A stretch of 38,917 nt of DNA. Origin: Frankiales bacterium. GTDB lineage: Bacteria; Actinomycetota; Actinomycetes; JAFAQI01. A program made the position numbers and the translations under genes. Below, piece by piece: positions 1 to 38,917 of the stretch (the first letter of the stretch is position 1; every line of letters begins with the position of its first letter). The stretch covers positions 1 to 38,917 of the forward strand of contig JAICXJ010000029.1 in assembly GCA_025980465.1 (NCBI GenBank), read 5' to 3'. The notes below the pieces were generated by a model that had not been told where the DNA came from, did no database searches, and was given only the letters and a program-made list of their open reading frames with translations.

Positions 1-129
1 GTGAGCAAGGCGGCGAAGGCCGCTCCGGTGAGCAAGGCGGCGAAGGCCGCTCCGGTGAGCAAGGCGGCGAAGGCCGCTCCGGTGAGCAAGGCGGCGAAGG
101 CCGCTCCGGTGAGCAAGGCAGCCAAGGCC
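1..129 (+). repeat. 27-bp in-frame tandem repeat in the zinc-finger gene
   Basis: Four essentially identical 27-bp units (1-27, 28-54, 55-81, 82-108) are followed by a diverged partial fifth unit at 109-129. Because 27 is a multiple of 3, gain or loss of units changes protein length without shifting the frame. The array may continue upstream of the window. Confidence 0.95.
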
Positions 130-681
130 AAGGCCGCTGAGCCGGCGGCTCCCGAGAAAGCGACCGCCGCCGCTGCGCCGCCGGCCGAGCCTGAACCCCC
201 GGCTCCCACGGCTGCTGAGCTGCGCGCTGCCGCGATCGCGGCGGCGACTCCGCCGCCTCGTCCCCAGACGCCCGCCGTCGCCACCAAGCCCGGGGCAACG
301 GTGCTTCCGGGTGAGAAGCCGTGGACCAAGCCGGAGCTGGCCAAGGTCAGATCAGCGTTGGAAGCGCAGGTCGACGAGCTGCGTGGCGAGATCACGGAGG
401 CTGAGCAGTCCTGGGCAGCGCTGCAGCGCGACAGCGGGGAGGGCTCCGGCGACGACCAGGCCGACGCCGGCACGAAGACATTTGAGCGTGAGCACGAGAT
501 GTCGCTGGCAGCCAACAGCCGCGACCTGCTCTCGCAGGTGGAGCGCGCGTTGCAGCGTCTCGACGACGGCACCTATCCGATCTGCGAGAGCTGCGGGAAT
601 CCGATCGGCAAGGCGCGGCTGCAGGCATTTCCCCGTGCCACCCTGTGCGTGACATGCAAGCAGCGCGAGGAGCGGCGGTAG
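1..681 (+). CDS. TraR/DksA-family C4 zinc-finger protein with repetitive Lys/Ala-rich N-terminus (5' end possibly cut by window)
   Basis: The 226-residue reading frame ends in a classic DksA/TraR zinc finger with cysteines at 195, 198, 216 and 219 (C-x2-C-x17-C-x2-C). A predicted helical hairpin at about residues 105-180 precedes it, as in DksA-type proteins that reach into the RNA polymerase secondary channel. Residues 1-36 are four copies of a 9-residue Lys/Ala unit, followed by an Ala/Pro/Glu-rich linker to about residue 100, so the folded domain is only the C-terminal half. Each repeat begins with GTG, so several starts are possible, and the frame is open at base 1; the true start may lie upstream. 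The end overlaps lspA. Family assignment is firm. A role in transcription is inferred from the family, and the basic tail looks like a nucleic-acid-binding extension. Confidence 0.85.
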
Positions 682-1184
682 CAACCGCCCCGACCCAGCG
701 AGACCGGCACCGGCGTACCGGGCTGCTCGCGGTGACGGCGGCGGTGGTTCTGCTCGCCGATATCGTGTCGAAGCTCATCGTCGTTGCGAAACTTTCCGAC
801 CGTCGGCCGGTCACGGTGATCCCGCACGTCCTTCAGCTGACCCTCACCCGCAACGCCGGCGCGGCGTTCAGCGTCGGCACCGGCGCCACCGTCTTGTTCA
901 CCGCGGTGGCGGCGGCCGTCGTCGTGGTGATCGTGCGAAGCGCGAGCTCGTTGGCCTCCGCCGGGTGGGCGGCATCCCTGGGACTGCTGCTCGGCGGCGC
1001 GCTCGGCAACCTCGCTGATCGGCTGTTTCGCAGCCCCGGGCCGCTTCGCGGGCACGTGGTCGACTGGATCGAGTTGCCGCACTGGCCGGTGTTCAACGTG
1101 GCGGACTCCGCGATCGTCGTCGGCGGGGTGCTGGCGGTGCTGCTGGCCGCTCGTGGCATCGAGATGGACGGCAGTCGGCGGTGA
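654..1184 (+). CDS. lspA: Lipoprotein signal peptidase (signal peptidase II)
   Basis: This is the aspartyl protease of the membrane that cleaves signal peptides from diacylated prolipoproteins, after Lgt has acted (an lgt gene lies at 24166 in this window). From the ATG at 654 the protein has 176 residues and four hydrophobic segments. Family motifs are present: D36-x3-K40 in the first helix, NAGAAFS at 67-73, the GN-ADR box with catalytic D122, and the FNVADS box with catalytic D151. The start is uncertain: a GTG at 645 is in frame, and either start overlaps the preceding zinc-finger gene by roughly 30 bases. The stop overlaps the next gene by 4 bases, suggesting coupled translation. Confidence 0.93.
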
Positions 1185-2110
1185 GCACGGTGCGGCGGCT
1201 CCCGCTGCCGGAAGGGCTCGAGGGCACTCGGGTCGACGCGGCGGTTTCGCGGTTGTTCGGCGTCTCCCGGACCACCGCAGTCGATCTGATCGAGGCCGGC
1301 GCCGTCCTGCTCGACGGCGCACCGCCCGCCAAGTCGCGACGGGTGGTTGCCGGGGAGGAGATTCAGGTCACGTTGCCTGATCCGGCGGCGCCGCCGTCCC
1401 TCGTCGCGGAGCGGGTGCCAGGGCTACGGGTGGTCTACGACGATGCGGACGTCGTCGTCGTCGACAAGCCAGTCGGCGTGGCCGCCCATCCGAGCCCCGG
1501 ATGGAGCGGCCCGACTGTCATCGGTGGTCTGGCCGCCGCCGGATTTCGGATCGCCACGTCGGGCGCCGCGGAGCGGCAAGGCGTGGTCCACCGCCTTGAC
1601 GTCGGGACCACCGGGCTGATGGTGGTCGCGAAGAGCGAACAGGCGTATTCGGTGCTGAAGGACGCCTTTCGGCAGCGCACGGTCGACAAGCGCTATGCCG
1701 CGCTGGTACAGGGCCACCCCGATCCGAGCCGCGGCACCATCGACGCGCCGATCGGTCGCCACCCCACCCACGACTACAAGTGGGCCGTGGTCGCTGATGG
1801 CCGACCGAGCGTCACCCACTACGAGACCACCGAGGCATTCCGCGCCGCGAGCCTGCTCGAAATCCGGCTCGAGACCGGCCGCACCCACCAGATCCGCGTG
1901 CACCTGTCCGCGCTGCGGCATCCGTGCGTCGGCGATCTCACGTACGGCGCCGACCCGCGGCTCGCGGCCGAGCTGGGGCTGCAGCGGCAGTGGCTGCATG
2001 CGAGTTCGCTGGCCTTCGACCATCCCGCCGACGGCCGGCGGATCAGCGTGACCAGCGACCCGCCGGCTGACCTGGAACGGGTCCTCGACAGCCTGCGGGC
2101 TGCGACGTGA
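1181..2110 (+). CDS. RluA/RluD-family ribosomal large-subunit pseudouridine synthase
   Basis: The 309-residue protein has an N-terminal S4-like RNA-binding domain (about residues 12-80) and a pseudouridine synthase domain. The catalytic signature HRLD is at 137-140, with D140 as the nucleophilic aspartate, and the later conserved box [11 protein letters not shown] is also present. It isomerises uridines in RNA, most probably in 23S rRNA as RluD does, though the exact target cannot be read from sequence. The GTG start overlaps the lspA stop as GTGA. The lspA-rluD pairing is common in bacteria. Confidence 0.9.
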
Positions 2111-2985
2111 GCCTGCTGAGAAGGCTGGACGAGCGGCTGGTCCCGGCGATCGGTCAGCTGCTGCGGGGTACCGGCCGAGCAGCCAGCGCGGGCGCGGAGG
2201 CGGCCGGAAGGCCGGGCCGGATGCTCGCCCGCGGCGTGCGGCGTTTCGGCGTATCGATCGCGGCGGTGATCCTGGTCGCCGCGGCCGCCCTGCTGATCAC
2301 GCTCACCGGGGGTGACGAGCGGTCGCCGGTCAGACCGAACCCGTCGAGCGTCGTCCCGCCGCTGTCCGGGCAGCGGCTCGGCCCGGTCGCTGGAAGTTCG
2401 GTCTCGTCCTACCTCAACGCCGCGAAGGGCCGGTTCCAGCAGCTCGACGCGCTTCCGGCGAGTCAGCCGGTGACGGCGATCGTCGACCTGACCGGCTACC
2501 TCACACCGCAGGCGGTGACGGCCTCGCTGCTCCGGCCGGGGCTGCGGATCAGGGACGCGTTCGCGAGGGTGCCGACCGTGGCGAATGCCGCGATCCACAC
2601 GCTGGCGGTTGCCTCAGCCCGGGACCTGGCATCCTCACTTTCCGCCGCGCGGGCGGCGGCCCAGGCGGTCGTCAAGCAGTACCGGGGCGAGCTGGCCGCC
2701 GAGTCACGACGGCCCTCGTCGACGCTGGAGTCGCAGATCAGTGCGGCGGCTGGGCTGGCGGCGCAGGCCGGGGTCGACGCCCGGGGCCTCGGTCCCACCT
2801 GCGGCTGCGTGTTCGCTCTCGTGGTGAGCGGACCGGTCGGTCAGCTCAGCTCGCTGGCCGCCTCGTCGGATGTGCGGGTGCTCGACCCGGCACCGCCGGC
2901 GACCCCACTGAGCCAACTGATGGTGGTCCCGCTCGAGCCGCAGGTCACCGGCACTGTGCCGCAGGTCCAGTTCGCGGGCGAGTAG
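2107..2985 (+). CDS. Membrane-anchored protein of unknown function
   Basis: The 292-residue protein has a basic cytoplasmic N-terminus, one transmembrane helix at about 49-67 and a long Ala/Ser/Val-rich, presumably extracytoplasmic, C-terminal part. A C-x-C pair (sequence TCGC) lies near residue 237. I do not recognise a family. The GTG start overlaps the pseudouridine synthase stop, so it is the last gene of the zinc-finger-lspA-rluD transcription unit. Codon use and G+C match the neighbours. The helix could be an uncleaved signal anchor. It converges with the GH16-like gene, with about 110 bases between them in which I see no clear terminator. Confidence 0.8.
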
Positions 2986-3099
2986 CCCGGCGGGTACGTC
3001 GGCCGGCTGTCGCTGGCCACTGACCTTCCGCGCGTCACCTCCGAGTTTTGCCGCCCGTAAGGTCGTGTTTGCGTACTAGCTTCTCGCGCCCCAGGCTCC

Positions 3100-3930
3100 T
3101 TAGACGATGGGGCGGTAGGTGAACGAGTCGATGATCGCCGAGTGGGTGCCGTTGACCGGCGGCTTGCCGTGGTTTGTCCACAGGTTGAGGTAGAGGTGCA
3201 TGTTCTGTTGCGTGGGAACGCTGTGCCCGTGGTAGGTCCACCGGGAGATCAACCGCGAGTGCGCCGTCGTGCCGAGCCGGGTCTGGAACCGCGCCGTTCC
3301 CCGGCCACCTGACCCCGGAAGCCAGGTGAACTGCTGCCGCAGGTGCTGGTAGGTCTTCTTGAGCGCGTAGTGGTGCTCGTGATGCGGCTTGTAGTACGGC
3401 TGGACGGCGAACTGGGCGTTGTTGGGTGCCTGCAGCAGGTTCGGAAAGCGCGAATCCTCGATGTCGATCTCGTTGGTGAGCTGCTTGCTGCCGGGCCGGT
3501 AGACGAACATTCCCAAGACGGTCCATTTGTCGAAGCGCGCGGTTGGGGTGTCGACCTGCATCCGGTAGGTGCCGTAATGCAGCTGCTGGAGCGATTCGAG
3601 CTCGACCGACCGCCAGACGCCGTTGATCTTGCGGATGTGCAGGTGCAGCCGGCCGCGGCTGTCGACGTACACCGACTGAGCCGAGTTGGACAGCGGGACG
3701 TTTTCGGGTCCTTGCTGGTCCGCGGCGTAGACCAGCCAGCTCATCCCGGACCAGTTCAGGACCCGTGAGAACAGCGTGAGTCGGGGTCCCTCGACCGCGG
3801 CTGCCGTGTTCGTCGCCGCGGCGGTCAGGTGCCTGTGACCGGCGGCAAGTCCGGGCGCAGCGGTGCCGGCGAGGGCGATCGTGAGGGCGGCCGGGACGAA
3901 CCACCGCCGGCTGCGGTGAGCGCTCAGCAT
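3100..3930 (-). CDS. Secreted GH16-like (laminarinase/lichenase-fold) protein, copy A
   Basis: From the ATG at 3930 the protein has 276 residues, beginning with a twin-arginine-free signal peptide (basic start, hydrophobic stretch 11-29, Ala-rich cleavage region). The body looks like the concanavalin-A-like beta-sandwich of glycoside hydrolase family 16, with the active-site signature NEIDIED carrying E154, D156 and E158 (nucleophile, assisting Asp and acid/base in the family). The preceding stretch WTVLGMFVYRPGS fits the strand before that motif. The substrate is unknown; beta-1,3 or mixed-linkage glucans are typical of GH16. A tandem paralogue lies directly upstream. A TACCAT box 6 nt before the ATG supports this start over the longer open frame reaching 4023, which would overlap its neighbour. 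Confidence 0.78.
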   Translation of the reverse strand: MLSAHRSRRWFVPAALTIALAGTAAPGLAAGHRHLTAAATNTAAAVEGPRLTLFSRVLNWSGMSWLVYAADQQGPENVPLSNSAQSVYVDSRGRLHLHIRKINGVWRSVELESLQQLHYGTYRMQVDTPTARFDKWTVLGMFVYRPGSKQLTNEIDIEDSRFPNLLQAPNNAQFAVQPYYKPHHEHHYALKKTYQHLRQQFTWLPGSGGRGTARFQTRLGTTAHSRLISRWTYHGHSVPTQQNMHLYLNLWTNHGKPPVNGTHSAIIDSFTYRPIV

Positions 3931-3936
3931 GACGAA

Positions 3937-3942
3937 ATGGTA
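3937..3942 (-). promoter_or_regulatory. -10 box of leaderless-type promoter for GH16-like copy A
   Basis: TACCAT on the minus strand ends exactly 6 nt before the ATG at 3930, which would place transcription start at the start codon. No convincing -35 is seen at normal spacing. It gives copy A its own promoter inside the 37-nt gap between the two paralogues. Confidence 0.55.
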
Positions 3943-3967
3943 GTAGCGCGGGCCGCGTGAAATGGCG

Positions 3968-4819
3968 TCAAAACGTGGCCGGCACGTAGGAGTAGGAACT
4001 GATGATCGCCGAGTGGGTGCCACTTAGCGGTGGCTTGTCCTGGTTGGTCCACAGGTTGATGTAGAGGTGCATGTCCAGCGGTATGGGCACGCTGTAGCCC
4101 TGGTAGGTCCATTGGGCAATCACTGGGGCGTGTGCCGATGTCCCGCGACGGGTCTCGAACTTCGCGATCCCGTTGCCCGGGGTACCGGGTAGCCAGGTGA
4201 ACTGCTGACGAAGCTGACCATCGTTGGCGGTGAGCGGGTACGGATGCAGGTGGCCCCGCGCGAAGTAGGGCTGGACCACGAACTGCGCGTTGTTGGGCGC
4301 CTTCAGCAGGTGCGGATACCGGGAGTCCTCGACATCGATCTCGTTGGTGTGGTTCTTGCTGCCGGGCCGGTAGACGAACATGCCGAGGACGGTGTACGGG
4401 TCGAACAACGCCGTCTTGGTGTCGACCTGCATGGTGTAGGTCCCGTAGCTCACCGGGTCCAGTGACTCGAGCTCGACCGAACGCCAGACCCCGTTGACCT
4501 TGGTGATCTGCAGATGCAGCCGGCCCAAGCTGTCGACGAACACCGCCTTCGTCGAATTCGACAGCGGAACGTTCTCCGGTCCGGCCTGGTCCTGGGGATA
4601 GATCAGCCACGTGTGTCCGGACCAGTTCAGGACCCGCAGGGCAGTCGTGGCGTCGGGTACCGCCATCGGATCGTGGGGGAGCCGGGTGGGAAGCGGCGCG
4701 ACGGCTCGGTTCGGGGCGGCCACGATCGCCGTGGCATCGAGGCCGATCACGCCGATGATCGCCGCGGTGAGCATGGCGATCGCCGAGCGCGTCGACCGTG
4801 CACCGGCTGACCGCGACAC
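3968..4819 (-). CDS. Secreted GH16-like protein, copy B
   Basis: This 283-residue paralogue of the downstream gene shares long stretches such as ENVPLSNS, VWRSVELESL and LGMFVYRPGSK. It has a hydrophobic N-terminal signal segment (about 13-34) and the GH16 active-site motif NEIDVED with E160, D162 and E164. All three acidic positions are intact, so both copies are predicted to be catalytically competent. The GTG start at 4819 is supported by a TATCAT box 6 nt upstream. The gene is divergent from dnaE. The two copies differ in the signal region and in the loop after the active site (HHEHHY versus RGHLHPY). The glycan target is unknown and a non-enzymatic binding role is possible. Confidence 0.78.
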   Translation of the reverse strand: MSRSAGARSTRSAIAMLTAAIIGVIGLDATAIVAAPNRAVAPLPTRLPHDPMAVPDATTALRVLNWSGHTWLIYPQDQAGPENVPLSNSTKAVFVDSLGRLHLQITKVNGVWRSVELESLDPVSYGTYTMQVDTKTALFDPYTVLGMFVYRPGSKNHTNEIDVEDSRYPHLLKAPNNAQFVVQPYFARGHLHPYPLTANDGQLRQQFTWLPGTPGNGIAKFETRRGTSAHAPVIAQWTYQGYSVPIPLDMHLYINLWTNQDKPPLSGTHSAIISSYSYVPATF

Positions 4820-4825
4820 CCCCGA

Positions 4826-4831
4826 ATGATA
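4826..4831 (-). promoter_or_regulatory. -10 box of leaderless-type promoter for GH16-like copy B
   Basis: TATCAT on the minus strand is followed by exactly 6 nt and then the GTG at 4819. It matches the TANNNT consensus and is 5 of 6 to TATAAT. Confidence 0.6.
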
Positions 4832-4970
4832 AGGACGCCGGCCTGAAAGACTCCTTGGCGCCGACTCGCCGGGTCGATCTCCTGCGGGAGTTCACGGCGG
4901 TGGGAGAGACTGTGAGCCGGCCACCTTCCCCTGGGTCAGCAGCGCGTCAAAAGAGTGTCAGACCCATCGG

Positions 4971-4993
4971 CCACGATCGGTTCGGCATCGTGG
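4971..4993 (+). promoter_or_regulatory. Inverted repeat upstream of dnaE
   Basis: CCACGAT and ATCGTGG form a perfect 7-bp inverted repeat around a 9-nt centre, 25 nt before the dnaE start and within the 199-nt gap between divergent genes. It could be an operator or a 5'-leader hairpin. The rest of the gap (4832-4970, 4994-5018) shows no feature I can support. Confidence 0.4.
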
Positions 4994-5018
4994 GATTCGG
5001 GAAGGCAGCACATCCGTC

Positions 5019-8000
5019 GTGGGTTCAGAGCACATCGCAGCGCCGGCTGATCAGCAGTTCGTGCATCTGCATGTGCACAGCGAGTACTCGATGCTCGACG
5101 GGGCCGCCCGGGTGTCCGATCTGTTTGCCGAGGCTGCTCGGATGGGCATGCCCGCCCTCGCGATGACCGACCACGGCAACGTCTTCGGCGCCTACGAGTT
5201 CTGGAAGCGGGGCAACGAGGCCGGGGTCAAGCCGATCATCGGCATGGAGGCCTACGTCACCCCCGGCACCTCCCGCTACGAGCGCAGCCGGGTGCGGTGG
5301 GCCGACGGCGGCGAGGACGACGTGTCGGGCGGTGGGGCCTTCACCCACATGACGCTGCTGGCCGAGACCACCGCCGGCATGCACAACCTGTTCCGACTGG
5401 CGAGCCGGGCGAGCCTCGAGGGCTACTTCTACAAGCCCCGTGCCGACCGCGAGCTGCTGAGTGAGTACGCCGCGGGCCTGATCGCCACCACCGGCTGCCC
5501 GTCCGGTGAGATCCAGACCAGGCTGCGGATCGGCGACTACGCCGGCGCCCGCCAAGCCGCCGCCGAGCTGCAGGACATCTTCGGACCCGAGTCGTTCTTC
5601 TGCGAGCTGATGGACCACGGCTTGGGCATCGAGCAACGGGTCCACGCCGACCTGCTCCGGCTGGCGCGCGACCTCGCAATGCCGACGATCGCGACGAACG
5701 ACTTGCACTACACCTATGCCGAGGACGCCGAGGCCCACGAGGTGCTGTTGTGCGTCCAGTCCGGCAAGACCATGGCCGACCCGAACCGGTTCAAGTTCGA
5801 TGCCCGCGACTTCTACCTCAAGACCGCCCAGGAGATGCGCCAGGTCTGGCACGAACTTCCCGAAGCCTGTGACAACACCTTGCTGGTGGCCCAGCGCTGC
5901 GAGGTCACCTTCGACGAGGGCGCTGACCTGCTGCCACGGTTCGAGGTTCCCGAGGGTCACACCGAGGAGAGCTGGTTACGGGCCGAGGTCGCCCGCGGTC
6001 TCGCGTACCGGTTCCCGGCCGGAGTGCCGGTCGAGCACCGTGAGCGAGCCGAGTTCGAGCTCGGCGTCATGACCCAGATGGGCTTCCCCGGCTACTTCCT
6101 GGTCGTTGCCGACCTCTGCCGGCATGCGCGCGAGTCCGGGATCCGGCTCGGGCCGGGCCGCGGCTCCGCCGCCGGATCGCTGGTCGCCTGGGCGTTGCGC
6201 ATTACCGAGCTCGACCCGATCGAGCACGGGCTGCTGTTCGAGCGGTTCCTCAACCCGGAGCGGATCTCGATGCCCGATATCGACCTCGACTTCGACGAGC
6301 GTCGCCGCGGCGACATGATCCGTTACGCGACCGAGAAGTACGGCGAGGACCGGGTCAGCCAGATCATCACCTACTCGACGATCAAGGCGAAGGCTGCGAT
6401 CAAGGACGCGGCCCGAGTTCTCGGCTTCCCGTACGGCATCGGCGACAAGATCACCAAGGCGATGCCGGCGCCGGTGATGGGCAAGGACATGCCGCTGGCC
6501 GGAATCTTCGACCCCGGTAACGAGCGCTACGGCGAGGCGAAGGAGTTCCGCGCGCTCTACGACGCCGAGCCCGACGTGAAGAAAGTCGTCGACACCGCGC
6601 GGGGCCTGGAAGGGCTGCGCCGCCAGTGGGGCGTCCACGCCGCCGGTGTGATCCTGTCCCGCGAACCGCTCCTCGACGTGATCCCGATCCAGCGCCGCGA
6701 GCAGGACGGCGCCATCATCACCCAGTTCGACATGGGGGCCTGCGAGGCGCTCGGCCTGCTGAAGATGGACTTCCTCGGCCTGCGCAACCTGACCGTGCTC
6801 GACGACGCCCTGCATCACATCCAGTCCAACCGAGGCGAGACGGTCGACCTCGAGACGCTCCCGCTGGACCGTCCGGAGGCGTACGAGCTGCTGTGTCGCG
6901 GCGACACGATCGGCGTGTTCCAGCTCGAGGGCGGTCCGATGCGCTCGTTGATCCGCGCGATGCAGCCCTCGAACTTCGGCGACGTGGCCGCGCTGATCGC
7001 GCTCTACCGGCCGGGTCCGATGGGGATGGGCAGCCACCTGGCATACGTCGAGCGCAAGCACGGCCGACAGCCGATGGATCCGATCCACCCCGAGTTCGCC
7101 GAGCCGCTGGCGGAGATCCTCGCCGAGACCTACGGCGTGATCGTCTACCAGGAGCAGGTCATGGCGATCGCGCAGCAGGTCGCCGGTTACTCACTCGGGC
7201 AGGCCGACCTGCTTCGCCGCGCGATGGGCAAGAAGAAGAAGGCGATCCTCGACAAGGAGCGGGTCCCGTTCAGCGAGGGCATGAAGGCCAACGGCCACAG
7301 CGACGCCGCGATCGCGAAACTGTGGGAGACGTTGATCCCGTTCGCCGACTACGCCTTCAACAAGTCACACAGCGCTGGCTACGGTCTGGTCTCGTACTGG
7401 ACGGCGTACCTCAAGAGTCGGTACCCGGCCGAATACATGGCCGCGCTCCTGACCTCGGTACGCGATGACAAGGACAAGAGCGCGCTGTACCTGCACGAGT
7501 GCCGTCGGATGGGCATCAAGGTGCTGCCGCCGGACGTGAACTCCTCCGATGCCGACTTCACCCCCGTCGGCACCGACATCAGGTACGGAATGGCCGGCAT
7601 CCGCAACGTCGGCAGCAACGTTGTCGCTTCGATCTGCGCGACCCGGCGGAGCAAGGGGGCGTACGCCGACTTCGCTGACTTCCTGACCAAGGTCGAACCG
7701 CTGGTCTGCAACAAGAAGGTCATCGAGTCATTGATCAAGGCCGGTGCGTTCGACTCGCTCGGTCATACCCGGCAAGGTCTGCTGCGCGTGCACGCCGAGG
7801 CGATCGATGCCTGCATGGATACCAAGCGCAACGAGGCAGTCGGACAGTTCGACCTGTTCAGCGCTGCCGACGATGAAGCCGGCGTCGACGGCGGACCGTC
7901 CGGCGAATCCGGGATGGCGCTCGACCTGAGCATCCCGGTCAGCGAGTGGGACAAGTCCGTGCTGCTCGCCTACGAGCGGGAGATGCTCGGGCTCTACGTC

Positions 8001-8582
8001 TCCGACCATCCGCTGCTCGGCATCGAGCATGTCCTCAGCGCCGCCGTCGACTGCCCGCTGTCAGCGCTGGCGGGCGAGGAGAAGGCCGACGGCTGGATCG
8101 TGACAGTCGGCGGGATGCTGTCGACGCTCACCCGCAAGATGACCAAGCGCGGCGACTCGTGGGCCACCGCCGTTCTCGAGGACCTCGAGGGCGCGATCGA
8201 GGTGCTGTTCTTCCCGAAGGCCTACGAGGAGTGCGGCGTTCACCTCGCTGAGGACGCCGTGCTGTTGGTGCGGGGCCGCCTCGACAAGCGCGAGGACGTG
8301 CCGCGGCTGATTGCCATGGAGGTCAAGGCTCCCGACGTCAGCCAGGGCCCGCGCGGGCCGGTCGTGGTCAGGTTGCCGGCGAACCGCTGCACCCCGCCGG
8401 TCGTCGACCGGCTCAAGGAGGTCCTCGCGGCACATCCCGGCGCGACCGAGGTGCAGTTGTCGCTGAGCTCCGCCGGCCGTTCGACCGTGCTCCGACTCGA
8501 CGACCGGCTCCGGGTCGCGCCGACGCCAGCCCTCATGGCTGACCTAAAAGGACTCCTGGGTCCTGGCGCGGTGACCGTCTGA
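5019..8582 (+). CDS. dnaE: DNA polymerase III alpha subunit (replicative polymerase)
   Basis: The 1187-residue protein is the main replicative polymerase catalytic subunit (DnaE1 type). An N-terminal PHP domain starts with HLHVHSEYSMLDGA near residue 17. The palm motif PDIDLDFDERR contains catalytic D420 and D422, followed by the conserved GRGSAAGS-type box earlier in the palm, a tudor/finger region with QEQVM and FNKSHS-GY, and a C-terminal OB fold (about residues 1020-1110). Length agrees with actinobacterial DnaE1. The GTG start places the PHP motif at the expected distance from the N-terminus; no strong ribosome-binding site decides it. It stands alone between a divergent gene and a separate 3' cluster. 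Confidence 0.97.
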   Translation: MGSEHIAAPADQQFVHLHVHSEYSMLDGAARVSDLFAEAARMGMPALAMTDHGNVFGAYEFWKRGNEAGVKPIIGMEAYVTPGTSRYERSRVRWADGGEDDVSGGGAFTHMTLLAETTAGMHNLFRLASRASLEGYFYKPRADRELLSEYAAGLIATTGCPSGEIQTRLRIGDYAGARQAAAELQDIFGPESFFCELMDHGLGIEQRVHADLLRLARDLAMPTIATNDLHYTYAEDAEAHEVLLCVQSGKTMADPNRFKFDARDFYLKTAQEMRQVWHELPEACDNTLLVAQRCEVTFDEGADLLPRFEVPEGHTEESWLRAEVARGLAYRFPAGVPVEHRERAEFELGVMTQMGFPGYFLVVADLCRHARESGIRLGPGRGSAAGSLVAWALRITELDPIEHGLLFERFLNPERISMPDIDLDFDERRRGDMIRYATEKYGEDRVSQIITYSTIKAKAAIKDAARVLGFPYGIGDKITKAMPAPVMGKDMPLAGIFDPGNERYGEAKEFRALYDAEPDVKKVVDTARGLEGLRRQWGVHAAGVILSREPLLDVIPIQRREQDGAIITQFDMGACEALGLLKMDFLGLRNLTVLDDALHHIQSNRGETVDLETLPLDRPEAYELLCRGDTIGVFQLEGGPMRSLIRAMQPSNFGDVAALIALYRPGPMGMGSHLAYVERKHGRQPMDPIHPEFAEPLAEILAETYGVIVYQEQVMAIAQQVAGYSLGQADLLRRAMGKKKKAILDKERVPFSEGMKANGHSDAAIAKLWETLIPFADYAFNKSHSAGYGLVSYWTAYLKSRYPAEYMAALLTSVRDDKDKSALYLHECRRMGIKVLPPDVNSSDADFTPVGTDIRYGMAGIRNVGSNVVASICATRRSKGAYADFADFLTKVEPLVCNKKVIESLIKAGAFDSLGHTRQGLLRVHAEAIDACMDTKRNEAVGQFDLFSAADDEAGVDGGPSGESGMALDLSIPVSEWDKSVLLAYEREMLGLYVSDHPLLGIEHVLSAAVDCPLSALAGEEKADGWIVTVGGMLSTLTRKMTKRGDSWATAVLEDLEGAIEVLFFPKAYEECGVHLAEDAVLLVRGRLDKREDVPRLIAMEVKAPDVSQGPRGPVVVRLPANRCTPPVVDRLKEVLAAHPGATEVQLSLSSAGRSTVLRLDDRLRVAPTPALMADLKGLLGPGAVTV

Positions 8583-8626
8583 CGGCGTGAGCGCGCATTA
8601 CAGCGATTGGTGGGTACGGGACTGTC

Positions 8627-9715
8627 ATGGCACCGCCGGTTCGTCGTCACGACCCAGCAGCGGGATCGCGTCGACTGCTGATCGTGTCGGCGTCGATGGG
8701 GGCAGGGCACGACGCCGCCGCCCAGGCGCTGGCGACACGCGCCCGCCTGCGCGGCGTCGACGTTGAGATCGTTGATCTGTTGTCGCTGCCACGCCATCAC
8801 CAAGGTGACCTGCTGCGCGCGTACTACCACGGCATGATCGAGGTCGCGCCCGGTCTCTATGACTGGGCGATGCGTCGCTGGATCGACCATCCCGCCCTGT
8901 TCGAGACGATCACCGGACGCGGCGGCCGCAGCGCCGAACGCCCGCTGCTCGACCGCATCGCGGCGTTCCAACCTGATGCGATCGTCGCCGTCTACAACCT
9001 GGCGGGCCAGGTGCTGGGTCGGCTGTGTAGTCAGGGTCGGCTCGAGGCTCCGGTGGCGACCTACGTCACCGATCCCGGCGCCCATCCGTACTGGATCTGG
9101 CCGGGCGTCGACCTGCTCCTGGCGCCGATGCCCGCGACCGCGTCGGCGCTCGAGGCGATGGGCGCCGAGGTCGTCAAGCCGGTCGCCCCGCTGGTCGCGG
9201 AGCACTTCCTCAATCCGCCCGATCGAAGCATCGCCCGGGAACGGTGGGGCCTTCCCCCTGATGCGCGGGTTGTGCTGGTCAACGGCGGCAGCTGGGGGGT
9301 GGGTCACCTGGTGCGGGTGGCCGGGCGGCTCGCCACCGGGGTCGACGTGGTGATCGTCCTGTGTGGGCACGCTGACAGGCTGCGGCGTCGGATCGACGCC
9401 ATCCCGGGCGCCCGCGGGATCGCCTGGACCAAAGATGTGGTCGGCCTGCTCGCGGCGGCCGATGTCGTGGTCGACAACGCCGGTGGTACGACGTGCTGGG
9501 AGGCACTGGCTGCCGGTCGCCCGATCGTCGTGCATCGACCGATCGCCGGTCACGGTCGGCTGAACGCCGTCGCCCTCGCCGAGGCTGGGCTGGCTCAGTT
9601 CACCACGCGTGGTGAGGACCTCCTCGAAGCGGTCGACCAGGCAGCGCCGCCGGCTGCGGCGGCTGCTGTGTTCTCGGGACCCCACGCCGCCGATGTCGTG
9701 ACCTCGCTGTGGTGA
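8627..9715 (+). CDS. MGDG-synthase-like (GT28-fold) glycosyltransferase
   Basis: The 362-residue protein has the N-terminal glycolipid-synthase domain of the monogalactosyldiacylglycerol-synthase family (SASMGAGHDAAAQAL near residue 22, followed by LLRAYYHGMIEVAPGLYDW). The C-terminal half is a GT-B UDP-sugar-binding domain with the glycine-rich VNGGSWGVGHL and the donor-site stretch VVDNAGGTTCWEALAAGRPIVVHRP. Such enzymes transfer a hexose or hexosamine to a lipid acceptor at the cytoplasmic membrane face; the donor and lipid here are unknown. It lies 44 nt after dnaE and overlaps the next gene (a deacetylase) by 4 bases, which suggests the two act on the same product. A weak TACGGG box sits 6 nt before the ATG. 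Confidence 0.85.
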   Translation: MAPPVRRHDPAAGSRRLLIVSASMGAGHDAAAQALATRARLRGVDVEIVDLLSLPRHHQGDLLRAYYHGMIEVAPGLYDWAMRRWIDHPALFETITGRGGRSAERPLLDRIAAFQPDAIVAVYNLAGQVLGRLCSQGRLEAPVATYVTDPGAHPYWIWPGVDLLLAPMPATASALEAMGAEVVKPVAPLVAEHFLNPPDRSIARERWGLPPDARVVLVNGGSWGVGHLVRVAGRLATGVDVVIVLCGHADRLRRRIDAIPGARGIAWTKDVVGLLAAADVVVDNAGGTTCWEALAAGRPIVVHRPIAGHGRLNAVALAEAGLAQFTTRGEDLLEAVDQAAPPAAAAAVFSGPHAADVVTSLW

Positions 9716-10416
9716 GCCGGGCCGGAGTGCTCGGCGGGATGGTCGGGGTGGCCGTCGCGGCCCAGATCGGCCCGGCCGGGACGTGGCTGCCATCGCTGCG
9801 TCGGGCGCTCGCCCCGAGACTGTGCGGACCGATGCCGCCGGGCACCGTCGCGATCACGTTTGACGACGGGCCGCATCCGCTCGGCACCATCGCTGTTCTC
9901 GACGAGCTGGACCGGCTCGACTGGAAGGCGACCTTCTTCGTTCTCGGCTCGCAGGTCCGGCTGTTTCCCGACGTGGTCACCGAGACGCTGCGCCGCGGCC
10001 ACCGGGTCGAGTTGCACGGCGACGACCACCGCTACCTCATCGCGCGGCCGCCCTGGTCCGCAGCGGCGGATCTGGAGCGCGGCATCGACACGATCGGCGA
10101 GGTGACGGGTCGGGTGCCGACGTGGTGGCGACCGGCGTACGGCGTGCTCTCCGGTCCGGCGTTGCTCGCCGCGCGGCGCCTTCGCCTGCGGCCGGTGTTG
10201 TGGTCGGCGTGGGGCCGTGACTGGCGCGCGGCTGCGACCCGCGAGTCGATCGTCGGTGACCTGGAGGCCGGGGATCTGGCCGGCGGCACGGTCCTGCTCC
10301 ATGACTCCGACGTGATGAGCGATCCGGACTCCTGGCGCTCGACCGTCGCGGCGTTGCCGTTGCTCGCCGACCGGCTGGCCGAGCGGGGACTCACGGTGGG
10401 ACGGTTCGGCGACTGA
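9712..10416 (+). CDS. NodB-type polysaccharide deacetylase
   Basis: This carbohydrate esterase family 4 protein of 234 residues removes N- or O-acetyl groups from sugars in a metal-dependent reaction. Motif 1 is TFDDGP with D51 and D52; motif 2 is H102-G-D-D-H106 (metal histidines); motif 3 is RPAYG at 140-144; motif 4 is LLHDSD near the C-terminus. All catalytic motifs are intact. A hydrophobic N-terminal stretch (5-25) may anchor or lead it across the membrane, though it is short for a clear signal peptide. GTG at 9712 overlaps the glycosyltransferase stop; a GTG at 9709 is also in frame. Context suggests deacetylation of a glycolipid or glycan made by the preceding enzyme, which is inference. 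Confidence 0.88.
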   Translation: MSRAGVLGGMVGVAVAAQIGPAGTWLPSLRRALAPRLCGPMPPGTVAITFDDGPHPLGTIAVLDELDRLDWKATFFVLGSQVRLFPDVVTETLRRGHRVELHGDDHRYLIARPPWSAAADLERGIDTIGEVTGRVPTWWRPAYGVLSGPALLAARRLRLRPVLWSAWGRDWRAAATRESIVGDLEAGDLAGGTVLLHDSDVMSDPDSWRSTVAALPLLADRLAERGLTVGRFGD

Positions 10417-10459
10417 GGCTGGCGCGATCCCCACGACCGCCCGCCCGCTCCGGTTGGGC

Positions 10460-10465
10460 GACACT
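10460..10465 (+). promoter_or_regulatory. Possible -10 box before the ABC ATPase gene
   Basis: GACACT is followed by 6 nt and then the GTG at 10472. The first position departs from TANNNT, but box and spacing resemble those before hisB (GATACT) and trpB (GACACT). Confidence 0.35.
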
Positions 10466-10471
10466 GGACGG

Positions 10472-11428
10472 GTGAGCGACGTCCCGGCGTACCTGGTCCA
10501 GGGGGTGACGAAGAGCTATCGCGGTGGATTGACGCCCGCCAACATCGACATCGACCTCGAGGTGCCGGCTGGTGAGATCTTCGGGCTGCTCGGTCCGAAC
10601 GGTGCCGGAAAGACGACGCTGGTCCGGCAGCTGGCGGGTCTCGCCTCGCCTGACTCCGGGTCGATCCGCCTGCTCGGCCACGACCTGGTCGCCGACCGCG
10701 CGATGGCGGCGCGACTGCTCGGATATCTCGGTCAGGACGAGCCGGCTCTCGCCGAGCTGGCCGTCCGTCGCGCGGTCGAAACCACCGCGCGCCTTCGCGG
10801 CGCCCCGAAGCGCGCCGCCGCGACGATGGCGAGCGATCTGGTCGAGGAGCTCGGCCTCCGGGCCGTGGCTGACCGGCCGCTGGTGCGACTGTCGGGAGGA
10901 CAGCGCCGGCTCGCCTGTGTCGCGAGTGCGCTGGCTGCGAACCGGCCCGTCCTCATCCTCGACGAGCCGACCACCGGGCTCGACCCGACGGCACGCCGTT
11001 CGGTGTGGTCGGCGCTGCGCCGCCGCCGCGCCGAACACGGCACCACGATCGTGCTGGTCACCCACAACGTGCTCGAGGCCGAGACCGTGCTCGACCGGGT
11101 CGCGGTGGTGGAACGTGGCCGGGTCATCGGATGTGACACACCGGGCCGGCTGAAGGCTCGCGTGGATGAGTCGGTGCGGGTTCTGCTGGTCTGGCACTCC
11201 GAGCCGCCGCTCGACGACTCCACCGTCGAGATGCTGGCCCGCCGGTCCGTGATCGACGGGCGTCGCTGGAGTGTTCGGCTCGACCGCGACGAGGTTCGCG
11301 ACGTGCTCGACCGGCTCACCCGTGGGCCGCTGCTTCAGGCGCTGGACGATTTCACTGTCGCTACCCCGAGTCTCGAGGACGTCTACCTCAGCCTGGGTGG
11401 GACCAGGCGTGACCTGGAGCGGGCATGA
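10472..11428 (+). CDS. ABC transporter ATP-binding protein
   Basis: The 318-residue ATPase has Walker A GPNGAGKTT at 41-49, signature LSGGQ at 140-144, Walker B LILDEP at 161-166 and an H-loop VTHN, so it is predicted to be active. About 90 residues after the nucleotide-binding domain form an extension typical of ATPases of ABC-2 exporters. The GTG at 10472 was chosen over an upstream TTG at 10454 because a -10-like box lies 6 nt before it. The stop overlaps the permease start as ATGA, so the two form one transporter. The substrate is unknown; position next to a glycosyltransferase and a deacetylase hints at export of an envelope molecule. Confidence 0.9.
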   Translation: MSDVPAYLVQGVTKSYRGGLTPANIDIDLEVPAGEIFGLLGPNGAGKTTLVRQLAGLASPDSGSIRLLGHDLVADRAMAARLLGYLGQDEPALAELAVRRAVETTARLRGAPKRAAATMASDLVEELGLRAVADRPLVRLSGGQRRLACVASALAANRPVLILDEPTTGLDPTARRSVWSALRRRRAEHGTTIVLVTHNVLEAETVLDRVAVVERGRVIGCDTPGRLKARVDESVRVLLVWHSEPPLDDSTVEMLARRSVIDGRRWSVRLDRDEVRDVLDRLTRGPLLQALDDFTVATPSLEDVYLSLGGTRRDLERA

Positions 11429-12228
11429 CCGCCGCTCGGGTGACCACCAGCACCCGTCCGGTGGCGACGGTCGACCCCGGGCCGCGGGTGCGGCTGGGGC
11501 CCGGCATCGCCGCGGTCGCCGCCGGGCAGCTCGGACGAGTCCGGGTCGCTCGCGGGCCACTGCTGTTCGTCGCGATCGTGCAATCGCTCGGGCTCGTCGT
11601 CCTGCTGCGCGGTGTCGTCCACCGCCACGACGACGCTACCGCCGCGGCGATCGTGGCCGGGTCCTCGATCCTGGTCGTTGCGTTCGTCGCTCTGAACCTG
11701 CTGGCCCAACGTCTCGGGGCGCTGAAGAGCTCGACCGCTCTCGACTACTACGCCGCGCTGCCGATCTCGCCGGCAGCCGTGGTGCTGGGCACGGCGGCGT
11801 CGTACGCCGCCTTCGCCGTCCCCGGTGTCATCGTGACCTCGGTCGTCGGGGCCGCGGTGTACCACCTTCCGCTCGGCCATCTGTGGATGGTGCTGCCGGC
11901 CGCGGCCACCGCTGCGATCGCGTTGGGCGGCGCCGGCGCCCTGCTCGGCTTGTTGCTGCCACGCCCGGAGCTCGCCACCATCGCCGGGCAGCTCGGCATG
12001 ACCGCTGTGCTGTTCCTCGGCATCATCCCGGTCGGTCATCAACCCGAGCTCATTCGGGCGGTACGGCTCGCGGTCCCGGGGATGCTCAGCGTCGATGGAT
12101 TCGTTGACGCATTGCGCGCCGGCAGCAACTGGGTCGACGCCGCAGTGCGACTCGCCGCGAGTGCCGGCTATGGGGGAGTGCTCCTCATGCTGGCAGGGGC
12201 CGCGATGCACCGGGCGGTCGATCGATGA
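11425..12228 (+). CDS. ABC-2-type transporter permease
   Basis: The 267-residue protein is predicted to have about six transmembrane helices (from about residue 45 to the C-terminus) and a cytoplasmic N-terminus. It lacks an ATPase domain and is translationally coupled to the ATP-binding subunit through a 4-base overlap, so it is the membrane half of the exporter. The partition of helices and a polar loop after the second helix (LGALKSSTALDYYAALPIS) fit ABC-2 permeases. Substrate unknown. The next gene again overlaps by 4 bases. Confidence 0.8.
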   Translation: MTAARVTTSTRPVATVDPGPRVRLGPGIAAVAAGQLGRVRVARGPLLFVAIVQSLGLVVLLRGVVHRHDDATAAAIVAGSSILVVAFVALNLLAQRLGALKSSTALDYYAALPISPAAVVLGTAASYAAFAVPGVIVTSVVGAAVYHLPLGHLWMVLPAAATAAIALGGAGALLGLLLPRPELATIAGQLGMTAVLFLGIIPVGHQPELIRAVRLAVPGMLSVDGFVDALRAGSNWVDAAVRLAASAGYGGVLLMLAGAAMHRAVDR

Positions 12229-12848
12229 GCGAGTACGCAGAGCCGCAACCGGACTGGCGCGGGTCGCGGCCCGCGCCGATGCCACTCGCAGCGGGACGGG
12301 TGATCGACTGGTCCCGCGAGTCAGTCGTGTTCGCCCTGGTGACGGTGTTCTCGACGTTGCTCGGCGGTGCGGTCGGGCCGATCTGGCACGCAGTCGCCCC
12401 GCGACTGAACTTGGTGTCGGCGAACGACGGCTCGGCCGCCGCGACGAAGCTGCTGATCGGTGACGACCTGTGGTTGGGCCTGGTAGGGATCCTCGCCGGG
12501 GTGGTGTGCGTGGCGCTACTGATGATCGCGGCGCCGAAGGCCGGACAGGGTCCCGGCGCCGTCATCGGGCTCGCGGTCGGCGGCGTGCTCGGCGCGATCG
12601 TCGCGGCGCACATCGGTCACCAGATCGGCCACCGCCAAATCTCGCGAAACCTTGCCCGTCTCTACCCGCACGCGAGCCGCAGCGGGCTCAAGCTCTTCTT
12701 CAGCTACTACGACTTTCGAGTCCGGGCTCGGGCGGTGCTGCTCGGCTGGCCGCTCGCGGCGGTCGCCTGCGCGGGCCTGGTCTCGGTCGTGACCGGGATT
12801 CGCGACGCCGGGCGCGCCGACCCCGGCAACTACCCTGGCTCCTCGTGA
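12225..12848 (+). CDS. Small multi-pass membrane protein, possibly DUF2567-like
   Basis: The 207-residue protein has about four hydrophobic helices (roughly 35-55, 82-102, 110-130, 168-190), a Pro/Arg-rich N-terminal tail and a cytoplasmic loop with [23 protein letters not shown]. It resembles the DUF2567-type membrane proteins found in actinobacteria, but that match is from memory and uncertain. It overlaps the permease upstream and hisD downstream by 4 bases each, so it may work with the exporter. Its last codons contain the -10 box proposed for hisD. Confidence 0.7.
12831..12836 (+). promoter_or_regulatory. -10 box of (near-)leaderless promoter for hisD
   Basis: TACCCT lies 8 nt before the hisD GTG, inside the end of the upstream coding sequence. 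The same hexamer precedes trpC and the VIT gene. It would start transcription of the his genes independently of the ABC cluster. Confidence 0.45.
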
Positions 12849-14131
12849 TCTCCCGGCTGGACCTGCGCGCGCGCGCAGGCGACCCGCGCGACGTGTTGCC
12901 GCGGGCGACGCTCGACGTTGCGGCCGCGCAGGCTGCGGTGGCTCCGATCGTCGCCGCCGTCCGCGACCGGGGCCGCGACGCCGTGATCGAGCTCACCGAG
13001 ACGTTCGACGGCGTCACCCTGACCGACCTGCAGGTGCCCTCCGCCGCCCTCGCAGAAGCGTTGGAGGCGCTCGACCCGGCCGTTCGCGCCGCGCTGACCG
13101 AGGCGATCGAGCGGGCCCGGCGAGTCCACACCGCACAGCTGCGGCCCGATGAAGTCGTCGAGGTCGCCCCCGGCGCCGTCGTCACCGAGCGATGGGTGCC
13201 GGTGAGCCGGGTGGGTCTCTACGTGCCGGGTGGCCTGGTGGCGTACCCGTCGAGCGTGGTGATGAACGTCGTCCCGGCGCAGGTCGCCGGCGTTGCGTCG
13301 CTCGCGGTCGCGTCGCCGCCGAAGCCGGAGTTCGGTGGTCGGCCCAACCCAGCCGTGCTGGCTGCGTGCGCGTTGCTCGGAGTCGAGGAGGTGTACGCCG
13401 TCGGCGGCGCCCAGGCCGTCGCGATGTTTGCCTACGGAGTGGAAGGCGTCGATCGGGTCGACCTGGTCACCGGGCCGGGCAACATCTACGTCGCCGCCGC
13501 CAAGCGGCTGCTGCGCGGGGTGGTGGGAATCGACGCCGAGGCCGGCCCGACCGAGATCGGGATCCTCGCCGACGACAGCGCCGACCCCGACTACCTGGCT
13601 GCCGATCTGGTGGCGCAGGCAGAGCACGACGAACTGGCCGCGTGCCTGCTGGTCACGCCGAGTGCCGACCTGCTCGATGCGGTTGACACCGCACTCGCGG
13701 GTCGAGTGGCCGCGACCCGGCACCGGGAGCGCGTCGAGGCGGCGTTGGCCGGTCAGTCGGCGTACGCGTTGGTGTCGGATCTTGATCAGGGGCTCGAGGT
13801 CGTCGATGCCTGGGGCGCTGAGCACCTCGAGGTGGTCACTCGCGACGCCGCAGCAGTTGCCGCACGGGTCCGCAACGCGGGCGCGATCTTCGTCGGGCCG
13901 TGGTCACCGGTGTCGCTCGGCGACTACCTGGCCGGGTCCAACCACGTCTTGCCGACCGGCGGCACCGCGAGGCACACCTCGGGTCTGTCGGTGCAGTCGT
14001 TCCTGCGCGGCATCCACGTCGTCGACTACACCCGCGACGCCCTTGCCGCCGTCGGCGACCACATCACTGCTCTCGGCGGTGCCGAAGACCTCGCGGCGCA
14101 CGTCGAGGCCGTCGCCACCCGGCTGCGATGA
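12845..14131 (+). CDS. hisD: Histidinol dehydrogenase
   Basis: The enzyme carries out the last two NAD-dependent oxidations from histidinol to histidine. From GTG 12845 it has 428 residues, the usual length; a longer open frame begins upstream but would overlap the preceding membrane-protein gene. Zinc ligands are recognisable as Q258 and H261 in AQAEHDE. The catalytic Glu-His pair is in WGAEHLEV and the late Asp ligand in [11 protein letters not shown]. It leads the his cluster and its stop overlaps hisC as ATGA. A TACCCT box 8 nt upstream may give it its own promoter. Confidence 0.96.
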
Positions 14132-15216
14132 CCGGCCTCGAGGAACTGCCCATCCGGGACGACCTTCGGGGCCTGTCGGCGTACGGCGCGCCGCAGCTCG
14201 AGGTCCCGATCCGGTTGAACACCAACGAGAACCCCTACCCACCGCCGCCCGAGCTGGTCGCGGACCTGCGCGAGGCGGTCAGCGCCGCGGCGACCGGGAT
14301 GAACCGGTATCCCGATCGGGATGCGGTCGAGCTTCGCTCGGCGCTCGCGGCCTACCTGGGTCACGGGCTCTCAGTCGACCAGGTGTGGGCGGCGAACGGC
14401 TCGAACGAGGTGCTGCAGCAGCTGCTTCAGGCCTTCGGCGGCGCCGGACGGACGGCACTCGGATTCGTCCCGTCGTACTCGATGCACCAGCTCATCGCGC
14501 TGGCGACCGGCACCGACTGGATCGGCTCGCCGCGAGCGATGGACTTCACGCTGCGGCCGGAGGACGCCGTTGCGGAGATCCGCACCCACACGCCGTCGAT
14601 CGTTTTCCTCTGCTCACCGAACAACCCCACCGGGACCGCGCTCGACCCGGCGGTTCTCGACGCCGTCCTCGATGTCGCCGCCGGCATGGTGGTCGTGGAC
14701 GAGGCGTACGCCGAGTTCTCCCATCGCCCGTCGCTGTTGCCCTCGCTGGCCGGTCATCCGCGGCTGGTCATCACGCGCACGATGTCGAAAGCGTTCGGGT
14801 TCGCCGGCGCTCGGCTCGGTTATCTCGCGGCTGATCCAGCCGTCATCGCGGCGCTGCAGCTGGTGCGGTTGCCGTATCACCTGTCCGCGTTGACCCAGGC
14901 GGCTGCGTTGGCGGCACTGCGCCACGCCGAGCAGACCCTCGCCCAGGTCGGCCGGCTTCGGACCGACCGTGACGGTCTGGTCGACTCGCTGCGGTCGCGC
15001 GGGTTCGACGTCGTCGACTCGGATGCCAACTTCGTGCTGTTCGGCGGATTCGCCGAGGAGAAGAAGGTCTGGCACTCACTCCTCGATCGCGGTGTGCTGA
15101 TCCGTGATGTCGGCCTGCCGGGATGGCTGCGGGTGAGCGTCGGTACGACGCAGGAGTGCCAGGCCTTCCTCGCCGCCGTCGACGATGCCGCGATCCCCAC
15201 CGCCGGCGGTAGGTAG
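14128..15216 (+). CDS. hisC: Histidinol-phosphate aminotransferase
   Basis: This PLP-dependent fold-type I aminotransferase converts imidazole-acetol phosphate to histidinol phosphate. The 362-residue protein has [10 protein letters not shown] near residue 31, SPNNPTG at 163-169, DEAYAEF at 191-197 and the PLP lysine K221 in [14 protein letters not shown]. The ATG at 14128 overlaps the hisD stop; a longer open frame reaching 13900 lies inside hisD and is not used. Some actinobacterial HisC proteins also accept aromatic substrates, which cannot be judged here. The stop codon lies in a GGTA tetranucleotide repeat, and the next gene is convergent, 11 nt away. Confidence 0.95.
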
Positions 15217-15225
15217 GTAGGTAGG
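15208..15225 (+). repeat. (GGTA)4 tetranucleotide repeat at the hisC stop
   Basis: Four GGTA units plus GG span the hisC stop codon. The 4-base period puts TAG in all three forward frames, so unit loss or gain would not change the end of HisC. Confidence 0.9.
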
Positions 15226-15227
15226 CC

Positions 15228-15797
15228 TCAGCCTCGGCCCGTGAGGGCGAGGAGTCGCGCCACTCCGAACTTCTCGCCGGCATCCGGTAGCGGCTGGTAG
15301 CCGGCGCGGGTCACCCACTGTGGGTCGGTGTCCATCGCGTTGAGCATGACCTCGGCGACCGGAAGGTCGATCGTGTCGTCGGCGCCGATCGCCCGAGCCA
15401 GGTCCCAGCCATGCAACGCATGCTCGCCAATGCGCATGATGAGTAGCTCCGCGCCGTACCGGTCGCCGTGGCGGTGATGAACGATGCGTTCAAGCGCGCC
15501 GCGCTCTCGCAAGGATGCTGCCACCTCCGCGGCGGTGTGGACGAAGTCGGCGTACGGGTCATCGGTGAGGTGCTCGACCTCGCGGAGCGCCTCGACCTGC
15601 TCGGTCCGGGCGCCGGTCAGCAGCAGCGAGTAGCGGCGGTTGCCACCGACAACATGGTTGATCAGGTCGCGGACCGACCACCCAGGATTCGGCGTCGCCG
15701 TCTCCCAGTCATCCGGCGTCACGAGGGCCAGCGTCCGGGCGAACCCAGCCGACGCCACGTCGAGCGCGCCGAAGGCATCCACGGTGATCATTCTCAT
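15228..15797 (-). CDS. DinB-fold TIGR03086-type protein (mycothiol-dependent isomerase-like)
   Basis: The 189-residue protein resembles the TIGR03086 / mycothiol-dependent maleylpyruvate isomerase N-terminal family: [20 protein letters not shown] near residue 40 and [13 protein letters not shown] near residue 125 supply the metal-binding histidines expected of this four-helix fold. Members are metal-dependent, thiol-linked enzymes of mostly unknown substrate and are common in mycothiol-producing actinobacteria. The ATG at 15797 fits the family N-terminus; the open frame extends further upstream to 16346 but would run antisense to hisB. It is inserted between hisC and hisB on the opposite strand and splits the his operon. 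A role in histidine synthesis is not implied. Confidence 0.8.
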
Positions 15798-15848
15798 CGA
15801 CGCCGTGACGCCGTAGGAGAGCGGGCCGAAACCCACCGCGGCATCCGC

Positions 15849-15854
15849 GATACT
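15849..15854 (+). promoter_or_regulatory. Possible -10 box of leaderless promoter for hisB
   Basis: GATACT is followed by exactly 6 nt and the GTG of hisB at 15861. Because the minus-strand gene separates hisC from hisB, hisB needs its own promoter, which supports this reading. Confidence 0.5.
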
Positions 15855-15860
15855 GGTCGG

Positions 15861-16448
15861 GTGGCCAGAACCGCGAAGGTCGAGCGTTCGACCAAGGAGT
15901 CGCAGGTCTCGGTGTCGCTGGACCTCGACGGCACCGGCAGCTCCGACATCTCCACCGGCGTGCCGTTCTACGACCACATGCTGGCGCAGCTCGCCAAGCA
16001 CGGCGGCTTCAACCTGACGGTCAAGACGGTGGGCGATCTCGAGGTCGACGCCCATCACACCGTGGAGGACACCGCCATCGCGGTGGGTCAGGCGTTGCGG
16101 GAGGCACTCGGCGACAAGGCCGGCATCCGCCGGTTCGGTGACGCGTTCGTGCCGCTCGACGAGGCGCTGGCGCAGGCCGTTGTTGACCTCTCCGGCCGGC
16201 CCTACGTCGTGCACGACGAGCCGGACCTGGTCGAGCTGATCGGGAGTTACGACACGACGCTGACCCGCCACATCTGGGAGTCGCTGGCGGCGAGCGCCCA
16301 GATCTGCCTGCATGTGCGGGTGCTCGGCGGTCGCAACGCGCACCACGTCGTCGAGGCACAGTTCAAGGCGGTCGCCCGCGCCCTTCGCGAGGCCGTATCG
16401 CTCGACCCCCGGTCGGTAGGGGTTCCGTCAACCAAGGGCGTGCTCTAG
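15861..16448 (+). CDS. hisB: Imidazoleglycerol-phosphate dehydratase
   Basis: This manganese enzyme dehydrates imidazole-glycerol phosphate. The 195-residue, single-domain form lacks the N-terminal phosphatase domain of enterobacterial HisB, as is usual outside gamma-proteobacteria. Metal-binding repeats are intact: AHHTVED with H65, H66 and E69, and the second [26 protein letters not shown] near residue 37 is also typical. GTG 15861 is chosen because it gives the family length and lies 6 nt after a -10-like box; the longer open frame upstream is antisense to the neighbouring gene. hisH follows after 3 nt. Confidence 0.96.
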
Positions 16449-16451
16449 GCG

Positions 16452-17066
16452 ATGACCGCCGGCAAGCCGTCGGTCGTGGTCATCGACCACGGCTCCGGCA
16501 ACCTTCGCTCGGCCGAGCGCGCCCTGGCGCGCGTCGGCGCCGATGTGGTCGTCAGCGCCGACGTCTCGATCGCGACTGAGGCGGACGGCGTGGTGCTGCC
16601 GGGAGTCGGGGCGTTTGCTGCGTGCATGGCCGGGGTGCACGCGGTGACGGCGGACGCGCTGGTGCGTGACCGGCTGGCGCAGGAACGCCCGGTGCTCGGG
16701 ATCTGCGTCGGGATGCAGGTGCTGTATGACGCAGGCGAGGAGCACGGCGTGCGCACCGAGGGGATCGGCGTCGTCAACGGCGAGGTGGTGCGGTTGAACG
16801 CTGCGATCCTGCCGCACATGGGATGGAACACGGTGTCACCACCGGCCGAGTCGCAATTGTTTGCGGGCATCGGTCAGCAGCGGTTCTACTTCGTGCACTC
16901 CTACGGCGTGCGACCCGGCGGCGTCGGGGAGACGGTCGCGGTCCACGGCGAGCCGTTCGTGGCTGCGGTCGAGACGGGCGCGCTGTCAGCGACCCAGTTC
17001 CACCCCGAGAAGTCGGGTGACGCCGGGTTGAGCTTGCTGGAGAACTGGCTGCAGACCCTGCACTAG
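16452..17066 (+). CDS. hisH: Imidazole glycerol phosphate synthase, glutaminase subunit
   Basis: HisH releases ammonia from glutamine and channels it to HisF. The 204-residue class I glutamine amidotransferase has its triad in LGICVGMQ (C85) and QFHPEKS (H184 and E186), so it is intact. The N-terminal DHGSGNLRS and the oxyanion-strand motif PGVGAF are typical. The ATG lies 3 nt after the hisB stop, indicating coupled translation. Its partner hisF is two genes downstream. Confidence 0.96.
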   Translation: MTAGKPSVVVIDHGSGNLRSAERALARVGADVVVSADVSIATEADGVVLPGVGAFAACMAGVHAVTADALVRDRLAQERPVLGICVGMQVLYDAGEEHGVRTEGIGVVNGEVVRLNAAILPHMGWNTVSPPAESQLFAGIGQQRFYFVHSYGVRPGGVGETVAVHGEPFVAAVETGALSATQFHPEKSGDAGLSLLENWLQTLH

Positions 17067-17110
17067 TCACCGGCGATGACGGCGCCGCCGGACGCTAGCC
17101 ATGCAGGCAC

Positions 17111-17116
17111 TAGCGT
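17111..17116 (+). promoter_or_regulatory. -10 box of leaderless-type promoter for priA/hisA
   Basis: TAGCGT is followed by exactly 6 nt and then GTG 17123, within a 56-nt gap after hisH. No good -35 is visible. Confidence 0.5.
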
Positions 17117-17122
17117 GTCGCG

Positions 17123-17854
17123 GTGACCGCGAACCGCTCACTCGTCCTGCTGCCTGCCGTCGACGTGGCAGCCGGACAGGCGGTGCGGCTGGTCCAGGGC
17201 GAGGCCGGGTCGGAGACGGCGTACGGTTCTCCGCTCGACGCGGCGCTGGCCTGGCAGGCCGGCGGCGCCGAATGGGTGCACCTCGTCGACCTTGACGCGG
17301 CGTTCGGGCGCGGCTCGAACCGTGAGCTGATCGCCGAGGTCGTCGGCCGGCTCGACGTGGCCGTCGAGCTGTCCGGGGGCATCAGGGACGACGCCTCGCT
17401 CAAGGCCGCGCTTGCCACCGGCTGCGCGCGGGTCAACATCGGCACCGCGGCGCTCGAGCAGCCCGAGTGGGTCCGCTCGGCCATCGCCCGGCACGGCGAG
17501 CGGGTCGCAGTCGGCCTGGATGTCCGCGGTACGACGTTGTCGGCGCGCGGCTGGACCCAGGACGGCGGCGAGCTGTACGACGTGCTGGCCCGGCTCGACG
17601 AGGATGGCTGCGCCCGATACGTCGTCACCGACGTCCGCCGTGACGGCACCCTCACCGGGCCCAACCTGGACCTGCTCCGTGACGTGTGTGCTGCGACGGA
17701 TCGGCCGGTGATCGCGAGCGGTGGCGTGAGCACACTCGACGATCTGCGCTCGATCGCTGACCTCGTCGAGGCCGGCGTGGAGGGCGCGATCGTCGGCAAG
17801 GCGCTCTATGCCGGACAGTTCACGCTTCCAGAGGCGCTCGCCGCGGTGAGGTAG
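17123..17854 (+). CDS. priA: Bifunctional HisA/TrpF isomerase (phosphoribosyl isomerase A)
   Basis: This 243-residue TIM-barrel enzyme performs the ProFAR isomerisation of histidine synthesis and, in actinobacteria, also the phosphoribosylanthranilate isomerisation of tryptophan synthesis. The acid/base aspartates are D14 in LLPAVDV and D174 in [11 protein letters not shown]142 and W144 in ARGWTQDGG correspond to the Arg and Trp that PriA uses for its second substrate. No trpF gene is present in the trp cluster downstream, which fits a dual role. GTG 17123 follows a TAGCGT box by 6 nt. Bifunctionality is inferred from these residues and context, not shown. Confidence 0.93.
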
Positions 17855-17866
17855 GTCGCCTCCCAC

Positions 17867-17872
17867 TACGCT
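17867..17872 (+). promoter_or_regulatory. Possible -10 box of (near-)leaderless promoter for hisF
   Basis: TACGCT lies 8 nt before the hisF GTG, in the 26-nt gap after priA. The spacing matches that before hisD. Confidence 0.4.
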
Positions 17873-17880
17873 CGTCGGCT

Positions 17881-18651
17881 GTGTCCGTCGCGGTTCGCGT
17901 CATTCCCTGCCTTGACGTCGACGCCGGCCGGGTTGTCAAAGGCGTCAACTTCCGCGACCTGCGTGATGCCGGCAACCCGGTGGAGCTGGCCGCCAGGTAC
18001 GACGCCGAGGGCGCGGATGAACTGGTGTTCCTCGACATCACCGCATCGAGCGGAAGCCGGGAGACGACCTACGACGTCGTCCGGCGTACCGCTGAGCAGG
18101 TGTTCATTCCGCTCACGGTCGGCGGGGGGGTGCGTTCGGTCGATGACGTCGACCGGCTGCTTCGCGCCGGTGCCGACAAGGTCGGGGTGAACACCGCGGC
18201 AATCGCTCGGCCGGATCTCCTCGGTGAGATCGCCGAGCGGTTCGGTAGCCAGGTGCTGGTGCTGTCGGTTGATGCGCGCCGTTCGGCCACCGAGTCGGCG
18301 TCCGGCAGCGGCTACGAGGTGACCACCCACGGCGGCCGGGAGCGGACCGGGATCGACGCGGTCGGCTGGGCACGTCGTGGCGAGGAGCTGGGGGTGGGGG
18401 AGATCCTGCTCAACTCGATGGACGCCGACGGCACCAAGGACGGGTTCGACCTGGAGATGATCGAAGCCGTCCGAGCGGTCGTGACCGTGCCGGTCATCGC
18501 CTCCGGTGGGGCGGGCGCCGTGGAGCACTTCGCTCCCGCGGTGGCAGCCGGAGCCGATGCCGTCCTCGCCGCCAGCGTCTTTCACTTCGGCACCTTGCGG
18601 CTCGGCGAGGTGAAGGAGTCGCTGCGGGCCGGCGGCTACGAGGTCCGCTGA
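17881..18651 (+). CDS. hisF: Imidazole glycerol phosphate synthase, cyclase subunit
   Basis: HisF uses ammonia from HisH to form the imidazole ring and releases AICAR. The 256-residue (beta-alpha)8 barrel has catalytic aspartates D12 in PCLDVDAG and D131 in LSVDAR, plus phosphate-binding loops GGGVRS and [11 protein letters not shown]. Full length matches the family. It is separated from its glutaminase partner hisH by priA, the common actinobacterial order. Confidence 0.97.
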
Positions 18652-18702
18652 CCGGCGCCGGGTTCCGGCGATAACTCGCTTCGGCGGCTCCGCGATCGCC
18701 TG

Positions 18703-18708
18703 CACAAT
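18703..18708 (+). promoter_or_regulatory. Possible -10 box before hisI
   Basis: CACAAT is followed by 7 nt and ATG 18716. It overlaps the alternative ATG at 18707, so if real it favours the downstream start. Confidence 0.35.
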
Positions 18709-18715
18709 GGAGGGC

Positions 18716-19096
18716 ATGTCCGCGCCTGCCCGACCGTCCTCGCTCGACCCGAAGATCGCCGCGCGGCTAAAGCGCGACGACCATGGTCTGATTGCCGCGG
18801 TCGCGCAGCAGTGGGACACCGGCGAGGTGCTCATGGTCGGCTGGATGGACGACGAGGCGCTGCACCGCACCCTCACCACCGGGCGCTGCACCTACTGGAG
18901 CCGCAGCCGGCAGGAGTACTGGGTGAAGGGCGACACTTCCGGTCACCAGCAGTGGGTGAAGTCCGTCGCGCTCGACTGCGACGGCGACACCGTACTGGTC
19001 TCGGTCGACCAGGTGGGCGCCGCGTGCCACACCGGTGATCGCCGCTGCTTCGACGCCGACGTCCTCGATGCCGTCGTCGGCGCGCCTGCGCCATGA
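18716..19096 (+). CDS. hisI: Phosphoribosyl-AMP cyclohydrolase
   Basis: The enzyme opens the purine ring of phosphoribosyl-AMP, the third step of histidine synthesis. The 126-residue protein is the cyclohydrolase alone, without a fused HisE domain. Metal sites are recognisable: C88 with the acidic DCDGD stretch, C104 in ACHTG and C111 in [21 protein letters not shown] is a strong family signature. ATG 18716 gives the start seen in related proteins; an in-frame ATG lies at 18707. Its stop overlaps trpE as ATGA, directly joining histidine and tryptophan genes. Confidence 0.95.
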
Positions 19097-20625
19097 CCGC
19101 CGGAGTCGCCGGGCCAGCGCCCGACGGGGTCATCGATCCCGACCTCGACGGTTTTCTGGCAGCGATCGCGACTGACCGGGTGGTGCCGGTCGTGCGACGG
19201 CTTCTCGCTGATGCCGAGACCCCGATCAGCGCCTACCGCAAGCTCGCCGGTGGCAGGCCCGGCACATTCCTGCTCGAGTCCGCCGAACACGGCGGCGTGT
19301 GGTCGCGGTACTCCTTCATCGGCGTGCAGTCGGCGGCCACGCTTTCGGAGCGTGACGGGCGGGCAGTCTGGACAGGCATCGGCCCTGATGACCACCCGCA
19401 GGATCCGCTTGCCGCGCTGCACGATGCGGCCGCCCGGCTGCACACCCCTCGCCGCGCCGGGCTGCCGCCGCTGACCGGGGGTCTGGTGGGCTATCTCGGC
19501 TACGACGCGGTTCGCCGAATCGAGAAGCTCCCGACGATCGCCGAAGACGACCTGCGAATGCCGGAGCTGCACTTCCTGCTGGCCACCGATGTGGCGGTCT
19601 TCGACCACCGCGATGGCTCGCTGCTGTTGATCGCCAACGTGATCCGGGGCCTCACGCCGAGCGCGGAGACCGATCCGGAGGCGGCGTACGACGATGCTGT
19701 TGCCCGGCTGGAGTCGATGACCGCCGACCTCTCGAAGCCGGCCGAGTCATCCATCGCGACGTTGGCGCGCGGCGGGGCGGCTGGCTATGACGAGCGGTCC
19801 ACCCGGGAGGACTACATGTCGTGGGTCGAGACCGCCAAGGAGTACATCCGGGCGGGCGACTGCTTCCAAGTCGTTGTGTCACAACGATTTGAGACCGATA
19901 CGACGGCGGATCCGCTCGACGTCTACCGGGCGTTGCGAACCTCGAACCCGTCGCCGTACATGTATCTGTTGCGATTCGACGACCTCGATGTCGTCGGCTC
20001 GTCCCCCGAGGCGCTGGTCAAGGTCGAGGACGGCCGGGCGCTCATGCATCCGATCGCCGGCACCCGCCCGCGAGGCGCGACTCCGGAGGAGGACGCCGCG
20101 TTCGCAGCAGAGCTGCTCTCGGATCCGAAGGAGCGGGCGGAGCATGTGATGTTGGTCGACCTGGGACGCAATGACCTTGGTCGCGTCGCGGCGGCGGGCA
20201 CCGTCGAGGTCGTGGACCTGATGGCGGTGGAGCGGTTCAGCCACGTCATGCATCTGGTCTCGACAGTGGTGTGTGACGTGGCCGAAGGCGCGACCTCGCT
20301 CGATGTCCTCTGCGCCTGCTTCCCGGCCGGCACCCTCTCCGGTGCGCCCAAGGTGCGGGCGATGGAGATCATCGACGAGCTCGAGCCGACGCGTCGGGGC
20401 CTGTATGGCGGGGTGGTCGGTTACGTCGATGTCGCCGGCGACCTTGACACCGCGGTGGCGATCCGGACGGTCGTGATGCGTGACGGTCGCGCGTACGTGC
20501 AGGCGGGCGCCGGCATCGTCGCTGACTCCGATCCCGACGCCGAGGATGTCGAGTCCCGCAACAAGGCCGCGGCCGTGCTCGGTGCGCTCGCTGCGGCCGA
20601 GGCGATCCGCCCAGCCCATGCGTGA
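19093..20625 (+). CDS. trpE: Anthranilate synthase component I
   Basis: TrpE converts chorismate to anthranilate with ammonia from TrpG. The 510-residue protein has the N-terminal tryptophan-binding motif LLES at 60-63 (feedback-inhibition site) and the chorismate-binding C-terminal domain with [44 protein letters not shown] and [12 protein letters not shown]. The LLES element separates it from PabB/isochorismate synthases that lack feedback control. It overlaps hisI by 4 bases; no leader peptide or attenuator is present, so regulation by feedback inhibition is the only control I can read. trpG is not in the window. Confidence 0.95.
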
Positions 20626-20667
20626 GTCGTCGCCGCCCATTTGTGGGTGGTGGGTGGGGCGGTGGAC

Positions 20668-21225
20668 GTGAGTCGGCGAGCCGGTCTGCTGCGCGCGGTC
20701 CTCAGCGTCGTGGCGGGAGGCGGCCTGGTGCTGCTTGCGAGTGGCCGGGAGTGGGCGCATGCCCGCATCCGCGTCCCAGCGGGGACGCCCGCGACGCTTC
20801 ATGTTGTCGGCCACAATGTCGCCGCGTCGCTGCCCGCGTTGGGAATAGCTCTCGCGGCACTGGCCGTGGCGATCCTCGCGGCCAGCGGCGTGCTTCGCCG
20901 AATCGTCGGGGTGGTCGTCGTCGCGCTCGCCGCCACCACTGTGGGGGTCAGCGTCACCGCTGCCGGGCAGGTCGCGGCGGCTCTGGAGAAGCGCGAGGTC
21001 GGCGCGGCCGGGATCGCGGTCCACGCCTCGGCCAACGGTTGGTGGGTGGTGGCGGCACTCGGCGCGCTGCTCGCAGTTGCGGGCGGGCTGCTGACGATCG
21101 CCCACGGTGCTCGCTGGCAGCGACTGGGCACGAAGTACGACGCGCCGACCGCGGCACCGCGCCCGAAGGACCCTGCGATGGCCGCCTGGGAGGCCCTCGA
21201 CCGTGGCGAGGATCCGACTGCCTGA
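20668..21225 (+). CDS. Trp-operon-associated membrane protein of unknown function
   Basis: The 185-residue protein belongs by sequence and position to the Trp-region conserved membrane proteins of actinobacteria (TIGR02234 / Trp_oprn_chp). Four hydrophobic helices lie at about 8-25, 44-63, 68-90 and 118-140, with a conserved-looking end [17 protein letters not shown] in the cytoplasmic tail. Function is unknown; constant linkage to trpE and trpC suggests a role with tryptophan or anthranilate, for example transport. GTG 20668 is chosen because a GTGGGG stretch lies about 9 nt upstream; in-frame alternatives are GTG 20662 and TTG 20641. Confidence 0.8.
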
Positions 21226-21269
21226 ACCCGCCAGCGTGGGGCGGCGTAGGTCGGGCTCTGTGGGGTTAC

Positions 21270-21275
21270 TACCCT
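21270..21275 (+). promoter_or_regulatory. -10 box of leaderless-type promoter for trpC
   Basis: TACCCT is followed by exactly 6 nt and then GTG 21282. It lies in the 56-nt gap after the membrane-protein gene and gives trpCBA a possible internal promoter. Confidence 0.5.
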
Positions 21276-21281
21276 GACCGC

Positions 21282-22088
21282 GTGTCCATCCTCGACGACA
21301 TCGTTGCCGGTGTCCGAGAGGACCTGGCGGACCGCGAACAGGCGATTCCGCTCGATGCCGTGAAGCAACTGGCTGCGAAGGCGCCGGCACCTCGCGACGC
21401 GATCGCGGCGCTGTCCGGCGACGGGGTCGCCGTCATCGCCGAGGTGAAGCGATCGAGCCCCAGCGCGGGCGATCTCGCCACCATCGGCGATCCTGCTGCA
21501 CTCGCCAAGGAGTACGCCGCCGGTGGAGCGGCCGTCATCTCGGTGCTGACCGAACGACGCCGGTTCAACGGCACCCTCGACGATCTCGACGCGGTCCGGG
21601 CCGCGGTCGAGATTCCCGTGCTGCGCAAGGACTTCGTCGTCTCGCCGTACCAGGTGTGGGAGGCGCGTGCGCACGGTGCCGACGTCGTTCTGCTGATCGT
21701 CGCCGCGCTCGAGCAGCAGGTGCTGGTGAGCCTCAGGGAGCGGATCGAGAGTCTCGGCATGACGGCGCTGGTCGAGGTGCACGACGAGGCCGAGGCGCTG
21801 CGTGCGCTCGACGCCGGTGCCCGCGTGATCGGCATCAACAACCGAAACCTGCGCACGCTCGATGTCGACCGTGAGACCTTCGCCCGCGTCGCGCCGACGA
21901 TTCCGTCGTCGGCGATCCGGGTCGCCGAGAGCGGCGTTCGGGGGCCGCATGACCTGCTTGCCGCGGCGGCGGCAGGGGCCGATGCCGTCCTGGTCGGTGA
22001 GGGCCTGGTCAAGGCGGACGTGCCGCGGCAGGCCGTCGCCGACCTCGTCGCTGCCGGCGTTCACCCGTCTTGCCGTCATCCGGCATAA
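21282..22088 (+). CDS. trpC: Indole-3-glycerol phosphate synthase
   Basis: This 268-residue barrel enzyme closes the indole ring. Catalytic residues are visible as E54 and K56 in [11 protein letters not shown], the second lysine in [12 protein letters not shown], and the late INNRNLRTL and VAESGV boxes. The protein is monofunctional, with no TrpF domain, consistent with PriA covering that step. GTG 21282 gives the family N-terminus and has a -10 box 6 nt upstream; a much longer open frame in this phase is an overlap of the preceding gene and is not used. Confidence 0.96.
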
Positions 22089-22126
22089 CCCGTCGCCACT
22101 CTGACACCGATCAGCGACACTGTGTT

Positions 22127-23350
22127 GTGACCGAAATCGCCGCGACCACCGAGCCAGGTGACGAGCGGTTCGGTCCGTATGGTGGCCGCTACGTGCCTGA
22201 GGCGCTGATTGCTGCGCTCGACCAGCTCACCGAGGTGTACGCCGACGCCCGCCGCGACCCGCAGTTCCAAGCCGAGCTGGATCGGCTGCTCCGGGACTAC
22301 GCCGGACGACCGTCGCTGCTGTACCAGGCGAGCCGGTTCTCCGAAGCGGTTGGTGCCCGGGTCCTGCTGAAGCGCGAGGATCTCAACCACACCGGCGCTC
22401 ACAAGATCAACAACGTGCTGGGTCAGGCGTTGCTCACCCGGCGGATGGGCAAGCCGCGCGTGATTGCCGAAACCGGCGCCGGGCAACACGGCGTTGCGAC
22501 CGCGACGGCAGCGGCGCTGTTCGGGCTCGAGTGCGTCGTCTACATGGGCGAGGTCGACACCGAGCGGCAGGCGCTCAACGTCGCCCGAATGCAGCTGCTC
22601 GGCGCCGACGTGATCCCGGTGACGAGCGGGTCGCGCACTCTCAAGGACGCGATGAACGAGGCGTTCCGCGACTGGGTGACCAACGTCGAGGACACCCACT
22701 ACGTCATCGGGTCGGTCGGGGGACCGGCGCCATTCCCGGCGATGGTCCGGGATTTTGCGGCCATCATCGGCACCGAAGCCCGAGCGCAATGTCTCGACCT
22801 GCTCGGCCGGCTGCCTGACGCGGTGATGGCATGCGTCGGCGGCGGCTCGAACGCGATGGGGATCTTCGCTGCGTTTATCGCGGATGAGGCGGTGCGGCTC
22901 TACGGCTTCGAGGCCGGCGGTGACGGCATCGACACCGACCGGCACGCGGCCACCCTCACCGGTGGCTCGCCGGGGGTGTTGCACGGGGCGCGTTCCTACG
23001 TGCTGCAGGACGAGGACGGCCAGACCCGGGAGTCCCACTCGATCTCCGCCGGGCTGGACTACCCCGGGGTCGGTCCGGAGCACGCCTGGTTGAAGGACAC
23101 CGGCCGCGCGACCTACGCACCGATCACCGACCGCGAGGCGATGGATGCCTTCCGGCTGCTGTGCCGGACGGAGGGGATCATCCCGGCGATCGAGAGCGCT
23201 CATGCTTTGGCCGGCGCCTCGGGTGTGGCGAAGGAGCTCGGTCCGGACGCGACGTTGCTGGTGAACCTCTCGGGTCGGGGGGACAAGGACATGTCGACGG
23301 CGGCCCACTGGTTCGGACTGGTCCGCGGTGATGAGGCGGCCTCATCGTGA
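22127..23350 (+). CDS. trpB: Tryptophan synthase beta subunit
   Basis: TrpB condenses indole with serine. The 407-residue PLP enzyme has K93 in [13 protein letters not shown] as the cofactor lysine, E115 in AETGAGQHG as the catalytic glutamate and the phosphate-binding GGGSNAMG. N-terminal [11 protein letters not shown] is typical of TrpB1, the form that works with TrpA. GTG 22127 is chosen because it starts the conserved N-terminus; a weak GACACT box lies 5 nt before it. Its stop overlaps trpA by 4 bases. Confidence 0.97.
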
Positions 23351-24156
23351 GGTCGGCGGACGCGTACGCCGCCGCCCGCGGCCAGGGCCGTGCCGCGCTG
23401 GTCGGCTACCTCCCGGCCGGCTTTCCGTCATACGGCGGCTGCATCGAGGCGTTACGAGCGTTGGCCGACAACGGCGTTGACGTCGTCGAGATCGGGTTGC
23501 CATACAGCGACCCGGTGCTCGACGGACCGACGATCCAGGCTGCTGCCGAGCGGTCGCTTCGGCACGGCACTCGGATCACCGACGTGCTGCGCACGGTCGA
23601 GGCGACAGCGGCGATGGACGTCGCAGTGGTGGTCATGACGTACTGGAATCCGGTGCTCGCCTATGGCGTCGAGCGGTTCGCCGCCGATCTCGACGCGGCG
23701 GGAGGCAGTGGGCTGATCACCCCTGACCTCATCCCTGACGAAGCCGGGGAGTGGCTCGCTGTCAGCGAGAACCTCGACCTGGAGCGGATCTTCCTGGTGG
23801 CGCCGTCGTCGACCCCGGCGCGGATCGCGGCGACGACAGCGGCGTGCCGGGGCTGGGTCTACGCCGCGTCGACCATGGGGGTCACCGGCGCTCGCGAGGC
23901 CACCTCTTCGGTGGCACCTGCTCTGGTCGAGCGGACCCGCGCGAGCACTGAACTCCCGATCGGCGTCGGGCTGGGAGTGTCGAACGGCTCGCAGGCGGCC
24001 GAGGTCGCGTCGTACGCCGACGGTGTGATAGTCGGATCGGCTCTGGTGCGATGCCTGCTGGATGCGGACAGTGAGGCTGCCGGCGCCGCGGCGGCGGGCG
24101 CCCTCACGGCTGATCTGGCGCGTGGCGTTCGAACCCGCGCTGTCGTATCCCCGTAG
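23347..24156 (+). CDS. trpA: Tryptophan synthase alpha subunit
   Basis: TrpA cleaves indole-glycerol phosphate and passes indole through a tunnel to TrpB. The 269-residue barrel has catalytic E48 in [11 protein letters not shown] and D59 in VLDGP, with the mobile loop region near GVTGARE and the phosphate site GVGLGVSNG. The GTG start overlaps the trpB stop. Its own TAG stop is part of the TAGGGT box proposed as the lgt promoter. Confidence 0.96.
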
Positions 24157-24159
24157 GGT
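24154..24159 (+). promoter_or_regulatory. -10 box of leaderless-type promoter for lgt, overlapping the trpA stop codon
   Basis: TAGGGT begins with the trpA stop codon and is followed by exactly 6 nt and GTG 24166. The same hexamer and spacing occur before the thioesterase gene at 34780. Confidence 0.55.
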
Positions 24160-24165
24160 TTGGCT

Positions 24166-25035
24166 GTGCTGCCCGCTGGCCTGCCGGCTCACATTCCGAG
24201 CCCGTCGCGAGGCGTGGTCCACCTCGGGCCGCTCCCGATCCGCGCTTACGCGCTGTGCATCATCGTCGGCGTCATCGTCGCCGTGGTGGTCGGCGAGCGG
24301 CGGTTCCAGGCGCGGGGTGGACGCAAGGGTGCGATCGCTGACGTCGCGACCTGGGCGGTGCCGTTCGGACTCGTTGGCGCCCGGATCTACCACCTCGTCA
24401 CCAACCCGGAGATCTACTGGGGTGGCCCGGGACGCTCGGGCACCCTCGGTGCACTGAAGATCTGGGACGGCGGCCTCGGGATCTGGGGCGGCGTGCTGTT
24501 CGGGGCGCTCGGCGCCTACATCGCGTGCCGCCGGTACCGGCTCAACTATGCGTTGGTCGCCGATGCGGTGGCACCCGGACTACCGCTTGCCCAGGCGATC
24601 GGCAGGTGGGGGAACTGGTTCAACCAGGAGCTCTACGGCCGCCCGACGTCGCTGCCATGGGGCTTGCACATCGACATCGCCCATCGCATGCCTGGCTATC
24701 TCAACAGCGCGTACTACCAGCCCACCTTCCTCTACGAGTTCATCTGGGACGTCGGGGTCGCGCTTGTCGTGATCTGGGCCGACCGACGGTGGCGCTTCAC
24801 CCGGGGTCGCGGATTCGCGCTGTACGTCGCGCTGTACACCGCCGGTCGGGGCTGGATCGAGGCGCTGCGGATCGACGATGCGCACAAGTTCCTCGGGCTG
24901 CGGCTCAACGACTGGACCAGCGTCCTGGTGTTCGTCGCCGCCGTCGGGTACTTCGTTGTGATGCGGCCGAAGGACAGTGACGACGACCACGATCCGGATC
25001 CGCTGACCTCGGCAGCGCCTACCCTGACACCATGA
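24166..25035 (+). CDS. lgt: Prolipoprotein diacylglyceryl transferase
   Basis: Lgt attaches diacylglycerol to the lipobox cysteine of prolipoproteins, the step before LspA. The 289-residue membrane protein has about seven helices and the Lgt signature GRWGNWFNQELYG near residue 147, plus WDGGLGIWGG. The C-terminal part with RGFALYVALYTAGRGWIEALRID is conserved in the family. GTG 24166 is preferred over TTG 24160 because it lies 6 nt after the TAGGGT box. It follows trpA by 9 nt, the usual actinobacterial neighbourhood, and overlaps the next gene by 4 bases. Confidence 0.95.
   Translation: MLPAGLPAHIPSPSRGVVHLGPLPIRAYALCIIVGVIVAVVVGERRFQARGGRKGAIADVATWAVPFGLVGARIYHLVTNPEIYWGGPGRSGTLGALKIWDGGLGIWGGVLFGALGAYIACRRYRLNYALVADAVAPGLPLAQAIGRWGNWFNQELYGRPTSLPWGLHIDIAHRMPGYLNSAYYQPTFLYEFIWDVGVALVVIWADRRWRFTRGRGFALYVALYTAGRGWIEALRIDDAHKFLGLRLNDWTSVLVFVAAVGYFVVMRPKDSDDDHDPDPLTSAAPTLTP
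25020..25025 (+). promoter_or_regulatory. -10 box of leaderless-type promoter for the VIT-family gene
   Basis: TACCCT sits in the last codons of lgt and is followed by exactly 6 nt and ATG 25032. Confidence 0.5.
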
Positions 25036-25793
25036 GCGAGACGACGGCCACGCCACCGACGGCCACGCCACCGGCGGCTGCGCCGACCGCTCAGAAGCAG
25101 GAGATCCACCACACCCACCGCGACGTCAGCGGCGGCTGGCTGCGGCCCGCCGTGTTCGGCGCCATGGATGGTGTGGTGTCGAACTCCGCGCTGGTCGCCG
25201 GCGTCGCGGCGGCGAATGTGAAAGTCCACGACATCCTGCTCAGCGGGTTCGCCGGACTTCTTGCCGGCTCGTTCTCGATGGCCGTGGGGGAGTGGACCTC
25301 GGTTCAGTCGCAGTCCCAGCTCGTGCAAGCCGAGATCGAGAAGGAACGCACCGAGATCGAGCGCAACCCCCACGCCGAGGAGCGCGAGCTGGCGGCCATG
25401 TTCCGCCACCGCGGGCTGTCGCGGGAGCTGTCGACCCGCATCGCCAGCGAGCTGTCCAAGGACCCGGACGAGGCCTGGCGGGTGCACGTCCGCGAAGAGC
25501 TCGGCGTCGACCCGGACGAGCAGCCATCGCCGTACGTTGCGGGCGCGCTGTCGTTCGTCACGTTCGCGATCGGCGCTTTCGTGCCGATCCTGCCCTATCT
25601 CCTCGGCGCGCATAACCTGCTGTTGCCGCTGGTCCTGAGCGGGATCGTGCTGCTGCTGACCGGTGTCGGAGTGGCCAGGATCACGGCTCGACCGTTGCTG
25701 GTGGGGGCGCTGCGCCATCTGGTGCTCGGCGCGGTGGCGGTCGGCGTGGTGTTCGGCGTCGGCCGGGCAATAGGCGCGGGGGTTTCTGGGTAG
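25032..25793 (+). CDS. VIT1/CCC1-family transporter
   Basis: The 253-residue membrane protein matches the vacuolar-iron-transporter family: an N-terminal pair of helices with FGAMDGVVSNSALVAGVAAA and GLLAGSFSMAVGEWTSVQSQ, a charged cytoplasmic insert (about residues 96-165, rich in Glu and His) that binds metals in VIT1, then three more helices. Members export Fe(II) or Mn(II) from the cytoplasm. A Thr/Pro/Ala-rich 25-residue tail precedes the first helix. ATG 25032 overlaps the lgt stop. Metal specificity cannot be read from sequence. Confidence 0.87.
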   Translation: MSETTATPPTATPPAAAPTAQKQEIHHTHRDVSGGWLRPAVFGAMDGVVSNSALVAGVAAANVKVHDILLSGFAGLLAGSFSMAVGEWTSVQSQSQLVQAEIEKERTEIERNPHAEERELAAMFRHRGLSRELSTRIASELSKDPDEAWRVHVREELGVDPDEQPSPYVAGALSFVTFAIGAFVPILPYLLGAHNLLLPLVLSGIVLLLTGVGVARITARPLLVGALRHLVLGAVAVGVVFGVGRAIGAGVSG

Positions 25794-25802
25794 AGCGCCG
25801 GC

Positions 25803-25848
25803 GCGAAGCGCCTACACCGCAGCGAAGCGCCTACACCGCAGCGAAGCG
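25803..25848 (+). repeat. 19-bp tandem direct repeat downstream of the VIT gene
   Basis: Two exact copies of a 19-bp unit (25803-25821, 25822-25840) begin with GCGAAGCG, followed by a partial third copy of 8 bp (25841-25848). They lie right after the VIT stop in the gap before gltB. Non-coding; function unknown. Confidence 0.85.
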
Positions 25849-25967
25849 TGGCCTACCCGACGACCGGCGCCGCCACTCGACACCCCGGGTTATCGTCTGG
25901 CACCGGCTTGTCACGCTGAGGTAACCTTGCAAGCGCAGGGCCGACGTCGTCCCGCGCCAGCGCCCAT

Positions 25968-26002
25968 CACGTGCGCATCCGAACCAGCGGGTGCGAGACG
26001 TG
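25968..26002 (+). promoter_or_regulatory. Hairpin in the gltB leader
   Basis: CACGT and ACGTG, then CGCATCC and GGGTGCG (one G-U pair), form an imperfect 12-bp stem around an 8-nt loop, ending 30 nt before the gltB ATG. A TAACCT box at 25922-25927 upstream and a GATATT box at 26014-26019 downstream are candidate -10 elements; I cannot say which is used. The remainder of 25849-25967 shows nothing else I can support. Confidence 0.35.
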
Positions 26003-26032
26003 TGACGACATCGGATATTGGAGCCCGACGGC

Positions 26033-30602
<4,570 letters not shown>

Positions 30603-30610
<8 letters not shown>

Positions 30611-32045
30611 CCCGAAGGGCTTCCTCACCACGCCGCGCGAACTTCCGAAGCGACGGCCGGTCGAGATCCGGATCCAGGACTGGCGCGAGGTCTACACCGA
30701 CTTCGACCCGCTGCGGTTGCAAAAGCAGGCCGGCCGATGCATGGACTGTGGCATCCCGTTCTGCCATCAGGGCTGCCCGCTGGGGAATCTGATCCCCGAG
30801 TGGAACGACCTGGTGTGGCGCGAGGACTGGCACGAGGCGATCGAGCGGCTGCATGCGACGAACAACTTCCCGGAGTTCACCGGCCGGCTTTGCCCGGCGC
30901 CGTGTGAGAGCGCGTGCGTTCTCGGCATCAACTCCGACCCGGTGACGATCAAGCAGGTCGAGGTCGAGATCGTCGACCGGGCGTGGGACGAGGGCTGGAT
31001 CGCACCGCAGATCGCCGAGCGGCTCTCCGGCAAGACCGTCGCGGTCGTTGGGTCGGGCCCGGCCGGTCTCGCCGCCGCACAGCAGCTGACTCGCGCCGGC
31101 CACACCGTCGTCGTCTACGAGCGGGCGGATCGCATCGGTGGGCTGCTCCGCTACGGAATCCCAGAGTTCAAGATGGAGAAGCGCCACCTCGAGCTGCGAC
31201 TGCTGCAGATGGAAGAGGAGGGGACGCGGTTCCGGACCGGCGTGGACGTCGGCACCGACATCACGGCCGAGCAGCTCCGCAAGCGCCACGACGCGATCGT
31301 CCTGGCAGGCGGCTCGACCGTCCCGCGTGATCTTGACGTACCAGGCCGAGACCTCGGCGGGATCCATCCGGCGATGGACTATCTGCCCGGAGCGAACCGG
31401 GTGCAGCAGGGTGACATCGATTCACCGCCGATCACCGCCGAAGGCAAGGACGTGATCATCCTCGGCGGCGGCGACACCGGAGCCGACTGCCTGGGCACTG
31501 CGCTGCGACAGAAGGCGAAGTCGGTCACGCAGCTCGAGATCCTCGCGCGGCCGCCGGACAGCCGCAACGAGAAGATGCCGTGGCCGACGTACCCGATGAT
31601 CTATCGGATCTCGAGCGCCCACGAAGAGGGCGGCGACCGGGTGTACGCGGTTTCGACGCAGCGTTTCACCGGCGACGTCGATGGCAACGTCAGCGGGCTC
31701 GTCATCGCCGAGGTGGACGAGAAATTCAACCCGGTCGAGGGCACCGAACAGGAGCTACCGGCTCAGCTGGTCCTGCTCGCGATGGGTTTCATCGGGCCGG
31801 AGAAGGGTCCGTTGCTCGAGGGTCTCGAGGTGGAGTTCGACCAGCGTGGCAATGTCGACCGCGACGGGGACTGGATGACCTCGACCGAGGGCGTCTTCGC
31901 CTGCGGCGACATGGGCCGCGGCCAGTCGCTCATCGTCTGGGCGATTGCCGAGGGGCGGTCGTGCGCAGCGGCGGTAGACCGATGGTTGATCGGCGACACG
32001 ACGCTGCCGTCGCCGGTACTTCCGACCGATCGGCCGATCGCGTAG
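30603..32045 (+). CDS. gltD: Glutamate synthase, small subunit
   Basis: GltD takes electrons from NAD(P)H through FAD and iron-sulfur clusters to GltB. The 480-residue protein has N-terminal cysteines C46, C49, C54 and C58, and C97, C101 and C105, for two 4Fe-4S clusters. An FAD-binding [10 protein letters not shown] follows near residue 150 and an NAD(P)-binding GGGDTGADC near residue 290. All are intact. The ATG lies inside the last codons of gltB, indicating coupled translation and a fixed subunit ratio. Confidence 0.96.
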
Positions 32046-32117
32046 CACCGCCTCGACTGCATAGCGGTCGGCGGCACGGGTAGCCCCTGATGATCGAGCA
32101 ATTCAGGGAGTGAGCAC

Positions 32118-32669
32118 ATGGCGAAACCACTTGAGGGCAAGACCGTCGCGTTTCTGGTCGCAACGGAAGGCATCGAGCAGGTTGAGCTGACCGAGTCCTG
32201 GAAAGCGGTTGAGGGCGCCGGTGGCAAACCGTCGCTGGTCTCGACCGAAGCCGGTACGGTCCAGGCTTTCAACCATCTCGACAAGGCGGACACGTTCGAC
32301 GTCGACGCGGTCGTCGGTGAGACTTCTGTCGACGCCTACGACGGGCTGGTGCTGCCTGGCGGAGTGGCCAACCCCGACAGCTTGCGAATGCACTCTGGCG
32401 CGGTCGCGTTCGCCAAGGGGTTCTTCGATGCGGGCAAGCCGGTGGCGGTGATCTGCCACGGTCCCTGGACGCTGGTCGAGGCCGGTGTCGTGCGCGATCG
32501 CACCCTGACCAGCTGGCCCAGCGTGAAGACCGACATCGTCAACGCCGGCGGAACCTGGGTCGACGAAGAGGTCGTCGTGTGCACCGCCGGTCCGAACACC
32601 TTGATCAGCAGCCGCAAGCCCGACGACCTGAAGGCCTTCTGCCAAGAGCTGGTCGACCAGCTCGCCTAG
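32118..32669 (+). CDS. DJ-1/PfpI-family protein
   Basis: The 183-residue protein has the DJ-1/PfpI fold: GLVLPGG near residue 76 and the nucleophile elbow AVICHGP with C113 and H114, plus an acidic residue (E17 or E20) near the N-terminus. Family members include deglycase/chaperone and peptidase-like stress proteins; the closest group by sequence (ICHGPWTLVEAGVV, TSWPSVKTDIVNAGG) is the YhbO/PfpI type linked to stress survival. A GGGAG ribosome-binding site lies 7 nt before the ATG, so unlike many neighbours it uses a leadered message. Exact activity unknown. Confidence 0.88.
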   Translation: MAKPLEGKTVAFLVATEGIEQVELTESWKAVEGAGGKPSLVSTEAGTVQAFNHLDKADTFDVDAVVGETSVDAYDGLVLPGGVANPDSLRMHSGAVAFAKGFFDAGKPVAVICHGPWTLVEAGVVRDRTLTSWPSVKTDIVNAGGTWVDEEVVVCTAGPNTLISSRKPDDLKAFCQELVDQLA

Positions 32670-32693
32670 TCCATCAACTCGCGAGAGTCACAG

Positions 32694-32767
32694 TGCCCCG
32701 GGTCGGACTCGAACCGACACTGAATGGGTTTTGAATCCATCTTCTCTACCAATTGGAATACCGGGGC
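32694..32767 (-). tRNA. tRNA with CAA anticodon (Leu codon UUG), short variable arm
   Basis: The 74-nt minus-strand cloverleaf has a 7-bp acceptor (GCCCCGG/CCGGGGC) with A73, a T-arm GTCGG-TTCGAGT-CCGAC, a D-loop with AATTGGTAGA and an anticodon loop TTCAAAA. The anticodon CAA reads Leu UUG. It departs from normal tRNA-Leu: the variable region is only 5 nt (TCAGT), the D-stem is a 3-bp TTC/GAA helix and pair 31:39 is A-C. CCA is not encoded. The anticodon and A73 favour Leu, but the short variable arm is unusual for that family. It may be a specialised or degenerate tRNA. Confidence 0.75.
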
Positions 32768-32781
32768 CAGGGCCGGCATCG

Positions 32782-32787
32782 AGTCTA
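32782..32787 (-). promoter_or_regulatory. -10 box for the tRNA gene
   Basis: TAGACT on the minus strand lies 14 nt before the tRNA 5' end, predicting a leader of about 8 nt to be trimmed by RNase P. It lies back to back with the pdtaR -10 box. Confidence 0.5.
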
Positions 32788-32806
32788 GGGAAATCGGTGG
32801 GCTGGG

Positions 32807-32812
32807 TAGTCT
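32807..32812 (+). promoter_or_regulatory. -10 box of leaderless-type promoter for the ANTAR regulator
   Basis: TAGTCT is followed by 7 nt and GTG 32820. It selects this GTG over the ATG at 32832. Confidence 0.5.
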
Positions 32813-32819
32813 GCGGGCC

Positions 32820-33404
32820 GTGAGTTCTCCGATGCCTCGTCGCGTTCTCATCGCAGAGGATGAGGCGCTGATTCGGATGGATCTCAAGGAGATGCTCGAG
32901 GAAGAGGGCTACCAGGTCGTTGCCGAAGCGGCCGACGGGCAGCAGGCCATCGACCTCGCCCGGGAGCACAACCCTGACGTCGTGATTCTCGACGTAAAGA
33001 TGCCGGTGCTCGACGGCATTTCGGCAGCCGAGCAAATCACGGCCGATGCGATCGCGCCGATCGTGATGCTGACTGCGTTCAGCCAACGCGAGCTCGTTGA
33101 ACGGGCGGTCAGCGCCGGTGCCATGGCCTACGTCGTCAAGCCCTTCGGCAAGGCCGACCTGCTGCCCACGATCGAAGTGGCGGTCAGCCGCCATCAGCAG
33201 ATGCGGGCATTGAGCGATGAGGTCGCGGACCTCGCCGAGCGCCTGGACACCCGAAAGCTGATCGATCGTGCCAAGTCGAGGCTGCAGACCGAGCAGGGCA
33301 TGACCGAGCCGGAGGCGTTTCGCTGGATCCAGAAGACGGCGATGGACGGGCGGTCGTCGATGCGCGCAGTGGCCGAAGCCGTTCTCGCTGTCGGGACCGG
33401 CTGA
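32820..33404 (+). CDS. pdtaR: PdtaR-like response regulator with ANTAR RNA-binding domain
   Basis: The 194-residue protein has a receiver domain (about 5-125) with acidic pocket E13/D14, phosphoacceptor D58 in VVILDVKMP, the MLTAFS threonine/serine and K in VKPFGK. A coiled linker and a C-terminal ANTAR domain (about 132-188) follow, which in this family binds paired RNA hairpins to prevent transcription termination. It is the orthologue-type partner of the PdtaS histidine kinase, which is not in this window. It is expressed divergently from the tRNA. The downstream gap before the GNAT gene is strongly structured. Confidence 0.92.
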   Translation: MSSPMPRRVLIAEDEALIRMDLKEMLEEEGYQVVAEAADGQQAIDLAREHNPDVVILDVKMPVLDGISAAEQITADAIAPIVMLTAFSQRELVERAVSAGAMAYVVKPFGKADLLPTIEVAVSRHQQMRALSDEVADLAERLDTRKLIDRAKSRLQTEQGMTEPEAFRWIQKTAMDGRSSMRAVAEAVLAVGTG

Positions 33405-33734
33405 GCGTCGTTCCGGGTCTGCTGCTTGCGTTGAGCGTGCGTCCGAGCCGCGAACGATCGGTCGGTGGGGGCAGAGATGCCCGGCACCTTTGGGTCCGTC
33501 TGCGCCTTCCCCGCGCGTAGACGTTGTCTACTCGGTGCCGGGCTGTGTCGCAAAACTAGTCAACGCGACCGCCGCCGGTCAACGCAGGTGATCAGCTGAC
33601 ATGCCCAAAATGGTCGTGATCGCCCAGCCTCTGATCGGCCCTCGTTTTCCAGAGGATTGGGCGTTACGGTGCTGATACCGATCGGCAGCCATCCGCGGTC
33701 GGCTGCTGTCAGCCCAGTCGACCAGGAGGTGCCG
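33405..33734 (+). other. 330-nt non-coding gap with several inverted repeats
   Basis: I see no gene here. Three structures stand out. First, GCCCGGCACC (33479-33488) pairs with GGTGCCGGGC (33534-33543) and encloses GTAGAC-GTT-GTCTAC (33517-33531). Second, CGCCCA-CCTCTG (33621-33633) pairs with CAGAGG-TGGGCG (33650-33663). Third, GCAGCC pairs with GGCTGC (33685-33706). The last two precede the GNAT ribosome-binding site AGGAGG at 33724-33729. They could be a terminator plus a structured leader, or a small RNA. Confidence 0.5.
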
Positions 33735-34343
33735 GTGAGCCGTTCACAGGTAATCACCCGCACCGCCACGTCAGACGACATACCCACCCTGGTTGATCTG
33801 TGGGACGAGCTCCGGCAGGTGGGAGGCCGTGCCGAGCGGGCGATCAACCCGGTAAACGGCGGCGGCGACGTCAAGGACCGGTTCGCCGAGGTGCTCCTCG
33901 ACCCGACCTGCCGAGTCGAGCTCGCTTGCATCGGCGATACGCCGGCCGGCATGGCCGTCATGCGCATCTCGCATCCCGACCCGCTCTCGGACTCACGCGT
34001 CGTCCATGTCGCGCACCTCTATGTCGCCCGTGCCGCGCGTCACTACGGCGTCGGTCATGCGCTGCTGTCCGCGGCCGCTGACTTCGCCGCCGAGAACCAC
34101 CTCGATCACGTTGCCGCGAGCGTCTACCCGTCGCTGCGTGATGCCAGCCGGTTCTTCGCGCGGCTGGGCTTCGCCCCCGTCGCGGTACGGCGGGTCGTGC
34201 CGGTCACCGTCCTGCGGCGACGTCTTGGTGCCGACAGCAACACCCCACTGCTCGGCGACGCGGTCCGTCGCCGTACCCGATTGATGAGGCCGGTCCCGCC
34301 GCAGCGCCGCCGCCGCACCGTGGCCGAACGGATCGAGTCCTAG
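33735..34343 (+). CDS. GNAT-family N-acetyltransferase
   Basis: The 202-residue protein has a GNAT fold with acetyl-CoA-binding motif A in HVAHLYVARAARHYGVGHALL (R102-x-x-G105-x-G107) and a later RFFARLGFAPVAVRRVVP typical of motif B. A basic C-terminal tail of about 35 residues ends in RRRRTVAERIES. The GTG start at 33735 is set by an AGGAGGT ribosome-binding site just upstream, one of the clearest in the window. Substrate unknown. It lies after the ANTAR regulator across a structured gap, so control by that regulator is a reasonable guess only. Confidence 0.85.
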   Translation: MSRSQVITRTATSDDIPTLVDLWDELRQVGGRAERAINPVNGGGDVKDRFAEVLLDPTCRVELACIGDTPAGMAVMRISHPDPLSDSRVVHVAHLYVARAARHYGVGHALLSAAADFAAENHLDHVAASVYPSLRDASRFFARLGFAPVAVRRVVPVTVLRRRLGADSNTPLLGDAVRRRTRLMRPVPPQRRRRTVAERIES

Positions 34344-34366
34344 CGTTCTGAGGACCACTGCTTTCC

Positions 34367-34780
34367 CTAGCCGGGTTCGCGAAGGAGCGCGGTCAACCGC
34401 GAGGTGCAGAGCTTTCGGTCCTGGTCGTCGGTGATCACGATCTGATAGGTGCAGAGCGTGCGGCCGAGATGCAGCGGCGTCGCGACCCCCGTCACGTAGC
34501 CCTCGGTCGCCGAGCGGTGATGAGTGGCATTGATCTCGATCCCCACCGCGATCTTGTCGGCCCCCGCATGCAGCGCCGACGCCATCGACCCCATCGACTC
34601 GGCGAGGACGCACGAGGCCCCGCCGTGCAGCAGGCCGTACGGCTGGCGGTTGCCTTCCACCGGCATCCGGGCCACCACTCGGTCGACCGAGAATTCGAGG
34701 AACTCGATCCCCATCTTCTCGCCGAGCTCCCCGACGATCGCGGTCATTGCGGGGGCGAGGTCATCCGGCGGCTGCGTCAC
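34367..34780 (-). CDS. PaaI-like hotdog-fold acyl-CoA thioesterase
   Basis: The 137-residue protein has the hotdog thioesterase signature LLHGGASCVLAES with H52-G-G and candidate catalytic E61, and a later GIEINATHHRS strand typical of the PaaI / 4-hydroxybenzoyl-CoA thioesterase group. It hydrolyses an acyl- or aryl-CoA that cannot be named. GTG 34780 is supported by a TAGGGT box exactly 6 nt upstream. It is divergent from polA with only 23 nt between the start codons, and convergent with the GNAT gene. Confidence 0.88.
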   Translation of the reverse strand: MTQPPDDLAPAMTAIVGELGEKMGIEFLEFSVDRVVARMPVEGNRQPYGLLHGGASCVLAESMGSMASALHAGADKIAVGIEINATHHRSATEGYVTGVATPLHLGRTLCTYQIVITDDQDRKLCTSRLTALLREPG

Positions 34781-34786
34781 TTAGCC

Positions 34787-34796
34787 ACCCTAGGAT
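34787..34796. promoter_or_regulatory. Bidirectional promoter with overlapping -10 boxes (thioesterase / polA)
   Basis: The 10-bp sequence ACCCTAGGAT contains TAGGGT on the minus strand (34787-34792), 6 nt before GTG 34780, and TAGGAT on the plus strand (34791-34796), 7 nt before ATG 34804. The boxes share two base pairs. Both transcripts would be leaderless. Confidence 0.6.
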
Positions 34797-34803
34797 GCGG
34801 GGC

Positions 34804-37509
34804 ATGGCGCCTGGTGCGAAGGTGAGCTCTCCGACGCGCTCCCGGCTGCTGCTCCTGGATGGCCATTCGCTGGCGTATCGAGCCTTCTTTGCCCTACCCG
34901 TCGAGAACTTCTCGACGACAACGGGTCAGCCGACGAACGCCGTCTACGGCTTCACGGCCATGCTCATCAACATCCTCCGGGACGAGTCCCCGACGCACGT
35001 TGCGGTCGCGTTCGACGTCGGTCGCAAGACCTTCCGGACCGAGGCGTACGCCGAGTACAAGGCCAACCGGAAGGAGACCCCGACTGACTTCCGGGGTCAG
35101 GTGGATCTGATCCGCGAGGTGCTCAGCGCACTGAAGATCACCGCGATCGAAGCAGCGGGTTACGAGGCGGATGACGTCATCGCCACCCTCGCGGTACAGG
35201 GCCACGCCGAGGACATGGACGTGCTCATCGTCACCGGCGACCGGGATGTCCTGCAGCTCGTGAACGACCGCGTGACGGTCTTGATGACCCGCCGCGGCAT
35301 CAGCGACATGACCCGTTTCACCCCGGCAGCCGTCGAGGAGAAGTACGGGCTCACGCCGAGCCAGTACCCCGACTTCGCCGCGTTGCGCGGCGACCCGAGC
35401 GACAACCTTCCGTCGATCCCCGGCGTGGGCGAGAAGACCGCGGCGAAGTGGGTGCGCGACTTCGGCTCGCTCGACGAGCTGGTCGCGAAGGTCGACACGG
35501 TGCCCGGCAAGGCCGGTGACGCACTGCGCGACCACCTCACCGACGTCATCCGCAACCGGCAGCTCACCGAGCTGCGCCGCGATGTCCCGCTCGACAAGCC
35601 GCCCGCCGAGCTGGTGCTCGGGCAGTGGGATCGCGAGATCCTCAACACGCTCTTCGACACCTTGCAGTTCCGGGTGTTACGCGAGCGGCTCTACACGACG
35701 TTCTCGGTGTCTGAGCCCGAGTCGGCCGATGCCGGCTTCGAGCTCCACGGGGTGGTGCTCTCCCCCGGCGATGTCGCGGGGTGGCTCGACGAGCACGCGC
35801 GCGGCGACACGCTGCACGGCGTGGCCTTCCTCGGCTCGTGGGGCCGCGGTACGGGCAACATCACCGGACTCGCGCTGGCCTCACCCGACGGGACCGCGGC
35901 GTACCTCGACCCTGAGCAGCTCACCGCGGACGATGAGAAGGCCATCACCGGCTGGCTGGCCGACCCGGCGATCAGCAAGGCCACCCATGACGTCAAGGGC
36001 CCGCTGCTGGCGCTCGCCGAGCGCGGCTGGTCGCTCGCCGGTGTGACAAGCGACACCGCTCTCGCGGCCTATCTGGCATTGCCCGGCCAGCGCACCTTCG
36101 ACCTCTCCGACCTCGCGGTGCGTTACCTGCAACGCGAGCTTCGTGCCGAGTCCAGCGACGACGGTCAGCTCTCGCTCGACGGGTCACTCGAGGAGGACGA
36201 GGCACAGGGGCAGATGCTTCGAGCCCGCGCCATCCTCGATCTCGCGATCGCGCTCGAGGCAGTGCTCGCCGATCGCGGCGGCTCGGCGCTGCTGACCGAG
36301 CTCGAGCTTCCGTTGACCGCGCTGCTCGCTGAGATGGAGCGGGTGGGGATCGCGGCCGACGTCGAGTGGCTTGCCGAGCTCGAGGCGCGGTTCGCCGGCG
36401 AGGTGAAGAACGCCGCCGAGCAGGCCTACGCGACCCTTGGCCACGAGGTCAATCTCGGCTCGCCCAAGCAGCTCCAGCAGGTGCTGTTCGAAGAGCTGGC
36501 ACTGCCGAAGACCAAGAAGATCAAGACCGGCTACACGACTGACGCCGAGGCCCTGCAGGATCTCTACGCGAAGACCGGGCATCCGTTTCTGGAGCACCTG
36601 CTACGACATCGCGACGTGGCGCGGCTGAAGACCGTCGTGGATTCGCTGATACCGATGGTCGACGACCACGGCCGGGTGCACACCACTTATAACCAGCTCG
36701 TCGCGGCGACCGGGCGGTTGTCCAGCACCGACCCCAACCTGCAGAACATCCCGGTCCGCACCCTGGAAGGCCGGGAGATCCGTAAGGCATTCATCGTCGG
36801 CCAGGACTTCGAATCCCTCATGACGGCCGACTACTCGCAGATCGAGATGCGGATCATGGCCCACCTCTCCGGTGACGCCGGCCTGATCGAGGCGTTCTCC
36901 TCAGGCGAAGATCTGCACACCTTCGTTGCCGCCACCGCGTTTGGGATCGCGGTCGACGCCGTAGAGCCGGAGCAGCGCCGGCGGATCAAGGCGATGTCGT
37001 ACGGCCTGGCCTACGGCCTCTCGGCGTACGGGTTGTCGCAGCAGCTCGGCATCACGCCGGACGATGCCAAGGAGCACATGGAGGCCTACTTCGCCCGCTT
37101 CGGCGGCGTGCGCGACTACCTCACCGGGGTCGTCGCTCAGGCGCGCATGGACGGCTACACCGAAACCATCCTCGGCCGCCGCCGCTACCTGCCCGACTTG
37201 ACCAGCGACAACGGGCAGCGTCGGCAGATGGCCGAGCGGATGGCGCTCAACGCCCCGATCCAGGGATCAGCCGCCGACATCATCAAGGTCGCGATGCTCG
37301 GGGTGGAGCGGGCGCTGCGCGAGGGAAACCTGGCATCCCGGTTGTTGCTGCAGGTGCACGACGAGCTCGTCCTCGAGATCGCGGCGGGGGAGCGGCAGAG
37401 GGTCGAGGACCTGGTACGTCGGGAAATGGGCGCGGCGTACCAGCTCGGGGACGTGGCGCTGGAGGTCTCAGTCGGCTTTGGCAAGTCCTGGGACGACGCC
37501 GCCCACTAG
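34804..37509 (+). CDS. polA: DNA polymerase I
   Basis: Pol I fills gaps and removes RNA primers. The 901-residue protein has an N-terminal 5'-nuclease domain (about 15-310; LLLDGHSLAYRAFFAL, GYEADDVIAT, TGDRD), a central exonuclease-like domain (about 330-480) and a polymerase domain. Polymerase motif A is TADYSQIEMR (D676), motif B has K729 and Y733, and motif C is VHDELVLE (D853, E854). The proofreading motif D-x-E is missing (position held by FLGSWGRG), so 3'-5' exonuclease activity is probably lost, as in other actinobacterial PolA. ATG 34804 follows TAGGAT by 7 nt. Confidence 0.97.
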   Translation: MAPGAKVSSPTRSRLLLLDGHSLAYRAFFALPVENFSTTTGQPTNAVYGFTAMLINILRDESPTHVAVAFDVGRKTFRTEAYAEYKANRKETPTDFRGQVDLIREVLSALKITAIEAAGYEADDVIATLAVQGHAEDMDVLIVTGDRDVLQLVNDRVTVLMTRRGISDMTRFTPAAVEEKYGLTPSQYPDFAALRGDPSDNLPSIPGVGEKTAAKWVRDFGSLDELVAKVDTVPGKAGDALRDHLTDVIRNRQLTELRRDVPLDKPPAELVLGQWDREILNTLFDTLQFRVLRERLYTTFSVSEPESADAGFELHGVVLSPGDVAGWLDEHARGDTLHGVAFLGSWGRGTGNITGLALASPDGTAAYLDPEQLTADDEKAITGWLADPAISKATHDVKGPLLALAERGWSLAGVTSDTALAAYLALPGQRTFDLSDLAVRYLQRELRAESSDDGQLSLDGSLEEDEAQGQMLRARAILDLAIALEAVLADRGGSALLTELELPLTALLAEMERVGIAADVEWLAELEARFAGEVKNAAEQAYATLGHEVNLGSPKQLQQVLFEELALPKTKKIKTGYTTDAEALQDLYAKTGHPFLEHLLRHRDVARLKTVVDSLIPMVDDHGRVHTTYNQLVAATGRLSSTDPNLQNIPVRTLEGREIRKAFIVGQDFESLMTADYSQIEMRIMAHLSGDAGLIEAFSSGEDLHTFVAATAFGIAVDAVEPEQRRRIKAMSYGLAYGLSAYGLSQQLGITPDDAKEHMEAYFARFGGVRDYLTGVVAQARMDGYTETILGRRRYLPDLTSDNGQRRQMAERMALNAPIQGSAADIIKVAMLGVERALREGNLASRLLLQVHDELVLEIAAGERQRVEDLVRREMGAAYQLGDVALEVSVGFGKSWDDAAH

Positions 37510-37512
37510 ACA

Positions 37513-37591
37513 CACGCATGTGCCATCGCTGGCGCTATAGGCCCACCGATGGCACATGCGTGGCGCTATAGGCCCACCGATGGCACATGCG
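37513..37591. repeat. 31-bp tandem repeat with inverted-repeat arm at the polA 3' end (possible bidirectional terminator)
   Basis: CACGCATGTGCCATCG (37513-37528) is the perfect reverse complement of 37547-37562. A 31-bp unit (37530-37560) is then repeated exactly at 37561-37591, giving a second copy of most of the right arm. The structure starts 4 nt after the polA stop and contains the last codons and the stop of the convergent methyltransferase gene. A stem of 16 bp with an 18-nt loop is possible on either strand. Confidence 0.8.
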
Positions 37592-38402
37592 TGGGCTTGT
37601 GGGTCACGAAGATGGCCGTGCCGGGGATCAGCTCGCCGCGCAGCTTGCTCCACTGACCCCAGGTGCGGTCGTGGTCGGCAGGCCACTCCGGCTCGACCAG
37701 GTCGTCGACGACCAGACCGGCCGCGACGATCTCGCGGATCCGGTCGCCAACCGTGCGGTGGTGCTCGACGTAGGTCGGGACGCCGTGCTCGTCCTGCTCG
37801 ACGTACGGAAGCCGGTCGAAGTACGACGTACGGACGGTCAGCCCGCCGGGTCCGGGGTCGTCGAGGAAGCACCAGCGAATCGGATGGGTGACCGCGAACA
37901 CCCATCGGCCGCCCGGCCGAAGCACCCGGGCAACTTCGGTCATGACTGCCTGTGAGTCCTCGACGAACGGCACCGCGCCGTACGCCGAGCAGGCCAGGTC
38001 GAACGAGCCGTCCCGGAACGGCAACCGCTGGGCATCGCCCATCACCAGCGCCGACCGCATTCCGAGCCGCTGGTCGAGCCGCCGGGCATGTCCCAGCTGA
38101 GACCCGGACAGGTCGATGCCGACGGCCGTCGCGCCCTGCGCGGTGAGCCAGCGAGTGCACTGTGCGGCGCCGGCACCCACCTCGAGCACCTGCTTCCCGG
38201 CGACCGGGCCGAGCAGTTGCGCGTCAGCCTCGCGGAGGCGTTCCGGGCACCACATGAGGTCGGCGTCGCCGAGGAAGGCGCCGTGCTCAGCCTGGTAGTC
38301 CTCCGCCGTGGACTCCCACCAGGCTCGGGACGCTGCCAAGCTCGCTGCCGGGCTGAGCCGGCGGCGTACCGGTTTGATGATCATCGGCCGTTGGACTCCC
38401 AT
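37566..38402 (-). CDS. Class I SAM-dependent methyltransferase
   Basis: The 278-residue protein has SAM-binding motif I VLEVGAGAAQ at 72-81, the acidic end of strand 2 in GIDLSG, and GDAQRLPFRDGSFDLACS, fitting UbiE/Methyltransf_11-type enzymes on small molecules. The C-terminal region with YVEHHRTVGDRIREIVAAGL is typical of a widespread actinobacterial subgroup. Substrate unknown. Its final residues (HVPSVGL) are encoded inside the 31-bp repeat, so repeat change could alter the C-terminus. ATG 38402 is used; ATG 38384 is a plausible alternative. It is divergent from rpsA. Confidence 0.88.
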   Translation of the reverse strand: MGVQRPMIIKPVRRRLSPAASLAASRAWWESTAEDYQAEHGAFLGDADLMWCPERLREADAQLLGPVAGKQVLEVGAGAAQCTRWLTAQGATAVGIDLSGSQLGHARRLDQRLGMRSALVMGDAQRLPFRDGSFDLACSAYGAVPFVEDSQAVMTEVARVLRPGGRWVFAVTHPIRWCFLDDPGPGGLTVRTSYFDRLPYVEQDEHGVPTYVEHHRTVGDRIREIVAAGLVVDDLVEPEWPADHDRTWGQWSKLRGELIPGTAIFVTHKPTHVPSVGL

Positions 38403-38408
38403 GCTGCG

Positions 38409-38438
38409 TTCGACTCAACTGCGGGGCGCGAATAGACT
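38409..38438 (+). promoter_or_regulatory. rpsA promoter
   Basis: TTCGAC (38409-38414) and TAGACT (38433-38438) are separated by 18 nt, a good primary-sigma promoter for an actinobacterium. Transcription would begin near 38445, giving a leader of about 96 nt; the leader contains GAGGA 10 nt before the rpsA ATG. Confidence 0.6.
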
Positions 38439-38540
38439 CGTTGGCCGCATCGGGGAACCCCTCGATGTGCCGTCGACACCACTGTCCCCCTGTCCTAATC
38501 GACACCCGACAACTGTCCGTCTTTCGAGGATCCCTACTAC

Positions 38541-38917
38541 ATGACCGCTGCAGTCGCCGAACCGAACACCCCGCAAGGCCCCGCCCAGGTCGCTGTCAAC
38601 GACATCGGCTCCGCTGAGGACTTCCTCGCAGCCATCGAAGGCACGATCAAGGAGTTCAACGACGGCGACATCGTCGAAGGCATCATCGTCCGGGTCGACC
38701 GCGACGAGGTCCTGCTCGACATTGGCTACAAGACCGAGGGCGTGATCCCCAGCCGCGAGCTGTCGATCAAGCACGACGTCGACCCCAACGAGGTCGTCTC
38801 AGTCGGTGACGAGGTAGAGGCCCTCGTCCTCCAGAAGGAGGACAAGGAGGGCCGCCTGATCCTGTCCAAGAAGCGCGCCCAGTACGAGCGCGCCTGGGGC
38901 ACGATCGAGCAGATCAA
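38541..38917 (+). CDS. rpsA: 30S ribosomal protein S1 (3' end outside window)
   Basis: The frame is open to the end of the window (125 complete codons). After an Ala/Pro-rich start it shows the first S1 RNA-binding domain: GDIVEGIIVRVDRDEVLLDIGYKTEGVIPSREL (about 42-74), then GDEVEALVLQKEDKEGRLILSKKRA and AWGTIEQI, the lead-in to domain 2. S1 helps the 30S subunit bind structured or leadered messages. The ATG has GAGGA 10 nt upstream. The polA-rpsA neighbourhood is common in actinobacteria. Confidence 0.95.
   Translation, partial: MTAAVAEPNTPQGPAQVAVNDIGSAEDFLAAIEGTIKEFNDGDIVEGIIVRVDRDEVLLDIGYKTEGVIPSRELSIKHDVDPNEVVSVGDEVEALVLQKEDKEGRLILSKKRAQYERAWGTIEQI

Follow-up and report, generated by a model that had tools for sequence, protein, structure and literature searches.

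Alternative short and long forms of tRNA-Leu(CAA) beside pdtaR in Actinomycetota, and a putative homing endonuclease gene linked to them

The textbook leucine tRNA has a long variable arm. The window (the whole analyzed stretch of 38,917 nucleotides, from the Frankiales genome G000) carries a gene that joins a leucine anticodon to a body without such an arm, which raises the question of what kind of tRNA it encodes and how this form came to occupy its place. The initial annotation proposed a specialised UUG-reading tRNA, a misacylated type or a decaying gene, to be checked with ARAGORN, by covariance score and by a search for orthologues beside pdtaR. The reading considered likely here is that the gene encodes a functional leucine tRNA reading UUG, and that short and long forms of this tRNA are swapped as a block beside pdtaR, most likely by homing.

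Anatomy and leucine identity of the window tRNA

A single tRNA gene was detected in the window by ARAGORN, which called Leu with anticodon CAA on the minus strand (32767..32693) at the very site that had been proposed. The Rfam tRNA model RF00005 matched 32767..32694 of the same strand with 52.8 bits (gathering threshold 29). The coordinates of the initial annotation (32694-32767) are correct, and the strand, which it did not give, is minus. Numbering by position recovered all of the anatomy described there (CAA, A73, a 5-nt variable region, a 3-bp D-stem and the A31.C39 mismatch), and the oddity to which it drew attention, a leucine anticodon on a type I body, is genuine. The features of the locus are presented in Table 1.

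Table 1. Features of the tRNA-Leu(CAA) locus in the window
Feature	Position	Strand	Basis
Type I tRNA-Leu(CAA), 74 nt	32694..32767	-	ARAGORN, Rfam RF00005, numbering, covariation
Anticodon CAA within loop UUCAAAA	32731..32733	-	ARAGORN, Rfam
Variable region UCAGU, 5 nt; U48 opposite A15	32719..32723	-	Position numbering
Leucine-type D-arm, 3-bp stem UUC/GAA, loop CAAUUGGUAGA	32742..32758	-	Position numbering
A31 (32736) to C39 (32728), mismatched last anticodon-stem pair	32728..32736	-	Position numbering
Intergenic region, divergent tRNA / pdtaR	32768..32831	.	Sequence
pdtaR, response regulator + ANTAR (ATG start assumed; alternative GTG at 32820)	32832..33404	+	Pfam PF00072 + PF03861
DJ-1/PfpI family gene, ends 24 nt from tRNA 3' end	32118..32669	+	Pfam PF01965

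The D-stem is formed by the pairs U10-A25, U11-A24 and C12-G23, with C13.A22 unpaired, and the D-arm loop contains C13, A14, A15, G18, G19, A20a and A22. The discriminator A73 is followed by C-T-G, hence the 3' CCA is not encoded. Upstream of the gene a -10-like TAGACT was noticed by eye; a promoter and terminator scan returned 0 sites for the tRNA, i.e. no promoter of strict consensus. The DJ-1/PfpI gene fills the flank in which relatives may carry a homing-endonuclease-like gene (see below). On the other side, the ANTAR neighbour reported previously was confirmed by the two Pfam domains of the adjoining gene, and the only tie found between the tRNA and this protein is their common intergenic region.

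With 5 nt, the variable region falls short of the at least 10 nt that define class II (type II) tRNAs. Nevertheless, every tRNA-Leu identity mark that could be tested is kept: A73, A15-U48, G18G19, A20a and the 3-bp D-stem with unpaired A22. The short D-stem, which had been listed as an oddity, is in fact the leucine D-arm itself. Among the 40 distinct tRNAs of G000, a D-loop ending in GG[CT]AGA together with a non-pairing A22 was found only in the four leucine tRNAs (short CAA and UAG, long GAG and CAG), all of which have A15-U48 and A73. The second short one, with anticodon UAG (L030; G000:C50:46722-46794), has the same type I leucine core.

The leucine determinants of E. coli, as given in the excerpted text of PMC9976931, are A15-U48, G18G19, A20a and A73; this list does not contain the long arm. 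Since the leucine marks are kept, the E. coli determinants do not include the long arm and G000 shows one LeuRS editing-domain match, the host bacterial LeuRS should, by the published E. coli identity rules, charge the window tRNA with leucine. Compared with bacterial type II tRNA-Leu, the window tRNA has the same anticodon, discriminator, A15-U48, G18G19, A20a and D-stem with unpaired A22, but differs in its 5-nt variable region and at positions 9 and 13, which are A and C instead of G and G. The animal mitochondrial tRNA-Leu(UUR) also lacks the long arm and is leucylated by its LeuRS (PMC9976931, same excerpt), whereas the window tRNA lies on a bacterial chromosome and has a regular cloverleaf; the likeness implies no descent.

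No other CAA gene was found among the 42 tRNA-model matches in G000, and for this reason the window tRNA looks like the ordinary UUG reader. The proposal of a specialised UUG-reading tRNA is therefore right as regards UUG, and too strong as regards specialisation. UUG had also been called rare. It accounts for 71 of the 823 leucine codons (8.6%) in 16 window ORFs, ten of which were chosen by length and position and have no family match; the 71 codons include 14 in gltB and 10 in polA, and the statement holds only in part. In six Streptomyces genomes there is likewise one CAA gene each, according to the excerpt of PMC4932002.

No Leu(UAA) gene was found among the tRNAs of the 95% complete G000 draft. 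This gap is not informative: tRNA-His is also missing from the 40 distinct tRNAs, which deprives the draft of value as evidence on this point, and a long Leu(UAA) is present in G004 and G001, both near relatives.

It is very improbable that leucine is not the amino acid charged onto the window tRNA (through misacylation or an isotype switch), or that this tRNA acts outside the ribosome in connection with the ANTAR regulator. The missing arm and an RNA-binding regulator as neighbour are all that speaks for this; against it stand the leucine marks, all kept where tested, the use of UUG in core genes of G000, where no other CAA gene was found, and the fact that the long form, an ordinary leucine tRNA, holds the same place in relatives. 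The suggestion of a misacylated type, in particular, is not supported, given the identity marks.

Decay of the gene, the third proposal, is extremely improbable. The A31.C39 mismatch would fit it, as would the modest Rfam score (37th of the 42 matches in G000), but the long Leu and the Ser tRNAs of the same genome also score only 51.7-55.2 bits, and the gene is conserved in many families. In an alignment of 24 short CAA tRNAs, 11 of the 20 predicted pairs have changed on both sides with pairing kept. The mismatch itself is found again in several families, in 11 of the 46 distinct short CAA tRNAs (0/16 in long CAA). Thus the structure and conservation that a tRNA pseudogene loses are both present. 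The 31-39 pair of short CAA tRNAs is also C.U in 6 of the 46 distinct sequences, and no mismatch was seen here in 78 short UAA tRNAs.

Distribution of short leucine tRNAs and the two forms beside pdtaR

DNA similarity searches with the window tRNA gave matches at E<=0.01 in 71 of 99 relatives, many of them partial. The best 30 loci (own locus included) were all called short Leu by ARAGORN (26 CAA, 4 UAA); these first relatives were picked by similarity to the window tRNA, and their counts do not represent a random sample. A pattern for short Leu(UUR), with one mismatch allowed, was found in 108 of 396 genomes of the phylum, its reversed control matching about 19 genomes, and 29 of 30 loci drawn from the pattern matches were called Leu and short. 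For named genomes, the matches listed comprise 81 sites in 80 loci, all called Leu (58 UAA, 23 CAA). The taxa among the matches listed include Streptomyces, Salinispora, Bifidobacterium, Nocardia, Gordonia, Mycobacterium and Planktophila, and 7 of these 80 loci (L111, L125, L129, L133, L156, L157 and L180) are from outside Actinomycetota. Short leucine tRNAs with UAA, CAA or UAG anticodons are widespread in Actinomycetota.

Short Leu(UAA) was commoner in the scans than short Leu(CAA) and occupies other chromosomal places, without pdtaR (instances are L039, L045, L046, L047 and 58 of the 81 sites in L102-L181, among the matches listed). In L180 (Microcoleus), several leucine tRNAs with short variable regions lie close together, as in a tRNA array.

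In the open-licence literature, no description was found of chromosomal short Leu(CAA) tRNAs or of a Leu-tRNA-linked endonuclease in actinobacteria. The excerpt of PMC11541572 states that tRNA-Leu-2, -3 and -5 of M. tuberculosis have long loops, which hints that its other leucine tRNAs may lack them. A short variable loop has been reported for an actinobacterial tRNA-Leu(UAG) encoded in a Mycobacterium tRNA cluster (PMC6582537, in part). According to the same part of that source, the tRNA is an additional isoacceptor in a cluster with an HNH endonuclease gene, whereas the window tRNA is the only CAA gene found and has a conserved place.

This place is beside pdtaR. The gene was present in 50 of the 55 short CAA loci scored (37 divergent, 13 in the same direction), which belong to several families, and a conserved place beside pdtaR is thereby supported. 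Long Leu(CAA) also adjoins pdtaR: 18 regions with long Leu(UUR) were taken from relatives (16 CAA, 2 UAA), and pdtaR was present in 14 of the 16 long CAA loci scored, always divergent (in L228 it is cut by the locus end). Among the 99 relatives, 47 have a short CAA gene, 22 a long one and none has both; the 30 without a match reflect a search pattern that misses other D-loops. The raw count of long CAA was 25/99. Three genomes (G032, G064 and G094) were removed by hand, their "variable regions" of 10, 30 and 29 nt being read as parts of other tRNAs, and three further long-CAA rows were discarded because of poor anticodon stems.

Both forms occur even in the family of the window genome (short in G000, G003, G004, G005, G006, G008 and G011; long in G007 and G010). 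On a tree of 64 pdtaR proteins, 12 changes of form are needed (shuffled mean 12.8), at least 6 of them required by the starred branches. The tree is that of a single short gene, and support is weak for most branches of the pdtaR trees. The window tRNA is one of two alternative forms, type I short and type II long, found at one place.

Exchange of a small block

The two forms differ in more than the arm. Among 46 distinct short CAA sequences, A73, A9 and the C13.A22 combination are invariant (46/46 each), with A15-U48 in 43 and a GGNAGA loop in 44; all 16 distinct long CAA sequences have G9, G13.A22 and A73. Since the core thus changes together with the arm (A9/C13 in 46/46 short, G9/G13 in 16/16 long), the switch is a replacement and not a truncation. 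In-place truncation, in which the long arm would have been repeatedly lost and regained by small indels in a vertically inherited gene, is improbable. The identical place, anticodon and leucine D-loop of the two forms are in its favor, but it does not predict the linked changes at positions 9 and 13, a long-type core with a short arm occurs in none of the 62 distinct CAA sequences, and the flanks upstream and downstream change as well.

These flanking changes were seen in comparisons of close species. Between loci of the same type, homology is mostly continuous through the tRNA. Between loci of opposite types, it breaks off between some tens and about 175 nt upstream of the tRNA and returns 163-920 nt after the tRNA start, or not within the locus. 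The pair analyzed in detail, L287 (long) and L292 (short), is 93-99% identical as far as position -100 relative to the tRNA, 81% at -100..-50, and 42-60% from -50 to +540, a segment spanning the tRNA and its near flanks. Beyond +540 identity is a mosaic of 68-93% up to +1100 (86% at +960..+1100), and then 96-97%. In this pair of relatives the tRNA and endonuclease segment is divergent between near-identical flanks, as in a co-conversion tract. Genomes G094 and G027 share 91% identity until 78 nt upstream of the tRNA, and from there on they are unlike. By sequence comparison, these data demonstrate that the forms are exchanged by swapping of a small block consisting of the gene's own putative promoter region, the tRNA and the near 3' flank.

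Some loci depart from this pattern. L288 and L290, of opposite types, gave a single BLAST alignment over the whole locus (83%), with no step at that resolution; L032 and L040 are of the same type, yet differ by a downstream DJ-1 gene. In G094 (L249, 2337-13063), about 10.7 kb separate the short tRNA from the return of homology, compared with about 0.9 kb in the long-type sister genome.

A putative homing endonuclease gene and the driver of the exchange

In many relatives an ORF of about 250 aa, on the same strand as the tRNA, starts 40-115 nt 3' of Leu(CAA). In an alignment of ten copies, an N-terminal HTH, a CxxC and a pair of LAGLIDADG-like motifs are common to all; the motifs are of the LLGxYLGDG and RGLxHSDG types, and their aspartates (D74 and D173) are invariant in 10/10 rows. 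The AlphaFold2 model (pLDDT 91.4) has a LAGLIDADG fold, with I-AniI, I-Tsp061I and others as top PDB matches (E about 1e-6). Profile libraries were less informative: in Pfam the best match to PF14528 reached 22.4 bits (cut-off 22.5) and one HTH match, in one of four proteins, exceeded its cut-off; NCBIfam gave no match above cut-off for four proteins; and PHROGs gave one weak match, for one of three. A search of phage and plasmid records with one query protein yielded no match at 1e-5. WhiA is a LAGLIDADG-derived transcription factor, not known to be catalytic, in which the HTH/LAGLIDADG order is reversed. It appears among the fold matches of the endonuclease-like protein (ranks 28 and 31) and has the same HTH plus LAGLIDADG make-up, but the protein described here has its HTH at the N-terminus and keeps both motif aspartates in 10/10 rows.

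The gene was present in 13 of 75 scorable CAA loci (8/60 short, 5/15 long) and in 0 of 102 UAA loci (Fisher p 7e-6). A profile search of the genomes of the 99 relatives identified 16 with a match, 13 of them beside Leu(CAA); because the copies used to build the profile had first been noticed beside CAA, these counts do not come from a random sample. The other three matches comprise one beside Leu(UAG) on the opposite strand (L264, in G015), a fragment near Trp/Gly tRNAs and one at a contig end. The same search gave no match in G000, and the window locus thus lacks the endonuclease gene of an intronless homing cassette. Loci of the endonuclease-like family are L033, L041, L055, L108, L121, L188, L220, L221, L231-L233, L261-L263 and L269-L294.

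The gene is frequent in the genus of G029, called Streptomyces-like because one of its loci (L055, L232) falls among named Streptomyces in the pdtaR tree. There, 108 of 150 genomes have a match (about 88 a full-length frame without stops, 20 broken or partial). The median dN/dS of 257 pairs with dS<1 is 0.33, and therefore the gene has been under constraint. From this genus a 32-locus set was assembled (the 30 best-scoring plus two named loci), in all of which Leu(CAA) lies upstream of the endonuclease-like gene. The tRNA type requires 3 changes on the endonuclease tree, a value reached in 0 of 500 shuffles, and 7 changes on the pdtaR DNA tree, reached in 283 of 500. For 15 mixed loci from several families, at least 4 changes of type must be placed on the endonuclease tree (shuffled mean 4.9), and mean endonuclease identity is 51.0% between loci of the same type vs 50.1% between different types; the proteins of L041 (short) and L220 (long) are 74% identical. 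Apparent co-transfer of tRNA form and endonuclease-like gene is supported in the genus of G029, and not beyond it.

Intronless homing by free-standing endonucleases is a mechanism treated in PMC3984707 (seen in excerpt). The cases of phage T4 SegB and the T4 tRNA region resemble the loci described here in that an endonuclease gene adjoins a tRNA gene and co-inheritance is suggested. They differ in that the present loci are on bacterial chromosomes, the fold is LAGLIDADG, a single tRNA with an allele-dependent structural type is involved, and the endonuclease is putative and missing from the window.

In the favored reading, the pdtaR locus carries either a short or a long Leu(CAA) allele, replaced as a small block that in many relatives also includes the putative LAGLIDADG homing endonuclease gene 3' of the tRNA. 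Intronless homing with co-conversion of the tRNA would be the most likely driver, because the block holds the endonuclease-like gene and because, in one genus, the tRNA type follows the tree of this gene and not that of pdtaR. The window represents a short allele that lacks the endonuclease gene. The absence of the gene from G000 and from 62 of the 75 scorable CAA loci counts against homing as the agent at the window itself.

The same 62 loci, of either type, also fit an ordinary polymorphism, in which homologous recombination through conserved flanks swaps the alleles and the endonuclease-like gene is a linked passenger; so does the observation that beyond one genus the type does not follow the endonuclease tree. 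This explanation is possible, if rather unlikely. Ordinary tracts could end anywhere, whereas the two ends observed here are about 90 nt upstream of the tRNA and within the endonuclease gene, with near-identical flanks, and 13 of the 16 genome-wide matches of the endonuclease-like family are beside Leu(CAA).

A more elaborate variant of homing, "cleave and rescue", is rather unlikely: the endonuclease would cut the only UUG-reading tRNA gene of the chromosome, and the cassette would supply a rebuilt tRNA of the other type that resists cutting. On this view the type I body would serve as a recoded antidote, with the anticodon and leucine identity kept and the cut site lost, and the window would carry the allele remaining after loss of the endonuclease gene. 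That the tRNA swap protects against the endonuclease is speculative.

With or without such protection, short leucine tRNAs are widespread in a large bacterial phylum, and at this locus the short Leu(CAA) replaces the long one, which offers a natural experiment on the arm requirements of LeuRS, tRNA processing, modification and the ribosome. A probably essential tRNA appears to be repeatedly replaced as a block, and in many genomes the replacement is linked to the homing-endonuclease-like gene. If homing is the driver, a selfish gene would here be rewriting its host's decoding set, of which there are few examples.

Intact, broken and empty endonuclease loci are all found within one genus. In L289 (G513:C1:2578967-2580538), one short Leu(CAA) is followed by two endonuclease-like copies in tandem, the second of which is the best copy.
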